Part shown: piece by piece, positions 1 through 64,000 of the stretch
How the letters are laid out: each line of letters starts with the position of its first letter
Position numbering within the stretch: the first letter of the stretch is position 1
DNA from: Chlorobiaceae bacterium
GTDB lineage: Bacteria; Bacteroidota; Chlorobiia; Chlorobiales; Chlorobiaceae
Length of the DNA: 64,000 nt
Assembly: GCA_013334965.1 (NCBI GenBank)
Contig: JAAXWO010000001.1
Span: 62,001 to 126,000 of the forward strand
Direction: 5' to 3'
Notes under the pieces: generated by a model
Told to the model about the DNA's origin: nothing
What the model saw: only the letters and a program-made list of their open reading frames with translations
Database searches by the model: none
Made by a program: the position numbers and the translations under genes

Positions 1-1
1 G

Positions 2-1381
2 TCCATCCCTCTCGAAGCCCCCCAGATCCCGGTTCCCGATGCAGGCATCGGTTATGGCCAGGACCTCCTTGAGCAGTACAAGGCATCAATCGGATACAAT
101 CCGAATCAGGAACCTCAATATGCCGGTATGCCTCCTGGAGGTGCACGGCAACCCTCCGGTATGGGTCCCCAGGATGCCATTCGCGGCGGTATAGAGGCGA
201 TGTTGCCGACCGATCCTGCGTCACTCAAACGTATAGCAGATCAGATCAAGAACATGGTTGGCGATGCTCCATTCAAGCTTCGTGACCAGGTAATGAAAGA
301 CCTGCAGCACGTTCCGGGCGATGTGGCCACGGTTCTGACCGCACTCAACGAACTCCTTTCGAATATTGCGGGCAACCCGATGGCAGAGCGTTTCGTCATG
401 AATGCCATAAAGACGGCCGTCGTCAACGACGGAGTCCTTGGTTCGCTCACCAAAATCATAAAGCTGACTTCCGGTGGAGGCAAGAAACCGGCCAAGCCGG
501 CATCTGCTCCGTCTCATGATGATCAGCCGTTCGAACGGTCAAATGAGTCTGGACGTAACGATGATTCGGATGACGATACGACGATTCGCAGAAAAAAGAT
601 AAGCGTCAGGGACGAAGAGCCGCGTAGGCCTTACAGCCCGTTCGAGGATAACGACGATCCGATCGTTTCACGGGAGAGCCGCCCGCAGGCTCCTCGCAGC
701 AAGCCGTCGATGGATGACGATTTCGGTGCCGATACGGTAGCTCCGAGAAAGAAGATCTCCATCAAGATGGATGATGACGGCAATCAGGATATTGCACGCA
801 AACTGATGAGTTACGACGAGTCTGAGCGTGATGCGCCGACAGGGTCCATCCTTGACAGCACCTTCAGCCAGCCGGTTGCTGAAGAGCCGCCGATTCGCAA
901 GAAGAAGCTTTCAATAAAAGCTGAAGAAGGCAGCGGAGCTCAGGCGGAGATCGCACGAAAGATGATGAGTTACGACGAGGCTGCGCGACATGGGGTCGCT
1001 ACTGCTGAACCTGAGCCGGTTTCGGAGACTCCTGCCCAGGAGATTCCTGTGCCGGAGGACATTCAGGAGACGCCCCGTAAAAAAATCCAGATCAAGGCAG
1101 AGCCTGAGGTTGAAGAGATTGCCATGCTGGAGGATATCGTTATTTCAGCTTTTGGCGAACCTGAAGCCGATGATCGCGTTAATGAGTACATGATAATTGA
1201 GTCAGACGATTCGGCAAAAAAACCAATTATCGATAAAGCTCCGGAACCAGTCGTGAACCCGTCCGGCAATGCAGGAGTGGCGGCAACGGCTGAGACATCG
1301 CCCCGCAAGAACGGCAAAAGGGAGAAGGGCGATGAGTTGGATGGAGACAAGCATTCAGTCACAGTCAAGATTACACCATAG
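2..1381 (+). CDS. Unknown protein with repeated RKKISIK motifs, 5' truncated
   Basis: The frame is open from the first bases of the window, so the real start lies upstream; the ATG at 128 is internal. The visible part is at least 459 residues. Roughly the first 170 are a helical-looking globular region. The rest is acidic and probably disordered, carrying four versions of a basic motif (RRKKISVR, PRKKISIK, RKKKLSIK, PRKKIQIK), each followed by an acidic stretch. Two copies are followed by a second motif, IARKLMSYDE or IARKMMSYDE. I do not recognise the family. It lies 12 bases upstream of an ArsA-family ATPase on the same strand, so the two are probably co-transcribed. A multivalent partner-binding or scaffold role is only inference. 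Confidence 0.6.
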   Translation, partial: SIPLEAPQIPVPDAGIGYGQDLLEQYKASIGYNPNQEPQYAGMPPGGARQPSGMGPQDAIRGGIEAMLPTDPASLKRIADQIKNMVGDAPFKLRDQVMKDLQHVPGDVATVLTALNELLSNIAGNPMAERFVMNAIKTAVVNDGVLGSLTKIIKLTSGGGKKPAKPASAPSHDDQPFERSNESGRNDDSDDDTTIRRKKISVRDEEPRRPYSPFEDNDDPIVSRESRPQAPRSKPSMDDDFGADTVAPRKKISIKMDDDGNQDIARKLMSYDESERDAPTGSILDSTFSQPVAEEPPIRKKKLSIKAEEGSGAQAEIARKMMSYDEAARHGVATAEPEPVSETPAQEIPVPEDIQETPRKKIQIKAEPEVEEIAMLEDIVISAFGEPEADDRVNEYMIIESDDSAKKPIIDKAPEPVVNPSGNAGVAATAETSPRKNGKREKGDELDGDKHSVTVKITP

Positions 1382-1393
1382 TTTTTCAACACC

Positions 1394-2548
1394 ATGAGAA
1401 TCATTCTTTACCTGGGCAAAGGCGGGGTGGGCAAAACCACCGTTTCGGCATCCACCGCTACAGCGATTGCACGCGGCGGCAAACGTGTATTGATCATGAG
1501 CACCGACGTTGCCCACAGCCTTGCCGACGCTCTCGGCGCCGAATTGAGCTCAACTCCGCTGGAAGTTGAGAAGAATCTGTTTGCGATGGAGGTGAACGTC
1601 CTTGCAGAGATCAGGGAAAACTGGACTGAACTGTACTCCTATTTCTCTTCAATTCTCATGCACGACGGTGCTAACGAAATTGTCGCCGAAGAGCTGGCCA
1701 TCGTGCCTGGCATGGAGGAGATGATCAGTCTCCGTTATATCTGGAAGGCCGCCAAATCGGGCTTGTACGACGCAGTGGTTGTCGATGCGGCCCCGACGGG
1801 TGAAACGATGCGCCTTCTCGGTATGCCTGAATCCTACGGCTGGTATTCCGAGAAGATCGGAGGATGGCACTCGAAAGCCATTGGCTTTGCGGCGCCGCTT
1901 CTGAGCAAGTTCATGCCAAAGAAGAACATCTTCAAGCTCATGCCTGAGGTAAACGAGCACATGAAAGAGCTTCATGCCATGCTGCAGGATCAGAGCATCA
2001 CGACTTTCAGGGTTGTGCTCAATCCCGAAAACATGGTTATCAAGGAGGCCCTGCGTGTCCAGACCTATCTCAACCTTTTCGGTTACAAGCTTGATGCTGC
2101 AGTCGTCAACAAGATCCTGCCCTCCAGCTCCAACGATCAGTATCTCCAGAGCCTGATCGACATGCAGGCCAAATATCTGCGTGTTATCGAGAACTGTTTC
2201 TATCCAGTGCCGATTTTCAGGGCGAAGCAGTCTTCAAAAGAGGTTATTGCTCCCGACAGCCTGTATGAGCTGAGCAAGGAGCTTTTCAACGGCGCGAACC
2301 CTATCGACGTGCTCTACTCGAACGACAAGACCCAGACGCTCGAAAAGATCAATGGCAAATATGTGCTCAGCCTCTATCTCCCGAACGTCGAAGTGGAAAA
2401 ACTGGCCGTCAACATCAAGGGTGATGAACTCCTTGTCGACATCAACAATTTCCGCAAGAGCATTATTCTCCCGAACGTGCTGGTAGGACGAAAGACAGAA
2501 GGCGCCGATTTCGAGCAGGGAACGCTGAACATCACGTTCACCAACTGA
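1394..2548 (+). CDS. ArsA-family ATPase with HSP20-like C-terminal domain
   Basis: This is a 384-residue deviant-Walker (SIMIBI) ATPase. The P-loop GKGGVGKTT is at residues 8-16, followed by a switch-like [12 protein letters not shown] segment and the [11 protein letters not shown] motif near residue 130. The last 75 residues ([16 protein letters not shown] onward) look like the alpha-crystallin/HSP20-like domain that ends many bacterial ArsA homologues. ArsA/Get3 proteins use ATP-driven dimer rearrangement to move arsenite or tail-anchored membrane proteins. The name alone does not establish arsenite transport here, because no arsB or arsD is adjacent. The likely partner is the upstream repeat-motif protein. 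A strong terminator follows the stop codon. Confidence 0.9.
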
Positions 2549-2574
2549 CTCTTATCCGGGCTATAAAGTACTTG

Positions 2575-2607
2575 GGCGGACTGTTTTCAGCAGTCCGCCT
2601 TTTTTTT
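2575..2607 (+). terminator. Rho-independent terminator after the ArsA gene
   Basis: A 9-bp perfect stem GGCGGACTG/CAGTCCGCC with a 7-nt loop is followed by eight T residues. It ends the arsA transcript. It also overlaps the 3' end of the convergent folK gene, where the T tract is read on the other strand as the lysine run near the FolK C terminus. Confidence 0.9.
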
Positions 2608-3111
2608 GATCAGGAGTTGTTCCGTTAGCCTTACCGGCACGGATGGATCACCGCAGGTTTTCAGGAGGTCGGCGATCGTGCAGTGCATCGCCGGATGCTC
2701 AGGGTTATCGATATCGAGCAAAGGGATGATAACGAATTTCCTGTGGTGAAGTTCGATATGGGGGATGCAGAGGATATCGCTTTTGATGCACTGGTCGCCA
2801 TAGAGCAGAATGTCGAGATCGATCGTTCTCGGGCTCCATCGGCGATATTGGTCAGGTCTTCCGAGGTCGTGTTCAATCGATTTGCAGTGTGCCCGAAGCA
2901 CGTCGGGCTCCAGTGATGTGGCAATGGATACGACAGCATTGAAAAAACGCTCCTGTTCGGTATCCCCCACGGGCTCAGTCATATAGACTCTCGATACCCC
3001 GGCAACCGTTGTTTCCGGTAACGTTCCGAGCAGGTCGACCGCTCCCTGAAGGTTGGCGAACCGGTCGCCGACATTCGATCCTATGCCGATATATGCGGTA
3101 ATGAGAGGCAT
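2587..3111 (-). CDS. folK: 2-amino-4-hydroxy-6-hydroxymethyldihydropteridine pyrophosphokinase
   Basis: At 174 residues this matches the normal HPPK length. It begins with the typical AYIGIGSNVGDR segment. It contains the signature RRWSPRTIDLDILLYG, which holds the Asp pair that binds Mg-ATP. The enzyme transfers pyrophosphate from ATP to 6-hydroxymethyl-dihydropterin, the step after FolB in folate synthesis. It starts 2 bases after the folB stop, so the two form an operon. Its last codons lie in the terminator of the convergent arsA gene, so the C-terminal KKKADC tail is shaped by that hairpin. Confidence 0.95.
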   Translation of the reverse strand: MPLITAYIGIGSNVGDRFANLQGAVDLLGTLPETTVAGVSRVYMTEPVGDTEQERFFNAVVSIATSLEPDVLRAHCKSIEHDLGRPDQYRRWSPRTIDLDILLYGDQCIKSDILCIPHIELHHRKFVIIPLLDIDNPEHPAMHCTIADLLKTCGDPSVPVRLTEQLLIKKKADC

Positions 3112-3113
3112 CG

Positions 3114-3491
3114 TCAGGACTTTTCGATCCGGTGTTCAGCTTCTGCGTAATCGCACAATCCTCCCAGCGGCAGGTTGATTTTGCGCACCCTTATGGTGAC
3201 GCTGTCGAGCACGGGGAACTCTTCCATCAGCCCGACGGCAATCCGGTAAGCAAGCGTTTCGATCAGGGCGGTCGGCTGGCCGGTCATGATTGTCCTGATG
3301 GATGCATAGGCAAGCTGGTAATTCACCGTTTTTGACAGATCGTCGGTTTCTGCCGCCGGACAGCTGTCGAAAATGAGTTCGGCATCTACCTCGTATTTTC
3401 CACCCAGGCGCTGTTCTTCAGCGTGGACGCCGTGCTGCGCATAAAAGATGGCATTCACGAGCCTGATGCATGAGCGATGACGAAGGTTCAT
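3114..3491 (-). CDS. folB: Dihydroneopterin aldolase
   Basis: FolB converts 7,8-dihydroneopterin to 6-hydroxymethyl-dihydropterin and glycolaldehyde. The diagnostic N-terminal segment is AIFYAQHGVHAEEQRLGG, which contains the GV.AEE motif. It is followed by the usual YAS/LIETLA pattern and the C-terminal VTIRVRKINLPL strand. The ATG at 3491 gives 125 residues, the family norm. The longer ORF (to 3620) adds 43 residues that are not FolB-like, although a GAGG immediately precedes that upstream ATG, so the start is not fully settled. It is followed directly by folK. Confidence 0.88.
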   Translation of the reverse strand: MNLRHRSCIRLVNAIFYAQHGVHAEEQRLGGKYEVDAELIFDSCPAAETDDLSKTVNYQLAYASIRTIMTGQPTALIETLAYRIAVGLMEEFPVLDSVTIRVRKINLPLGGLCDYAEAEHRIEKS

Positions 3492-3861
3492 GACGATCGA
3501 GTTGGCAAAGTTCTGTTTTCGGACAGGCTGGCCCGGATTGTTCGAGGGTTTCAGCTCACTGTACGACCTTGAAGTAGCGCCTGACGGACGGCACAAGTCA
3601 ATTCTGGTCAGTCGGTTCATCCTCAGATATCCGTCGGTTTATCCTCAGATAACAGTCGGAAGAATATAAACATTTAAAGGGCTCTTTTGCAGGGGCTCCA
3701 AATTCGGAAATTGAGGCTTTATCTCACGTTGCCAGAGCATTCCCCTACGAGATTTCCGCTGAGTCGAGCATCTTTCCAAGCCGACCAAAACCGTAAAAGA
3801 CTGGAGGCAGAAAGCCCTGATACTGGGGCGGGGCAGCAGTGGCATGACTATGTGGCGCCAT

Positions 3862-4554
3862 CTAGGGGCAACAACCGCCGTCGATATAATGGCTGTAGAA
3901 GGCCATTATGCTCCCTTTGGGATGTTCGCTTACAAGCCGTTCATACTCACTCTTCATCACTTTACGTCCGAATGCAGCTTCAATCGTTGGGGTAACCAAT
4001 ATCCTGAATATCTCATCCATCTTTTCCGGTGGGTGCGGCATATGGTTGTCAAGCCACCAGGTCATAAGGGAGAGCAGCGAACTGACAAGAACGTGCGTCG
4101 TGATCTCGATGGGCACCGGTGGGGAATTCCGGTTCCTGACAAGCTCTGCGTGGGGCACGATCAACAGGTTGTAGAGATACTTGTGGAGGTATTTCAGGAT
4201 CATCTCCCCGCTTTGCTTTCCTGCGATAGCCTGGTACAATTTATGATGCTGCCCTGTGTGACGGAAGAGTTCAAGAACGAAATTGACCTCCGGTTCCCTG
4301 CCGGAGCCACGCGATGCCACGATGGCTTGCTGCTGCTGTTCGAAAAGTGTGCGCAGATGCTCAAAGCTTGAGAGAAGCAGTTCGTCCTTGTCCCGGTAAT
4401 GTGCATAGAAGGTCGATCTTCCCACGTCCGCGCGATCAAGGATATCCTGAACGGTAATAGCCTCATATCCCTTTTCCACGATAAGTGACATGAGTGCCTC
4501 ATGCATCAGCTTTCGCGTGCGGCTTATCCGCCGGTCCTCCTTTTTTTCTTTCAT
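3862..4554 (-). CDS. TetR/AcrR-family repressor with a C-terminal Cys-Cys tail
   Basis: The first 60 residues form a standard TetR DNA-binding domain, with the recognition helix in VQDILDRADVGRSTFYAHYRDK. The 230-residue protein is longer than the typical ~195. The extra C-terminal tail ends in GGCCP, and these are its only two cysteines. It is transcribed divergently from arsM, with three inverted repeats in the shared promoter region. This suggests local autorepression and control of arsM. A vicinal cysteine pair can bind trivalent arsenic, so sensing through the tail is an attractive but untested inference. An ordinary multidrug-type ligand pocket remains possible. Confidence 0.88.
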   Translation of the reverse strand: MKEKKEDRRISRTRKLMHEALMSLIVEKGYEAITVQDILDRADVGRSTFYAHYRDKDELLLSSFEHLRTLFEQQQQAIVASRGSGREPEVNFVLELFRHTGQHHKLYQAIAGKQSGEMILKYLHKYLYNLLIVPHAELVRNRNSPPVPIEITTHVLVSSLLSLMTWWLDNHMPHPPEKMDEIFRILVTPTIEAAFGRKVMKSEYERLVSEHPKGSIMAFYSHYIDGGCCP

Positions 4555-4603
4555 ATGCCCTCTTTATTGCGTGACATAAGCAGCGGTTCTGTTCGCTACT
4601 GAA

Positions 4604-4672
4604 CAATGTTCACAACATTGATTGTTGACTGAACAATCAAATATAGGTATTGTTTTTATGAACACAGTGTTC
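4604..4672. promoter_or_regulatory. Divergent tetR/arsM promoter with three operator-like palindromes
   Basis: Three perfect inverted repeats occur in 69 bases: CAATGTT-CAC-AACATTG (4604-4620), ATTGTT-GACTG-AACAAT (4621-4637) and GAACAC-A-GTGTTC (4660-4672). A sigma-70-like promoter reading toward arsM (TTGACT at 4625, 17-bp spacer, TATTGT at 4648) lies across the second palindrome. Binding there would block RNA polymerase. The half-sites share GAACA/TGTTC cores, as expected for one TetR-type dimer binding several sites. Confidence 0.75.
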
Positions 4673-4717
4673 GATATCGAATAAAATATCTTTTAAATAG
4701 TAGAAGCAGGAGCGTGT

Positions 4718-5557
4718 ATGATGGATGAAAGAAGAGTACGGGATATGGTAAAAGAGCGTTATGCCTCAATAGTCGCGCAAAGCGGTCCGAGTGGTCCATC
4801 CCAGAAGAGCAGCTGTCTCGACCCCCGGTTTATCCATTCGGCAGGCAGGCTCGCCGGATATTCCGGTCAGGAGCTGAAGCGCATTCCTGATGGATCCAAT
4901 CTTGGCCTCGGTTGCGGGAATCCCGTCGCATTTGGGGCGATCAGGGAGGGTGACAGGGTTCTTGACCTCGGATCAGGTGCCGGAATGGACAGTTTCCTTG
5001 CTGCTGACATCGTCGGCGAAAAGGGGTTGGTTATCGGAGTGGATATGACGCCGGGGATGATTGACCGGGCAAGAATGAACGCCATGAAGGGCGGGTTCCG
5101 TAACGTCGAGTTCCGGTTGGGAGAGATCGAGAACCTTCCTGTTGAGAACTCGATCATTGACGTTGTGATCTCAAACTGCGTGATCAACCTGTCGACCGAC
5201 AAGCCGAAGGTTTTTCAGGAGGCCTGGCGCGTCATGAAACCCGGGGGGACGCTTATGGTTTCAGATATGGTCCTTCTTGAAGAGCTGCCCGGTTATCTGG
5301 AGCGTTCGGTCGAAGCATATGTCAGGTGCATTTCGGGAGCCATTCGAAAGGAAGAGTATCTTGAGGCTGTACAACAGGCCGGATTCGATGAACTGTCGAT
5401 CCTTGGAGAGAGTCATTTCCCGGCTGAGCTGATTGCCGAACACTCTCTCATGAAAGAGATCGTCAATAAAATGAGGATCCCGATGAGTGAGCTGCAGCGC
5501 ATCGGAAGCACCGTCGTCAGCTTGAAGATATCGGCGAAAAAACCCCATCAGCATTGA
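4718..5557 (+). CDS. arsM: Arsenite S-adenosylmethionine methyltransferase
   Basis: This is a 279-residue class I SAM methyltransferase. Motif I is VLDLGSGAGMD (residues 81-91), and GLGCGNP lies just before it. Cysteines sit at residue 66 (GLGCGNP), 154 (SNCVINL) and 204 (RCISGA). The second and third fit the arsenic-binding pair of ArsM enzymes, and Cys66 is the candidate third ligand. The enzyme methylates trivalent arsenic, producing volatile or more readily exported species. The start follows an AGCAGGAG ribosome-binding site. The divergent TetR gene and operator array make induction by arsenic plausible. Confidence 0.88.
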   Translation: MMDERRVRDMVKERYASIVAQSGPSGPSQKSSCLDPRFIHSAGRLAGYSGQELKRIPDGSNLGLGCGNPVAFGAIREGDRVLDLGSGAGMDSFLAADIVGEKGLVIGVDMTPGMIDRARMNAMKGGFRNVEFRLGEIENLPVENSIIDVVISNCVINLSTDKPKVFQEAWRVMKPGGTLMVSDMVLLEELPGYLERSVEAYVRCISGAIRKEEYLEAVQQAGFDELSILGESHFPAELIAEHSLMKEIVNKMRIPMSELQRIGSTVVSLKISAKKPHQH

Positions 5558-5839
5558 TTGAAAGGCTGTATCTGCAGAAATCGGGCGAGGATGCATGAGG
5601 GGAGCGTGGTTCAGTCTCTCTTCGCTGGGGGGTTGCTGAGAGGCAGCATGCTTACAGGGTGTTACGAAAAAGGTTATATTGCTCTCGGTTCCCGGTTTGG
5701 CGAACCATCCGGCGAAATGTTTACGAACCGGCCATTTTCAGCGTTATTTTCGCAACGGCGGCGACAACGATCATTTTCAGCGAGGCCTTGAGGCTCCGAC
5801 GGTTACAGCTTCCGCAAACGTTCACATTTTATTCCATTA

Positions 5840-6733
5840 ATGGTAGACAACAGGACCAACCACGCGTTCAGGGATTTTTTTGAGGTATGCCGGATAAAGG
5901 CCGTGCAACAGGCTCTTGAAGAGGACCTCTACAAAGGTGACATTACGACCCTGGCGACCATCGACCAGGAGCAGCTTGGGGTCGCCTATATCGAGGCAAA
6001 GGCCGAAGGGATCATTGCCGGGGTTGAGGTCGCAAAGCAGGTTTTTCAGGCATCTGATGCAGAACTCCAGGTCACGGTTATCTCCAGGGACGGTTTGCGG
6101 GTTTATCCTGGCGAGAAGATTCTCGAAGTCAGGGGACGCATAGCTTCCATTCTGTCAAGTGAGCGAACGGTGCTTAATTTCATGCAACGGATGTCCGGGA
6201 TTGCAACCAGGACGAACATGTTTGTCGAGCGGGTAAGCCATACGAACGTTTCCATACTCGATACCCGGAAAACAGCCCCTTCGCTGCGTTATTTCGATAA
6301 GGACGCAGTTAGGATCGGCGGCGGGATCAACCACCGCTTCGGTCTTTTTGATATGATCCTCATCAAGGATAACCACATTGATGCCGCAGGCGGCGTAGAA
6401 AAGGCAATATCCAGGGCCAGGGCCTACTGCACGGAGCGCTCCGTCAACGTGAAAATAGAGACGGAGGTTCGGAGCATCTCAGAGCTCAAGACGGCCTGCT
6501 CGTGCCGTCCCGACATCATATTGCTCGACAATTTCATGGTCGACGGGCTTGCCGAAGCGGTGCGCTGGGTGAAGGCAAGCGGTTACGCGGAGATCCTTCT
6601 CGAAGCTTCAGGCAATATCAGCCTGCACAACGTCGCAGAGGTGGCCATGACAGGGGTAGACTTCATATCGGTCGGGGAGCTGACGCACAGCGTCAAGGCG
6701 CTGGATCTCTCCATGAAGGTGGAACTTGCCTGA
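5840..6733 (+). CDS. nadC: Nicotinate-nucleotide pyrophosphorylase (carboxylating)
   Basis: NadC makes nicotinate mononucleotide from quinolinate and PRPP in NAD synthesis. The 297-residue protein has the expected order: EDLYKGDITT near the start, SERTVLNFMQRMSGIAT, DTRKTAPSLR (quinolinate/PRPP-binding basic residues), GGGINHRFGLFDMILIKDNHI, IETEV, and ILLDNF, EASGNI and ISVGELTHS near the C terminus. It is complete. Its 3' end adjoins acpS. The 282 bases between arsM and nadC hold no convincing gene. Confidence 0.96.
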   Translation: MVDNRTNHAFRDFFEVCRIKAVQQALEEDLYKGDITTLATIDQEQLGVAYIEAKAEGIIAGVEVAKQVFQASDAELQVTVISRDGLRVYPGEKILEVRGRIASILSSERTVLNFMQRMSGIATRTNMFVERVSHTNVSILDTRKTAPSLRYFDKDAVRIGGGINHRFGLFDMILIKDNHIDAAGGVEKAISRARAYCTERSVNVKIETEVRSISELKTACSCRPDIILLDNFMVDGLAEAVRWVKASGYAEILLEASGNISLHNVAEVAMTGVDFISVGELTHSVKALDLSMKVELA

Positions 6734-6740
6734 TGCGCTG

Positions 6741-7094
6741 ATGGAGATTGGTGTCGACATTGTCGAGATATCCCGGATTCGCGCCATATATGAAAGGTTC
6801 GGCGCGGTTTTCATGAGGAAGATCCTGACGGAGGCGGAAATCGATCAATGCCTGTCCAAGCCGGATCCTGTAGCCAGCCTTGCCGGACGTTTCGCGGCAA
6901 AGGAGGCGGTATCCAAGGCTCTCGGAAGCGGCATCGCACGTAGCCTCTCATGGCGATCCATCGAAGTGCTCAACGATGATGCAGGCAAGCCGGTGGTTTC
7001 CCTGCATTGCCCTGATCCACCTCGCAGGATCAGCATCTCCATCTCCCACGACCGTCACTCCGCCATAGCCATGGCCCTCGTCGAACCTGCCTGA
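6741..7094 (+). CDS. acpS: Holo-[acyl-carrier-protein] synthase
   Basis: AcpS transfers 4'-phosphopantetheine from CoA to the acyl carrier protein. The protein begins MEIGVDIVEISRI, as AcpS does. It has the second hallmark FAAKEAVSKALG (Mg/CoA-binding Glu and Lys) and ends with the SISHDRHSAIAMAL strand. The ATG at 6741 gives 117 residues and lies 7 bases after the nadC stop. The ORF track uses a TTG at 6726 inside nadC, which adds residues outside the family norm. The AAGGTGG just upstream does not decide between them. Confidence 0.93.
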   Translation: MEIGVDIVEISRIRAIYERFGAVFMRKILTEAEIDQCLSKPDPVASLAGRFAAKEAVSKALGSGIARSLSWRSIEVLNDDAGKPVVSLHCPDPPRRISISISHDRHSAIAMALVEPA

Positions 7095-7233
7095 GGGCCT
7101 TTTTATCCCTGCACATCGGAATCGAAATTCCTGAGAGAGTGGACACACAGGTCCGCTTTTACAATTTCTGTTTTTCATCCGCCTTACCCCAAAGAGGCTG
7201 TCTCAACAGATAAATCAGTAACGCCACCCCTCT

Positions 7234-7257
7234 GGGAGCGACGGGCTCCAGCCCGGT
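7234..7257 (+). repeat. REP-like palindrome, left arm of an inverted pair
   Basis: The element reads GGGAGC, then GACGGGC-TCCA-GCCCGGT, with an inner 5-bp stem and a 4-nt loop. The conserved GGGARC tag followed by a 7-4-7 hairpin is the architecture of the four elements inside the RAYT gene at 38.9-39.4 kb. It faces the copy at 7348. Confidence 0.65.
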
Positions 7258-7347
7258 AATTCATACCCGAACTTCGAATTATGCATTGAAAGGATGGAAT
7301 TATTGTCTGGTAACGTTGATACAGGGTCATTGCCTATCCAGACAGAT

Positions 7348-7371
7348 GCCAAGCTGGTGCCTGGCGCTCCC
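7348..7371 (-). repeat. REP-like palindrome, right arm of an inverted pair
   Basis: The plus strand reads GCCAAGC-TGGT-GCCTGGC followed by GCTCCC. On the minus strand this is GGGAGC plus a 7-4-7 hairpin with one G-T wobble. Compared with the RAYT-internal copies the stem bases differ on both sides in a compensating way, so the structure is kept. Together with the copy at 7234 it forms a 138-bp REPIN-like doublet. Confidence 0.65.
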
Positions 7372-7464
7372 GGGGGAGGATGAGTCGGCATCATTTTGAC
7401 GTATGAGACCGCCTCCTGCAGATGGCAATACACAGCAACGGACAAATGATGTTTTACCGGGGAT

Positions 7465-7493
7465 AAAAAAAAGGGGCCCTGGATAGGGGCCCC
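7465..7493 (-). terminator. Rho-independent terminator after tig
   Basis: Read on the minus strand, a 7-bp stem GGGGCCC/GGGCCCC with a 7-nt loop is followed by eight T residues. It lies about 27 bases after the trigger factor stop codon. Confidence 0.92.
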
Positions 7494-7519
7494 TATAACG
7501 ATTCTGTCGATCGACGACA

Positions 7520-8803
7520 TTACATCTCGTGTGCCGGAAGCGGAGTGGCCTCTTTGGTGATGGTCACTTTTGACTTGATGACATCGTAGATCTTGTCTTT
7601 CATGAGCGTATCGACGATGTAATCCCTGAATTCCGACGACATGTAGGTGTTGAGCAGCTCCTCAACGTTCAGTGAAGTATCTTTCTCAGCCTCTTTTTCA
7701 GCGTAGGCCCTGATGTCCTCGTCGCTGACCTTCAGGTCGTTGAGCTGGGCGATCTTCTGGCTGACGAGGAGCCAGCGTGCGTGCTTTTCGGCGTTCGGCT
7801 TCATTGCGTTGAGGAACTCGCGTTCGTCGAGGCCTTTGGGCAGTTTGCCGCCGACCTGACGCTTCGCATTTTCCAGGAGCATGTTCTGGAAGGATGCGAC
7901 CATCGATTTCGGGGTCGGGATCTCATGAGCTTCGATCAGCTTTTCCGAGATGGATTCGAGCAGGTCCTGATCGGATTTGTGGGTGAAATGCTGTTCGAGC
8001 TGTATGCGGACGTCAGCCTTGAAGTCGGCGACGTTTTCAAAGCGCTGATGGGTCAGCTCCTTGACCAGTTCGTCGTTCAGTTCGGGAAGTTCGAGGCTTT
8101 TGACCTCCTTGACGTCTACGCGATAGCGGATCGTTTCGCCACCCTCTTCTTTGGGCTCGATGGTCACTTCGGCGACATCGCCGGCCTTTTTGCCTTCCAG
8201 AGCCAGACGGAACGGGTTGTCTGCCGGCAGGTAGTCGAGGTTGAAGTGGTGGTTTTCGTTCTGCTGGCCTTCGAGTGGTTCTCCTGCGTCGTCGAGTTTC
8301 GAAACGTCTCCGATGACCGTATCGCCCTCACCGGCAGGTTCGGTGCTGCTGACCAGGGTTCCGTGTCCTTTCAGGATCATGTTGATTTCACGGTCGATAT
8401 CTTCGTCGGTAACGGTGTATTCTGCCTGCGTGAAGGTAAAGTCGCTGAAATCCTTGAGTTCGAACTCCGGATGGATTTCGTAGATCATGCGGATCGTCAG
8501 CTTGTCGCCTTCGTAGTTGTAGCTTTCGATCTGTGCACGGCTGGCCGGGTTGATGTTCTCCTCTTCGGCGATGGCAGAAAAGTGCTTCGAGGCCATTTTT
8601 TCTGCTACGGTAGCTTCTATGGATGGTCCGACAAAGCGCTTGAGCATTCCGGCGGGCACATGACCCTGCCTGAACCCTTTGATTTTGACGGATCTGCGAG
8701 CCTCTTCCAGTTCAAGGTCAAGTTCGGGGGTGAATTCTTCGGCAGTCAATATGATTTCAAGTTCCTGCTCGGTGTCGCTTACATTCCTGATATTCTTTTG
8801 CAA
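7520..8803 (-). CDS. tig: Trigger factor (ribosome-associated chaperone, prolyl isomerase)
   Basis: This 427-residue protein has the three trigger-factor domains. The N-terminal ribosome-binding domain carries the signature [17 protein letters not shown] near residues 43-59. A divergent FKBP-like domain follows at about 150-240, then the long helical C-terminal chaperone domain. It binds ribosomal protein L23 and shields nascent chains. The start codon is TTG, giving the expected [11 protein letters not shown] terminus. It lies downstream of an M16 peptidase gene on the same strand, 89 bases away, and ends at a strong terminator. Confidence 0.95.
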
Positions 8804-8892
8804 TGCTTTCGTGACCGGTTAATAGTTGAAAAATTAAAGTTCGAATTATACGATTTTTTCGACGCTTTTAAAAAACGCCTCGTTAAAGGCTT

Positions 8893-10248
8893 TTATCGTG
8901 ATGGTTTGTAGACCAGTGTCGACAACAGGGCGGGTATGCCGAGTTTTTCCGCAGCAACGGCCACATCGTCGGCAGTAACCGCTTCAATGAGGCAAGCCTT
9001 TTCGGAGGGGGTCTGATGCTGGCCGTTATAGAAGATATCCTGCGCGAAATGGGACATGCGGCGGGTCATTTTTTCCATGCCCATGATCAGCGAACCGAGC
9101 ATTTTAGATTTTGCCGCTTCGAGTTCCGCCTGATCGGGTTTCTTCAGGCTTCCGCCTGTGAACAGGTCCGTGATGGTTTCGAGGGTCTTTGCTGTTTTTC
9201 CCTTGTCGGTTCCGGCGTAGATGTTGAACGTCGTGACATCGTCGAGAAACGCCATCGAAGAGTATGCCTGATAGACCAGTCCGCGTTTTTCCCGCAGCTC
9301 CAGGTTCAGGGTGGAGCTCATTCCGCTGCTCAGCATGGTGTTCAGCACCATGAGGCCCCAGAAATGGGCGTCGTCTCGGGGAATGACGGTACCGAGAAGG
9401 ATCTGGGCCTGGGAAACGCTCTTTTTCAGCGTCGCCGTGAACGGTTTGTAGCCTGCGAGGTCGAAAAAGTTGCGTGCCGCAGCATCAGGCGTGGCCCGGC
9501 AGAGGTTGCCCAGATATGACGACGCAAGGCTTTCAAGCTCATCGTGATCGACGTTGCCGACTGCCGTGATGAGCATCTTTTCCGGCACGTAATGTTCGCG
9601 CATGAAGTTTCGAAGGTCTCCTTCCGTGATTGCTCCGACGCTCTCTTCAGTGCCGAGTATCGCCGTGCCGAGAGGATGGCCGGGAAACGACCGGCGGTCG
9701 AAATCTTCGAAGATAAGCTCTTCGGGCGTATCGTTCACGCTGCTGATCTCTTCGAGCACGACCTCTTTTTCCTTTTCGAGCTCTTCAGGAGGAAAGACCG
9801 GATTGCAGACCAGGTCGGCCAGGAGGTCGAAGGCAAGGCCGAGATGCTCCCGCAGGCACCTCACGTAGATGCAGGTCTGCTCCTTGGTGGTCCATGCGTC
9901 GATGTAGCCGCCGGTCTCCTCGATGCATCTGGCGATCTCCACATAGTCGCGCCGGATGGTCCCCTTGAACACGGCATGTTCGATAAAGTGGGCCAGCCCC
10001 TCCCGGCCCCCGGGGTCCTCCCTGGAACCTGCATTGATCCAGACGCCGAGCGTTATGCTGTGCACATAGGGCACCAGGTTGCTGATGATGCGGAGGCCGT
10101 TGGTAAGGGTGCCGGTCTGGATAATGCCGGCAGACAGTCGCTGTTCTGAAGTGCAGGTGTCGCCGGATGTCGATGTGATATTTTTTCTCACGCTTGTGGA
10201 TGGATTTGAGTGCAATGTAAGTTTTATTCTTCTTATTATTATGTACAA
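8893..10248 (-). CDS. M16-family zinc metallopeptidase (processing-peptidase-like)
   Basis: The inverted zinc motif HFIEH (residues 87-91, HxxEH type) and the downstream acidic ligand in VVLEEIS about 80 residues later mark an active-type M16 peptidase. The FLDDVTTFNIYAGTD segment and two-lobed length (about 410-450 residues) fit the PepR/mitochondrial-processing-peptidase-like group. It lacks a clear signal peptide and is probably cytoplasmic. The start is uncertain: the track uses TTG at 10248, and there is no ATG before the domain begins near GTLTNGLRIISN. It precedes tig, and the intergenic space has no visible terminator, so the two may be co-transcribed. Confidence 0.9.
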   Translation of the reverse strand: MYIIIRRIKLTLHSNPSTSVRKNITSTSGDTCTSEQRLSAGIIQTGTLTNGLRIISNLVPYVHSITLGVWINAGSREDPGGREGLAHFIEHAVFKGTIRRDYVEIARCIEETGGYIDAWTTKEQTCIYVRCLREHLGLAFDLLADLVCNPVFPPEELEKEKEVVLEEISSVNDTPEELIFEDFDRRSFPGHPLGTAILGTEESVGAITEGDLRNFMREHYVPEKMLITAVGNVDHDELESLASSYLGNLCRATPDAAARNFFDLAGYKPFTATLKKSVSQAQILLGTVIPRDDAHFWGLMVLNTMLSSGMSSTLNLELREKRGLVYQAYSSMAFLDDVTTFNIYAGTDKGKTAKTLETITDLFTGGSLKKPDQAELEAAKSKMLGSLIMGMEKMTRRMSHFAQDIFYNGQHQTPSEKACLIEAVTADDVAVAAEKLGIPALLSTLVYKPSR

Positions 10249-10464
10249 ATCGGCGCGGGGCCGTCAGGTCCGTATTGCGCAAAGGGTCATCTCCCGGAAA
10301 TACCGTACATGAAGCGCACGCGTTGCCGTGCGGATTCGGGGGGATTACATAAGGGCACCTTTAAAAACCGTCGTGGACGGTTCGAGTGCAAGGCGGACGG
10401 CTGGAAGCCCGCAGCAATCGAATCGCGGAACAGGTTTTCAGAGAGGCCTATAAGCCAGGTTTTC

Positions 10465-11463
10465 ATGTCAGGTATTCCTATACTCATCACAGGTGCTACG
10501 GGTTACATAGGTGCTCAGCTCGTCTTCGACCTGATCCGCAGGTTCGGCGACGGTGTCCGGTGCCGTGTCACGGTCAGGGACGGTTCGAATGCCGGTTTTC
10601 TCAAGGGGTTGCCGGTTGAGATCGTCAGGGCGGATATCCATGATCCGGTCGCTGTCTCCGAGGCTGTCAAGGGCGCGGAGGTCGTTTTTCATTGCGCGGG
10701 GCTGATCGCCTACACCATGAATTTCCGGAACCGTCTCTACGATACCAACGTTCTTGGTACCAGGAACGTCGTCAACGCCTGTCTTGCGTCCAATGTGCGG
10801 CGGCTTGTGGCTACCAGCTCCATCGCAGCGGTCGGATCGGCCAGGGTCGGCGAGGGTGACAGGGAGTCGAACGAGCACTCATCTTTCAGCGAATGGCAGC
10901 GCCATAACGTCTACATGGAGTCGAAGCACCTTGCCGAACTCGAGTGCCGCCGCGGAATTGCCGAAGGTCTCGATGTGGTGATGGTCAATCCGGGTGTGGT
11001 GATCGGCAGAGGCGAACTCAAGGGCGCACCGGACAGCTCTTCCAACGAAGTGCTCAAGATGATCTACAGCGGCAGGTTGCCGCTCTGTCCCGACGGCGCC
11101 ACGGGGTTCGTCGATCTCCGTGACGTGGCTGAAGCCCATATCGCGGCCTGGCAGAAGGGCCATGCCGGTGAGCGGTACATCATCGTGGCGGAGAACCTTT
11201 CCTTCATGGAGCTTTTCGACCGCCTCGCCTCACTGCCCGGCAGCAGAGCAAAAAAGCCTTTTCGGGTTGCGGGAACAGCGGGGCTTGTCGCGGGTTTCGG
11301 AGGGGAGATATGGTCGCTTCTTACCGGGCGCCCATCGTTCATCAGCCTTGAAAGCATCAGGCAGGCTTCCCATAAAGCCCATTACAGCAACAAACGGTCG
11401 CTCCAGGAACTCGGGATTACCTACCGTTCCCTGGATGATACCTTCAGGAGCTTTATTCCGTAA
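10465..11463 (+). CDS. NAD(P)-dependent epimerase/dehydratase (extended SDR)
   Basis: The Rossmann motif ITGATGYIG near the N terminus and the catalytic YMESK (Tyr-x-x-x-Lys) mark an extended short-chain dehydrogenase. An upstream Ser in ATSSIAAVG completes the active site. The architecture resembles dihydroflavonol-reductase or hydroxysteroid-dehydrogenase-like bacterial proteins, and the substrate cannot be told from sequence. The ATG at 10465 gives 332 residues with the GATGYIG motif correctly placed. The 85 extra codons in the track overlap the divergent M16 gene and look non-coding. recA starts 42 bases downstream. Confidence 0.88.
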   Translation: MSGIPILITGATGYIGAQLVFDLIRRFGDGVRCRVTVRDGSNAGFLKGLPVEIVRADIHDPVAVSEAVKGAEVVFHCAGLIAYTMNFRNRLYDTNVLGTRNVVNACLASNVRRLVATSSIAAVGSARVGEGDRESNEHSSFSEWQRHNVYMESKHLAELECRRGIAEGLDVVMVNPGVVIGRGELKGAPDSSSNEVLKMIYSGRLPLCPDGATGFVDLRDVAEAHIAAWQKGHAGERYIIVAENLSFMELFDRLASLPGSRAKKPFRVAGTAGLVAGFGGEIWSLLTGRPSFISLESIRQASHKAHYSNKRSLQELGITYRSLDDTFRSFIP

Positions 11464-11505
11464 CGTTCAGCAACGCATTCCAACATTTCAATATCGAATA
11501 CCCCT

Positions 11506-12543
11506 ATGGAAAAAGAGATCCAGCAGCAGCAACAGCCAACAGTCGACCCGGCAAGACTCAAACAGCTCAACCTTGCCATAGATGCACTTGAAAAGCAGTT
11601 CGGCAAGGGTTCGATCATGCGCCTGGGTGACGATTCTGCCGTCATGCACGTCCAGTCGATTTCGACAGGTTCGATGGCGCTCGACTACGCGCTTGGCGTC
11701 GGTGGATTTCCACGGGGCAGGGTGACCGAGATTTACGGCCCGGAATCGTCCGGCAAGACCACGCTCGCCCTCCATGCGATCGCCGAGGCGCAGAAGGCGG
11801 GAGGCATAGCGGCCATCGTCGATGCGGAACACGCATTCGACCCGATCTACGGCCGTAAGCTCGGCGTCGATATCAATGCGCTCCTGATCAGCCAGCCGGA
11901 ATCGGGTGAGCAGGCTCTTTCCATCGTTGAGACCCTGGTTCGCAGCGGGGCGATCGATATCATCGTCATCGATTCGGTCGCCGCCCTCGTGCCGCAGGCC
12001 GAGCTTGAAGGCGAGATGGGCGACAGCGTCGTCGGGCTCCAGGCAAGGCTTATGAGCCAGGCCCTGCGCAAGCTGACCGGAGCCATCTCCAAGTCCAGCA
12101 CCGTCTGCATTTTTATCAACCAGTTGAGGGACAAGATCGGCGTGATGTACGGAAGCCCCGAAACCACCACCGGCGGCAAGGCCCTGAAATTCTACTCGTC
12201 AGTCCGCCTCGACATCAGGAGGCTTGCCCAGATCAAGGACGGGGAGGAGATCACCGGCAACCGCACCAAGGTCAAGGTGGTCAAGAACAAGGTCGCCCCT
12301 CCGTTCAAGACCGCCGAGTTCGATATTCTCTACGGTGAAGGCATTTCGATGCTCGGTGAGCTGATCGACCTTGCCGTCGAGTTCGGCGTCATCAAGAAGG
12401 CCGGCGCCTGGTTCAGTTACGGCACCGACAAGCTTGGCCAGGGTCGTGAAGCTGCAAAGAAACTGCTTCGCGAGGATGACGCCCTGCGAAACAAGATCCG
12501 GGAACAGGTTCGTGAACTGATGAGAACATCGGTAAAGGAATAA
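11506..12543 (+). CDS. recA: Recombinase A
   Basis: RecA forms ATP-dependent filaments on single-stranded DNA for homologous pairing and SOS coactivation. The 345-residue protein has Walker [10 protein letters not shown], Walker [11 protein letters not shown], loop L1 [21 protein letters not shown], the [22 protein letters not shown] stretch with loop L2, and the C-terminal GAWFSYG segment. The N terminus carries a short Gln-rich run (QQQQQPTV). No clear LexA box was recognised upstream. dusB begins 9 bases after the stop. Confidence 0.98.
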
Positions 12544-12552
12544 GCTGAACGC

Positions 12553-13596
12553 ATGCGTATTGGAACGATCGATATCGACCGCCCGGTCATGCTCGCTCCC
12601 ATGGAGGATGTGACCGACCGTGCGTTCAGGCAGCTTTGCAAGCGCCATGGGGCCGATATCGTCTATACTGAATTCATCAGCGCCGAAGCGCTCAGGCGCG
12701 GTGCGGAAAAATCGATCCGCAAGCTGACCGTAGACGAACATGAGCGGCCTGTAGCCGTCCAGATTTTCGGCAGCACGGTCGAGTCGATGGTCGAGGCCGC
12801 GGCGATCGCAGAAACCTACGAGCCCGATTACCTCGACATCAATTTCGGGTGTCCGGTCAAGAAGGTCGCAGGACGGGGGGCAGGGGCCGCCCTGCTGAAA
12901 GAGCCGGAGAAACTTTCCGATATCGCCGCTGCAGTTGTGCGTGCCGTCAGCCTCCCGGTTACGGCAAAGACCAGGATCGGCTGGGATCACGACTCGATCA
13001 ACATCATCGAAATCGTCCATCGCCTCGAAGACGCCGGCATTCAGGCCGTGGCGGTCCACGGGCGGACGCGCAGCGACATGTACAAGGGTAAGGCCGACTG
13101 GGACCGCATCGCGGAGGCGAAGGCCGCCAGCGCCATTCCCCTTATCGCCAACGGCGACGTCTGGAACGCCGACGACGCCGTCGCCATGTTTGCCCACACC
13201 GGAGCCGACGGCATCATGATCGGCCGCGGCTCGATAGGCAATCCGTTCATTTTCGAACAGTCGACGAGCCTCGTCCGTCAGGGTGTCCGATTGTCCGCTC
13301 CCTCCTATCGCGACCGCATCCGTGTCGCCATCGACCATATGCGCCTGTCGGTAGAGTACAAGGGAGAGAAATACGGCGTACTTGAAATGCGCCGCCACTA
13401 CTCGACCTATCTTAAAGGGTTGCCGGGCGTTTCGATCGTGCGCAACCAGCTTGTCCGCGAAATCGATCCCGTTGTTATCGTCGAACTTCTCGAAGCGTTT
13501 GAAGCCCAATGCGAGGCACTCGACAAAGAGGGTCGTTTGAAGGAGGCCGGAGAGTTCCTGAACGATCATTCGCCCAAAATTATCCTGAATTATTAA
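12553..13596 (+). CDS. dusB: tRNA-dihydrouridine synthase (DusB type)
   Basis: This is an FMN-dependent TIM-barrel enzyme that reduces uridines in the tRNA D loop. Visible hallmarks are PVMLAPMEDVTDRAFR at the start, the substrate/catalytic Cys in DINFGCPVKKV, TAKTRIGWD, AVHGRTRSDMYKG, PLIANGDVWNADDA and GADGIMIGRGSIGNP. The 347-residue length fits DusB (NifR3) proteins. It follows recA by 9 bases and may share its transcript. The long antisense ORF across it is a shadow. Confidence 0.95.
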   Translation: MRIGTIDIDRPVMLAPMEDVTDRAFRQLCKRHGADIVYTEFISAEALRRGAEKSIRKLTVDEHERPVAVQIFGSTVESMVEAAAIAETYEPDYLDINFGCPVKKVAGRGAGAALLKEPEKLSDIAAAVVRAVSLPVTAKTRIGWDHDSINIIEIVHRLEDAGIQAVAVHGRTRSDMYKGKADWDRIAEAKAASAIPLIANGDVWNADDAVAMFAHTGADGIMIGRGSIGNPFIFEQSTSLVRQGVRLSAPSYRDRIRVAIDHMRLSVEYKGEKYGVLEMRRHYSTYLKGLPGVSIVRNQLVREIDPVVIVELLEAFEAQCEALDKEGRLKEAGEFLNDHSPKIILNY

Positions 13597-13622
13597 TCCG
13601 TTATCAAACCATTTTCATTCGT

Positions 13623-14642
13623 ATGAGCAGTGCAGAATCCGGCTATCGTGTAGCAGTTCTCGGCGCAACCGGCCTGGTTGGCAGAACCATGATCCAGGTG
13701 CTTGAAGAGCGCCGTTTTCCTGTCAGTGAACTGGTGCCGCTCGCCTCGTCGCGCAGCAAGGGGCAGGTCGTCACTTTCCAGGGCAGGGAGTTCAGTACAG
13801 AGGTGCCGTCGGCAGAAATATTCAAGGGTGTCGACATTGCGCTCTTTTCTGCCGGAGCTACGGCCAGCAGGGAGTGGGCGACAGTGGCCGCTGAGGCTGG
13901 AGCCGTCGTGATCGACAACTCATCGGCATTCCGCATGGATGAGGGGATTCCCCTGGTCGTGCCGGAGGTCAATCCCGAAGCCATATTCGATATTGAGGGC
14001 AAACCCGCAAAGATCATCGCCAACCCCAACTGCTCCACCATCCAGATGGTTGTGGTGCTCAAGCCGCTCTTTGACCGTTATGGCATCAGGCGCATCGTGG
14101 TTTCGACTTACCAGTCGGTAACCGGCAAGGGCAAGGCCGGGCGCGATGCGCTCGAGAGCGAACTGGCCGGCAACGTTCCCGAGCAGTTCACCCACTTCCA
14201 CCAGATAGCCTTCAACGCGGTGCCCCAGATCGATTCGTTTACCGACAACGGCTACACGAAGGAAGAGATGAAAATGGTGAACGAGACCAGAAAGATCATG
14301 GGCGACCAGACCTTGTCGGTATCGCCGACCACCGTGCGCATCCCGGTTTACGGCGGCCACGGCGAATCGGTGAACGTCGAGCTCGAAAGCGATTTCGATA
14401 TCGACGATGTCCGCAAGCTGCTTGCCGGGTCACCTGGCATCGTGCTTCAGGACGATCCTTCAGCAAGGCTCTACCCGATGCCGCTCACATCATACGAGAA
14501 GGATGAGGTGTTTGTCGGCCGTCTGCGTCCGGATTTCTGGAATCCCCGTACCCTGAACATGTGGATCGTAGCGGACAACCTCCGCAAAGGCGCCGCAACC
14601 AACGCGGTCCAGATCGCCGAGGTTCTGGTAGGGAAACTGTAG
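13623..14642 (+). CDS. asd: Aspartate-semialdehyde dehydrogenase
   Basis: Asd reduces aspartyl phosphate to aspartate semialdehyde for lysine/diaminopimelate, threonine and methionine synthesis. The N terminus has the NADP-binding motif VAVLGATGLVGRTM. The catalytic Cys is in NPNCSTIQM, and the VSTYQSVTGKGKAGRDAL and RIPVYGGHGESVNVE segments carry the substrate-binding Arg and the active-site His. The ATG at 13623 gives 339 residues, the family norm. The track's earlier start lies inside dusB. The gene is followed by a 116-bp tandem array. Confidence 0.95.
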   Translation: MSSAESGYRVAVLGATGLVGRTMIQVLEERRFPVSELVPLASSRSKGQVVTFQGREFSTEVPSAEIFKGVDIALFSAGATASREWATVAAEAGAVVIDNSSAFRMDEGIPLVVPEVNPEAIFDIEGKPAKIIANPNCSTIQMVVVLKPLFDRYGIRRIVVSTYQSVTGKGKAGRDALESELAGNVPEQFTHFHQIAFNAVPQIDSFTDNGYTKEEMKMVNETRKIMGDQTLSVSPTTVRIPVYGGHGESVNVELESDFDIDDVRKLLAGSPGIVLQDDPSARLYPMPLTSYEKDEVFVGRLRPDFWNPRTLNMWIVADNLRKGAATNAVQIAEVLVGKL

Positions 14643-14661
14643 ATTTCAATTACCCGATTCT

Positions 14662-15000
14662 GCGCAGGATCAGTCCCATATTCAGGAGGGATTTATCCCG
14701 ACGGACATTCAGATCTTACATTCCCATCAGTTGCCCCAGGCATCAGTCCGGGGTGATGGTTGGATGGGATAAGCGCCGCGCAGGATCAGACCCATCCTCA
14801 GGAGGGGTTTATCCCGACGGACATTCAGATCTTACATTCTCATCAGTTGCCCCGGGCATCAGTCCGGGGTGATGGTTGGATGGGATAAGCGCCGCGCAGG
14901 ATCAGTCCCATATTCAGGAGGGATTTATCCCGACGGACATCAAATCTTACATTCCCATCAGTTGCCCCGGACTTCAGTCCGGGGAATGGGGCTTCCAGCG
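14662..15000. repeat. Three-unit 116-bp tandem array with internal hairpins
   Basis: Units start at 14662, 14778 and 14894, an exact 116-bp period. The third unit is cut short and has a 2-bp deletion. Each unit contains GGGATTTATCCC (a 4-bp stem) and a GC-rich hairpin of the form CCCCGG...CCGGGG. In the third copy this is a perfect 9-bp stem, CCCCGGACT-TC-AGTCCGGGG. Units 1 and 2 differ by a few substitutions. The array fills the whole space between convergent asd and the PilM-like gene, so it may terminate both. It is not CRISPR: there are no unique spacers. Confidence 0.9.
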
Positions 15001-15003
15001 GGG

Positions 15004-15861
15004 TTATGACAGCGCCATGAGCGCCGTGCTGACGGCCCTGACCATGGAGGTCATGGACTTGCCGGTACCGGCATCTTTTGTTGACGTGACCCTGGGCGGC
15101 ATTCCAAGGGGTTCGACGGTGCGTGCGGTTTCGCGGCGAATGCGTTGCAGCGACGGTGCGTCAGCAGCAGTGCCTGTTATCCAGACAGGTGCACCGTTAC
15201 CCGGCGATGACGTCAGCTCTGAAATGGCAAAATAGTCCCTCTCGTGGCCGTTTTTGACCGGCCAGTATCTGAAGTATCCTATTATTCCGTTCACCGACAC
15301 GTAATACGCGGCGTAGCGCTCTTCAAGTTCGAGCACGGAGAAGGGTTCCGTGGTTCCTGCCGAAAGGCTTGCGACCGGTTCGATATGCAACCCGCTCATG
15401 CCTACCGTGTGACCCTGCTTCAGCTCTTTTTCTAGGGAGCGGGAAGGTTCGGCCGGGTAGAACATCAGCATTTGCCTTTCGAGTCCGACAGGATGGTCAG
15501 GGGTTTTTGTCATGGACATGACATGCCATGACCACTGTTCGATGTTTTTCAGGAAGTATCCGGCTTCGATTCTGCAGAGCCTGTCGCGACTGTCCCTCGT
15601 GGCGGAGGCCGGGAACCATGCCGGCAGGGTCAGGATCTCGGCAGGAGAGTACGAAACCGCAACCGGCTCGTCCTTCCACTCCCTGAGCATCGAGCAGAGT
15701 TTCATGGCCGCTTTTTTCCCTTTTGGACCGCTCATGGCCTCAAGACCTGTATTCAGGGTGCGGCACATGGTCATGCAGAAAGACGCGGCGCCCGTCGATT
15801 TGACTCTGACGATGGTCGTCGTGCTGGCGTCGATCGCGCACGCTATCTGGCTCCTGCTCAT
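15004..15861 (-). CDS. Degenerate PilM/actin-like ATPase-fold protein (tentative)
   Basis: I do not recognise this 285-residue protein with confidence. Its layout resembles the actin/HSP70/PilM fold: a first phosphate-loop-like strand CAIDASTTTIVRVKS at the N terminus, a second loop-like segment VLELEERYAAYYVSVNG near residue 185, a WITGTAADAPSLQRI adenosine-motif-like segment, and a final helix RAVSTALMAL. Its start codon overlaps the stop of the ComEA-like gene (TAATG), so the two are translationally coupled. This points to a DNA-uptake or type IV pilus role, which is inference. Confidence 0.6.
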   Translation of the reverse strand: MSRSQIACAIDASTTTIVRVKSTGAASFCMTMCRTLNTGLEAMSGPKGKKAAMKLCSMLREWKDEPVAVSYSPAEILTLPAWFPASATRDSRDRLCRIEAGYFLKNIEQWSWHVMSMTKTPDHPVGLERQMLMFYPAEPSRSLEKELKQGHTVGMSGLHIEPVASLSAGTTEPFSVLELEERYAAYYVSVNGIIGYFRYWPVKNGHERDYFAISELTSSPGNGAPVWITGTAADAPSLQRIRRETARTVEPLGMPPRVTSTKDAGTGKSMTSMVRAVSTALMALS

Positions 15862-16376
15862 TATTCGAGGGTAAGATGCTGTTTGAGTACTTCAAGCTTT
15901 TTTTTGCCGATGCCCTTTACTTCAAGAAAATCGTCAAATTGTTTCACTTTTCCCCCCTTTTCTGCACGAAACGTGATGAGTTTCTTCGCCATTACCGGGC
16001 CGACACCGGAGATCTGCTGCAGCTGCGACGCTGACGCAGTGTTGAAACGAACGGTTCCGGTGAACATTTTCTTCGCAGTACGGGAGGGTTTTCCATGACG
16101 CTCGCCCTGTTTCTCGTCTGCTTCGTCGCTGGCTTCCGGGCTGCCATTTTCTTCAGCGGCATAATCAACGATCGAAGCGAGCCGGAGCAGGCTGTCCACT
16201 TCGGCTTCGGAGTACCGGGCCACCTCCGCTTTCCTGATGAGCTGGTCCGCCTCCTGGACCGACCTGCCATACTTTACCACTCCTCCCAGAATGAGGAACA
16301 GGATCAGGAGCGTCACTGCTGTCATTTCAGCCCGGGTGATTCCGAGCTTTACGGAGAGATCCTTCAGAATATTCAT
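15861..16376 (-). CDS. ComEA-like membrane-anchored helix-hairpin-helix protein
   Basis: The 171-residue protein has one N-terminal transmembrane segment (TAVTLLILFLILGGVV, near residues 18-34), an acidic charged linker, and a C-terminal double helix-hairpin-helix. The hairpins are QLQQISGVGPVMAKKLITFR and DDFLEVKGIGKKKLEVLK. The VRFNTASASQLQQ lead-in is the classic ComEA pattern. Such proteins bind incoming double-stranded DNA outside the inner membrane during competence. It is coupled to the downstream PilM-like gene. Confidence 0.85.
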   Translation of the reverse strand: MNILKDLSVKLGITRAEMTAVTLLILFLILGGVVKYGRSVQEADQLIRKAEVARYSEAEVDSLLRLASIVDYAAEENGSPEASDEADEKQGERHGKPSRTAKKMFTGTVRFNTASASQLQQISGVGPVMAKKLITFRAEKGGKVKQFDDFLEVKGIGKKKLEVLKQHLTLE

Positions 16377-16632
16377 AGGGGTGAATGTCCTGTTTATTGG
16401 GGATGTATCGCTGAATATATAATTATAAGTTGGTTATGGATTCGTTTCGGCCAACCTCGCGAGGCTGGTCCCTTCGTAATAAAAAAATGACCAGGTATTT
16501 CTGTCCTGCGCGAAATGCGTGCGCCTGTGGCTCACGGTAATTTGCTGTAAAATGATGCCGCTTTGCCTATAATATCATGAAAGGAAACAATTTCTCTGAG
16601 TTTTGTATTACCGTAAACCGGGCGAGTTCCTG

Positions 16633-17973
16633 ATGGTCAACATGCACGATCCTGTCCTGATGAGCCAGCTTACTTCGGCTGGACTCACCAACATCGATTC
16701 TTACCTCATTGCCCTCGCCGCCTTTCAGCGGGGCCTGAGTGTTTCGTTCCACCGTTTCACCAGCACCGAAGAGTTCCATTTCAAGTCAGACGAAGGCTAT
16801 CTCGCAGAGCTTTTCAGCGTCACGGACGGCAGGCATACGCATTACTTCAATCGTACGATAGGCGACCTGACACCGCCGGAGTTGAGCGTCATTACGACAG
16901 ACAAGCATAGAACCAAAGAGCGCTTGCAAAAGCACGGCATTCCGGTTCCAGTCGGTATTGTCGCGAATAAAGGGCAACAGGCCCTGGTCGAAAAGTTCAT
17001 CAGGATATCTTCGGCCAGGGAGTTTGTCGTCAAGCCTTTTGACGGTTCTTTATCGCGTGATGTCCGGGTTGGCGTTCCGCCAGCCGAGCTTCTCTCGTGC
17101 GTGCAGGAGCATCCCGACGCCCGGGTGGTTATAGAAGAGCAGATCAAGGGTGATGAGTATCGGGTAAGCGTGGTCGACGGAAAGGCTGTTGCCATTACCC
17201 AGGCCCTTCAGCCGCATGTGATCGGCGATGGTGTCAGGACGATCGAGGAGCTGGTGGCGGAGAAGAACCGCTCTCGGGTTGCCAATCCGGTATTTCGCTA
17301 CCTGCCGCTCAAGATCACGCCCGACATGGTGAGCTATCTGGCCGCCGGGGAGTTGACGACGCTGTCCGTACCGGAGCCGGGGCAGAGGGTGATTCTTTCT
17401 CACTCCTTTTCGATCCATCAGGGGGGTGACATCATTGAAGTCACCGACGCTGTTTCCAGCGAAGTGAAAGAGGTCGCCATTCGGGCTTGCGAGGCGTTCG
17501 GAATGCTTTTTGCCGGTGTCGATGTGATCGAGAGGAGGCAGGGCGGAAAAACGGAGGTTTACGTTCTGGAGCTCAATTCTCGCGGATCCATTGAGGCTCA
17601 CTCCTATCCACTTGCAGGAGAGGGACGAAACAACACCGTCGCAGAAGCCATCATTGATCGGTATTTTCCCGATTCCATCCACAATAGACGATTTCCCGAA
17701 GCCGTGATCAATGTCAAGGGAGTGCTCGAAGCATTGCAGAACGGATTGTTCTCTTCAGTCACACTCCCGACGTTGGCCTCCGACTGGGTTCACAAACGGA
17801 TCAAATTGGGCCCCGAATCAGGGGATCGTGTTCTGCGTCGGATCAAGTATTCGTTTCTGCGCCATAAGCTCTATGGCCTTCTTCATAAAACCGATACGGG
17901 GGAGTTCATTTTTGATTGCGCCGGTCCGGAGGCGGATTTCCAGGATTTCATGAAGATGTTTTCGCCAAGGTAA
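16633..17973 (+). CDS. ATP-grasp ligase (cyanophycin-synthetase/GshF-like) with acylphosphatase-like tail
   Basis: The ATP-grasp core shows EFVVKPFDGSLSRDVRVGV, VVIEEQIKGDEYRVSVVDG, HVIGDGVRTIEELV and the metal-binding VDVIERR...VLELNSRG. This pattern is seen in cyanophycin synthetase and bifunctional glutathione synthetase, which join an amine to a carboxylate through an acyl phosphate. There is no Mur-ligase half, so it is not a complete CphA. The last ~50 residues (VLRRIKYSFLRHKLYGLLHK onward, ending GPEADFQDFMKMF) resemble the second half of an acylphosphatase. The ATG at 16633 is chosen over the track's TTG at 16603. The gene stands alone and its substrate is unknown. Confidence 0.8.
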   Translation: MVNMHDPVLMSQLTSAGLTNIDSYLIALAAFQRGLSVSFHRFTSTEEFHFKSDEGYLAELFSVTDGRHTHYFNRTIGDLTPPELSVITTDKHRTKERLQKHGIPVPVGIVANKGQQALVEKFIRISSAREFVVKPFDGSLSRDVRVGVPPAELLSCVQEHPDARVVIEEQIKGDEYRVSVVDGKAVAITQALQPHVIGDGVRTIEELVAEKNRSRVANPVFRYLPLKITPDMVSYLAAGELTTLSVPEPGQRVILSHSFSIHQGGDIIEVTDAVSSEVKEVAIRACEAFGMLFAGVDVIERRQGGKTEVYVLELNSRGSIEAHSYPLAGEGRNNTVAEAIIDRYFPDSIHNRRFPEAVINVKGVLEALQNGLFSSVTLPTLASDWVHKRIKLGPESGDRVLRRIKYSFLRHKLYGLLHKTDTGEFIFDCAGPEADFQDFMKMFSPR

Positions 17974-18037
17974 TGGCAGATCATTCCGGCCTGATGAGAT
18001 CATGAGACGGAACGATCTGTTACGATCGGGCAGGTGT

Positions 18038-19192
18038 TCAGACGAACACCCTGCGGACCCTTCTCGATACTGCGCAGAGAAGTTCGTAGCTGATCGTGCC
18101 GGCTGCGATGGCCTGCTGGCCTGCAGTCGGGCCTTCCCATCCGAAAAGCACCACGGCATCGCCAACGCTGACCGAAAGGTCGTCACCGAGATCGACCATC
18201 GTCTGATCCATTGTGACCGTGCCGACCTGGTGGTATGTCCGTCCGTTGATGAAGACCGTCGCACGGTTGGAGAGCGTTCGATGGAAGCCGTCGGCATACC
18301 CCGCCGATATCGTCGCGATCCTCCTCCGGTCAGGTGCGCTCCAGGTCCTGTTGTAGCTGATCGTCGTGCCCGCCGCCACCTCCTTGACGAAGATGACCCT
18401 GCACTGGAACTGCATGACAGGCCTTACCGGCAGCGTCGACGGCTTGCTGTCCAACGGGTGGCAGCCGTAGAGCAGTATTCCCGGGCGTACCATGTCGAGC
18501 GCGGAGTCGGGCAAGCAGATGATTGCGCCGCTGTTGGCTGCATGCTTGAGGACGTTTTTTCCTGAAGCGCGCTCGTAGGCTCCGGTCACCTGGAGGAAGC
18601 GCTCGAGCTGAAGGGCGGTGAAGCCGTCGGGTATGTGGCTTTCGGCAAAATGGGTGTAGATGCCCGTCAGTTCGAGGTGCGGGGAGCGATCGATCGTTTC
18701 GAGCAGCGATGCGGCCTCTTCAGGGGTGACGCCTAACCGACCCATGCCGGTATCGACCTTTACCTGTACCCTCAGTTTTTTCCCTGCGGCAGAGGCCTCC
18801 GCCTCACCTGCAATGGCGGTTTCATGGTCGCAGACGGTCATTTCAACGTCGTGTCGCAGGTAGAGCCCGATCTGCTGCACCAGGGGGGAGGCGAACGCCA
18901 GGACCCGTGAATCCGCCTGCATGCGATAGCTTTGCTTGAGCTCGATGGCTTCCTGGATGTTGGCGACGCCGAAATCCCTCACCCCCTCCTGCTCGAGAGC
19001 AGCCGTAATCTCCGGAGCGCCATGGCCGTAAGCGTTGGCTTTGACGATTCCCATGATGCGGCAGGTCGGTTTTATTGCGGCCCGGATGGTGGCCAGGTTG
19101 TGCCGGAGGTTGCCGAGCGAGATGAACGCTTCCGAAAGATGGAGGTCAGGGGCCGTTCCGCTGCAGGTGCTGTGTTCTTGATCGGCGCTCAA
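18038..19192 (-). CDS. alr: Alanine racemase
   Basis: This PLP enzyme interconverts L- and D-alanine for peptidoglycan. The PLP lysine is in MGIVKANAYGHGA near residue 50. The VKVDTGMGRLG segment and the catalytic tyrosine region ISYNRTW...ISAGYADGFHR are present, as is GTVTMDQTMVDLGD near the C terminus. The 384-residue length is normal. The start used here is slightly long, and a shorter N terminus is possible. It is convergent with the ATP-grasp gene. Confidence 0.94.
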   Translation of the reverse strand: MSADQEHSTCSGTAPDLHLSEAFISLGNLRHNLATIRAAIKPTCRIMGIVKANAYGHGAPEITAALEQEGVRDFGVANIQEAIELKQSYRMQADSRVLAFASPLVQQIGLYLRHDVEMTVCDHETAIAGEAEASAAGKKLRVQVKVDTGMGRLGVTPEEAASLLETIDRSPHLELTGIYTHFAESHIPDGFTALQLERFLQVTGAYERASGKNVLKHAANSGAIICLPDSALDMVRPGILLYGCHPLDSKPSTLPVRPVMQFQCRVIFVKEVAAGTTISYNRTWSAPDRRRIATISAGYADGFHRTLSNRATVFINGRTYHQVGTVTMDQTMVDLGDDLSVSVGDAVVLFGWEGPTAGQQAIAAGTISYELLCAVSRRVRRVFV

Positions 19193-19371
19193 ATCGATGG
19201 AAAATCTTGTTGGGTCGGGTTGGCGGGCATGAGTTGTCCGAAACCCTGATATGCTGTAAAAAACACTTTTTGCCCATGATTTTCAAGACAATGAGCAAGA
19301 GGGTTTGCCTCGATGTCAGAAAATGAACAATTATTGTTTTATTATTAATCAAAACTCTATACCGGATAGCC

Positions 19372-20742
19372 ATGACCAACGACATTTTCGAAATTGCGGG
19401 CAATACCCCCCTGGTACTCATGAAACAGCTGTCCAGGCTGAAGCGTCCACGGTTCATGGCGAAGCTCGAGTATATGAATCCCTGCTTTTCCCACTATTGC
19501 CGGGTCGCAGCTGCAATCATCAGGGACGCCGAGGATCGGGGCATCATCCATCCCGGCATGACGCTGGTCGACTGGACGTTCGGCACCAGCGGGATCGCAC
19601 TGGCCATGGCAGGCGTCAGCAGGGGCTACAAGCTCCTTCTCGTCGCGCCTGACAGCATCTGCCTGGAAAAACAGGAGGTGCTCAGGGCCCTCGGCGCCGA
19701 AATGGTATTCACCTCATCGGACGCAAGGCCTCACGAACCGCGTAGTTGCGTCGCCGTGGCGGAAAACCTTGTCCGTACCCTTCCGCATGCGTGGTTTGCC
19801 AATTTGTATGAAAATCCCGTCAGCAGTCAGGTCCACGAGTCCGGTACTGGGCCAGAGATTTTCAGCCAGACGGGGGGCAAGGTAACGCACGTGTTCGTAC
19901 CCATGGCTTCCGGAGCCATGATTTCCGGGATCGGACGTTATCTGAAGTCCGTCAATCCATTGATCCGGATCATAGGCGTCGAGCCCGAAGGGTCGGTCTA
20001 TCAGGGCCTTCACAGCGGAAAGTCCACCGGCACTGTCAAGCCGTTCCAGCTTGAGGATATCGGGGCTCTTCAGGCTACATCTTTCTGGGATACCTCCGTG
20101 ATCGACCAGATCGTCCAGGTCAGCGATGCCGATGCGTTCAACTGCGGCAGGGAACTGTTTCGTTCCGAAGCTGTGTTTGCCGGTGGAGCTTCAGGTGCGG
20201 CCATGGCGGCAGCCCTCAGGGAGGGGGAGGAATTCGGAGAAGACGCGGTCGTGGTGGTGATGATGACCGATTTCGGGCCCTACGACCTGTCACGGATGTA
20301 CAACGACGACTGGATGCGCAGGAACGGCTTCTACCGCAAATCCAAAACTGCGCTCGACCAGATAACCGCCGACGACATCCTTCAGCGCAAGGCTCGCAAG
20401 GACCTGATATTTGCCGTACCCGAGCAGACGCTCTCGGATGTGTTCGAAATGATGAAGCAGAACGATGTTTCACAGATGCCGATCGTCTCTTTCGGCGCTC
20501 CCATCGGCAGCATCAGCGAGAACCAGATCCTGTCCATCCTTATCGAGAACGATGCCGCCATGAATGCCGAGGTCGTCGCCTTCATGGAGAAACCGTTTCC
20601 CGTATGCCAGCCCGACGCGACGATATCCGAACTGTCGGAAAAATTGCAGAAAAACGCTGCGGGCGTGCTTATCAGCCTGAGTGATGGGCGTTTGCAACTG
20701 ATTACGAAATCTGATCTTATCGATGCGCTTACCCATAAGTGA
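19372..20742 (+). CDS. Cystathionine beta-synthase-like pseudoenzyme with C-terminal CBS domains
   Basis: The protein is full length (456 residues), with the fold-type II PLP-enzyme layout of cystathionine beta-synthase/cysteine synthase (IAGNTPLV at the start). Two CBS domains occupy about residues 325-456. The active site is eroded. Where active enzymes have NPxxSxKDR, this one has NPCFSHYCR, placing Tyr42 at the PLP-lysine position. The PLP-contacting SGNTG loop is FGTSG (70-74), and the glycine-rich phosphate loop reads PMASGAMISG. Structural landmarks such as VEPEGS and GGASGAA remain. It is therefore unlikely to do PLP chemistry. The intact Bateman module suggests an adenylate-sensing regulatory role, which is inference. 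Confidence 0.85.
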   Translation: MTNDIFEIAGNTPLVLMKQLSRLKRPRFMAKLEYMNPCFSHYCRVAAAIIRDAEDRGIIHPGMTLVDWTFGTSGIALAMAGVSRGYKLLLVAPDSICLEKQEVLRALGAEMVFTSSDARPHEPRSCVAVAENLVRTLPHAWFANLYENPVSSQVHESGTGPEIFSQTGGKVTHVFVPMASGAMISGIGRYLKSVNPLIRIIGVEPEGSVYQGLHSGKSTGTVKPFQLEDIGALQATSFWDTSVIDQIVQVSDADAFNCGRELFRSEAVFAGGASGAAMAAALREGEEFGEDAVVVVMMTDFGPYDLSRMYNDDWMRRNGFYRKSKTALDQITADDILQRKARKDLIFAVPEQTLSDVFEMMKQNDVSQMPIVSFGAPIGSISENQILSILIENDAAMNAEVVAFMEKPFPVCQPDATISELSEKLQKNAAGVLISLSDGRLQLITKSDLIDALTHK

Positions 20743-21032
20743 GAGGGCTCTGAATTAAGGGGTTGTTTTTTAGGGTGGATTTACTTATTTAAGCAGTCCT
20801 GAACATGCATCTTTCTGGTGCCGTCACCAGGGGGTTCTGCTGACCAGCGGTACCCGCAGAAGCGCATTACCATCTTCATTTTAGTTTGACATGAAGCGGA
20901 ACGATGGCCCGGAACGTTGTGGAGTAGCCATCGACCAGTGTCGCCTGTTCAGGAGGGGGTTCCGTTGAATCCATCTTTTTTTAGCGCATGACAGCGGGAC
21001 ATGATGAATGTCTCCAATAACAGCGACAGTTT
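20743..21032. other. Non-coding stretch upstream of the zinc-ribbon gene
   Basis: No gene is visible. It contains a hairpin CTGGTG-CCGT-CACCAG near 20815 and a further weak TTCTGC/GCAGAA pairing just downstream. These could belong to the 5' leader of the next gene or a small structured RNA, but nothing recognisable supports a named family. Confidence 0.35.
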
Positions 21033-21593
21033 ATGAAGGTAGAGTCCAGAAAAAGGCAGTATATTCTCGAAGGAAAAATCAAGCCCGGTTTTTGCGATGG
21101 GTGCGGAGGCATCACCGAACAGGCGTTCGTCGGTGAGTGGAAGCCCAGCGACAAACCGAAGGATGACGATCTACTGCTCGGATCGCCCGAGAAAAAGTCG
21201 AAAGAAAAGAGATCTGCTCACGGCCAGGCGATGTCGGCCTCCGAGAACCAGTACTGGATCCGGTGTTCGGCCTGCAACCAGGTCCATCTTCTCAAAGAGT
21301 GGCAGATTCAGATCGACAAGGAGTTGAGCCCGGAAGAGCTCAAGCCTGAAGATTGCCAGGTTTATACCCCTCACGGCATTTATGCCCAGGGGGATGCTGT
21401 TTTTCATGAATCGCTCGGCGAGGTCGGCGTGGTCCGTGAAAAGCAGGCTACAGGAAGCGGCGCCCACGTCATCATTGTGGAATTCTGCAAGAGCGGGCGG
21501 AAGCAGCTTCTCGAAAATGTGCAGCTCAATCAGGGTAAACAGAAAAGCTCTGAATCGCTGTCCGATATTATTAAACTAAAATTAAGACGTTGA
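21033..21593 (+). CDS. Zinc-ribbon protein with Tudor-like C-terminal domain
   Basis: The 186-residue protein pairs CDGCGG (residues ~21-26) with a second knuckle CSACNQVH near residue 78, consistent with one four-cysteine zinc site split by a charged insert. The C-terminal part (GDAVFHESLGEVGVVRE...VIIVEFCKSGRKQLL) has the spacing of the SH3/Tudor-like module at the C terminus of PcrA/UvrD helicases. That module contacts RNA polymerase. It sits 25 bases upstream of rpsU, so a transcription- or ribosome-linked role is possible but unproven. Confidence 0.65.
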   Translation: MKVESRKRQYILEGKIKPGFCDGCGGITEQAFVGEWKPSDKPKDDDLLLGSPEKKSKEKRSAHGQAMSASENQYWIRCSACNQVHLLKEWQIQIDKELSPEELKPEDCQVYTPHGIYAQGDAVFHESLGEVGVVREKQATGSGAHVIIVEFCKSGRKQLLENVQLNQGKQKSSESLSDIIKLKLRR

Positions 21594-21618
21594 TCTTCAA
21601 GGAAGGGGGTGAATTTCA

Positions 21619-21816
21619 TTGGTTAGTGTTCAGATAAATGAAAACGAATCCATCGACAAGCTTCTCAAGCGTTTCAAGAAAAAGTATGAGAGAGCCGGGG
21701 TTCTTAAGGAGTTTCGTAAAAAGGCCTACTTCGTCAAGCCTTCGATCGATAGCCGCCTGAAACGTTCAAGAAGCAAGCGCCGGGCTCAGAGAGCCAACGA
21801 AGAGCGCAATTCCTGA
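21619..21816 (+). CDS. rpsU: 30S ribosomal protein S21
   Basis: S21 helps base pairing between the Shine-Dalgarno sequence and 16S rRNA. The 65-residue basic protein ([20 protein letters not shown] start, [12 protein letters not shown] tail) is typical. The start codon is TTG, since no ATG is available. A strong GGAAGGGGGTGA ribosome-binding site ends 6 bases before it and fixes the start. A terminator follows. Confidence 0.95.
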
Positions 21817-21833
21817 TATATTGCCAGGTACTC

Positions 21834-21868
21834 AAAAAGCAGCTCCTCGTGGAGTTGCTTTTTTTTTG
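21834..21868 (+). terminator. Rho-independent terminator after rpsU
   Basis: Stem GCAGCTCC/GGAGTTGC (8 positions, one G-T pair) with loop TCGT is followed by nine T residues. A run of A precedes it, so it could also act weakly on the other strand. Confidence 0.92.
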
Positions 21869-21888
21869 TCAACGATAAACAGCCATCC

Positions 21889-23193
21889 ATGAGCGTGTTT
21901 CAAGGTGAGGTTTCAACCCTTCCGCCGGATAAATCGATTTCCCATCGCGCAGCGCTTATTGCAGCCCTGGCCGAAGGGACCACAGAGATCACCAATTTTT
22001 CGGGAGGTTACGACAACCAGTCGACCCTGTCGGTGCTGAAAGATGCCGGTATCTCCGTCTCCCAGCAGGAATTGCCGGCTGAAGATGGACGTATTGTCAG
22101 GAATGTGGTGATAGAGTCCCGCGGTCTCTGGAGCTTCAGGGAGCCTTCGGGTCCGTTGATGTGCAACAATTCAGGGAGCACCATGAGGATGCTGGCCGGT
22201 ATTCTTGCCGCACAGCCCTTCAGGAGCGAACTGATCGGGGACGCCTCCCTGATGAAACGCCCGATGAAGAGGGTCGCCGATCCGCTTCGGCAGATGGGCG
22301 CAGATATTTCGCTCTCTCCTTCAGGAACGGCTCCGGTGGTTATCATGGGCACCAGGGAGTTGACGCCCATTGAGTACCATCTTCCCGTTCCCTCGGCCCA
22401 GGTCAAATCGCTGGTGGCTTTCGCCGCCATGCATGCCGACGGACAATCGAAGATCATCGAGCCGATCCGGTCACGCGACCATACCGAACTCATGCTCGGC
22501 CTGGAGACCATCGACCGCCCGGACGGTGTCAGGGAGATCATCATCGACGGACGCAAACCGATTGCGGCAAGGCCGTTCCATGTTCCGGCAGATCCCTCTG
22601 CGGCATGTTTCATGATCGCTCTCGGACTACTGGGTGAGAAATCGGAGGTCGTGCTCAGGCAGGTATGCCTCAACCCTACCCGTGTCGCCTACATCGACCT
22701 GTTGCAGGAGGCAGGCGCAGGTCTCGGCATGGAGAACGCGCGTTCGGTCGGTGGTGAGATGATCGGCGACATCGTGGTCAGGAGCTGCTCTTCGCTCAAA
22801 CCGCTCAGGATCAGCGATCATGCCGTCGTTGCCGGAGTCATCGACGAGATTCCCATGCTTGCCGTGCTTTCCGCTTTCGCTTCGGGCGAGTTCGAACTCC
22901 ACAACGCAGCCGAGCTGCGGACAAAGGAGAGCGACCGTATCGACGCCATCGTCATCAATCTCCAGCGTCTCGGATTCGACTGCGAGCAGTATCTTGACGG
23001 TTTTGTCGTGAAAGGCAGGACTGGCAATATCCCGCAGGAAGCCGTCATCGAATGCTTCGACGACCACCGCATCGCCATGAGCTTCGCCATCGCAGCCGAA
23101 GCTGCAGGCGCATCCCTGGTGCTTTCTGACCGCCACGTCGTCGGCGTATCGTTCCCCAACTTCTTCAGCATCATCGAATCGCTGAGACAGTAA
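21889..23193 (+). CDS. aroA: 3-phosphoshikimate 1-carboxyvinyltransferase (EPSP synthase)
   Basis: AroA joins shikimate-3-phosphate and PEP, the sixth shikimate-pathway step. Landmarks are [19 protein letters not shown] near the start, [15 protein letters not shown], the SAQVKS segment, and the C-terminal [10 protein letters not shown] and [14 protein letters not shown] with their catalytic acidic residues. The 434-residue length is normal. Glyphosate-related loop variation cannot be judged here. Confidence 0.96.
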
Positions 23194-23217
23194 AGGAGAG
23201 TTCGCGGATATAAACAC

Positions 23218-23260
23218 AAAAGAGGCCGTCTCATTATCCAAAATGAAACGGCCTCTTTTG
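23218..23260. terminator. Bidirectional terminator after aroA
   Basis: A long near-perfect inverted repeat AAAAGAGGCCGT...ACGGCCTCTTTT, extended by TCATT/AATGA around the loop, has T runs on both strands. It can end both aroA and minus-strand transcripts. Its left arm contains the dispersed GAGGCCGTCTCA motif also seen near 7191 and 23339. Confidence 0.85.
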
Positions 23261-23541
23261 TGTTCAGTCAGTATCTGCCCCCGGGAACGCCGGGCCCCTG
23301 CCCGTGATCTTCCACGCAAAAGCATTGTTCATGCAGGAGGCCGTCTCAGTATGTTTTCTGAGACAACCTTCTTGTTTTCGAATTTTCAATAACGGAGGGC
23401 GGAAACTCCTGTCCGCCATTTGATATTGCGATACTCGAAGAGGGTAATGGCGGGGAGGAAAACCCGCCATCCTGTGATGAATCAGGGGAGAGCCTCTGAT
23501 TTGGATGGCGGACGGAAGACAGACGCTGGCACTCGCAGGTT
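23261..23541. other. Repeat-rich intergenic region
   Basis: No gene is visible. Besides the REP-like element at 23283 it holds a second GAGGCCGTCTCA copy (23339), a GGCGGAAACTCCTGTCCGCC hairpin near 23399 and a GGCGGG/CCCGCC hairpin near 23447. Confidence 0.6.
23283..23306 (+). repeat. REP-like palindrome (single copy)
   Basis: The sequence GGGAAC followed by GCCGGGC-CCCT-GCCCGTG matches the GGGARC plus 7-4-7 layout of the RAYT-internal elements. The inner 5 bp of the stem pair perfectly. Confidence 0.55.
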
Positions 23542-24312
23542 CTAAATGCTTTTCAGGTGTTCAAGCAGCAGGCGATTGAAGAGATCCGGCTGTTCGAGGT
23601 TCGAGAGGTGACCTGCATCGGGCAGGATTTCGAGTTTCGAGCCGGGGACAAGCGAGTGCATCGAGGCTGCCGTTTCCGGCGTCGTGACGCGGTCTTCAGC
23701 GCCGTTCAGGATGAGCACCGGGCATTTGATCTCCGGCAGCAGGCCTGTGGCGTCGGCTCTTCCTGCAATCGCCTTCATGGCGTCGCTGATAGCCTCGGCC
23801 GGTTGGCGGGTGATCATCTCACGGGTTTTCGCGACAAGTCCGGGGTTCGAGTCGTAGGTTCGGGCGGCAAAAAAGTTCGGCACCATCCGGTCAGCGGCCT
23901 CCTTCGGGCCATTAGCCTCGACAGCCCTGCAGAACTCCATGCGCTGGGCATAAGCTTCCGGTGCATCGGCGTTCGCACGGGTATCGCAGAGTACGATAGA
24001 AGCTGTTCTTTCAGGAAAGAGCCTGTAGAAAGCGAACGCCTGGTATCCTCCCATCGACAGACCGGCTATGGTAGCCTTTTCGACGCCGAGGGAATCAAGC
24101 AGCCTCGCCAGAGCATGGGCATAATCCGCCATGTTCCAGTCGATTCGCATGGGCGATCCGTCGAATCCGTAGACGTGAGGCGCGATGACGCCGAACCCTG
24201 CCTGAAGAAGCGCCGGGACCTGTGGCTCCCACATCGCCCCCGAAACAGGGAAAGCATGTAACAGGACAACGTTGCCGGCATCGCCTCCGGCAGTACCTGA
24301 GAATGTCAGCAT
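23542..24312 (-). CDS. Alpha/beta-hydrolase-fold esterase
   Basis: The 256-residue protein has the nucleophile elbow GLSMGG, the oxyanion-side VVLLHAFPVSGAMW, a catalytic Asp in LNGAEDRVT and the terminal His in DAGHLSN. This is the complete triad of the MhpC/RsbQ-like alpha/beta hydrolases. The substrate is not predictable. It lies 3 bases from the YtxH-domain gene on the same strand. Confidence 0.9.
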   Translation of the reverse strand: MLTFSGTAGGDAGNVVLLHAFPVSGAMWEPQVPALLQAGFGVIAPHVYGFDGSPMRIDWNMADYAHALARLLDSLGVEKATIAGLSMGGYQAFAFYRLFPERTASIVLCDTRANADAPEAYAQRMEFCRAVEANGPKEAADRMVPNFFAARTYDSNPGLVAKTREMITRQPAEAISDAMKAIAGRADATGLLPEIKCPVLILNGAEDRVTTPETAASMHSLVPGSKLEILPDAGHLSNLEQPDLFNRLLLEHLKSI

Positions 24313-24315
24313 GGA

Positions 24316-24639
24316 TCAGTTCTCAAGGCTTTTTGACTGGCCGCGGATGTCCCTGATGATGTTGTTCGCCTCGTCGAGGATCTTGCGGGCTTCGTCCCTG
24401 GCGCTGTCGATGATCTCCTGCGAACGGTGTTTGGCTTCGTTGCTGTAAACACCATCCTCCTCCTGGCCTTCATATAGCTCGGCAGCCTTGTCGATGGCGT
24501 GCTTCACCTTGCCCGAAATGATCATCTGGGTATCCGCTCCCTTGCGGGGTGCGAACAGCAGACCCATGATGGTGCCTACGGCCGCTCCCAGCATTGCGCC
24601 GAAAAACAGCCCCTTGTAGTATTTGTCCTGATTTTCCAT
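24316..24639 (-). CDS. YtxH-domain small membrane protein
   Basis: From the ATG at 24639 it is 107 residues. One glycine-rich transmembrane segment, GLFFGAMLGAAVGTIMGLLFAPRKG, ends in the APRKG signature of YtxH/gas-vesicle-like proteins. A charged, probably coiled-coil cytoplasmic tail (RDEARKILDEANNIIRDIR) follows. The track's TTG start adds nine residues. Function is generally unknown, with stress association in other bacteria. It sits between the HD hydrolase and alpha/beta hydrolase genes on the same strand. Confidence 0.8.
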   Translation of the reverse strand: MENQDKYYKGLFFGAMLGAAVGTIMGLLFAPRKGADTQMIISGKVKHAIDKAAELYEGQEEDGVYSNEAKHRSQEIIDSARDEARKILDEANNIIRDIRGQSKSLEN

Positions 24640-24677
24640 GGTCATTGGGATTGAGTTGACTATCAATATATGAAAAA

Positions 24678-26087
24678 TTAATGCAGCAAGATTTCCATGA
24701 CCTCATCCTCAAGGCCAGAAAGCGGTTCGACGAGATCAGGGCGGCAGAGCACGCGGAATTTCTTCGTGTAGCGTTCGAACGAAAGGATGAAGTCTGACCT
24801 GAAGACCGATTCACGGAAATCATCGAACCGGATGTATCTGCCCGATTCAATGTCCTGCAGTTGACGATGCTCGTTTTTCGTCGGGTAGACCCGCAACTCC
24901 CTGAAATCGTCATAATCGAACACATCCTTCGGGGCCGGAGCGTCGATCAGCACCTCATGTCCCAGCAGCGGTCTGCTGATTTTCCTGCCCAGCATGGCGC
25001 ATATCTCCTGCTCCTTAAGCTTGCGCCTGCGGTGATCGGTGCTGTAGGCGAACCATTCCGGGGCGATCTCCATGGATGGCTCGATGTATGGGCGTACCGT
25101 CATGGCCCTCTTGTAAACTTTACGGTTAAGGATCGATTCGAGCAGGTCGCGGGCGGGCAGCCCGATGCCGCCGATCAGCTGGTCGAGCTCGAAGAGCACC
25201 CGGTCGTCCGAGTTGAAATAGAACAGTTGGCGCAGTGCGTCCGTGGATAAGGCGCGTTCGTCGACGATATCCTGCAGGAGCCTGCGGAGCATGGCCGAGA
25301 AGGTCCTGCTCGTATGGTGCCAGTAGACGTTGCGCATCATCATGTACTTGGCGAACAGCAGGCTTTCGAGCGGTGCGATACCCTTTTCGGTGATCGCGAA
25401 CCGTTCCCGTTCGGGATCCGGAACGAAGGACTCCACAAGGCGCTCGATGTCGATGCTGCCATAGGGGATGTTGCAGTGATGGGCGTCGCGCATCAGGTAA
25501 TCCATCTTGTCCGGGTCGAGGGTGCCGCTGATGAGCTTGCCCAGCCGGTGTGACGATTTCCCTGAAATGATGTCGATGACGGTATCGGGATCGACTTTCC
25601 AGTCGTCGTGCAGAATGGCTGCAATCGGCGCCGTCCCGGGGTGCGTCTGGTTGATGAACATGCCGGTCAGCGCCTCATGGTGCGCAAAAACGCTGTCCGA
25701 AGCGCCCGCCGGAGCGATCTCTTCAAGGACGTGCGCGTGCGGGTAGTGGCCGATATCATGCAGGAGGCAGGTAGAGAGGAGCGTCCTGCATGCATCGTCG
25801 TCGAACCTGAACCGGTCGCTCTGCAGCTCCATGGCAAGGGGATTGGTCACCATACGCTGAAGGATCAGCTTCATCAGGTGATAGACGCCGATCGAATGTT
25901 CGAAACGGGTATGCGTCGCGCCGGGATAGACCTGCTGCGAAAACGAAAGCTGACGGATGCCCTTCAACCTGAGGAACGACGGGTGGGCAAGGATCTTTTT
26001 CAGGGGCGTGCTCAGCGGGATATGGCCCCAGATGGGAATCCGGATGAAGCCGCCTTCTGAACGGAAGAGAAACTGTTCTGCGATCAT
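24678..26087 (-). CDS. HD-superfamily phosphohydrolase (dGTPase/SAMHD1-like)
   Basis: The metal-binding HD motif set is HTRFEHSIGV (His about residue 60), CLLHDIGHYPHAH (the HD pair) and the later Asp in YLMRDAHH. This order matches the COG1078 group of HD hydrolases related to dNTP triphosphohydrolases and SAMHD1. The 469-residue length is typical. The nucleotide substrate is not established by sequence, and dNTP or another phospho-substrate is possible. Confidence 0.88.
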   Translation of the reverse strand: MIAEQFLFRSEGGFIRIPIWGHIPLSTPLKKILAHPSFLRLKGIRQLSFSQQVYPGATHTRFEHSIGVYHLMKLILQRMVTNPLAMELQSDRFRFDDDACRTLLSTCLLHDIGHYPHAHVLEEIAPAGASDSVFAHHEALTGMFINQTHPGTAPIAAILHDDWKVDPDTVIDIISGKSSHRLGKLISGTLDPDKMDYLMRDAHHCNIPYGSIDIERLVESFVPDPERERFAITEKGIAPLESLLFAKYMMMRNVYWHHTSRTFSAMLRRLLQDIVDERALSTDALRQLFYFNSDDRVLFELDQLIGGIGLPARDLLESILNRKVYKRAMTVRPYIEPSMEIAPEWFAYSTDHRRRKLKEQEICAMLGRKISRPLLGHEVLIDAPAPKDVFDYDDFRELRVYPTKNEHRQLQDIESGRYIRFDDFRESVFRSDFILSFERYTKKFRVLCRPDLVEPLSGLEDEVMEILLH

Positions 26088-26173
26088 GGGGTTATTTTAC
26101 TTCAAGATAAGCACTAAACCTTCAGTCGGCAAACAGTGGGTTTAGTGCTTGTCTGTAAAAAAACCCGGGCCGG

Positions 26174-27673
26174 TCAGGTGACGCTTGGCCTCTCTTTGAG
26201 GTGCAGCGCGCAGACCTTCCTGAAATGGTGGCCGTAAATGGCCAGCGTGACGGCCATAGGCAGTGAATTTTGCCGGTTGAAAACAGTCCAGCCCAGCATT
26301 CTCCAATAGTGGACCCGTTCCCTTCCGATTACCCCGAGGATGAAGGTCGAACGCATGAACGCCATGAGCTGGCTCATCCGTAGCCGGGTTTTGAACTCCG
26401 GGGCAGGGAACTCCTTCAGAAGAGTCCTGATGCGCTGGTAGTAATGTTTGGGCGCGTAAAGATGGTTCATCATCTCCCGATACCCTTTCCGCAGCACCTC
26501 AGGATCCATGATCGGGATGATGTTGGTATTGCTGTCGGCGTTGTCGCCGCTGGAAATGCTCAGCAGTCGTCCTTCGGTTTTCATGCGCTCGTAAAGCTTC
26601 GTGCCGGGCAGGGCCTGAAGGATGCCGACCATGGCGGTCACGATACCGCTTTTCTGAATGAACTCGATCTGCTTCTGGAAAATCGACGAAGTGTCGGTGT
26701 CGAATCCGACGATGAAGCCACCCTGAACCTCCATGCCTGCATTCTGGATCCGACGGACGTTTTCGAGCATGTTCCGCGAGGTGTTGTGCTGTTTGCCGCA
26801 CGCCTGCAATGCCGAATCCTCAGGGGTTTCGATGCCTATGAACACCTGGTTGAACCCGGCCTGTACCATCAGGGCCATCAGTTCGTCGTCGTCAGCCAGG
26901 TTGATTGAGCATTCCGTATAGAAGGCGTTCTTGACGCCGTTCTTTTTGCGCCATGCTATCAGGGCAGGCAGCAGCTCCTTCTTGAGATACGACCTGTGGG
27001 CGATGAAGTTGTCGTCGACGAAAAAGATGTTCTCATGCCAGCCGCGCTTTTTGATTCCGTCGAGCTCTGCGATGATCTGGGCGCTCGTCTTGGTGCGGAT
27101 TTTGTGGCCGAAGAGCGTGGTGATGTTGCAGAAGTCGCAACGGTAAGGGCAACCCCTCGAAAACTGGAGGGCCATCGACGCATATTTCTTTATGTCGAGC
27201 AGCTCCCATTCAGGGACCGGCGTTTTGGTGATGTCAGGAAACTCGGTGCAGGAGTAATGCCTTTGAGGCATGCCCTGTTCCAGATCTTCGAGGAATCTCG
27301 GCAGGGTTATTTCAGCTTCGTTCAGTACGAAATAATCGACTTCAGGGAACTGCTCGTATCCAGTCGTGAAAAGCGGCCCTCCGGCAACGACAGGCAATTC
27401 CGCTTCCTTGCATCGCGCGATCAGCCGGTGTGCAGAGTCCTGCTGTACCGCCATGGCGCTGACGAACGCAATGTCAGCCCAGGCCAGGTCTTCGTCTTGC
27501 AGGGGCTTGACGTTGAGGTCGACGAGCCTGCGCTCCCACGATTTCGGCAGCATCGCCGCCACGGTGATCAATCCGAGCGGAGGAAGAGATGCCTGTTTTT
27601 TGACGAATTTGAGCGCATGCTTGAAGCTCCAGAAGGTGTCCGGAAACTCCGGATAGAGAAGAAGAATGTTCAT
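26174..27673 (-). CDS. Cobalamin-binding-domain radical SAM protein (DUF4070 type)
   Basis: Residues 1-150 form a B12-binding Rossmann-like domain (PPLGLITVAAMLP, VVAGGPLFTTGY). The radical SAM barrel follows, with the 4Fe-4S motif CPYRCDFC near residue 179, then a C-terminal domain of the kind seen in DUF4070 members. Such proteins often methylate unactivated carbons. In green sulfur bacteria relatives methylate bacteriochlorophyll side chains, and elsewhere hopanoids. Nothing in the neighbourhood identifies the substrate, so no gene symbol is given. Confidence 0.85.
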   Translation of the reverse strand: MNILLLYPEFPDTFWSFKHALKFVKKQASLPPLGLITVAAMLPKSWERRLVDLNVKPLQDEDLAWADIAFVSAMAVQQDSAHRLIARCKEAELPVVAGGPLFTTGYEQFPEVDYFVLNEAEITLPRFLEDLEQGMPQRHYSCTEFPDITKTPVPEWELLDIKKYASMALQFSRGCPYRCDFCNITTLFGHKIRTKTSAQIIAELDGIKKRGWHENIFFVDDNFIAHRSYLKKELLPALIAWRKKNGVKNAFYTECSINLADDDELMALMVQAGFNQVFIGIETPEDSALQACGKQHNTSRNMLENVRRIQNAGMEVQGGFIVGFDTDTSSIFQKQIEFIQKSGIVTAMVGILQALPGTKLYERMKTEGRLLSISSGDNADSNTNIIPIMDPEVLRKGYREMMNHLYAPKHYYQRIRTLLKEFPAPEFKTRLRMSQLMAFMRSTFILGVIGRERVHYWRMLGWTVFNRQNSLPMAVTLAIYGHHFRKVCALHLKERPSVT

Positions 27674-27834
27674 GGTGTCATTGCCTCCGGCAATTCACTT
27701 AACTGAATATTCGATATTGTATTGAAAGCTGCTGGGCGCCCTAATGATTAGGCACCTAATCAATATATATCTAAAAGCTATAACTATAAACATCAATCGT
27801 ATTCAAATAATTGCGTATTGCGGCTGCGGGTGGG

Positions 27835-28569
27835 TCAATACCGTTCAAGGGTAAACTTTTCGCCGAGGTAAAGCTTGCGCGCATCAGCGTTTTCGGCGAT
27901 CTCTTCGGGGGTGCCCTGCATGAAGATGCTGCCGTCGAACAGCAGGTAGGCATGATCGGTTATCGACAGCGTTTCGTGTACGTTGTGGTCGGTGATGAGC
28001 ACCCCGATGTTTCGTTTCACGAGTCCCTCGACGATCTGCTGGATATCTTCCACGGCGATCGGGTCGACGCCCGCGAAGGGCTCGTCGAGCAGGATGAACT
28101 TAGGGTCGAGCGCGAGCGCACGGGCGATCTCCGTCCTGCGGCGTTCGCCGCCCGAGAGGGCATAACCCATGCTTTTGCGGATATTGGTGATGTTCAGGTC
28201 CTCAAGCATCCGGTCGGTCTTCTCCCTTTGCTCGGACTTTGACATGGAAGTGAACTCCAGCACACCCAGGATGTTCTCCTCGACGGTCAGCTTCCTGAAT
28301 ACCGAGGCCTCCTGCGGCAGATATCCGATACCTTTTCGCGCCCTTTTATACATCGGCAGGGCGGTGATCTTCTCCTTGTCGAGCAGAACCTCGCCTGCAT
28401 CGGGCTTGACGAGCCCGACGATCATGTAGAATGTGGTGGTCTTGCCAGCGCCGTTCGGGCCGAGCAACCCAACGATTTCACCCTGCCTGACTTGCAATGT
28501 CGAGCTTTTGACCACCTCACGTTTGTTGTAGATCTTCTTCAGGTTGGTGCAGCTCAGTATCGAACTCAT
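27835..28569 (-). CDS. lptB: Lipopolysaccharide export ABC ATPase LptB
   Basis: This 244-residue ABC ATPase has Walker [11 protein letters not shown], the Q-loop in YLPQEASVF, signature LSGGERRR, Walker [17 protein letters not shown] and switch His in ITDHNVHET. The [14 protein letters not shown] and DHNVHETL wording is characteristic of LptB, which powers LPS transport with LptFG. The partner genes are not in this window. Confidence 0.93.
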
Positions 28570-28636
28570 ATCCTTGGCTTCAAATGGTTATCGGTGCCGG
28601 TCGGTAATTCCAGGTGAAATGTCCAAACGGTCAGGC

Positions 28637-28993
28637 TTACGTGTAACCGTATTTGCTGATGAACTCCTCATCGCTCATCACCAGCAGGAAAATCCCCTCG
28701 ATGAATCCCACGATGGCCGGAATGCCTGTCCAGCATAACAGCAGGTAGACGACACCCCATCCGGTCATGCCGAGATAGAACTTGTGTATGCCCAGCGATC
28801 CCAGAAAAATGGCGAAGAGCGCGGCCGCAAGCCGGTTTCGTCCATTAGGGGCGACAGCGCCGAGATTGACGGTAAACGGCGGAGGCGTTTGCCTGACTCC
28901 GCACTTCGGGCATATTTCAGCTTTAGCCCTGATAATTTCCCCGCACTCCGTACAGAACTTCTCGTCCGGACCTTTCGTTGTTGTTTCGTTCAT
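28637..28993 (-). CDS. Zinc-ribbon plus TM2-domain membrane protein
   Basis: An N-terminal zinc ribbon (CTECGEII and CPKCGVRQ) is followed by a TM2 domain: two membrane helices joined by a short loop, including FLGSLGIHKFYLG and the turn before WGVVYLLLCW. The 118-residue size is normal. Function is unknown. Confidence 0.87.
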   Translation of the reverse strand: MNETTTKGPDEKFCTECGEIIRAKAEICPKCGVRQTPPPFTVNLGAVAPNGRNRLAAALFAIFLGSLGIHKFYLGMTGWGVVYLLLCWTGIPAIVGFIEGIFLLVMSDEEFISKYGYT

Positions 28994-29337
28994 GATCTTT
29001 TCAACTTGAGCATTTGTTCGTATGGGAACCTATCGTGCAACATACTGCTTCTCCCGAACGACGGTTGTAAATAAATATAGCAATCATCACGATGTTTCGA
29101 CGTCGAAACTCTCCCGTACCAAGCGCCGGAAACATGGCGGTGCAAGCTGACACTGCTTCAGGGAATGGGGTTGGTCAGAATACAAGGCTCTTCATATGCT
29201 GAGGGCGGATGTTTCAAGTAAGCTCATGAGCGATCGAAAAGATATGGCGGGTCAGTAAATAGTGTGACTTAATCTTTTCGATAGTCAAGTAATAGTTTTA
29301 CTATTTTTATGTGATAGTCAAACAAAAGCTTTACTGT
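28994..29337. promoter_or_regulatory. Promoter region of the HTH/Fic pair with operator-like direct repeats
   Basis: Directly upstream of the start codon lie two copies of a 25-bp element (GATAGTCAAGTAATAGTTTT.. at 29280 and GATAGTCAAACAAAAGCTTT.. at 29313), 33 bases apart. The first contains the perfect palindrome AATAGT-TTT-ACTATT. This is what an autoregulating HTH antitoxin would bind. Farther up, GTTTCGACGTCGAAAC (29094-29109) is a perfect 16-bp palindrome in otherwise empty sequence. Confidence 0.65.
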
Positions 29338-29796
29338 ATGAGTGAAAAGACACTGTCGATAAGGCACTTAAACGAGAAAATGCTTTCGTTTGAGTCGCTG
29401 CGTCAAGTTCCTGTTCCTTCGACTGGTTGGATTAAAGCCATTCGGCTTGCTCTTGGAATGTCCATGAAACAGTTGGGTGACAGGCTTTCGATCACAAAGC
29501 AAAGTATTCAAAGCATCGAAAAGAGGGAAAAGGAGGGTTCTATAACCATCAAAGCTTTGAGAGAATTGGGCGAAGCCCTTGACATGCAACTTGTCTATGG
29601 CTTTGTGCCTGTAGACGGTTCTCTCAACGCACTCATTGACAGGAAGGCTGTCGAGCTGGCTACAGAAATAGTCATGCGTACGTCGAATACCATGAAACTG
29701 GAGAACCAGGAAAATTCCAAAGAGCGAATCGCAGAAGCCGTCAGGGAGAGAGCCTACGATATCAGGAAAGAGATGCCCAAAATGCTATGGGATTAG
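29338..29796 (+). CDS. Mobile mystery protein A (HTH antitoxin-like)
   Basis: From the ATG at 29338 this is 152 residues. An XRE-type helix-turn-helix occupies about residues 35-75 (WIKAIRLALGMSMKQLGDRL..TKQSIQSIEKREK). The C-terminal part, MLWD-terminated, fits the 'mobile mystery protein A' family that always accompanies protein B. Its last codons overlap the Fic gene by 10 bases, so they are translated together. It is probably a repressor and antitoxin for the pair. Confidence 0.85.
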   Translation: MSEKTLSIRHLNEKMLSFESLRQVPVPSTGWIKAIRLALGMSMKQLGDRLSITKQSIQSIEKREKEGSITIKALRELGEALDMQLVYGFVPVDGSLNALIDRKAVELATEIVMRTSNTMKLENQENSKERIAEAVRERAYDIRKEMPKMLWD

Positions 29797-30398
29797 ATCT
29801 TGATTATCTATCAGGCAAGACACCTCTGGATGAAGACGAAAAAGATGGGCTGCTTTTTCCGACCAAATCGACAAGGCAGGAACTGGACGAGTTCGAGCAA
29901 CAGAATATCGAACAGGCAATGTTATGGTCCATGAAACGGAATTTTAGGCAGGAGTATGTTTTTTCAGAAAAATTCATCAGGGAACTGCATCGGCGAATGT
30001 ATGGCAGGACATGGTCATGGGCCGGTGAATTCAGAAAATCCAACAAGAATATCGGTGTGGATAAGCGGGAGATAGGTGTTGAACTGCGGAAACTGTGCGA
30101 TGATGCACTATTCTGGATAAGCGGGAGCATTTATGTCCCTGATGATATAGCCGTCCGATTCAAGCATCGCCTGGTCAGTATCCATTGTTTTCCGAATGGA
30201 AATGGTCGTCACAGTCGATTGATGGCCGATATTATCATCAATAAAATATTCAGGCAGCCGGTTTTCGACTGGGGTAGGGGAGATTTGACTCATGATGGTG
30301 ACATCAGGGGAATTTACCTCAAAGCCATAAGAGCAGCAGATGCCGGTAATTACGATCTGTTGACCTCATTCGCTCGTTCAGGGATGCGTGATGGTTAG
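29787..30398 (+). CDS. Mobile mystery protein B (Fic-domain protein)
   Basis: This 203-residue Fic protein carries the core motif HCFPNGNGRHSR (residues 133-144). Active Fic AMP-transferases have HPFxxGNGR, so the Pro is Cys here, but the catalytic His, the phosphate-binding GNGR and the final Arg are kept. The preceding RTWSWAGEFRKSNKNIGV segment is typical of this family. It would modify a target protein with a nucleotide unless held in check by protein A. No separate inhibitory SxxxE helix was identified. Confidence 0.87.
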   Translation: MGLDLDYLSGKTPLDEDEKDGLLFPTKSTRQELDEFEQQNIEQAMLWSMKRNFRQEYVFSEKFIRELHRRMYGRTWSWAGEFRKSNKNIGVDKREIGVELRKLCDDALFWISGSIYVPDDIAVRFKHRLVSIHCFPNGNGRHSRLMADIIINKIFRQPVFDWGRGDLTHDGDIRGIYLKAIRAADAGNYDLLTSFARSGMRDG

Positions 30399-30431
30399 CC
30401 TTGCGCACATTCTTTCGTAAAACCAATTGAG

Positions 30432-30458
30432 GATCATTTATTCGTGATCTGCTTTTTT
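30432..30458 (+). terminator. Probable terminator after the Fic pair
   Basis: A 5-bp stem GATCA/TGATC with an 8-nt loop is followed by TGC and six T residues. The stem is short, so termination may be partial. Confidence 0.55.
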
Positions 30459-30508
30459 GTGGATCTAAAAAGAGCTAAAGTAAGTTACTGACGATTTTCA
30501 ACCTGTAG

Positions 30509-31051
30509 ATGAATGAGACGATGAGAAAAGTAATGCCATACCGGGGGATGCACCCGGAGCTTCATGATTCGGTGTTTCTCGCCGATGGGGTGTATGTGAT
30601 CGGGGACGTTAAGATAGGCGCTCATTCCAGCGTCTGGTTCAACGCGGTGGTCAGGGGCGACGTGTGCCCGATCAGGATCGGGGAGAAGACCAGCGTGCAG
30701 GATAATGTGACCCTGCATGTGACGCACGATACCGGGCCGCTTGAGATCGGCAGCAACGTGACCATCGGTCATGGGGCCGTGCTGCACGCCTGTACGGTCG
30801 AGGACAATGTGCTGGTCGGCATGGGGGCGATCCTTCTGGATCACTGTGTGGTCGAGCCGTGGTCGATCGTGGCAGCGGGAGCGATGGTGAAGCAGGGGTT
30901 CAGGGTGCCTTCGGGAATGCTTGTCGCCGGGGTGCCTGCGAAGGTGATCCGCCCGATCACCGAGGAAGAGCGGGCCAATATCGCTGAGTCTCCGGAAAAT
31001 TACGTGCGATATGTCGCCCATTATCGTCAGGACGGATACGAAGGCCGATGA
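30509..31051 (+). CDS. Gamma-carbonic-anhydrase-family hexapeptide protein
   Basis: The 180-residue protein is a left-handed beta-helix of hexapeptide repeats (VKIGAHSSVWFNAVVRGDVCPIRIG onward). Histidines in HVTHDT and IGHGAVLHACT sit at the metal sites of gamma-carbonic anhydrases. It belongs to the YrdA/PaaY group. Activity as a carbonic anhydrase is not certain in this group, and a metal-bound thioesterase or acyltransferase role is an alternative. A C-terminal helix follows the beta-helix. Confidence 0.88.
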   Translation: MNETMRKVMPYRGMHPELHDSVFLADGVYVIGDVKIGAHSSVWFNAVVRGDVCPIRIGEKTSVQDNVTLHVTHDTGPLEIGSNVTIGHGAVLHACTVEDNVLVGMGAILLDHCVVEPWSIVAAGAMVKQGFRVPSGMLVAGVPAKVIRPITEEERANIAESPENYVRYVAHYRQDGYEGR

Positions 31052-31176
31052 ACTTTTTGCCCGGCTGGATTTGTGATCATTTCACTACATTACCTCTGAA
31101 TTTGTGAGGGCATATCAGGAGTGAACATTAGGCCCGGAAGGCATCGGTTTTCTTCATTTGAAACATTTATTCTCTC

Positions 31177-32376
31177 ATGGCGCAAAAAGAGGTGGTCATT
31201 GTCGGAGGTGGCATCAGCGGTCTCAGCATGGCGTTCTACTGTTCGCAGGCCGGACTGAAAACCACATTGATCGAAAAGGACAAGACGGTCGGAGGCTCGT
31301 TCGCTTCCCATCAGTATTCGAGCAACGGCGACAGCTTCTGGCTGGAAATGGGTGCCCACACCTGTTACAGCTCCTACCAGAACCTGCTCGGCATTGTAGA
31401 AACCTGCGGGATCGCCGATACGATCATTCCTCGCGAAAAAGTGCCATTCTCCCTTCTGAAGAACGGTGAGGTGAAATCGATCATGGCCGGTCTCGACCTG
31501 TTCGAGCTGGTTCGCTCGGTGCCGAACCTGTTTTTCCTTAAAAAGGATAACCAGACGGTTCGCTCCTACTACTCGAAAATCGTGGGTGAGAAGAACTACC
31601 GCAACACGGTGAGCCATTTCTTCAACGCGGTTCCCTCTCAGCTTACTGACGATTTCCCTGCCGACATGATGTTCAAGAGCCGTCCGAAACGGAAGGATGT
31701 GCTGAAGAACTACACGTTCAAGGGCGGATTGCAGAGCGTGGCCCATACCATCGCCGCCCTCAAGGGTATCGATGTGCGGGCGGGTGCTGCTGCCGAACTG
31801 GTAACGAACACCGGAGGCAAATATGTCGTCAGGACGACGGACGGCCAGGATTATTCCGGCGATGTGCTCGTACTGGCCATGCCATCGGACCCGGCGGCCA
31901 AGCTGCTGCAGAATGTGAACCAGGCGGTTGCGTACCATCTCACGAAGCTGAAGTATGCCGATGTCGATTCGGTCGGCGTGGTGGTCAGGAAGGGGAGCAT
32001 CTCGCTCAAGCCGCTGGCGGCCATCATCTCCCCCAACGATATTTTCTATTCGATGGTGTCGAGGGATACGGTCAAGGACGACAACTTCAGGGGATTCGCC
32101 TTCCATTTCCGTCCAGGTATCGACGACAATACGAAGTTCAAGAGGATCACCGAGGTGCTCGGCGTCGGCATGCCGAAGATCGAGCATACCTTCACCAAAC
32201 AGAACGTCGTTCCGTCACTTCGACAGGGACACCGTGAGTGGGCCAAAAAAGCGGACGACCTGCTCGGCGGGGCACGTAACCTGTTCCTGACCGGCAACTA
32301 CTTCGGCGGCATGGCCATCGAGGATTGCGTCAGCAGGTCGCGTGAAGAGTTCGACCGCCTGGCAGGCATGCGCTGA
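31177..32376 (+). CDS. FAD-dependent oxidoreductase of the protoporphyrinogen oxidase/amine oxidase superfamily
   Basis: The N-terminal dinucleotide motif VVIVGGGISGLSMAFYCSQAG is followed by the GG-type motif TVGGSFASH. The C-terminal FAD segment is RNLFLTGNYFGGMAIEDCVSRS. The order matches HemY/PPOX and phytoene-desaturase-like flavoproteins, and the GNYFGGMAIEDCV ending is closest to protoporphyrinogen oxidases. The 399-residue length is slightly short for HemY (about 450). A role in tetrapyrrole synthesis is plausible in a phototroph, but the substrate is unproven. Confidence 0.82.
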   Translation: MAQKEVVIVGGGISGLSMAFYCSQAGLKTTLIEKDKTVGGSFASHQYSSNGDSFWLEMGAHTCYSSYQNLLGIVETCGIADTIIPREKVPFSLLKNGEVKSIMAGLDLFELVRSVPNLFFLKKDNQTVRSYYSKIVGEKNYRNTVSHFFNAVPSQLTDDFPADMMFKSRPKRKDVLKNYTFKGGLQSVAHTIAALKGIDVRAGAAAELVTNTGGKYVVRTTDGQDYSGDVLVLAMPSDPAAKLLQNVNQAVAYHLTKLKYADVDSVGVVVRKGSISLKPLAAIISPNDIFYSMVSRDTVKDDNFRGFAFHFRPGIDDNTKFKRITEVLGVGMPKIEHTFTKQNVVPSLRQGHREWAKKADDLLGGARNLFLTGNYFGGMAIEDCVSRSREEFDRLAGMR

Positions 32377-32399
32377 CCGGTTTCCCGGCCGCTTTTTAT

Positions 32400-32430
32400 G
32401 ACGTCCCGGAAGGCCACTCCTTTCGGGACG
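32400..32430 (+). terminator. Hairpin after the FAD oxidoreductase gene
   Basis: An ACGTCCCGGAAGG/CCTTTCGGGACGT inverted repeat (one mismatch) with a short loop follows the stop codon. The trailing T content is weak. Its position argues against the early mscS start in the ORF track. Confidence 0.6.
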
Positions 32431-32514
32431 TTTCCGTTTGCACTCCCCCTCCTTCGTCGTACCTTTAAGGAAGACAGCTCCAGAACCCTGGTGCAAAACC
32501 TTCAACTGAAAACG

Positions 32515-33570
32515 ATGAACGGAGCCCTCCTTCCCGAACTCTGGATCATGCCTGCGGTCGTTGCAATGATCGCGCTGCTGCTCTACCTGTTCGGCAACTC
32601 ACTGCTCAAAAGCTATCTCGACCGCATACGCAGGTCGATCATTGGCAGCGGCGTCCCGCTGGGCCTGCTGGTGCTGCCGATCAGGCTGCTGTTTCTCCTG
32701 ATAGCTGTCGCCGGCATCGTTCATTACGTCAGGGTATCCGCCGAGCTGAAGGAGCTGATGATCCATGTCCTTTCGATCGCTTCGATAGTCGGGGTCGCAT
32801 GGTTCATCCTCAGGATGTTCGCCGTCGTGGAGGGGGTGATCCAGCAGCGCTACAAAGAGGCGGACAAGGGCAACATCGAAGCGCGGCGGGTGGCAACCAA
32901 CGTGAGCCTCGTCAGGAAGATCATGAACGTGCTGGTCATCGTGCTGGCCGTTTCGGGGGTGCTGATGACCTTCGATACGGTCCGTCAGATCGGCGTGAGC
33001 ATCCTCGCGTCGGCCGGACTTGCCGGTATCGTGATCGGTTTCGCCGCCCAGCGCAGCCTGCAGACCCTGATTGCAGGAATCCAGATCGCCATTGCCCAGC
33101 CCGTCAGGCTGGACGATATCGTCGTGGTCGAAAACGAAACCGGAAAGGTTGAGGAGATCACGCTGACCTATGTCGTGGTTTGCCTCTGGGACCAGCGGCA
33201 CATCATCGTACCCATCACCTGGTTTATCGACAAACCCTTCCAGAACCTCACGCGCTCATCTTTTGAGCTGACCGGCGCGGTCTTGTTCAACGTGAGCTAC
33301 AGCGCGCCGATCGAACTTATCCGCACGGAGCTTGAAAAGATCATATCCTCAAGCCCGCTCTGGGACAAGCGCCTGGTCCGGCTCGAAGTGACCAATGCGG
33401 CTGTCGGGTTCGTCGAGCTGCGGGCGCTGGTCAGCGCGGCAAGTCCGGCAGACCTCTGGGCGCTTCGATGCTACGTCAGGGAGTCGATGATAGGGTACCT
33501 TCGAACACTCGGCAAAGAGATATTCCCGGAACTGACGTCGCAGGCTCCGGCCAGGGACGGCACTCCATGA
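32515..33570 (+). CDS. MscS-family mechanosensitive ion channel
   Basis: From the ATG at 32515 it is 351 residues. Four membrane segments are visible, the last being the pore-lining glycine/alanine-rich helix ILASAGLAGIVIGFAAQRSLQTLIAG. It is followed by the beta-domain QPVRLDDIVVVENETGKVEEITLTY and WDQRHIIVPITWF. Such channels open under membrane tension and release solutes on osmotic downshock. The 39-codon upstream extension in the track overlaps a terminator hairpin. An MFS gene follows 36 bases later. Confidence 0.9.
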   Translation: MNGALLPELWIMPAVVAMIALLLYLFGNSLLKSYLDRIRRSIIGSGVPLGLLVLPIRLLFLLIAVAGIVHYVRVSAELKELMIHVLSIASIVGVAWFILRMFAVVEGVIQQRYKEADKGNIEARRVATNVSLVRKIMNVLVIVLAVSGVLMTFDTVRQIGVSILASAGLAGIVIGFAAQRSLQTLIAGIQIAIAQPVRLDDIVVVENETGKVEEITLTYVVVCLWDQRHIIVPITWFIDKPFQNLTRSSFELTGAVLFNVSYSAPIELIRTELEKIISSSPLWDKRLVRLEVTNAAVGFVELRALVSAASPADLWALRCYVRESMIGYLRTLGKEIFPELTSQAPARDGTP

Positions 33571-33606
33571 TGGTGAGCAACCCTTAAGGGAAGAGGAGTC
33601 GCTTCA

Positions 33607-34842
33607 ATGGGAGATACGAGGCGAGAGCCGGGAGGCCGTTCCGATAAAGGCGGTGCTGACATAGGGCTGAAGCAGATTCCTGTCGGCGTCTGGGTGCTTG
33701 GTGTCGTCAGTATGCTGATGGACATCTCATCCGAGATGATTCACAGCTTGCTGCCGATGTTCATGGTGACGACCCTTGGAGCCAGCGCCCTTGCGCTCGG
33801 CCTGATCGAGGGACTCGCTGAATCGACTGCGCTCATCGTCAAGGTATTTTCCGGGGTACTCAGCGACTATCTGGGAAAACGAAAGTGGCTCGCGGTGTTC
33901 GGGTATGCCCTTGGCGCGATGACCAAACCGCTTTTCGCCATTGCTCCAGGGATCGGCACCGTGCTGGCTGCCCGCCTGCTCGACAGGGTCGGCAAAGGGG
34001 TGCGCGGCGCACCCCGCGATGCGCTGGTCGCCGACATCGTACCTCCGGAGATGCGCGGCGCCGCCTTCGGCCTTCGTCAGTCTCTCGATACCGTCGGGGC
34101 CTTTATCGGCCCGCTCCTTGGCGCCGGGCTGATGATACTCTGGGCCAACGATTTCCGGAGTGTCTTCTGGATAGCGGTCATTCCGGGCATCGCGTCGGCA
34201 TCCCTGCTTGTTTTCGGCCTCCGCGAACCTGCGCACCCCGACGAAACAAAGCGGGTGAATCCGATACGTAGGGAGAACATTCGTCGGATGGGTCCTGCCT
34301 ACTGGTGGGTGGTCGGGCTCGGTGCGGCATTTACCCTCGCACGTTTCAGCGAGGCCTTTCTTGTGCTGCGCGCACGTCAGGCTGGCGTCGCAATCGCGAT
34401 GGTGCCGCTCATCATGGTGGCCATGAACATCATCTACTCCCTTTCGGCCTATCCCTTCGGAAAACTGTCGGATCGCATGAACCACTCCAGCCTGCTGGGA
34501 ATCGGGCTCGTCGTGCTGATCGCGGCCGACCTGGTGCTTGCGCTTGATGGCGGGTGGGGCACCATGCTTGCTGGCGTGGCACTCTGGGGAGTGCACCTCG
34601 GCATTACCCAGGGACTGCTTGCGACGATGGTTGCCGACACGGCGCCTGCCGACCTGAGAGGCACGGCATTCGGATTCTTCAACCTGGTCAGCGGCCTTGC
34701 CATGCTCCTTGCAAGCGCCTTGGCAGGCTTTCTCTGGCAGGAGTACGGCGCTTCGACGACCTTTCATGCGGGTGCGGCCTTCTGCGTGCTCACCCTGGCC
34801 GGGCTTGCTGTGAAGCCGGGGAGTGCTGCTGACCGGCACTAA
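33607..34842 (+). CDS. Major facilitator superfamily transporter
   Basis: This is a 411-residue protein with about 12 hydrophobic segments in two halves. The A-like loop motif SDYLGKRKWLAV joins helices 2 and 3, and GKLSDRMNHS sits at the equivalent place in the second half. RLLDRVGKGVRGAPRDALVAD and GAAFGLRQSLDTVGAFIGP are typical of a widespread bacterial MFS subgroup of unknown substrate. The mscS gene just upstream may share its transcript. Confidence 0.88.
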   Translation: MGDTRREPGGRSDKGGADIGLKQIPVGVWVLGVVSMLMDISSEMIHSLLPMFMVTTLGASALALGLIEGLAESTALIVKVFSGVLSDYLGKRKWLAVFGYALGAMTKPLFAIAPGIGTVLAARLLDRVGKGVRGAPRDALVADIVPPEMRGAAFGLRQSLDTVGAFIGPLLGAGLMILWANDFRSVFWIAVIPGIASASLLVFGLREPAHPDETKRVNPIRRENIRRMGPAYWWVVGLGAAFTLARFSEAFLVLRARQAGVAIAMVPLIMVAMNIIYSLSAYPFGKLSDRMNHSSLLGIGLVVLIAADLVLALDGGWGTMLAGVALWGVHLGITQGLLATMVADTAPADLRGTAFGFFNLVSGLAMLLASALAGFLWQEYGASTTFHAGAAFCVLTLAGLAVKPGSAADRH

Positions 34843-34991
34843 AACGGAGCAATGATATTTTGCCTTGTGTATCGTAACGCAAAAGATGCTATCTTTGCGC
34901 CATGTTTTTTTAAGATGGGCAGGCCTTTCGTGAACAGAGCAGGTCAGATGCGCAGGCTTCCCGAATTTATTATTGAACAAGAAGGAGAGTT

Positions 34992-35420
34992 ATGGCAAAG
35001 GTAAAATCAGGAGATATCGTCAAGGTTCATTACACCGGCACCTTCGACGACGGAACCGTGTTCGACACGTCGGCTGATCGCGAGCCCCTGGAGTTCACCG
35101 TCGGAGCCGGCCAGGTTATCGCAGGCTTCGACCTGGCGATGATGGACATGGAACCGGGTGAAAAGAAGGTCGTCAACATTCCCGCCGATCAGGCATACGG
35201 CCCCCGCAGCGAAGAGCTCGTGGCAGAGATCGGCCGCGACAGGCTTCCCCCAGACCTTCAGATTGAAATCGGCCAGCAGCTTCAGGTCGGCCTTGCCGAT
35301 GGCGAACAGGCTGTGGTGCTGATCGTCGATGCCACCGAAACCACCGTCACGCTCGACGCGAACCACCCGATGGCAGGATTCGATCTGAACTTCGACCTGG
35401 AACTGGTTGAGATCGTTTGA
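34992..35420 (+). CDS. SlyD-like FKBP-type peptidyl-prolyl isomerase
   Basis: The 142-residue protein has the split FKBP fold: VKVHYTGTFDDGTVFDTS at the start and an insert-in-flap chaperone domain between about residues 70 and 120. The FKBP strand returns at NHPMAGFDLNFDLELVEI. VGAGQVIAGFD and PEDQAYG-like PADQAYGPR are standard. The metal-binding His/Cys tail of E. coli SlyD is missing, so a nickel role is unlikely. A GGAG ribosome-binding site precedes the ATG. Confidence 0.93.
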   Translation: MAKVKSGDIVKVHYTGTFDDGTVFDTSADREPLEFTVGAGQVIAGFDLAMMDMEPGEKKVVNIPADQAYGPRSEELVAEIGRDRLPPDLQIEIGQQLQVGLADGEQAVVLIVDATETTVTLDANHPMAGFDLNFDLELVEIV

Positions 35421-35442
35421 ACTACTGGATTTGATCTTTTTT

Positions 35443-35467
35443 CAAAGGCGCCTTCGTGGCGCCTTTG
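35443..35467 (+). terminator. Hairpin terminator after the SlyD-like gene
   Basis: A perfect 10-bp stem CAAAGGCGCC/GGCGCCTTTG with a 5-nt loop TTCGT lies 22 bases past the stop. The downstream T tract is short (CTGTTTATTG), but the stem is very stable. Confidence 0.8.
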
Positions 35468-35540
35468 CTGTTTATTGTCAGAATACGGACTAAATCTCGC
35501 GTTCAGCAAAATGCTGTAATGATGTTCATGTAAATCGTTC

Positions 35541-35574
35541 TTGTTTTCTGGCGGTGATTGTGTATATTATACAC
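35541..35574 (+). promoter_or_regulatory. Promoter and palindromic operator of the restriction island
   Basis: TTGTTT at 35541 and TATATT at 35563 with a 16-bp spacer resemble a sigma-70 promoter. The -10 lies inside the perfect palindrome GTGTATA-T-TATACAC (35560-35574). A repressor bound here would shut off the whole hsd operon. No controller (C) protein gene is recognised in the island, so the regulator is unidentified. Confidence 0.55.
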
Positions 35575-35601
35575 GAATGACATTTCTGTAATATTAGAGG
35601 A

Positions 35602-36192
35602 GTGCTGTTGAGGGTAATGGTAAGAGAAATAGCGTCAGTTCAGACGGGATACTCTTTCAGGGTGCGTCTTGAGTCTGACTCGTCGGGCAATGTGGCTGTC
35701 ATCCAGATGAAAGACCTGCGTGATGACCATACGGTTGATTGCAACGATCTGGTGAGAGTCGATATGAAGGAGCTTAAAGAGCATCATTTTGTACGCAATG
35801 GGGATTTGGTGCTGAGGACACGAGGATTGGTTACAACATCGGCGATACTTCTTGAAGCGCCTGAGAATGTCGTTGTTTCGGCCCCTTTATTGAGAATCAG
35901 AATCAGCCAACCCGACAAGGTGTTGCCTGAGTACCTGAACTGGTACATCAATCAGCGGGAAGCTCAGGCATTCCTCGATAGCAGGGCGATAGGAACAGCA
36001 CAAAAGATGATTGGCAAGGAGGCGATAGATGATCTTGAGGTTATCCTGCCAGGCATTGAGCGGCAAAGATGTATCGTGGAAATGGCGTTATTGTCGGCTC
36101 GTGAGCAGTGCCTGCTTCAGGAGCTTGCTGAAAAACGGGGTCAGTATAGTTCAATAGTACTTATGGAGTTAGCTAAAGGAGAACAAGAATGA
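35602..36192 (+). CDS. Half-length HsdS-like protein upstream of hsdM
   Basis: About 190 residues, enough for a single target-recognition domain and one helical spacer of a type I specificity subunit. ASVQTGYSFRVR at the start, VLRTRG in the middle and the GKEAIDDLEVILPGIERQRCIVEMAL helix entry are all HsdS-like. Functional half-S subunits can dimerise to rebuild a two-domain S unit. The GTG at 35602 abuts the ribosome-binding site, so the TTG at 35608 (AGGAG 5 bases away) or ATG at 35617 is more likely. It overlaps hsdM by 4 bases (ATGA). Confidence 0.75.
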   Translation: MLLRVMVREIASVQTGYSFRVRLESDSSGNVAVIQMKDLRDDHTVDCNDLVRVDMKELKEHHFVRNGDLVLRTRGLVTTSAILLEAPENVVVSAPLLRIRISQPDKVLPEYLNWYINQREAQAFLDSRAIGTAQKMIGKEAIDDLEVILPGIERQRCIVEMALLSAREQCLLQELAEKRGQYSSIVLMELAKGEQE

Positions 36193-37757
36193 GCGGTTTA
36201 ATCGACCAGAAAAATATCAATAACGCCGCATGGTCTGCATGTGACACCTTCAGGGGGGTAGTCGATCCGGCTCAGTACAAGGACTACATCCTGGTGATGC
36301 TGTTTCTGAAATACATCTCCGATGTCTGGCAGGATCATTATGAGGAGTACCGGAAGCTGTATGGGGATGATGATGAACGTATTCGCCGAAAGCTTGAGCG
36401 CGAAAGGTTTGTCCTTCCTGTGGTTACGCTGACGGAAAAGAGTGCGGAGACAGGCGCGATTACGGTACTCGATACGTTTGAGGCCACCTATTACAGCCTT
36501 TATGAACGAAGGTCGACACCTAACATCGGTGAGCTGATCAATATCGTACTCGATCACATCGAAGAAAAAAACAAGGCCAAGCTCGAAGGGGTTTTCCGCA
36601 ATATCGATTTCAACAGCGAATCAAATCTCGGAAAAACCAAGGATCGTAACCGGCGCCTGAAGCAGTTGCTTGAGGATTTTCATAAAGCTGAACTCGATTT
36701 GCGTCCAAGTCGCGTTTCCGAAGATGTTATCGGCAATACCTACATCTACCTGATCGAACGATTCGCTTCGGATTCGGGCAAGAAGGCAGGAGAGTTCTTT
36801 ACCCCGTTCAAGGTGAGTGAACTGGTGGCAAAACTCGCAGGTCCGAAATCAGGTGATCGAATTTGTGATCCTGCCTGCGGTTCGGGTGGTTTGCTGATCA
36901 AGGCGGCAAAAGAGGTGGGTGACAGGAATTTCGCTCTCTTCGGGCAGGAGTCAAACGGAAGTACCTGGGCGCTGTGTCGCATGAATATGTTCCTGCACAG
37001 TTTCGATAGCGCCAGAATTGAGTGGTGCGATACCCTGAACAGCCCCTTACTGGTGGAGAACGACCGCCTGATGAAATTCAACTGTGTCGTTGCAAATCCG
37101 CCGTTTTCTCTCGATAAATGGGGTGCCGAACATGCCGAGGATGACCGGTATAACCGCTACTGGCGGGGTGTACCTCCGAAAAGCAAGGGTGACTGGGCGT
37201 TCATCAGCCATATGATTGAAACTGCCCTTGAAAAGGCGGGGCGCGTGGCTGTCGTTGTGCCGCATGGTGTTCTGTTCAGGGGTAGCGCAGAAGGGCGTAT
37301 CCGCCAGAAAATGATTGAGGATAACCTTCTCGATGCCGTGATCGGATTGCCGGGGAACCTGTTCCAGACAACGAATATTCCCGTGGCGATCCTCGTATTC
37401 GACCGTTCGCGTGAAAAAGGCGGTTCGCGTGAGGATTGTAGGGATGTCCTGTTTGTCGATGCGAGCCGGGAGTTTGTATCCAGCAAAAACCAGAACACGC
37501 TTTCAGACGAGCATATCGCGAAAATCATGCAGACCTTCAGGGATAGACGGGATGTCTACAGATTTGCCCATCTGGCGGATGTAGCCGAGATCAGCGAAAA
37601 CGATTTCAACCTCAATATCCCCCGTTACGTCGATACCTACGAGGAGGAAGAGGAGATCGACATCGATGCCGTACAGCGGGAGATCGAACAGCTCGAAAAA
37701 GAGCTGGTTGAAGTTCGGGCGAAAATGGCAGAGAAGCTGAAGGAGATTCAGCGATGA
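36189..37757 (+). CDS. hsdM: Type I restriction-modification methyltransferase subunit
   Basis: This 522-residue N6-adenine methyltransferase has SAM motif I DPACGSGGLL near residue 228 and the catalytic NPPF (ANPPFSLDKWG) near 300. The N-terminal HsdM helical domain begins with NAAWSACDTFRGVVDPAQYKDYILVMLFLKYISD. The C-terminal coiled-coil (EEEEIDIDAVQREIEQLEKEL) should contact HsdS. M2S1 methylates host DNA and, with HsdR, forms the restriction complex. It overlaps both neighbours by 4 bases (ATGA), indicating coupled translation. Confidence 0.96.
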   Translation: MSGLIDQKNINNAAWSACDTFRGVVDPAQYKDYILVMLFLKYISDVWQDHYEEYRKLYGDDDERIRRKLERERFVLPVVTLTEKSAETGAITVLDTFEATYYSLYERRSTPNIGELINIVLDHIEEKNKAKLEGVFRNIDFNSESNLGKTKDRNRRLKQLLEDFHKAELDLRPSRVSEDVIGNTYIYLIERFASDSGKKAGEFFTPFKVSELVAKLAGPKSGDRICDPACGSGGLLIKAAKEVGDRNFALFGQESNGSTWALCRMNMFLHSFDSARIEWCDTLNSPLLVENDRLMKFNCVVANPPFSLDKWGAEHAEDDRYNRYWRGVPPKSKGDWAFISHMIETALEKAGRVAVVVPHGVLFRGSAEGRIRQKMIEDNLLDAVIGLPGNLFQTTNIPVAILVFDRSREKGGSREDCRDVLFVDASREFVSSKNQNTLSDEHIAKIMQTFRDRRDVYRFAHLADVAEISENDFNLNIPRYVDTYEEEEEIDIDAVQREIEQLEKELVEVRAKMAEKLKEIQR

Positions 37758-38884
37758 TTGTCCCTTTAGACTGGAACGAAACAACTTTAGGCGAGTTCGT
37801 GTCTTTGCAACGAGGATATGACCTTCCGGATCATAATCGGGAAAATGGAGAAATTCCAGTTGTTGGAGGAGGCGGCCCAAATGGTTACCATTCCGAAGCA
37901 AAAGCTATTGGTCCTGGAGTTGTTATTGGTCGGAGTGGTGCAGGTTTTGGAACAGCATTCTACGTAAAAGAGAATTACTGGCCACACAATACGGGGCTAT
38001 TTGTGACCGATTTCAAGGGTAATGATCCACTATTTGTATTTCATTTTTTAAATGCATTTGATTTTTCCTCTTACAACTCGGGTGGGGCTCAGCCATCCTT
38101 AAATCGGAATTATATTTACCCCATTTCAATATCCTATCCTTTCCTCTCCGAGCAAAAAGCGATTTCCGATTTACTTTCTACTTGGGATGAGGCTATCGAG
38201 AACACTGAACGACTGATTCGGGCGAAGGAACAGCGGTTTAATGGACTGTTGTGTGAGTTAATGTCAGAACAACGAAATAGACAGAGAGAGACGAGATGGA
38301 AAAAGGTGAGAATTGGATCATTTCTGACTGAGAGTCGGATTCCAGATCGTGTTAATGACCCCAAGAAGCGACTAAGTGTAAGGCTGCATTTGAAGGGCGT
38401 TGAGGTTCGAGAATATCGAGGAACTGAGGCTGATGGAGCAACTGCATATTTTATCCGTAAGGCAGGTCAGTTTATCTACGGTAAACAAAATGTGTTTAGA
38501 GGGGCTTTAGGCATAGTACCCCTTGAATTAGATGGCTATAGCTCAACTCAAGACATACCGACGTTCGATATAGCTGATCACGTCAATAAGAATTGGCTTC
38601 AGTTTCTCTTTTCAGATCCAAACTTTTATAAAAAATTAGAGCTATATGCGAGTGGGTCGGGTTCAAAGCGACTTCATCCGAAAGAGCTTTTCAGAGTAAC
38701 AGTTACATTGCCACCACTTGAAGCCCAGCATAAAATTAACGATACACTATCTTCAGCCCAGCACGAAATCGACCTACTGAAACAGCTTGCAGAAAAATAT
38801 AAAACCCAGAAGCGTGGTCTGATGCAGAAGATGCTGACTGGGGAGTGGCGTGTGAAGCCGGATGTGGTGAAAAGTTATGAGTGA
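37754..38884 (+). CDS. hsdS: Type I restriction-modification specificity subunit
   Basis: This is a 376-residue protein with the normal two target-recognition domains separated by conserved helices. The first conserved helix region is FLSEQKAISDLLSTWDEAIENTERLI, and the second is ALEAQHKINDTLSSAQHEIDLL-like, ending with KRGLMQKMLTGEWRVK. The recognition sequence cannot be predicted. The gene is visibly richer in A+T than hsdM and hsdR, as expected where recognition domains are exchanged horizontally. It overlaps hsdM by 4 bases and the RAYT gene by 8. Confidence 0.93.
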   Translation: MIVPLDWNETTLGEFVSLQRGYDLPDHNRENGEIPVVGGGGPNGYHSEAKAIGPGVVIGRSGAGFGTAFYVKENYWPHNTGLFVTDFKGNDPLFVFHFLNAFDFSSYNSGGAQPSLNRNYIYPISISYPFLSEQKAISDLLSTWDEAIENTERLIRAKEQRFNGLLCELMSEQRNRQRETRWKKVRIGSFLTESRIPDRVNDPKKRLSVRLHLKGVEVREYRGTEADGATAYFIRKAGQFIYGKQNVFRGALGIVPLELDGYSSTQDIPTFDIADHVNKNWLQFLFSDPNFYKKLELYASGSGSKRLHPKELFRVTVTLPPLEAQHKINDTLSSAQHEIDLLKQLAEKYKTQKRGLMQKMLTGEWRVKPDVVKSYE

Positions 38885-39587
38885 AGCACATGGGAACGCG
38901 GAGCCCCAGCTCCGCAACAAAGACGTCAACGAATGGCGATCTCGTGGGTATCTTCCTCATCGAGACTGTTTCGGGTTGTTGCAATCCATCACCTGTCGTT
39001 TAGCCGACAGCTTGCCACAAGAAAAGCTACGGCAGCTGGATGAGGAGTTGGTGAAGATGAAGGGGGATGCGGAGCTGGGGCTCCGCGTTCCCAGTGAAAA
39101 CGGTCCGGAGCTGGGGCTCCGCGTTCCCGGTAAAGACCACATTTCCAGCCTGGAAACGGAAAAGCATAAACGGATAGAAGCATGGCTTGATGCCGGAATG
39201 GGTTGCTGTGCTTTGCGTCATCCGCAGATGGCTGCTGTGATGCAAGACACCTTACTGAAATTTGATCAGGAGAAATACCACCTTTTGGCGTGGTGCATCA
39301 TGCCCAATCATCTGCATGTGCTGATTGAGCCCAAGGTTCCGTTGTCAGCAATAGTTCAGTCGTGGAAATCATTTACAGGCCGTTGGGCGATGAAATATGG
39401 TGCGGAGCTGGGGCTCCGCGCTCCCAGGTTTTGGATGCCCGATTATTGGGATCGTTATATCCGGGATGAAAAACACCTGCGGTCGGTCATTGACTATATA
39501 CACAACAACCCGGTGAAAGCAGGTCTGTGCCGGAAAGAAACTGACTGGCCCTGGAGCAGCGCATATATTTTCAATCCTGCAATATAG
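38877..39587 (+). CDS. REP-associated tyrosine transposase (RAYT) with REPs inside its frame
   Basis: The single-strand HUH transposase signature is IMPNHLHVLIEP. Family landmarks WRSRGYLPHRDC, WKSFTGRWA, PDYWDRYIRDEKHL and YIHNNPVKAGL are also present, ending WPWSSA. It is a Y1-type relative of IS200/IS605 transposases that mobilises REP palindromes. The 236-residue protein is about 40 residues longer than the core. The excess is encoded by four REP hairpins that read through in frame as AEPQLR and (A/P)ELGLR(V/A)P peptides. Its ATG overlaps the hsdS stop (ATGAGTGA), coupling it to the restriction operon. Confidence 0.92.
   Translation: MSEAHGNAEPQLRNKDVNEWRSRGYLPHRDCFGLLQSITCRLADSLPQEKLRQLDEELVKMKGDAELGLRVPSENGPELGLRVPGKDHISSLETEKHKRIEAWLDAGMGCCALRHPQMAAVMQDTLLKFDQEKYHLLAWCIMPNHLHVLIEPKVPLSAIVQSWKSFTGRWAMKYGAELGLRAPRFWMPDYWDRYIRDEKHLRSVIDYIHNNPVKAGLCRKETDWPWSSAYIFNPAI
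38892..38915 (+). repeat. RAYT-internal REP copy 1 (forward)
   Basis: GGGAAC followed by GCGGAGC-CCCA-GCTCCGC: a perfect 7-bp stem and 4-nt loop. It is translated as part of HGNAEPQLR near the RAYT N terminus. It faces copy 2, giving a REPIN-like inverted pair. Confidence 0.85.
39069..39128 (-). repeat. RAYT-internal REP copies 2 and 3 (reverse, 36-bp tandem)
   Basis: GCGGAGC-TGGG-GCTCCGC-GTTCCC at 39069-39092 recurs as CCGGAGC-TGGG-GCTCCGC-GTTCCC at 39105-39128, exactly 36 bases (12 codons) later. Both are read as ELGLRVP. They fall between two conserved RAYT segments, VKMKGD and ISSLETEKHKRIEAWL. Confidence 0.85.
39402..39425 (-). repeat. RAYT-internal REP copy 4 (reverse)
   Basis: GCGGAGC-TGGG-GCTCCGC-GCTCCC, read as AELGLRAPR, lies in the loop between WAMKYG and FWMPDYWDRYI. 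The last block has one base change (GCTCCC for GTTCCC), matching the tag at 7366. Confidence 0.85.
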
Positions 39588-39610
39588 AACCAATATAGGG
39601 GTGCGTAATT

Positions 39611-39844
39611 ATGGCAATCGGAAAGAACCAACATGTGGTGAAGCATCCGGAAGGATGGGCTGTCAAAGGGGCAGGGAATAGCAAGGCAACGAGAGTAACC
39701 CCAACACAGGCCGAAGCGATACAGATCGCACAGAATATCGCCAGAAACCAGCACTCGGATACCAAAATTCATGGCGAGAACGGCAGGATCAGGGCCGGCA
39801 ACAGCTATGGACCGGATTCCTGCCCACCAAAAGATCAAAAGTAA
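39611..39844 (+). CDS. DUF2188-domain small protein
   Basis: The 77-residue protein matches the DUF2188 pattern: HVVKHPEGWAVKGAGNSKATRVTPTQAEAI, a helix with AQNIARNQ, then KIHGENGRIRAGNSYG. Members are small, often next to defence or mobile genes, and of unknown function. It sits inside the restriction island between the RAYT and HAD genes, 11 bases before the latter. Confidence 0.85.
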   Translation: MAIGKNQHVVKHPEGWAVKGAGNSKATRVTPTQAEAIQIAQNIARNQHSDTKIHGENGRIRAGNSYGPDSCPPKDQK

Positions 39845-39855
39845 GATAAACTGTT

Positions 39856-40689
39856 ATGGGTAAGAAACTGGTGAATATGGCGATTGCCTATGATTTCGAT
39901 GGAACGTTGGCTCCGGGTAACATGCAGGAGTATGATTTTATTCCGAAACTCCGCATGAAATCGAAGGGCTTCTGGAATGATGTATCCAGCCATGCTCGGG
40001 AACAGAATGCTGATCAGATTCTGGCTTATATGCATCTGATGCTCAAAAAAGCTGAAAGCGCAGAGGTTCAAGTGAGGAAGAGTGATTTTCACAAATACGG
40101 TGAGCAGATAAAACTGTTTCCCGGAGTGGTCGAATGGTTTCAGCGTATCAATGAGTATGGAAGGGAGAAGAACATACGGGTCGAACATTACATCGTGTCG
40201 TCAGGCCTCAGGGAGATGGTTGAGGGGACTCCGATATCCAAAGAGTTTCAGGCGATCTATGCTTCCGGATTCATGTATGACCATCATGGCGTTGCCTGTT
40301 GGCCAGCACTTGCCATTAACTACACCACGAAAACCCAGTATCTCTTCCGGATCAACAAAGGCAGTTTGGACGTCTCTGACAACAGTGTCATCAATTCATA
40401 TGTGCCGCATGAACAACGCCCAGTTCCATTCGAAAACATGATTTTCATCGGTGACGGTGAAACCGATATTCCCTGCATGAGGCTGGTCAAGGATCAGGGA
40501 GGGCATTCGATTTCGGTTTATAAGTCTAATAAAAACGGAGCGAAAAAAGCCGCTGAGCAATTGCTTAACGACAAAAGGGTGACGCTCATTGCTCCTGCTG
40601 ATTATCGTGAAGGCAAGACAATTGATATGGCGGTCAAGGCGATGATCGATAAGGTTGACGCACGATCAAAGATTCTCGGGATGAAATAG
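39856..40689 (+). CDS. HAD-superfamily phosphatase in the restriction island
   Basis: HAD motif I is YDFDGTLAPG (nucleophile and acid Asp), motif II is YIVSSGLREM, a Lys in YKSNKNGAKKA fits motif III, and motif IV is IGDGETDIPCM. The 277-residue architecture resembles phosphoserine-phosphatase-type HADs. It lies between hsdS and hsdR in the same orientation, so it may be a passenger or an accessory that acts on phosphorylated ends or nucleotides. That role is inference. Confidence 0.85.
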   Translation: MGKKLVNMAIAYDFDGTLAPGNMQEYDFIPKLRMKSKGFWNDVSSHAREQNADQILAYMHLMLKKAESAEVQVRKSDFHKYGEQIKLFPGVVEWFQRINEYGREKNIRVEHYIVSSGLREMVEGTPISKEFQAIYASGFMYDHHGVACWPALAINYTTKTQYLFRINKGSLDVSDNSVINSYVPHEQRPVPFENMIFIGDGETDIPCMRLVKDQGGHSISVYKSNKNGAKKAAEQLLNDKRVTLIAPADYREGKTIDMAVKAMIDKVDARSKILGMK

Positions 40690-40702
40690 ATGCAGAATAA
40701 TT

Positions 40703-40895
40703 ATGCTTGACTTCAATATGCTCGACAAGCTCAAGCGAAGGCTTGACTCGTTCCTCCCGCTTCCTCCAGAGATGGTGTTCAATCTGCATCAATATCTTGT
40801 TCTGCGATGGACCTATAATTCGAACGACACAGAATGGAGATGTTGTCGAAGAAGGATTCAAACCATATTGGCAAGCCTTGGGAGTTAACTCATGA
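40703..40895 (+). pseudogene. Remnant of a Fic-family gene, frameshifted and internally deleted
   Basis: The 40703 frame begins MLDKLKRRLDSFLPLPPEMV and continues to LRWTYNSN, the N-terminal segment of Fic proteins that is normally followed by AIEGNTLT. After WTYNSN the match stops. The neighbouring frame then gives DVVEEGFKPYWQALGVNS and stops at 40895, overlapping the RhuM start as ATGA. This start/stop overlap suggests that the second frame is the true 3' end of an ancestral coupled gene whose middle was lost. Confidence 0.65.
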
Positions 40896-41905
40896 GCGAT
40901 TCTGAATTTTTGCTTTATCAGGCTTCCGACGGTAAGATCACCGTTGATGTCTGGTTGGAGGATGAGACTGTCTGGTTGACGCAGGCGCATTTATGCGATC
41001 TGTTCCAGAAATCGAAACCGACGATCAGTGAGCATATCAAGCACATTTTTGACGAGGGTGAACTGGTCGAAACGTCAGTTGTTCGGAATTTCCGAACAAC
41101 TGCTTCTGATGGAAAAGCCTATGACGTTCGTTACTACAATCTCGACGTGATTATTTCGGTCGGGTATCGGGTTAAATCGCATCAGGGTACCCAGTTCCGG
41201 ATTTGGGCAACCCAGCGCCTGAAAGAGTACATCGTCAAAGGTTTCGCCTTGAATGATGAGCGCTTCAAGAGCGGCAGTTCAATGAACTATTTCACGGAGT
41301 TGCAGGAGCGCATCCGCGAAATCAGGCTCTCCGAACGGTTATTCTACCAGAAAATCAAGGATATCTATGCCACCAGCATCGATTACGACCCAAAGGACGA
41401 GAAGACGATAGAGTTCTTCAAGATCGTCCAGAATAAATTGCTCTGGGCAATCAGCGAGCAGACGGCCGCGGAACTGGTGTACCGTCGAGCAAATGCGGAT
41501 TTGCCATTGATGGGCATGCAGTCGTTCGATAAAAAAGGTGTTCCGGTTCGCAAGGACGATGCGGGGATTGCCAAGAACTATCTCGATCATGATGAGATCA
41601 GACTGTTAGGGCTGCTGGTGGAGCAGTATCTGGCATTCGCTGAAGCCATGGCACAGCAGCGAACACCCATGTCGATGCAGAACTGGATTCAGCGGCTGGA
41701 TGCGATCATTCAGCTTAACGGACGTGAGCTGCTTACCCATGCAGGAAAGATCAGTCATCAACTGGCGATTGAGAAATCAAGTCGTGAGTATGAAAAATAT
41801 AGAGAGAATCAGAAGCAGCAGCAGCGTGAAGAGAGTCTGAGGGAGTTGGAAACGGATCTCAGGAAACTTAAGCCAGGTAAACAAACGGGTAAGGGAAATG
41901 AGTGA
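40892..41905 (+). CDS. RhuM-family protein
   Basis: The 337-residue protein matches the RhuM family ('virulence protein RhuM') over its full length: an N-terminal TVWLTQAHLCDLFQKSKPTISEHIKHIF helix-turn-helix-like region, then YYNLDVIISVGYRVKSHQGTQFRIWATQRLKEYI. The name comes from a Salmonella island and says little about function. These proteins often sit between hsdS and hsdR. It overlaps hsdR by 8 bases (ATGAGTGA). Confidence 0.9.
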   Translation: MSDSEFLLYQASDGKITVDVWLEDETVWLTQAHLCDLFQKSKPTISEHIKHIFDEGELVETSVVRNFRTTASDGKAYDVRYYNLDVIISVGYRVKSHQGTQFRIWATQRLKEYIVKGFALNDERFKSGSSMNYFTELQERIREIRLSERLFYQKIKDIYATSIDYDPKDEKTIEFFKIVQNKLLWAISEQTAAELVYRRANADLPLMGMQSFDKKGVPVRKDDAGIAKNYLDHDEIRLLGLLVEQYLAFAEAMAQQRTPMSMQNWIQRLDAIIQLNGRELLTHAGKISHQLAIEKSSREYEKYRENQKQQQREESLRELETDLRKLKPGKQTGKGNE

Positions 41906-44900
41906 TTTTCAGACAAATGAACAGTATCTGTCCCAGATTCCGGCTTTGCAGCTCCTGACAGGGCTGGGCTATGAATACCTTACACCGGCTGAGGCGCTCC
42001 GTGAACGGCAGCAGCGGACTTCGAATGTCTTGCTCGAGAACATCCTGCGCAGCCAGCTCAAGGAGATCAACCGTATCAGGTACAAGGGGAGTGAGTATCT
42101 CTTCAGCGAGGAGAATATCCAGTCTGCCATCCAGAAGCTGAAAAACATCAAGTACGATGGGTTGCTGAGAACCAATGAGGCGGTGTATGATCTCATTACG
42201 CTCGGAACAGCCATGGAACAGGCCATCGAGGGGGATTCCAAGAGCTTCAATCTGAACTACATCGACTGGCGCAATCCGGACCGGAACAGTTTTCATGTCA
42301 CGGTTGAGTTCAGCGTTGAGCGCTCCCGGAGCACAGAGACGACCCGGCCGGATATCGTTCTTTTCGTCAACGGCATCCCGTTTTGCGTGATCGAGTGCAA
42401 GTCTCCGACAACCGAAATCGATCAGGCGGTTTCACAGTCCATCAGAAACCAGAACGACGACTTTATCCCGAAGTTGTTCGTCTATACCCAGTTGCTTCTT
42501 GCTCTGAACAAAAATAGTTCCATGTATGCTACGACGGGAACAGCGGTCAAGTTCTGGAGTGTATGGAAAGAATTCGGAAAAGATCAGGCGGGTGTGCCGA
42601 GTAAGATGTTGACCACATTGAAGCAGAAGCCTTTGTCTGATGAACTGCGAAAGAAAATCTCGAATACCTTTCATTGCCAATTGCCTGAAGTCCAGTCTCA
42701 ACTGGTAACCCCACAGGATGAAGCCCTGTATTCGCTTTGCCGACCGGAAAGGCTTCTTGAACTGGCCTGGAAGTTTACTGTTTTTGATGGCGGATTCAGG
42801 AAAATTGCCCGGTATCAGCAGTACTTCGTCGTCAAGTCGACGTTGAACCGTGTCAAGCAATACAATAATAGCGGAACTCGCAAAGGCGGGGTTATCTGGC
42901 ATACGCAGGGGTCGGGCAAATCCCTGACCATGGTGATGCTGGCCCGCAATCTTGCCCTCGATCCCGAAATACAGAATCCCCGTATCGTTCTTGTCACAGA
43001 CCGCGACGATCTGGACCGGCAGCTTGGCAATACCTTTGCGGCCTGCGGTCTTGAAGCCAATCGTGCAACGTCGGGCAGGAACCTGCTTGAACTGGTGTCC
43101 GAAAAGAGGTCCGGTATCGTCACCACACTTATTCACAAGTTTGACAAGGCATTCTCCATCAGCAAGTACCGTGATGATTCCCCCGATATTTTCATTCTTG
43201 TTGATGAGAGCCATCGAACCCAGTTTGGTTCGTTTGCCGCCAGGATGCGCCAGATGTTCCCGCATGCCTGCTACCTTGGATTCACGGGAACTCCGTTGCT
43301 GAAGAAGGAGAAAAACAACTTCACCAGATTCGGGAAACTTGTCGAGCCCCATTATTCGATTTCACAGGCGGTTGAAGATGGTGCGGTCGTTCCGCTGCTC
43401 TATGAGGGGCGTCATGTGGAGATGACCCAGAACAAGGCTGCAGTGGATCTGTGGTTCGAGCGTCATACTCAGGGATTGACCAGAGAGCAGCAGGCGGACC
43501 TGAAACGCAAGTATGCTCGTGCTGAAATGCTGAACAAGACGGATCAGGTTATTTTCATGCGAGCTTTCGATATCAGCGAACATTTCCGCGCCAACTGGCA
43601 GGGAACGGGGTTCAAGGCCCAACTGGTTTCGCCAAACAAGGCGTCCGCGCTGAAATATCATGCCTGTCTCAACGAGATCGGGGTGGTCAGTTCCGAAGTC
43701 CTCATTTCTCCTCCGGATATGCGCGAAGGCTTTGAAGAAACCGATGATGAGCCGCGCGACGAGGTGGTGAAATTCTGGCAGAAGATGATGAAGCGCTATG
43801 GCTCCGAGGAGGAGTACACCAAGCAGCTTATCAACCAGTTCAAGCATGGCAGCGATCCGGAAATCCTGATTGTGGTCGATAAACTCCTGACCGGTTTCGA
43901 TGCGCCCCGGAATGCTGTTCTCTATTTATGCAGGGTTCTCAAGGAGCATACGCTGTTGCAGGCTATCGCACGGGTGAACCGTATTCATGAGGGAAAGGAG
44001 TTTGGCTTTATCGTCGATTATGCGAACGTGCTCGGGGAGTTGGACAAAGCCCTGACCATGTACAGTGCGTTTGAAGGGTTCGATGAAGCCGACCTTGCCG
44101 GAACCCTTACCTCCATCAACAGCGAGATCGAAAAACTGCCGACTCGGTATTCGGACCTGTGGGACCTTTTTAAAACCGTTAAAAACTCTTACGACGAGGA
44201 GGCTTATGAGCTTTTGCTTGCCGATGATGAACTGAGGGCTGAGTTTTACAGGCGACTTACCGAATTTGGCAAGAGTCTCGCTATTGCGCTCTCATCCGAG
44301 AAGTTTCTGGAGGAGACGGCTGAACAAATGCTGTCACGATATAAAACTGATCTCAGGAAGTTTCAGTCTCTCCGGGCATCCGTCCAGTTACGTTATGCCG
44401 AATCCGTTGATTACCGGGAATACGAGCCTAAAATCAGGAAGCTGCTTGATACCCACATTCAGGCTGACGAGGTGATCCAGCTCAATGAGCCGGTGAACAT
44501 TTTTGATGACCACATGTTCAATCAGGTCAAAGAGGAGCAGGGTGTATATCGTAAGGGGAAAACAACGGCTTCCCGTGCTGATACGATTGCCCATGCCACA
44601 AAAAAGGCGATAACGGAAAGAATGGATGAAGATCCTGCTTTTTACCAGAAGTTTTCCCGATTGATCCAGCAAGCCATCGAGGATTTCAGGGCAAAAAGGA
44701 TATCTGACCTGGAATATCTGCATAAAGTCGTCGATATCCGGAACAATGTTGTCGGCAAGGTTCATGACGACGTTCCCGATACCCTTGCCGGAAATGAAGA
44801 TGCCATGGCCTATTACGGAGTGTTGAAGCCCTTTCTTGAAAAGCAGGATCAGGATGCACAGGTGCTTGAGAGTGCTGCTTCCTGTATGGCAGTGGCGATA

Positions 44901-45095
44901 TGTGAGATTCTCGTGAAACACAGGAAAGTTCATTTCTGGGATGACGAAGATGCTCAGAACCAGGCTATAAACGAAATTGACGATTACCTCTACGATGAAC
45001 TGAAAATCAGCAGAGGGTTCGCCTTGTCTGTTGATGAGATGGACGAGATCATTGCCAAAGTCATGCTGGTGGCCAGGCACAGAAGTCATGGATAA
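41898..45095 (+). CDS. hsdR: Type I restriction endonuclease subunit R
   Basis: The 1065-residue protein has an N-terminal PD-(D/E)xK nuclease domain (RPDIVLFVNGIPFCVIECKS) and a superfamily 2 translocase. The latter has Walker A TQGSGKSLTM, DEAD-type box VDESHRTQFG, motif III LGFTGTPLL and motif VI-like LLQAIARVNRIHEGK. The C-terminal HsdM/S-contacting region follows. It translocates DNA in an ATP-dependent way and cuts at a distance from unmethylated sites. All motifs are intact, so restriction is probably functional. It overlaps rhuM and the YgjP-like gene by 8 bases each. Confidence 0.96.
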   Translation: MSDFQTNEQYLSQIPALQLLTGLGYEYLTPAEALRERQQRTSNVLLENILRSQLKEINRIRYKGSEYLFSEENIQSAIQKLKNIKYDGLLRTNEAVYDLITLGTAMEQAIEGDSKSFNLNYIDWRNPDRNSFHVTVEFSVERSRSTETTRPDIVLFVNGIPFCVIECKSPTTEIDQAVSQSIRNQNDDFIPKLFVYTQLLLALNKNSSMYATTGTAVKFWSVWKEFGKDQAGVPSKMLTTLKQKPLSDELRKKISNTFHCQLPEVQSQLVTPQDEALYSLCRPERLLELAWKFTVFDGGFRKIARYQQYFVVKSTLNRVKQYNNSGTRKGGVIWHTQGSGKSLTMVMLARNLALDPEIQNPRIVLVTDRDDLDRQLGNTFAACGLEANRATSGRNLLELVSEKRSGIVTTLIHKFDKAFSISKYRDDSPDIFILVDESHRTQFGSFAARMRQMFPHACYLGFTGTPLLKKEKNNFTRFGKLVEPHYSISQAVEDGAVVPLLYEGRHVEMTQNKAAVDLWFERHTQGLTREQQADLKRKYARAEMLNKTDQVIFMRAFDISEHFRANWQGTGFKAQLVSPNKASALKYHACLNEIGVVSSEVLISPPDMREGFEETDDEPRDEVVKFWQKMMKRYGSEEEYTKQLINQFKHGSDPEILIVVDKLLTGFDAPRNAVLYLCRVLKEHTLLQAIARVNRIHEGKEFGFIVDYANVLGELDKALTMYSAFEGFDEADLAGTLTSINSEIEKLPTRYSDLWDLFKTVKNSYDEEAYELLLADDELRAEFYRRLTEFGKSLAIALSSEKFLEETAEQMLSRYKTDLRKFQSLRASVQLRYAESVDYREYEPKIRKLLDTHIQADEVIQLNEPVNIFDDHMFNQVKEEQGVYRKGKTTASRADTIAHATKKAITERMDEDPAFYQKFSRLIQQAIEDFRAKRISDLEYLHKVVDIRNNVVGKVHDDVPDTLAGNEDAMAYYGVLKPFLEKQDQDAQVLESAASCMAVAICEILVKHRKVHFWDDEDAQNQAINEIDDYLYDELKISRGFALSVDEMDEIIAKVMLVARHRSHG

Positions 45096-45825
45096 TCGGG
45101 CATGTTGTATGAATGAGATTGATGGCTTTCAACTGAAATACGGCGGGAGGACTATCGAATACAATCTGTTGTATTGCGACAGAAAGACCATGGAAATTGC
45201 AGTTCTTCCTGACTGTTCAGTCATCGTGAAAGCTCCGCTTGACGCCGGTATGGATTTGATTGAAAGCAGGTTGGCAAAGAGAGCGCGATGGATTGTGCGG
45301 CAGATGAACTACTTCGGGCAGTTTAACCCCAAAACGCCCGAGCGTTGCTATGTCTCAGGAGAGACCCATTTGTACCTTGGTCGGCAATACCGTTTGAAAA
45401 TCGTTCAAGGTACAGAGAATACGGTCAAACTGACCCGTGGTTATTTCCTTGTGACCACAAAAGATATGCTGGGTTCTGATGTTGCAGGAAAGCTTATGGA
45501 AAAGTGGTATCTGGAAAAAGCAAAGGAGCAATTCAAGGAAAGCCTTGATCGTTGCCTGGTAAAGTTGAAGGAATATCCGGTTGTCAGACCTCATGTATCG
45601 ATAAAGCGAATGCAGAAACGGTGGGGAAGTTTGTCAGACAAAGGAACCATGACGCTCAACAGGGATTTGATCCGGGCACCCCGGGAGTGCATTGACTATG
45701 TTGTTACCCATGAGTTGTGTCATCAGCTATGCCGGGATCACAGTTCCGACTTCTATAATTTGCTCGATGCCGTTATCCCTGGTTGGCAAAAGGTCAAGCA
45801 CCGGCTTGAACTCAGCATGATATGA
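45088..45825 (+). CDS. YgjP-like zinc metallopeptidase (DUF45)
   Basis: From the ATG at 45088 it is 245 residues. The zinc motif HELCHQLCRDHSSDF (HExxH plus a third ligand) lies at about residue 205, preceded by the RWGSLSDKGTMTLNRDLI strand pair typical of DUF45/YgjP proteins. Genes of this type often close type I operons, suggesting a regulatory proteolytic role that is not proven. The first 20 residues of the track ORF overlap hsdR. ATGGATAA is shared with the hsdR stop. Confidence 0.88.
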   Translation: MDNRACCMNEIDGFQLKYGGRTIEYNLLYCDRKTMEIAVLPDCSVIVKAPLDAGMDLIESRLAKRARWIVRQMNYFGQFNPKTPERCYVSGETHLYLGRQYRLKIVQGTENTVKLTRGYFLVTTKDMLGSDVAGKLMEKWYLEKAKEQFKESLDRCLVKLKEYPVVRPHVSIKRMQKRWGSLSDKGTMTLNRDLIRAPRECIDYVVTHELCHQLCRDHSSDFYNLLDAVIPGWQKVKHRLELSMI

Positions 45826-45999
45826 AGGACCAAAAGGACGAAGAGCAGGAGTGTCTTTTCGGGGGGTTGAGTTTTTGGTTTGCTGATGATATGTACAAGG
45901 TTCCCGAGATAAGAGGGACTTAAAGGACCAAAAGGACAAGAGAAAATATTCTTCTCTTCGCCCTTGAGTCCTTTAAGTCCCTTTCGTCCTTTTGGTCCC
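45824..45999. repeat. AAGGAC-rich nested inverted repeats at the island end
   Basis: The AAGGACC-AAAAGGAC block occurs at 45824 and again at 45923. GGGACTTAAAGGAC (45915-45928) is matched exactly by its complement GTCCTTTAAGTCCC (45968-45981). GGACCAAAAGGAC (45925-45937) is matched by GTCCTTTTGGTCC (45986-45998). The two perfect inverted repeats overlap. They sit between the converging YgjP-like and hydA genes and may terminate both or mark the island junction. Confidence 0.8.
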
Positions 46000-46013
46000 T
46001 TGAGTTATTGCCT

Positions 46014-47288
46014 TCAATGCACCGAGCACGAAATGCAGGGATCGTAGGATCTCACCAGCATCACGCAGAGTTTTTCTGTCTCCTGTTCGCTCTTGCCTTC
46101 CGCAAGCGCCTGTTCGGCCAGGGCGTGCAGGTCGTAGTGGATGTTGGCGTTGTTCTGTGTGGTCGGGATGATGCAGTCGGCCTTGATGACCTTGCCCTCA
46201 TCGTCGGTTTCCATGTGGTGGTAGAGAATTCCCCTTGGGGCCTCCACGGCTCCGGTGGCCGATCCAGCTTTCGGTTTGTATGAAACCCTGATGTCGCGCA
46301 GTTCGTCATCGAGCAGCCAGTTGATGAGCGTATCGGCCTCCTCGATGATCTGGTGGCACTCCACGAGCTGGGCGACGTTGTTCATGAAGGGGTTGTGACA
46401 GACCGGTTCCAGCCCGAAAGCTGCGGCAGCCGCTTTCGCGCCTGGAAGGAGAAGGTCGTAATTGTTGTTGAATCGCGCCAGTGAGCCTGCTGCCGAAGAC
46501 TGCCTGCTCAGTTTCGTGAACTTCGAGGTCGAGAAATCGGTCAGGTACTCGTTGGTCATCTCCAGGTAATCGTTTTCGTCGCGGACGACGCCGTCTGTTG
46601 AAACCAGATCTCCGCCGATGTATGGGTAGCTCTTGCCGTCATGCAGCGAGATGAATTCGGTTTCACGCACGAAGTCCGGCAGGGTGAGCGTCCTGAAAAA
46701 TGCCGTCGTTTTTTCGAGTGCGGGCCTGCATTCGGCGATCTTCGTCTTGAGCTCCAGAAGCCGTTGTTTCGACGGCGCCTTGCTCAAACCGCCGAGCACG
46801 AGGCTGACCGGGTGGGTGCAGCGTCCACAGGTGGCGATGCTCAGCGCGTTGCCGAGCTCCTTGAGCATGAGGCCTGCCTGTACGATCTCCGGGTGCGATT
46901 GCATGATCGGCAATGCGCTCGGTGCGTTCAGGAAGTCGGGGGCGGCAAGGAAGAACAGGTGAAGCGCATGGCTCGACAGGGTCTCCCCGTGCATGGCAAG
47001 GAGCCTGATGATCCTTGCTGTTTCAGGCGGAGTGATCTCCATGGCGCGTTCGAGCGCCCGGATGCTTGCCAGCGTATGGCTGATGGAGCAGATGCCGCAG
47101 ATCCTCGATGTCAGGAAGGGCGCCCTTTCTGCGCTGATGCCCTTGATCATCGCTTCGAAGAACCTCGGGGTTTCGATTACGGCCCATTTCGCTTCGGTGA
47201 GCCGTCCCTCCCTGACCGCGATGTGGATGTTTCCATGCCCTTCGACCCTGGTCAGGTGGCGGATATCGATGTTGAAATCAACGTTCAT
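46014..47288 (-). CDS. hydA: Type 3b NiFe hydrogenase (sulfhydrogenase) large subunit
   Basis: The 424-residue catalytic subunit has the L1 motif RICGIC near residue 62 and the L2 motif DPCISCSVH at its very end. Their four cysteines bind the NiFe centre. The protein stops at that His (codons GTG CAT TGA), so the C-terminal extension that a maturation protease normally removes is absent. In the sulfhydrogenase complex HydA and HydD bind H2 while HydG and HydB exchange electrons with NAD(P)H and polysulfide. It overlaps hydD by 4 bases (ATGA). Confidence 0.94.
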
Positions 47289-48043
47289 GTGTCAAGGTAT
47301 TCTGCGAACCCGTTGTAGAATGAAAGTTTTTCCCTCATGTCGGCAATGCTGAGCTGTTTGTCCTTGACCAGCTGCTTGAACGAGGCGAAGTTGATGTCAT
47401 CTGCCGGACCCCGGCAGCCGAGGCAGGGGGTTTTTCCGGTAGGACATACCGCATCGCAACCGGCCCTCGAAATCGGCCCGAGGCAAATTTCGCCAAGGTC
47501 GAAGAGGCAGGTGTTGAGTTTCTGCTTGCAGTCCACGCAGACCGGGTATTTCGGCAGGCTGACCTGCGAGCGTGTGACCACGCCGATCACAATCCTTTCG
47601 ACCTCCTCTTTGGATACCGGGCAGCCGGGGATCGACAGATCGACCTGGACGATGTCGCTGATCTTCATGGAGGGCATCGTGTCGATCGTTTTGCCGTCAT
47701 AGACCTCGCGGATCGCTTCATCCTGCGGAATACGGTTCTTGAGGTTGTTGACTCCGCCGAAACAGGCGCAGCTTCCGAAGGCGATGAGGACCGTTGCCTG
47801 TGCCCGGATCGCCTTGAGCCGGTCGATCTCGTCGCTGCGGGTGATGCTGCCTTCGACCAGGGCGATGTCATAGTCGTTGTGCCGCTCCGAGGAGATCTCC
47901 CTGAAGTTGCGGATGTCGAGCAGGTTGAGGAAGTCCGGAAGGGTCGACTCTTTGTTGGCCAGTTGCAGCTGGCACCCTTCGCAGCAGGTGAAGTCGAACG
48001 AGCCGACCTTCACCTTATCCATTTTAAAGCCGAGATGGTTCAT
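47285..48043 (-). CDS. hydD: Type 3b NiFe hydrogenase small subunit
   Basis: The 252-residue subunit has [11 protein letters not shown] at the start, FGSCACFGG, and the C-terminal cluster region [20 protein letters not shown]. These Cys sets fit three iron-sulfur clusters passing electrons from the NiFe site. There is no twin-arginine signal, so the enzyme is cytoplasmic. It lies between hydG (10 bases) and hydA (4-base overlap). Confidence 0.93.
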
Positions 48044-48053
48044 GAGTGTTTTG

Positions 48054-48971
48054 CTATATCGCTTCCTTGAGGTTCATGACCGACCAGTAGTCGAACACCG
48101 GTCCGTCCAGGCAGGTGAAGGTAGAGCCGACCATGCAGCGGCAGCACTTGCCCATGCCGCAGTGCATCCTGCGCTCAAGCGACACGAACATCCGGTTCAT
48201 CGGGATGCCCATGCGGTCGAGGTGGCTGCAGACGAACTTGAACATGACCGGCGGGCCGCAGACGATGGCGTAGGTCTCCTTGGGGTTGAAGCTGAATTCG
48301 TCGAGCAGGGCGGTGATCATGCCGCTCCGGCCTGTCCATGACTGATCTGGTTTTTCGACGATGGTGCGCATCTGTACGTGGCTCACTTTCTGCCACTCCT
48401 CGAACTGGTAGGTGAAGAGCATCTGCGACGGCTCTTTGGCACCGTACAGCAGGAAAACCTCCTTGTACCTGTCGCGATGGTCGTTGATCCAGAAGAGGGG
48501 GGCGCGCATCGGGGCTATACCGAGTCCGCCGGCGATCAGGAGGACGTTCTTGCCCTGCATTTCGGCCATCGGGAAGGCGGTTCCGAACGGCCCCCTGACG
48601 GAGACGAAAGCTCCCTGGCGAGCTTCGAAGAGCGCTGAGGTGACATGGCCCGCCTTGCGGATGCAAAGCTCGATGAACTCGTGGTTGCTGGTCGAACTCG
48701 AAATCGAGATCGGAGCTTCGCCATATCCCGGCACTTCGAGCATGAGGAACTGCCCCGGCCTGAAGTTGAACACCTCACGTTCGAGCGGATCGACGATTCG
48801 GAGCTGGAACACCCTTTCGTGGCTTGAGAGCGGCACGATGTTCGTTATCCGGCACTTGTACCCCTTGTCGGTGATCATGACCTCGGACTTTTTCTGGAAG
48901 TCCGGGATCCGGCCGGCGAACGGCTCGAGGTTCAGGTTTTGCTCGGGGATGGTAAAACGCATGTCAGGCAT
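48054..48971 (-). CDS. hydG: Type 3b hydrogenase flavoprotein (NAD(P)-binding) subunit
   Basis: This ferredoxin-NADP-reductase-like protein has FAD-side [25 protein letters not shown](P)-side [13 protein letters not shown] and the C-terminal 2Fe-2S motif [11 protein letters not shown]. The start is the ATG at 48971 (MPDMRFTIP), giving 305 residues. The longer track ORF runs through hydB in another frame. Even so, the two genes overlap by about 40 bases, an unusually long coupling overlap. It connects NAD(P)H with the hydrogenase core. Confidence 0.9.
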
Positions 48972-50011
48972 GATTCTCGCTCCAGTCTGAGGTCGTTTAT
49001 GACGTCTTTCGGGTTGATGTCTGCAAGGCATGCCCGCCCGCAGCGGTTGCATCCTACGCAGATCTGCTGGTTGTCGTTGGCCGCGAACCCACGGTAATGG
49101 TGGTAGTAGCGGTACTTGAGCCTGTCGCCGTTCTTTGGCCTGAAGTTGTGGCCGCCGGTGACCTGCGCGAAATCGACCAGGTTGCACGAGTAGAGATGGT
49201 TCTGCCGTGTCGAGCCTTCGAGGTCGATATCGAAACGCTCTTCGACGCTGTAGCAGTAGCAGGTGGGGCAGACCATCGCACAGGTTCCGCAGCTGAGGCA
49301 CTTGTCGCCCCATTTCTGCCAGATCGGGGAGTCGAATTCGATGTCGAGGAAGCAGGGCAGTCCCGATACCTCGATCTTGGTTTCAAAACTGTGCTTGATA
49401 TCCTTGCGCCGTTCGATCAGGCGGCAGTTGTCTTCGTACGTCGGCTCCTGGAGCTCGAACTCTTTCAGGAAGCTGTAGGCTTTCGAGGAGTTGATCGACA
49501 GGTAGTAGCTCTCGCCGATATCCGAACAGAAGAGGTTGAAGCCGTGGTTGACCGTGTGCCTGTTCATCGAATGGCAGAAGCAGTCCGGCAGGGGCAGGTG
49601 GTCCATGCCGATGATGAAGTTGTTCTTGCGACGGGCCAGGTAGTAGGGAGAGGGATAGGCACCATGGAGCATCACGTCGTCGAGGATGTTGATCGCGTTG
49701 ATGTCGCAGGGCCTGAGCCCGATAAGGATGGTCGGGGGGGCTTCGTAATTTACCTCCTGTTCCCAGTTGCCATCGGTGAAGTTGAAGTGTGAGAGCTCGT
49801 CGCGGTAAGGCAGGAAGAAGTGCTTGGCGGATGAGTGGGTGACCGTGTAGTCGAAATCGATTTCGGCGGCGGATTTTACCGGCATGAACTGGTAGATCGG
49901 TTTGCCGTTGCTCCCTGTGTCGACCTTCTGCGGTCCGTAAGCCCTGTTCTCCTTGACGATGGCGTCGATGAAAGCCCTGAATTCGGTTTTCGATATGACC
50001 TTGTAGATCAT
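48932..50011 (-). CDS. hydB: Type 3b hydrogenase iron-sulfur subunit
   Basis: The 359-residue beta subunit has two ferredoxin-like 4Fe-4S motifs, [16 protein letters not shown] and [11 protein letters not shown], in the C-terminal third. Upstream is a long domain with [18 protein letters not shown]. It passes electrons between HydG and the catalytic pair and is thought to form the sulfur-reducing side. It is the first gene of the operon hydB-hydG-hydD-hydA. Confidence 0.92.
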
Positions 50012-50219
50012 GGGATCCCTCCGGTTTCACGACAATAGATGGAACTGCCCTGAGGCACGGGCGCTTTCCTGTCGTGGAGGGACGGTAATTCTGCGTCATC
50101 GAACCGTCGCGGCGGCGGGAGGGCGCCTTTGCGATTTTACAATTTTATAAATGTACGCAAATGCACTCCAAAATAATGCATCAATCGCCATGTTTTCGAG
50201 ACCCGGAATTGCCGGATCG

Positions 50220-51503
50220 TCAATTTTTTTTCAGGAGATAGACCTTGTCGTTCCTTCTGACCCGTCCACATCTGACCGTGAAGAGATCTCCCTGCACCAC
50301 CTGTTCTACCGGTGCGTTATCGATGTAGAACTCGGCATCTGCCACGGTGACCAGCCCTGACGCGGGCCCCTGGATCGAGAGGGTCTCTCCGGCCTCAAAC
50401 CCCTGCGGGGCGTGCACCAGGATCTCCGCGACGCCTGCCTTCGGGAAATACTTTCTGACTATGCCCAGGTAGACCTTTGTTTCCGTCGCCTCCGAGCCGG
50501 GGAATTTCGTCCATTCGCTTGCCGGGCGCCCGAAGTAGAAGCCGTTGGAGAATCCCCTGTTGTAGACCTTTGCGAGCTCTTTCTCAAGATCGGCCGAAAA
50601 CTCGCAGTACGATTTCCTGAAGCCTGCTTCGTCGCGATGGGCCGCGATGAAGTCGATCGCCTTGCGGTAGCTCGCCGTGGTCGTGGACACATATTCGGGG
50701 CTCCGGTTCCTGCCTTCGATCTTGAATGCGCCGATACCGGCGTGGCAGAGCTGGTCCAGGAAGGTGATCGTGCAGAGGTCTTTCGGGCTCATGACATAGT
50801 CGGTGCCGATTTCGAGCTGGTGGTCCTCCTCGTCGTCGGTGATCAGGTAGGAGCGGCGGCAGGGTTGGAGGCACTCCCCGCGGTTGGCCGAGCGCCCGAA
50901 GAGCTCCTGCGAGATGAAGCAGCGTCCCGAGACGGCCACGCACATGGCGCCGTGTACGAAACACTCCATGGTGACCGGCAGCTTCTCTTCATCGATGCGG
51001 GCCGTGATCGACGCCGCCTGTTCGAGGGAGAGCTCCCGCGCCGGCACGATCATCGTCGCTCCCTGCGATGCGTAGAACCTGACGGCCTCGAAATTGCTCA
51101 CCGATGCCTGCGTCGAGAGGTGGATCGGCATGTCGTGCCTCCTGCAGGCAGCTATGACGGCCAGGTCCCAGCAGATCACGGCATCCACTCCGCCCTTTTT
51201 CGCGGCCGATACGATTTGGTCGATGACCTCGATCTCCTCATCGTAGACTATGGAATTCAGCGCAAGGTAGTTTTTTGCGCCGTGGCTGCGGCACAGCCTT
51301 GCGACGCCTCCGAAGTCGCCCGGCCCGAACCCTTTGCTCGAAGAGCGCATGTTGAAGCCTTCGGCCCCGAAATAGACGGCGTCGGCCCCGGCGTCGAGCG
51401 CAGCCCGCATCGAGGTCCAGTTTCCGGCAGGAGAGATGAGTTCAGGTCTGTTGCGTAATTTCGACACAGCTGCAGGGAATGGGTGAACGGTTAGAAACTT
51501 CAC
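50220..51503 (-). CDS. U32-family peptidase-like protein (TrhP-type)
   Basis: The N terminus has RPELISPAGNWTSMRAALDAGADAVYFG. The U32 signature ECFVHGAMCVAVSGRCFIS lies near residue 190 and Cys residues follow in NRGECLQPCRRSY. This set matches TrhP/YegQ, which prepares 5-hydroxyuridine in tRNA, and more distantly RlhA. The 427-residue length is close to TrhP. The start codon is GTG at 51503, and a start nearer RNRPEL is possible. Protease activity, implied by the family name, is doubtful in this group. Confidence 0.88.
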   Translation of the reverse strand: MKFLTVHPFPAAVSKLRNRPELISPAGNWTSMRAALDAGADAVYFGAEGFNMRSSSKGFGPGDFGGVARLCRSHGAKNYLALNSIVYDEEIEVIDQIVSAAKKGGVDAVICWDLAVIAACRRHDMPIHLSTQASVSNFEAVRFYASQGATMIVPARELSLEQAASITARIDEEKLPVTMECFVHGAMCVAVSGRCFISQELFGRSANRGECLQPCRRSYLITDDEEDHQLEIGTDYVMSPKDLCTITFLDQLCHAGIGAFKIEGRNRSPEYVSTTTASYRKAIDFIAAHRDEAGFRKSYCEFSADLEKELAKVYNRGFSNGFYFGRPASEWTKFPGSEATETKVYLGIVRKYFPKAGVAEILVHAPQGFEAGETLSIQGPASGLVTVADAEFYIDNAPVEQVVQGDLFTVRCGRVRRNDKVYLLKKN

Positions 51504-51581
51504 CGCGTTCGGCCAAGAACGGCGGAAACCGAATTATTCGTTATAATATGAGCAAAAATAATCAGTCACCCCGACATCACC

Positions 51582-52370
51582 ATGAATGAAAGATTGGCCT
51601 CCGGCCTTCTTGCCGGTCTATCCGGCGCGCTGATCACCGCCGAAGCCCTGCTGGTCTCCATATACGGGTTTCAGCCGGGAATAGTCCTGTTCTGCCTTTC
51701 GATCTATGCAGGGGCGGTTGGCTTCCTGTTTTCGATGCGTACCCTTCTGGACGAAAGAAGCGGCGGAGTCGAAAGCGTTTCTGAACGAAGGGCCAAGGCG
51801 ATGCAGGACCGTGGCATGAGCTCTATTCTCCAGGGTTATGACGTTGACGAAGAGTTCCTCGGCCGTGGACGGGGCGGAAGCAAGCCCACGTCGGCAAAGG
51901 CCGCCGGGCGATCCGCCGATGCAGGGGATCTGCCGCCTGACGACGAAGCCCTGAAGTCGGCAATTATCGCTTATGCCGGTATGGCCGGAGGTTTGGAGGG
52001 GCTGCGACAAACGCTCGAATCGATGGACGACTCCTCTTTCAGGACCATGGCCCGCAAGGCGGGGATTGCAGGCGTAACCAGGGAGCGTGCGATTGCCGTG
52101 GCGACTGGGCTTGCTGCCGGCGGGCAAACGGAACATGAGCATTCCCGGCCTCCGCTGGAGCTTTCCATTGACCGCGAAACCTTCGATGACTACATCCGGC
52201 GTGGGATGAACGAAGGGGACTCCTGTCCCGACGATGACGATTGCGTCGGTTATTCCATCGGACTCGATGCCGCAGGCCTGTCCGGTCTGCCGTCGGAGCC
52301 GCCGACCGATTTTTCCCACGATCCGAAGGCGATCTTTTCCAGGATCAACCGGCCGGGCGGCAGGCGATGA
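51582..52370 (+). CDS. Unknown protein with two N-terminal membrane helices
   Basis: I do not recognise this 262-residue protein. Residues ~5-28 (GLLAGLSGALITAEALLVSIYG) and ~33-52 (IVLFCLSIYAGAVGFLFS) are membrane helices. The rest is soluble and partly low complexity, with a helical segment EALKSAIIAYAGMAGGLEGLRQTLESM and an acidic SCPDDDDCVGY stretch. Its stop overlaps the start of the RNA methyltransferase gene by 4 bases, so the two are co-translated, though their functions need not be related. Confidence 0.6.
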   Translation: MNERLASGLLAGLSGALITAEALLVSIYGFQPGIVLFCLSIYAGAVGFLFSMRTLLDERSGGVESVSERRAKAMQDRGMSSILQGYDVDEEFLGRGRGGSKPTSAKAAGRSADAGDLPPDDEALKSAIIAYAGMAGGLEGLRQTLESMDDSSFRTMARKAGIAGVTRERAIAVATGLAAGGQTEHEHSRPPLELSIDRETFDDYIRRGMNEGDSCPDDDDCVGYSIGLDAAGLSGLPSEPPTDFSHDPKAIFSRINRPGGRR

Positions 52371-53161
52371 AAGGGCCGATTTATCCTCCGCTGAGCAAGG
52401 CGATGCTCAGTCGCCTGGTCAAGCTCGGCCAGAAAAAACATCGCGATATCGAAGGGATGTTCCTCGCAGAGGGAGTTCGCACGGTGAGCGAGCTGCTCGA
52501 CGGGTTGCCAGATCCTGGGCTGCTTCAGGCGCTCGTTCTCGAAGAACATGCCGTCGCCCGCATGAGCGGCCTGAAACGCTTCAAAGGGAAGGTGTTCATC
52601 GCCGATGCAGACTCCTTTTCGCGCCTGGCTCAGACCACGACGCCCCAGGGGGTGTGCGCGGCATTCAGGAAGCAGTCGGTCGCCAGATTCCAGCCGGCGT
52701 CCGGCCGATCGTTTGTCGTTGCGCTCGACGACGTCCAGGACCCCGGCAATGTCGGCACCATAATCCGCACCGCCGCCTGGTTCGGCGCGGATGCCGTCAT
52801 CTGCGGCGAGGGCACCGCCGATCCCTACAACGCCAAGTCGGTCAGGTCGAGCGCAGGCAGCATCCATGCCATCAGGATACTTTCCGTACCGAGCATCGCG
52901 AAGGAGCTGCAGCGACTGCAGGGCGAGGGGTTCATGGTGACGGCTGCGTCGCTTGACGGCAGCGATTACCGCAGTTTCGATGATTGGCCTCTCCGTAGGG
53001 CGCTGGTCATAGGCAACGAGGCGAACGGTATCAGCCCCGATGTGCTCGAACTGGCCGATCGCCTGCTCCTTATCCCCCATGCCGGAAGCGAACCGGCTGT
53101 TGAATCGCTGAACGCCTCTGTTTCGGCAGGCATCCTTATGGCCGGTCTGTCGTTCGTCTGA
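52367..53161 (+). CDS. SpoU/TrmH-family RNA 2'-O-methyltransferase
   Basis: From the ATG at 52367 it is 264 residues. An N-terminal RNA-binding domain (KKHRDIEGMFLAEGVRTVSELL) precedes the SPOUT knot: LDDVQDPGNVGTIIRTAAWFGAD, ALVIGNEANGI and the final HAGSEPAVESLNASVSAGILM. These are the TrmH SAM-binding motifs. It methylates the 2'-hydroxyl of an rRNA or tRNA nucleoside, and the site cannot be told from sequence. The earlier ORF start lies inside the preceding gene. Confidence 0.92.
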   Translation: MKGPIYPPLSKAMLSRLVKLGQKKHRDIEGMFLAEGVRTVSELLDGLPDPGLLQALVLEEHAVARMSGLKRFKGKVFIADADSFSRLAQTTTPQGVCAAFRKQSVARFQPASGRSFVVALDDVQDPGNVGTIIRTAAWFGADAVICGEGTADPYNAKSVRSSAGSIHAIRILSVPSIAKELQRLQGEGFMVTAASLDGSDYRSFDDWPLRRALVIGNEANGISPDVLELADRLLLIPHAGSEPAVESLNASVSAGILMAGLSFV

Positions 53162-53255
53162 TGGTTCTCCATTACCGTCGTCCCGATTTGTCGGGACTCC
53201 TGCATGTGAGAGGTTAACAACCAACCCCAAACCGGCCCGCCAAAAGGGAGAACGC

Positions 53256-54305
53256 ATGATTCAGGCTTTTGAACAGATGATTTTCCGGAACCTTACCCCG
53301 TTGTCGATCCGGCATCTTCAGCCGCCCGATATCGGCAGGGCGACAGGGCTTTCAGCGGCGGTTTACCGGCAGCTCGAACAGGAGTTCCAGGCGGTTCCTC
53401 CCATCACGATGCACCATCTGAACCCGCAACTCATGGCGGGGGTATGGAGCGCATGCCGGGAGTCGCTGATCGCCGGTCCGGACCGTGCGCTCAAGGAGGC
53501 GGTGGCGGTATCGGTTTCCAGGTCTAACCGTTGTCCCTACTGCGTGCAGGCGCATACCTCCATGCTTCGGGGATCAGGAGACATGTCGGCGCTCAGGGCG
53601 GCTGAAGGGAGTTCGGAGGGGCCGGAGGCTTTCAGCGAGGTCGTCGCCTGGGCCGCCGCGACAGGAACGCCGTTTCCAAAACCGTCCGTTCTGCCTTTTT
53701 CAGAAGAAAAGGCTCCTGCGGTCATGGCCACCGCCGTGCTGTTCCACTACATCAACAGGGTGGTCAACATCTTTCTCGACGATACGATGATGCCCATTGT
53801 CGGCAAGGTGCCGGTGATCGGCGAGCAGGCGTTCAGGATCTTCAGCAGCGTCGTCTCCGGACGGATCGTCACGGTTGAAGTCGCTCCAGGTGTTTTCCTG
53901 ACGGAAGCCCCGGATACGCCTTTGCCGGAGGCGTTCGGCTGGGCGTCGGGCGATGCCGATGTTTCCGGCGGGTTGCACAGGTTTGCGGCTGCGGCCATTG
54001 CTGCCGCCGCGGACTCTGTCGATGCCGGAGTGCAGGAGCTGGTGAGAGATCGCGTGGCGGGATGGAAAGGCGAGCCACAGGGACCCGGAAAGGGATGGGT
54101 AGACAGGGCGGTATCCGTTTTGCCGGAACAGAAGCGTCCGCAGGCCCGCATGGCCCTGCTGTCGGCCATTGCGTCCTGGGCCGTGGACGATGCGGAGGTC
54201 GCTGCGTTCAGGCAAACCGGCCTCGGCGACAGGGAGTTGCTCGATACGGCGGCCTGGGGCGCCTATCTCGCGGCGGAAAGAGTCGCCGGATGGATTGCTT
54301 CCTGA
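53256..54305 (+). CDS. AhpD/carboxymuconolactone decarboxylase-like protein
   Basis: The 349-residue protein carries the AhpD-type redox motif SNRCPYCVQAHTSM, with a CxxC pair and a following His at the proton-relay position. An upstream FL-type helix and downstream ATAVLFHYINRVVNIFLDD fit the CMD fold. A C-terminal extension follows. Such proteins act as thiol peroxidase partners or in ring-cleavage chemistry. Which applies here is open. Confidence 0.82.
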   Translation: MIQAFEQMIFRNLTPLSIRHLQPPDIGRATGLSAAVYRQLEQEFQAVPPITMHHLNPQLMAGVWSACRESLIAGPDRALKEAVAVSVSRSNRCPYCVQAHTSMLRGSGDMSALRAAEGSSEGPEAFSEVVAWAAATGTPFPKPSVLPFSEEKAPAVMATAVLFHYINRVVNIFLDDTMMPIVGKVPVIGEQAFRIFSSVVSGRIVTVEVAPGVFLTEAPDTPLPEAFGWASGDADVSGGLHRFAAAAIAAAADSVDAGVQELVRDRVAGWKGEPQGPGKGWVDRAVSVLPEQKRPQARMALLSAIASWAVDDAEVAAFRQTGLGDRELLDTAAWGAYLAAERVAGWIAS

Positions 54306-54373
54306 TTAATAAAAAAGGGCTTTTCCAGAAAGCATAGCCGGGTTTCAGGCGCTTCCGGTTTAATTGGTTTCTC

Positions 54374-55225
54374 CTACTCCGGCCTGACCATCAGCACCGG
54401 GTAGTCGATCTCGTCGACCAGAGTCCTGAGGATCTCTTCGGGGATATTCAGGCGGTTGCCCAGGACAAGGAGCCCTGAGTCGATCATCCTGACATAACGG
54501 GCAAACTGATGGGGGTCGGTCAACGCAAGATGGTGGTACTCAGCGGCAATGCCTGACGATTCCACCAATGCGCCGACCTCATGCCGGCAGTGCTCTTCGG
54601 CGTCAGGGTCGGGGTTGGTGACGATGAGATGGAGCGAACTCTCCGGTCCGGAGATAGCCAGGGCGGTTTCAAGGGCGTGCCTGGAACTTTCCGATCCGTC
54701 GTAGAGCACCATCAGGGGACCGTCGGCGGCTGTAACGCCCGGACGCATAAGCATCACACTCTTTTTGCCTTCCCAGAACGCAGCCATTGCAGTCGAACCG
54801 AGTCCCTTGCGGCACGACGGAGACCTTCCGCTGCGTCCAAGCACGATCATGTCCGCGTCTGTTGCTGCCGACATGATTATTTCCGGCACAATGCCCCGAA
54901 GTGCCCGGAATGTATGCCGGAGCCGGAACGTTTCGGAGGTGCGCTGCAGCATCTCCCCTGCCTGGCGAGCCTGGAGCCTGAGCAGGCGTTCGAGCTGGTC
55001 GGGATCGAGTTTTTCAGTCGTCGTACTGTAAAGCCTCACCTCCTCGAAGAACGGTAGCCCTGCCAGATGCAGAAGGTTGATGTCTTCGACAAAGATGCCG
55101 ATGAGTTCGGCCTTGAGCCTGGCCGCCAGCTCTGCGGCCGCGTCGAGCGAAGCCCTGCTGTGTGGCGAACAGTCCAGTGCGACGGCTATCGAGCGGATTG
55201 CTCCGGTTTTGATCGATGACGGCAT
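54374..55225 (-). CDS. Tandem universal stress protein
   Basis: From the ATG at 55225 it is 283 residues with two USP domains. The first starts RSIAVALDCSPHSRASL and has the nucleotide-binding VLGRSGRSPSCRKGLGSTA. The second starts PLMVLYDGSESSRHALETAL and ends LVLGNRLNIPEEILRTLVDEIDYPVLMVRPE, without a clear G2xG9xGS/T ATP loop. It begins 17 bases after the LonB-like stop on the same strand, so the two are an operon. The longer track ORF overlaps that gene. Confidence 0.87.
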   Translation of the reverse strand: MPSSIKTGAIRSIAVALDCSPHSRASLDAAAELAARLKAELIGIFVEDINLLHLAGLPFFEEVRLYSTTTEKLDPDQLERLLRLQARQAGEMLQRTSETFRLRHTFRALRGIVPEIIMSAATDADMIVLGRSGRSPSCRKGLGSTAMAAFWEGKKSVMLMRPGVTAADGPLMVLYDGSESSRHALETALAISGPESSLHLIVTNPDPDAEEHCRHEVGALVESSGIAAEYHHLALTDPHQFARYVRMIDSGLLVLGNRLNIPEEILRTLVDEIDYPVLMVRPE

Positions 55226-55242
55226 TGCAGTTTCGCTTCCGG

Positions 55243-57675
55243 TTACCGTCTCTTTTTCGGTTTTTCCTTCGCATCGACTTCGTACGACTTCTGCTTTTCG
55301 GCCATCGCCTTGAGCCGTTCCACGACTCTCCTGTTGACCGTTCCGGGAGGCCATGCTCCATCGGGACCGGCTTCACCGGCCGGAATTCCGGTAAGGAGCT
55401 CGATGCCCTGGTCGATATGGGAGACGGGGTAGATGGCAAAGAGACCAGATTCAACAGCCTTGACGATATCGTTCCTGAGCATCAGGTTCGAGACGTTTGA
55501 TGCTGGAATCAGCACTCCGTGTCGTCCGGTCAGCCCCCGCTGGGAGCATAGATCGAAATAGCCCTCGATTTTTTCATTGACGCCCCCGATCGCCTGTACT
55601 TCGCCGTACTGGTTCACTGAACCGGTTACGGCCAGCCATTGCCGGATGGGGATGGCTGCTATGGCGGAGAGCAATGCGTAAAGCTCGGCCGAAGATGCGC
55701 TGTCTCCCTCGACTCCGCTGTATGATTGTTCGAAGACCAGGGTGGCAGAGAGCGAGAGCGGCTCGTCGGCGGCATAGCGTGCGCCGAGGAATCCCGACAG
55801 GATCATCACCCCTTTCGAATGGATGGGTCCTCCCATGTCGACCTCACGTTCAATGTCGATCACCTCGCCTTCGCCAAGCCTTGCCCTTGCCGTGATTCTG
55901 CATGGAAGGCCGAAGCTTCGGTCTCCGAGCGAATAGACGGACAAGCCGTTGATCTGGCCGATTTTTTCCGAGTCGGTGTCGATCAGGATGGTGCCGCGCA
56001 TTATGGCCTCCCGGAGGCGCTCCTGCATGCGGGAGGCCCGGTAGAGCTGGGCATCGAGCACCGCCTGGATGTCCTCGGCAGTCACGATATCCCTGCCGGA
56101 TCCGGATGCGCGGTGGTTCGCCTCATGCACGAGGTCGCAGATGCTTTGCAGGTTGGTGGTGAGCTTGGTCGCGTCGCCGGTCAGTCGGGATCCCTGCTCG
56201 ATCACCCTGGCAACGGCTTCCCGGTCGAAATGGCAGAGTTTTTCGCGCACAGCCATCGAGCCGATCAGGCGTGCGTAGGCAAGATGGGTCTCATGGTTCC
56301 GATCCATTTCATCTTCAAAATCGGCAGCCACCTTGAACAGTTCGTTGAAGTCGGGATCATAGGTGCTCAGCATGTAATAGAGCCTTCGTTCGCCGAGCAG
56401 GATGACCTTGACATCCAGGGGAATCGGTTCCGGTTCGATTGAGATCGTGCTGACCAGGCTGTAGAGCTGCGCGAGCGATTCGATGCTTACCTGCCGGGTG
56501 CGGAGCGCTTTTTTCAGGGCTTCCCATGCGAATGGTTCCAGGAGCAGCCGTCGTGCGTCGAGGATGAGGTAGCCGCCGTTGGCCCGGTGGAGCGCGCCCG
56601 GTTTGATCAGGGTGAAATCGGTGACCAGTGTGCCCAACTGCGACGTGTGTTCGATGTCGCCGATCAGGTTCTGGCATCCCGGCTTGTCTTCGATGATCAC
56701 CGGCGCGCCGTTCATCCGGCTGTTGTCGATCATGACGTTGACCCGGTAGCGGATGAAGAAGCGGCTCCTGTTCATCGGCTTCCGGAATGTATGCGTCCTG
56801 GGAGGCTCATCGTCGGAAGGCTCCTGATCGAGGAACTGTTCGAAGTTCTCGACGATATCGTTTTCAATGGCATCGAGGTGTCGGACGACGTCGCCCAGGT
56901 CCCGGTATTTGGTCCTGATCTCAGCGAAAAGGGGTTTTATGGTGAAACCGGAGACATCCCTGTTGAGGGCATTGAGTTTCTCAAGAGTTTCACGGTTCCA
57001 TTTGGGTATCTGCGCCATGATCGACTGGAGGCTGTCCCTGAGCCTTTCGATCTCCATTTCGATGGTGTCGCGCTTCTCCTTCTTCAGGCGCATGTAATCG
57101 TCGGATTCGATCACTTTGCCTTTCAGGGTAGGCGCGAACGCGAAGCCTCCGGGAGTTCGGATCAGGGAGACGTCGTGCTGCTTCGCATCCAGTTCGAGTT
57201 TGTCGATAGCGCTGGCCTGCTTCTCCTGGAACGACTCCCGGATCTCCTTTTCCCTCGACTGGTACTCTTCGCTGCTGAAGGCAGCGGGCATGACGTTGAA
57301 AAGGGTGTCGACGAGGTGATCCAGGTCGTTGCTGAGCATGCATGCCTTGCCGGGGGGCAGGCGCAGTGCCTTCGGGGTTCTCGTTTTTTCGAAGTTGTAG
57401 ACGTAGCACCAGTCGTCCGGGCATGGAGCTTCGGGGGTAAGGGTGCTGAGGAACTGAAGTACGGTCGACTGCTTGCCTGTTCCGGATGGGCCGAGGGCAA
57501 AAAGGTTGAATCCGTCGTGCCTTATGCTCATTCCTAACCTTATGGCATCAAGGGCTCGTTGCTGGCCTGCGATTTCGGTCGTGCCGTCAAGGTCGGCAGT
57601 GGTCTTGAAGTCGAACTCTCCGGGATCGCATCTGATGAACAACTGGGAAGCGGCAAGTTTTTCAGGTGCCTGCAT
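55243..57675 (-). CDS. LonB-like ATP-dependent protease (AAA_32/S16)
   Basis: The 810-residue protein has Walker [10 protein letters not shown] (residues 62-70), an extended middle helical region, and a C-terminal S16 Lon protease domain with the catalytic Ser in [17 protein letters not shown]. The catalytic Lys is in [14 protein letters not shown]. This organisation matches the COG1067 group of Lon-like proteases rather than standard LonA. It probably degrades damaged proteins. It is the first gene of an operon with the tandem USP. Confidence 0.9.
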
Positions 57676-57763
57676 GTCGGGTGCTCCTTTTTCAGGTCGG
57701 GTGGAGGCCGGTGATGTACGAACGGCCCCTGCCGGAATCAGCGGTTCGATTCACAATGTCCGC

Positions 57764-57810
57764 CACCATGAATCCCGGACAGGCTTGCGACAGGTGCGCG
57801 ATTCATGGTG
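57764..57810. repeat. 11-bp perfect inverted repeat upstream of the LonB-like gene
   Basis: CACCATGAATC (57764-57774) and GATTCATGGTG (57800-57810) are exact complements separated by 25 bases. It lies between terC and the LonB-like gene on the minus strand, either as the terC terminator, an operator for the protease operon, or both. It does not match the CIRCE heat-shock element. Confidence 0.65.
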
Positions 57811-57865
57811 ACGAACTCATATGCTGAAACAGCCGGTTTGCCTGTAATGGTTCCCGGCGAAGGTT

Positions 57866-58621
57866 TCAGGCCTCATCTGGCTCTTCGATGGCTTTATGCA
57901 GGTGAACAGGTTCAGTATCCTTTTTCCTGAGCCTGAGGTTGAGCATCTCAACGCAAACGGAGAAGGCCATGGCGAAATAGATGTACCCCTTCGGGAATTC
58001 AAAACCGGCCCCCTCGGCGAACAGGGTGACGCCCACCAGGATCAGGAAGCTGAGCGCCAGCATCTTGATGGTGGGGTGGCGCTCGACGAAATCTCCGATC
58101 GATTTGGAAGCTACCATCATGATGAGGACGGCGATCATTATGGAGATGATCATGACCGGAATATCCTTTGCAAGTCCTACGGCAGTGATGACCGAGTCGA
58201 GTGAAAAGACGATGTCGATAAGGGCAATCTGGATGAGCGTCGAAACGAATCCCGAGGCGGAGCGCTCCTTTGCGTCTTCATTTTCGCTGCCCTCAAGGCT
58301 CTGATGGATCTCGTGGGTGCTTTTTGCGAGAAGGAACAGGCCGCCTCCGAGGAGGATCATGTCCCGGCCGGTCACGGCGTGTCCGAATACGGAAAAGAGC
58401 GGGGAGACAAGCCCCATGACCCAGGTGATGGAGAGCAGCAGGGCGATACGGGTCAGCATGGCCAGCCCGAGGCCGAGAACCCGCCCCGAACTCCGCTGTT
58501 CGGCAGGCATCCGGCTGACGATGATGGTGATGAAGATGATATTGTCGATGCCCAGGACGATCTCAAGGGATGTCAGGGTTGCCAGGGCGATCCATGCTTC
58601 AGGACTAAAAATCCATTCCAT
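57866..58621 (-). CDS. TerC-family membrane protein
   Basis: The 251-residue protein has about seven membrane helices with the conserved acidic motifs EIVLGIDNIIFI and DIVFSLDSVITAVGLA, which bind metal in TerC proteins. The family exports or handles manganese and has been linked to tellurium resistance and to metalation of exoenzymes. Nothing nearby narrows the role. Confidence 0.9.
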   Translation of the reverse strand: MEWIFSPEAWIALATLTSLEIVLGIDNIIFITIIVSRMPAEQRSSGRVLGLGLAMLTRIALLLSITWVMGLVSPLFSVFGHAVTGRDMILLGGGLFLLAKSTHEIHQSLEGSENEDAKERSASGFVSTLIQIALIDIVFSLDSVITAVGLAKDIPVMIISIMIAVLIMMVASKSIGDFVERHPTIKMLALSFLILVGVTLFAEGAGFEFPKGYIYFAMAFSVCVEMLNLRLRKKDTEPVHLHKAIEEPDEA

Positions 58622-58768
58622 GCGGGGTGAGTCAGGAAAACGTTGTTAAAGGAGTATTCTCAAGTTGAAATGTACGCCCTAAGCACATGACTGGCAAAAT
58701 CCCTTTTCTTTCATGCGAATATTCTACATTTAATCAAGGGCGGCTCTATTAGTCTGCCTGGTACAGTT

Positions 58769-60157
58769 ATGACCGATTTTTACGATCCAGGGGTGCATTC
58801 CGGGCTGAAACGGTGTTTCGACAGCGGAAGGACCCGGCCTCTCGAATGGAGAGTTTCACAGCTCCGGGGGGTTGCCTCATTCCTTCATGGAAATGAGGCT
58901 GCGATCGCCCGGGCCGTGCGTGCCGATTTCGGCAAGCCGGAGGCCGAGATGTTCCTGACCGAGACCGGTTATCTTGCAGGTGAAACAAGGCATGCCATAA
59001 AAAACCTCCATCGATGGATGAAGCCCCGACGGGTGGGAGTGCCTCTGCACTACCTGCCAGCAAGGGCTTTCGTTGAGCGCGAGCCGCTTGGCGTCGTGCT
59101 CGTCATCGGCGCGTGGAACTATCCTCTTCAGCTTTGCCTGGCTCCGCTCATCGGTGCGCTTGCAGCAGGCAACTGCATTGTCCTTAAACCGTCGGAGCTT
59201 GCTCCGGCCACTTCGAACCTGCTTGCGTCAACCCTGCACAACTACCTCGATCCTGAAGCCGTGAAAGTGGTTGAGGGGGGAGCCGAACAGATCGAAGTGC
59301 TTCTTCGCCACAGGTTCGACCGTATTTTTTTCACCGGAAGCCGACAGAAAGGCCAGGAGGTGATGCTGGCCGCGGCGCGTCATCTCACCCCGGTGACTCT
59401 CGAACTCGGAGGAAAATGTCCCTGCATCGTGACGGAACATGCGGATCTGCGCGTTGCGGCCCGGAGAATCGTCTGGGCCAAATTCCTTAATGCCGGACAG
59501 ACCTGCGTGGCGCCGGATTATCTTCTTGTGCATGAATCCGTCGAAGAGCGCCTTTCGGGGTTGATGATGGATGCCCTGGATCTTTTCTATGGCCCCGACC
59601 CGAAATCCAGCCCCGATTATTCGCGCATCGTGGATGGCCGGAATTTCCTGCGCCTCAGGGAGCTTCAGCATCAAGGTACGTTCATCGCCGGAGGCGGTTC
59701 GGACGAGTCCGATCTCTATATCGCTCCCACTATCGTCCGTGGCGTCGAGCCGGAGTCTCCGCTTATGCAGGAGGAGATCTTCGGGCCCGTCCTTCCTGTG
59801 ATTTCTTTCCCTTCGCTGTCAAAAGCCCTGGAGATCGTCCGTCGGCAACCGGATCCGATCGCCGTTTACCTGTTTTCCCGAGATCGCCGCGAGCTAATTC
59901 AGTTAAGGGAGCAGACCAGGAGCGGAGGCATATGCTGCAACGACCTTCTTTTTCAGGCATCCATTCCTGACCTTCCTTTCGGCGGCAGGGGGTTGAGCGG
60001 CATGGGAGTCTATCACGGCAGGGCCGGGTTTGAGACCTTTACCTCTCCGAGGAGCGTGCTGAACCGGACCGGTTTTCCAGATCCGGATTTGCGTTACCCG
60101 CCATATGGCGCCGCCAAATTCAGCCTGCTCAGGAAAATCGTCACAATGTTTTCGTAG
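58769..60157 (+). CDS. Aldehyde dehydrogenase (class 3-like)
   Basis: The 462-residue protein has the NAD(P)-fold motifs [28 protein letters not shown] and FTGSRQKGQ, the ELGGKCP segment and the catalytic Cys in [14 protein letters not shown], and ends with the usual [20 protein letters not shown]. The length and the absence of a long N-terminal arm fit class 3 (fatty aldehyde) enzymes. It starts a tight group with a patatin and an outer-membrane protein, hinting at lipid-derived aldehydes as substrates (inference). Confidence 0.93.
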
Positions 60158-60158
60158 C

Positions 60159-60965
60159 ATGGATATACAGAAGGGTCAAACGGCGGGCTCGTTGAAGGAG
60201 CCGGAATCAAGGATAGGCCTCGCGTTGGGTGGGGGTGCCGTGCTCGGGGCGGCGCATGTCGGCGTACTGAAGGCGATGCATGAGCTGGATATCAGGCCGG
60301 ATTTCGTATCCGGCACCAGCATCGGGTCGTTCATCGCGGCGCTGTATGCGTTCGGCAAAAGATGGGACGAGCTCGAAACGTTGGCCAGGGAACTTGACTG
60401 GTCGGACCTCTCGGGCCTCACGATCTCCGGATATGGCCTGCTGTCGAACAGGAAGTTCGGCGATATCGTCAAACGCCTCCTCGGATCATGCCGGATCGAA
60501 GACGCTCCGCTGCCCCTGGCGATCGTCTCGACCGATATCTGCACGGGAAGAAAGGTGGTGATGCGAAGGGGGGATGTGGCTATGGCCGTCATGGCCAGCT
60601 CTTCGATCCCCGGTATTTTCCGGCCTGTCGAGTGCCGCAGCATGTTGCTGGTCGACGGGGTGCTGACCGAAAATGTCCCGATTTCACCCCTGGTCGACAT
60701 GGGTGCGGAGAGGATCATCTGTGTTGACCTGCTTGGCATGCATACCTTCAGGCGCCCGGAACATATGGCCACACTGCTGCTCAACGCGTTTTACAGCGCA
60801 ATGCGTGCCATTTCGCAGATTCAGATACAGGGGGCCGACCTGGTTATCAGCCCGGATCTCTCCGGCTTCAGCCTCGTCGATATGTCTGCAGTCCCGGAGA
60901 TTCTCGAAACCGGATACCGTGCGGCGTATCCTTTGCTCAAGGCCTGGAAGGAGCAACTCGAATGA
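60159..60965 (+). CDS. Patatin-like phospholipase (RssA type)
   Basis: From the ATG at 60159 it is 268 residues. The oxyanion GGG is in [17 protein letters not shown], the nucleophile in [14 protein letters not shown] (GxSxG) and the catalytic Asp in [12 protein letters not shown] (DG). It therefore has the full Ser-Asp dyad. It starts 1 base after the aldehyde dehydrogenase stop and overlaps the outer-membrane gene by 4 bases (ATGA). Confidence 0.93.
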
Positions 60966-61546
60966 ACGTGCGTCTCGCCTTCCTTGTCATCGCCATGCTG
61001 CTGTTCAGGCACTCCTCCGCTGTCGCGGTCGGTTCTCAGCCTGAATCCTTTACAGGGATTGCCTGGCCCTGTAAGTCTGGAGTGAAAATCAACGGGCCAA
61101 GCCTTGGTGACGCCGATTACGACATCTCGCGGACAAAAGGGGGGAAGGTGTCCCTCAAAGGAGAAAAGGGGAGCCTTGTCGGCCGGGCCGTATACCAGGG
61201 TAGCGGGCTTGACTTTCAGGGGAGCACCTTCTCCGTGTTTACCCTCTCGGCGGATGGCATGCTTGAGTGCCGTAACGCCGACGGACTCGTTTTTCGGCCC
61301 TACATCTCCAGTGGGTTGAGCTACGCGACGATCGACGTGGAGCGCCTGGGGATGGATGCCGACGATACAGCGTTCATCCTGCAGTTTGGTGCAGGAGTCG
61401 GCATACAGCTGTCGCCTCTCGTCATCGTTGATGCCCGTTACCGTTACATCCATCCGTTTGATCGATTAATGCAGGTGGACGCATTACCTGTCCGGCTGGA
61501 TTCAGGCACCCATAACCTTCTCATCGGCATGAGGTTCATGTTCTGA
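60962..61546 (+). CDS. Secreted or outer-membrane beta-barrel-like protein
   Basis: The 194-residue protein has a signal peptide ([23 protein letters not shown]). The last strands alternate hydrophobic and polar residues and end in phenylalanine ([10 protein letters not shown]), as outer-membrane barrels do. The body is probably an 8-strand barrel like other small porin-like or lipid-handling proteins ([41 protein letters not shown]). Coupling to the patatin suggests a shared role in the cell envelope. Confidence 0.72.
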
Positions 61547-61922
61547 ATCCAGTGCACTCAAGTGGCGTGCCGTCTGGGGGCAGTTTTATTTCAACGAAGC
61601 GTAAAGAGTGGAAATACGTTTGCGCCTGATCCCCTTTTTTCGTAAAATTTTACTGTAGATGCTCTTTTCTGTTCAATCTGTTATGTACACGTAGTTACAC
61701 GTGGGACAGGTCTGGCAGCCTTTCTTTTTGTATCGTGCGCTTTTGGTGCCACGTATTCTCTCCCGATTCCTCCACAGCCGGTGATCTTCCCGGCCTTTTT
61801 TGTCAGCCGGGCAAAACTCCGGCCATGTATGTTCAATGTTTTAAGCTGCTGATTTGCTTTATCTGGCTGATGTTTTGTCTCAGCTTGCACGACGGTGATC
61901 AACATTAACAGGACAATCGATT
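61547..61922. promoter_or_regulatory. Leader with paired GCCGG/CCGGC hairpins upstream of the CARDB gene
   Basis: GTAAAATTTTAC (61642-61653) is a perfect palindrome. Two adjacent hairpins share identical arms: GCCGG-N8-CCGGC at 61777-61794, followed by CTTTTTT (terminator-like), and GCCGG-N8-CCGGC at 61806-61823. Any left arm can pair with either right arm, so mutually exclusive folds are possible. No known riboswitch class was recognised. The 74-codon minus-strand ORF here has no supporting features. Confidence 0.5.
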
Positions 61923-63350
61923 ATGGCACACAACTCAAAACGCTTAGTCACCGGGTTTGTAGGTTCGCTTCTTATGTTCAGCGCACTGAATGCAGGTACA
62001 GTTATTGCGGACCCACTTCGTCCCGAACCGCTTTCTCCTGCAAGACCGGACGCAGGTATTATAAGAGTCGACCCTGAAGCCCGCATGAGGCCTCATCTAC
62101 CTCGCATTCTGCAGCCTGACCTGGTTATCGACGATATCTACCTGGATCCCGCCTGCAATGTGGTGGTCAAGGTCCGGAACGCAGGTCCCGGAGCGCTTCC
62201 TGACGAGGTCTGGAGTAAAATCACACCTAAAAGCTCAGGGATCTACCTGACGATCAACGGTTCCAGATGGGGAGGAGCGAGTCTCTGGAAGATCGATCCG
62301 GGCCGGGCCCTGCAGCCCCCGGGCGGTACGGCGGTTTATACCAGCAATCTCAAGGTGAACCGTATCGCAGCCGTCAAGGCCGAGGTCGATATATGGAACG
62401 TGGTCAGGGAGTCAAATGAAGCGAACAATGCAAAAATCGCAAGGCTTCGTTGCCAATCGATGCAAAACGCCAGCGACTTGTCGGTGTCCATTGCCGGGTG
62501 CCCCCAGGCCGTGCGTCCGGGGCAGGAGCTTGGCGCGTCATTCTCCGTAACCGCCAACAGTACCTTTCCCAAGCCGATCGGCGGTGTGGCCGTTGACCTT
62601 GTGCTGACTTCGGTTGCGTCATATCCCGTACCGGCGCCATTCGCTGTCTACAGCCCGAATTACACGAACGGCGTGCTGCTGAAAGGCGGCCGTGAGCACA
62701 TCTCTTTTGCCGGCCCCGGTTCAGTTCCTGTCAAGCTTAACGGTTCGAACCCCATTCCTGCAGATACTCCTCCCGGGGACTATTTCCTGGCTGCCGTGGT
62801 CGATGCAGGCAACCGTTACGGCGAGACCAACGAAAACAATAACGTCGCTTACTGCAGGCTCAGGGTGCTTCCGCCCACGGGCTCCGTTTCACCTGTCGCA
62901 GAAGATTGCGTGAGGTTCAATCCCGCTACGATTGAAGTCAGGCAGTTCGACGGCCGCTGGAAGATTGTCGACGGAAGCCACTGGGTTTTTGATTTCGGCT
63001 CAAACAGGGGCGAGGCTGATCAGGCTTTCAGGATTATCAGGCATTACGGTATGAACCAGAGCTGTTTTGTCGGCCGTCCCGACCCATCGTTCAAATACCT
63101 TCTCGTTGCCGGTGACGCTCCGACCGGGACTTTCCCCGGTGAGGATGCCGTGAGGTTCAACCCGGCTACGATCGAAGTCAGGCAGTTCGATGGCCGCTGG
63201 AAAATCGTCGACGGAAGCCACTGGATTTTTGATTTCGGCTCAAAGAGGGATGAGGCGGAACAAGCCTTTTCCATCATCAAAAAATACGGCTTCAGTTCTG
63301 TCTGTTATGTCGGACGTCCCGATCCGAGTTTCATCTATCTGAAAAAGTAG
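61923..63350 (+). CDS. Secreted protein with CARDB-like domains and a duplicated C-terminal domain
   Basis: The 475-residue protein begins with a signal peptide (LVTGFVGSLLMFSALNAGTVIA). Two CARDB-like adhesion domains follow, with the hallmarks DLVIDDIYLDPACNVVVKVRNAGPG...ESNEANN and DLSVSIAGCP...ETNENNNVAYC. The C terminus has two near-identical ~68-residue units beginning VRFNPATIEVRQFDGRWKIVDGSHW, offset by exactly 240 bases (80 codons) and about 92% identical in DNA over the first 100 bases. This indicates a recent duplication or gene conversion. A cell-surface binding or adhesion role is likely. Confidence 0.82.
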   Translation: MAHNSKRLVTGFVGSLLMFSALNAGTVIADPLRPEPLSPARPDAGIIRVDPEARMRPHLPRILQPDLVIDDIYLDPACNVVVKVRNAGPGALPDEVWSKITPKSSGIYLTINGSRWGGASLWKIDPGRALQPPGGTAVYTSNLKVNRIAAVKAEVDIWNVVRESNEANNAKIARLRCQSMQNASDLSVSIAGCPQAVRPGQELGASFSVTANSTFPKPIGGVAVDLVLTSVASYPVPAPFAVYSPNYTNGVLLKGGREHISFAGPGSVPVKLNGSNPIPADTPPGDYFLAAVVDAGNRYGETNENNNVAYCRLRVLPPTGSVSPVAEDCVRFNPATIEVRQFDGRWKIVDGSHWVFDFGSNRGEADQAFRIIRHYGMNQSCFVGRPDPSFKYLLVAGDAPTGTFPGEDAVRFNPATIEVRQFDGRWKIVDGSHWIFDFGSKRDEAEQAFSIIKKYGFSSVCYVGRPDPSFIYLKK

Positions 63351-63384
63351 GATCGCGATAGAGCCATTTTCTGCAGATGTTAGT

Positions 63385-63416
63385 CGCCGCACGGGCAGGA
63401 GATGGCCCGTGCGGCG
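63385..63416. terminator. Strong 12-bp hairpin after the CARDB gene
   Basis: CGCCGCACGGGC and GCCCGTGCGGCG pair perfectly around an 8-nt loop. There is no T tract, so it may be an RNA-stabilising or Rho-assisted structure. It lies 40 bases before the next start codon. Confidence 0.65.
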
Positions 63417-63456
63417 TTATGGCCGCCGATTTTCCCAACATGCAAAGGAGCTTCTT

Positions 63457-63924
63457 ATGCCTATTCGAAGATTACGGGATTATCTCGACAGCAGTCATGT
63501 CAGATATTTTGTCATCAGCCACACTCCGGCCTACACGGCCCAGGAGATCGCCCAGGCAGCCCATGTGCCGGGAAAGACGATGGCCAAAACCGTGATGGTC
63601 TCTGTCTCCGGCAAAATGGCCATGGTGGTCATTCCGGCATCCATGCATCTCGATTTGGGGTTGCTTCGTGAACTTTGCGGAACCCAGGATGTGAAGCTTG
63701 CTGAAGAGAACGGGTTCAGCGGCATGTTTCCGGAATGTGAAATCGGCGCCATGCCGCCGTTCGGCAATCTCTACGGCATGGATGTGTTCGCCGACGCCGA
63801 ACTGGACGAGGCCGATGAGATTACTTTCAATGCAGGGGTACATACCGAATTGCTCAAGCTTTCATGGGCAGACTACAAAAAGCTGGTCAATCCCCTGATA
63901 GGTATGCTCACACTGAAGTTGTGA
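63457..63924 (+). CDS. YbaK/EbsC-type deacylase domain protein
   Basis: From the ATG at 63457, preceded by AAAGGAGC, it is 155 residues. The YbaK/prolyl-tRNA-editing-domain pattern is visible: YTAQEIAQAAHVPGKTMAKTVMV, IPASMHLDLGLLREL and GAMPPFGNLYGMDVFAD. Members hydrolyse mischarged tRNAs such as Cys-tRNA-Pro or Ala-tRNA-Pro. The Lys of the GKTMAKTV segment is at the usual tRNA-contact position. Substrate specificity cannot be assigned. The gene is complete before the window ends. Confidence 0.9.
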   Translation: MPIRRLRDYLDSSHVRYFVISHTPAYTAQEIAQAAHVPGKTMAKTVMVSVSGKMAMVVIPASMHLDLGLLRELCGTQDVKLAEENGFSGMFPECEIGAMPPFGNLYGMDVFADAELDEADEITFNAGVHTELLKLSWADYKKLVNPLIGMLTLKL

Positions 63925-64000
63925 CGCTTCGATCTTCGTGAGGGTTTTTACGTGGGATGTATTACCTTTGACAGTGCAAACGCCTGTCAAATGGATTCGA

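Follow-up and report, generated by a model that had tools for sequence, protein, structure and literature searches.

The presence of REPs in many genomes is commonly put down to RAYTs. The RAYT gene studied here lies within the window (the whole stretch of 64,000 nucleotides that was analysed), in the 2.48 Mb, 99.7% complete genome of a member of the Chlorobiaceae, and it holds tagged hairpins inside its own reading frame. The question raised by this locus is whether these hairpins are the enzyme's REPs, kept for the structure of the DNA or RNA, or simply the codons of a peptide. We consider it probable, if by no means certain, that in a Chlorobiaceae-centred RAYT family the gene has copies of the enzyme's cognate REP hairpin among its codons, and that the hairpin is maintained for its DNA (or RNA) structure and not for the peptide alone; we infer the cognacy of RAYT and hairpin from their location and co-variation. 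One short gene would then hold both the enzyme and its presumed target, and synonymous recoding, which removes the target and leaves the protein untouched, would provide a direct test. Selection-like constraint on a REP would also become visible codon by codon, a view that extragenic copies do not offer, and the system bears on how REPs move and on what keeps a RAYT with its REPs after gene transfer.

The RAYT gene and the hairpins in its frame

As the initial annotation had proposed, the gene encodes a RAYT: the NCBIfam family NF047646 (REP_Tyr_transpos) matches it with 91.9 bits against a cut-off of 80, Pfam PF01797 matches at 2e-9, and the TnpA-REP in PDB entry 4er8 is its only solved relative by sequence (5e-11). 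Among the homologues the two HUH histidines do not vary, nor does the YxHxNP motif, and the protein thus has the Y1 HUH domain with HUH and Y...NP motifs that is expected of a RAYT/TnpA-REP. The protein shares the Y1 HUH nuclease fold with the TnpA of IS200/IS605 elements but differs from it in family, since the IS200 transposase family NF033573 scores only 22.1 bits, far under its cut-off of 55, where NF047646 fits; no tnpB was seen beside the gene. No relative was found in phage and viral collections, a search of plasmids returned distant RAYTs only (<60% identity), and Rfam gave 0 matches within 37500-41000. An AlphaFold model built from 7 sequences reached a pLDDT of 44 and a pTM of 0.31, too poor for a fold search or for placing the REP sites on surface loops.

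Table 1. The RAYT gene, its in-frame hairpins and the surrounding operon (positions in the window).
Feature	Position	Strand	Description
hsdM	36189..37757	+	TIGR00497, 1.8e-90; type I R-M operon
hsdS	37754..38884	+	Methylase_S, 5e-23; stop overlaps RAYT start (ATGAGTGA)
RAYT / TnpA-REP gene	38877..39587	+	Y1 HUH transposase, 236 aa
RAYT motifs			HUH motif NHLHVLI (H145, H147); Y207 in YIHNNP assigned by homology as catalytic Tyr
REP1	38892..38915	+	GGGAAC-GCGGAGC-CCCA-GCTCCGC; codons 6-13; N-terminal extension; peptide GNAEPQLR
REP2	39069..39092	-	Perfect 7-4-7; inverted relative to REP1; insertion in linker ahead of HUH domain; peptide AELGLRVP
REP3	39105..39128	-	36-nt tandem duplicate of REP2 unit; 6-bp stem; peptide PELGLRVP
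REP4	39402..39425	-	GGGAGC-tagged, perfect 7-4-7; loop between HUH helix and FWMPDYWDR; peptide AELGLRAP
DUF2188, HAD phosphatase, RhuM genes	39611..41905	+	Between RAYT and hsdR
hsdR	41898..45095	+	HSDR_N, SWI2_SNF2; operon of hsdM/hsdS

Four tagged 24-nt hairpins lie within the RAYT ORF, and all of them are read in frame (Table 1). The initial annotation had described four hairpins with 7-4-7 stem-loops; their number and their frame stand, as do the peptides given for them and the offset of exactly 36 nt between the second and third copies, but while the stems of REP1, REP2 and REP4 are perfect, that of REP3 carries one mismatch (CCGGAGC). In most copies the foot reads CC[TC]GGGARC. REP1 and REP2 are opposed to each other, both feet pointing outward as in a REPIN, and REP1 is inverted relative to REP2-4; all of these REPs are inside the ORF, and no tagged hairpin was found near the gene but outside it. 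Because no further in-frame ATG, GTG or TTG separates REP1 from the conserved RGYLPH core, REP1 must be translated.

A chance origin of the four hairpins in the RAYT gene is excluded. When synonymous codons were shuffled within the gene, keeping its protein and codon counts, tagged hairpins arose at a mean of 0.03 with a maximum of 2, and 0 of 5000 shuffles reached the four observed. Dinucleotide shuffling of the window likewise gives an expectation of 0.02 matches to the pattern against the 5 found, including one on the strand opposite to REP2 that overlaps it.

Insertion sites, tandem growth and copy number

A close relative of the RAYT that carries the GCGGAGC hairpin occurs in 7 of 86 family genomes (G000, G026, G047, G048, G051, G073 and G083; clade A). 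Compared with homologues that lack hairpins, REP1 extends the protein at its N-terminus, and REP2/3 is cleanly inserted ahead of the HUH domain. The clean insertions that the initial annotation had proposed to look for are thus seen at these two places and not at REP4, which sits in a native loop. Palindrome-free homologues have this loop too, at similar length, and for that reason we rejected the site-4 REP as a plain insertion. Support for the deep branches, at 43-87, is too low to order the palindrome as ancestral or as gained on a pre-existing peptide.

REP1 and REP2 recur at the identical place, phase and orientation in G000, G026, G083, G051, G073 and both copies of G047. At the place of REP2/3 there are homologous tandem in-frame units, four in G048 and about ten in G047, and this growth by units of 36 or 39 nt preserves the frame. 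The units of G047 are seen in its second RAYT copy (L011:1938-2543), where the frame continues into about ten REP units of 39 nt (AELGLRDPGKEEE) before it stops. Beyond clade A, six tandem units of 33 nt are read in frame at the REP4 site of a Cloacimonadota RAYT; their stem is a different one, but their foot is GGGAAC. A Chthoniobacteraceae RAYT has an in-frame hairpin pair at both ends of the ORF. The REP4 site has decayed in G026, G083, G051 and one G048 copy, in G083 through frame-preserving changes, and a copy at this site is therefore not essential.

Broken RAYT copies also occur. A RAYT remnant in a Spartobacteria MAG (Verrucomicrobia; L018:4939-5246) lies directly after hsdS and has kept REP1 and REP4, with a short spacer between them, and the C-terminus. 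It is an internally deleted, REPIN-like derivative and is still in frame. One RAYT copy in G048 has a deletion from REP2 to site 4. The losses in these two copies are bounded by REPs, and they fit cutting or recombination at in-gene REPs, or slippage. Another locus in G048 (L014:1546-4124) holds a RAYT interrupted in its N-terminal region by ~1.9 kb of other sequence.

A whole-genome scan of the host found the GCGGAGC hairpin in four copies, all inside the RAYT gene, with 0 extragenic copies of the gene's own class. The further copies that the initial annotation had proposed to search for are thus missing from the rest of the host genome and present in other genomes, in RAYT frames and at intergenic sites. 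In the seven clade-A genomes, 31 of the 31 copies of the class (with <=1 mismatch allowed, and three hybrid-stem matches in G083 excluded) are inside RAYT reading frames, some of which belong to broken copies. Since extragenic copies are absent from genomes with close relatives of this RAYT, REP-spreading activity is suggested to be low or none in these genomes. Perfect copies of the class are also found in G005, G009, G012 and G020, mostly at intergenic positions, and in G009, itself a member of the Chlorobiaceae, the same hairpin is dispersed between genes, with two copies forming a classical REPIN with outward feet. Because of this intergenic REPIN, we take the GCGGAGC hairpin to be a true REP class, as had been proposed. 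It is a tagged, GC-rich hairpin repeated in its genome, in four copies in the host and in dispersed REPINs in G009, but it does not have the extragenic position and high copy number by which REPs are also defined, as every host-genome copy lies within one ORF. The spacers of dispersed REPINs (G001, G005, G006, G008, G009, G011, G016 and G017) match RAYT DNA, in their best hits, over the REPs only and not between them, and we rejected an origin of these spacers from the RAYT gene.

A second class, GCCGAGC, is present in 61 of 86 genomes with up to 39 copies. The initial annotation had seen the layout of the RAYT hairpins again between genes near 7234, 7348 and 23283 of the window, and had joined them into one active REP/RAYT system; we could sustain neither proposal. 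The stems at these sites (GACGGGC.., GCCAGGC.. and GCCGGGC..) differ from those in the gene and are mostly imperfect, and they look like decayed members of the commoner GCCGAGC class.

Codon constraint and the readings it allows

If the hairpins were kept for themselves, the constraint should be seen in codons that the peptide leaves free. We scored columns with the same amino acid across four clade-A lineages, and with few independent lineages behind the test, 14 of 14 scorable codons in REP1 and REP2 were identical, against 52 of 111 elsewhere (Fisher p 6e-5). In pairs of diverged clade-A lineages there are 0 synonymous differences in 14-16 REP codons, compared to about 23-35% elsewhere. In clade B, the sister clade, the REP4 site is occupied by the other REP class, again as a perfect palindrome (GCCGAGC..GCTCGGC). 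The third stem pair is G-C in clade A and C-G in clade B, a compensated change in which the peptide is altered and the palindrome left intact. At this site 7 of 7 scorable clade B codons are frozen, against 36 of 104 elsewhere (p 9e-4), and this includes the codons of the unpaired GTTCCC foot; in several clade B genes this is the single in-gene REP, far from the start. In clade C, where the same loop peptide is encoded and there is no palindrome, the codons drift (1 of 5 identical versus 36 of 103 elsewhere). Judged from these sequences, maintenance of the hairpins at the DNA or RNA level is well supported.

These contrasts bear directly on whether the peptide is what is selected, with the palindromes a coincidence of coding for AEPQLR or AELGLRVP. 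Homologues without any palindrome do encode ELGLxVPG at the REP4 site, nearly the peptide of REP4, and for this reason the peptide at this site is no evidence in itself. The initial annotation had named such peptides without matching palindromes as the finding that would overturn the REP interpretation; they occur at REP4 only, and because the codons drift there and are frozen where the palindrome is kept, their meaning is reversed. Since synonymous shuffles never yield four hairpins, clade C has free codons for the same peptide and the identical 24-mer is intergenic in G009, selection on the peptide is refuted as a full explanation and is altogether improbable, and it may apply to the native part of the site-4 loop.

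Neutral relics offer a different account, in which REPs landed in tolerant spots of an ancestral RAYT, had no function and stayed similar through gene conversion from one copy to another. Several clade-A genes show a decaying REP4, as would be expected of such relics, and the tandem units within G047 and G048 are near-identical, as slippage or conversion predicts. The frozen codons could indeed stem from gene conversion among REP copies and not from selection. Against this, REP1 and REP2 retain every synonymous site across lineages that have changed so much elsewhere, and the lone site-4 REP of clade B is frozen too; gene conversion is a less ready explanation where a clade B gene contains a single copy, though those genomes hold extragenic copies. 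We regard neutral relics as unlikely. The main functional rival is a role in the mRNA, which we hold to be still less likely: REP1 near the start, local hairpins and a 24-bp REP1-REP2 pairing would limit RAYT translation coupled to hsdS, and the palindrome would be a by-product of RNA structure. REP1 starts 15 nt after the start codon, the region from REP1 to REP3 folds to -129 kcal/mol with long-range pairing between REPs, and the RAYT start overlaps the hsdS stop, all of which would suit such a role. A local RNA stem has no need, however, of the frozen codons and the frozen unpaired foot of the single, distant REP in clade B, and the GCGGAGC hairpin is scattered over intergenic sites in G009. 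A further reading, unlikely in our estimate, makes the REPs functional gene parts: the enzyme would act on the hairpins of its own gene, and the RAYT, edged by REPs, would be a mobile module that enters R-M or methylase genes by preference, in frame, and spreads with them without breaking the host protein. Its targets, put forward just as tentatively, would be the place behind hsdS here and, elsewhere, a DUF1156 methylase (two sites), an Eco57I-type methylase and HsdR.

In the maintained-hairpin explanation that we prefer, the RAYT would bind single-stranded hairpins in its own gene in the manner of the TnpA-REP proteins of E. coli and Stenotrophomonas, which bind a single-stranded hairpin and use a 5' tetranucleotide in recognition or cleavage (PMC8266576). 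By analogy, the GGGA part of the foot may take the role of the GTAG guide, with the GGGA-tagged strand being recognised. The REP element could sit and duplicate in the RAYT frame without killing the enzyme because it is 24 nt long, stop-free in all frames and placed at the N-terminus, in a linker and in a loop. Moving between genomes, here as a passenger on a type I R-M operon, the gene would bring its own target sites along, and retention, autoregulation or spread are candidate uses of these sites.

The principle of in-frame REPs is already known, since Quentin et al. 2018 describe REPs within tnpA-REP genes, mostly between HuH and Y, as the hallmark of subclass 2.4 (PMC6006769) and the REPs compiled by Di Nocera et al. 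2013 include some that lie within ORFs (PMC3733652). The present gene resembles subclass 2.4 in its in-frame REPs and in the variable region between HuH and Y, and differs in its foot (CTGGGARC instead of GT[AG]G), in having insertions at three places, of which two precede the HuH motif, and in that the REPs of its class exist only inside the RAYT gene in clade-A genomes. Of the residues W94, Q95 and R104 conserved in subclass 2.4, the first and last are present as W186 and R196, whereas the position of Q95 is M187. We rejected this change of a guide residue as the simple cause of the new foot, since a RAYT embedded in a DUF1156 gene in G120 keeps the Q (FWQREYFDR) with the same CTGGGARC foot. 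Like the REPtron/REPIN systems of E. coli, Pseudomonas and Stenotrophomonas, the family combines an HUH-Y1 enzyme with a tagged hairpin, inverted pairs with outward feet and one REP class per RAYT type (PMC2817692, PMC3116915, PMC8266576), but the REPs of those systems are extragenic and of high copy number, where here they are intragenic and few. Rickettsia palindromic elements (RPE; cited in PMC3733652) are also palindromic repeats read in frame within proteins, though they are found in many different genes and not, as here, in only one, the transposase itself. As far as the searched literature shows, what is new is the different foot, the insertion sites before HuH, the restriction of copies to the inside of genes, the signs of maintenance in the codons together with a compensated switch of class, and the location in a type I R-M operon.

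The type I R-M operon and RAYTs within other genes

The operon runs hsdM-hsdS-RAYT-DUF2188-HAD-RhuM-hsdR, and the overlap of hsdS and RAYT recurs in G083, G051 and G073, whose hsdS proteins are 33-40% identical to that of the window, whereas the RAYT is conserved. Because the overlap recurs while hsdS diverges widely and the RAYT does not, the comparison fits an operon that was transferred and took the RAYT with it as a passenger. A universal association of RAYTs with R-M genes was rejected, as the RAYTs of G076 and G012 adjoin genes that, on inspection of their ORFs, do not resemble R-M.

A RhuM-family gene is found repeatedly after clade A and B RAYTs (L144, L145, L146 and window 40892-41905), including at loci with no hsd genes seen in the vicinity. 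At three clade B loci (L040, L038 and L041) a full RAYT gene is adjoined by C-terminal RAYT fragments, and the fragment in L040 starts near the site-4 REP and continues in frame into an hsdS-like tail.

RAYTs of the wider family also lie in frame within ORFs of DUF1156 methylases (L130:3-3176 in G062, L050:1-3408 in G022 and L149:1438-5301, minus strand, in G120). The insertion site is common to G062 and G022 and is empty in G120, whose RAYT occupies a second site that is empty in the other two. CTGGGARC-tagged hairpins occur at the edges of these embedded RAYTs and also as REP-only in-frame inserts. A RAYT domain is likewise found in frame inside an Eco57I-type methylase ORF of 1157 aa (L131:61-3531, minus strand, in G295) and inside an HsdR-like ORF of 881 aa (L016:916-3558).
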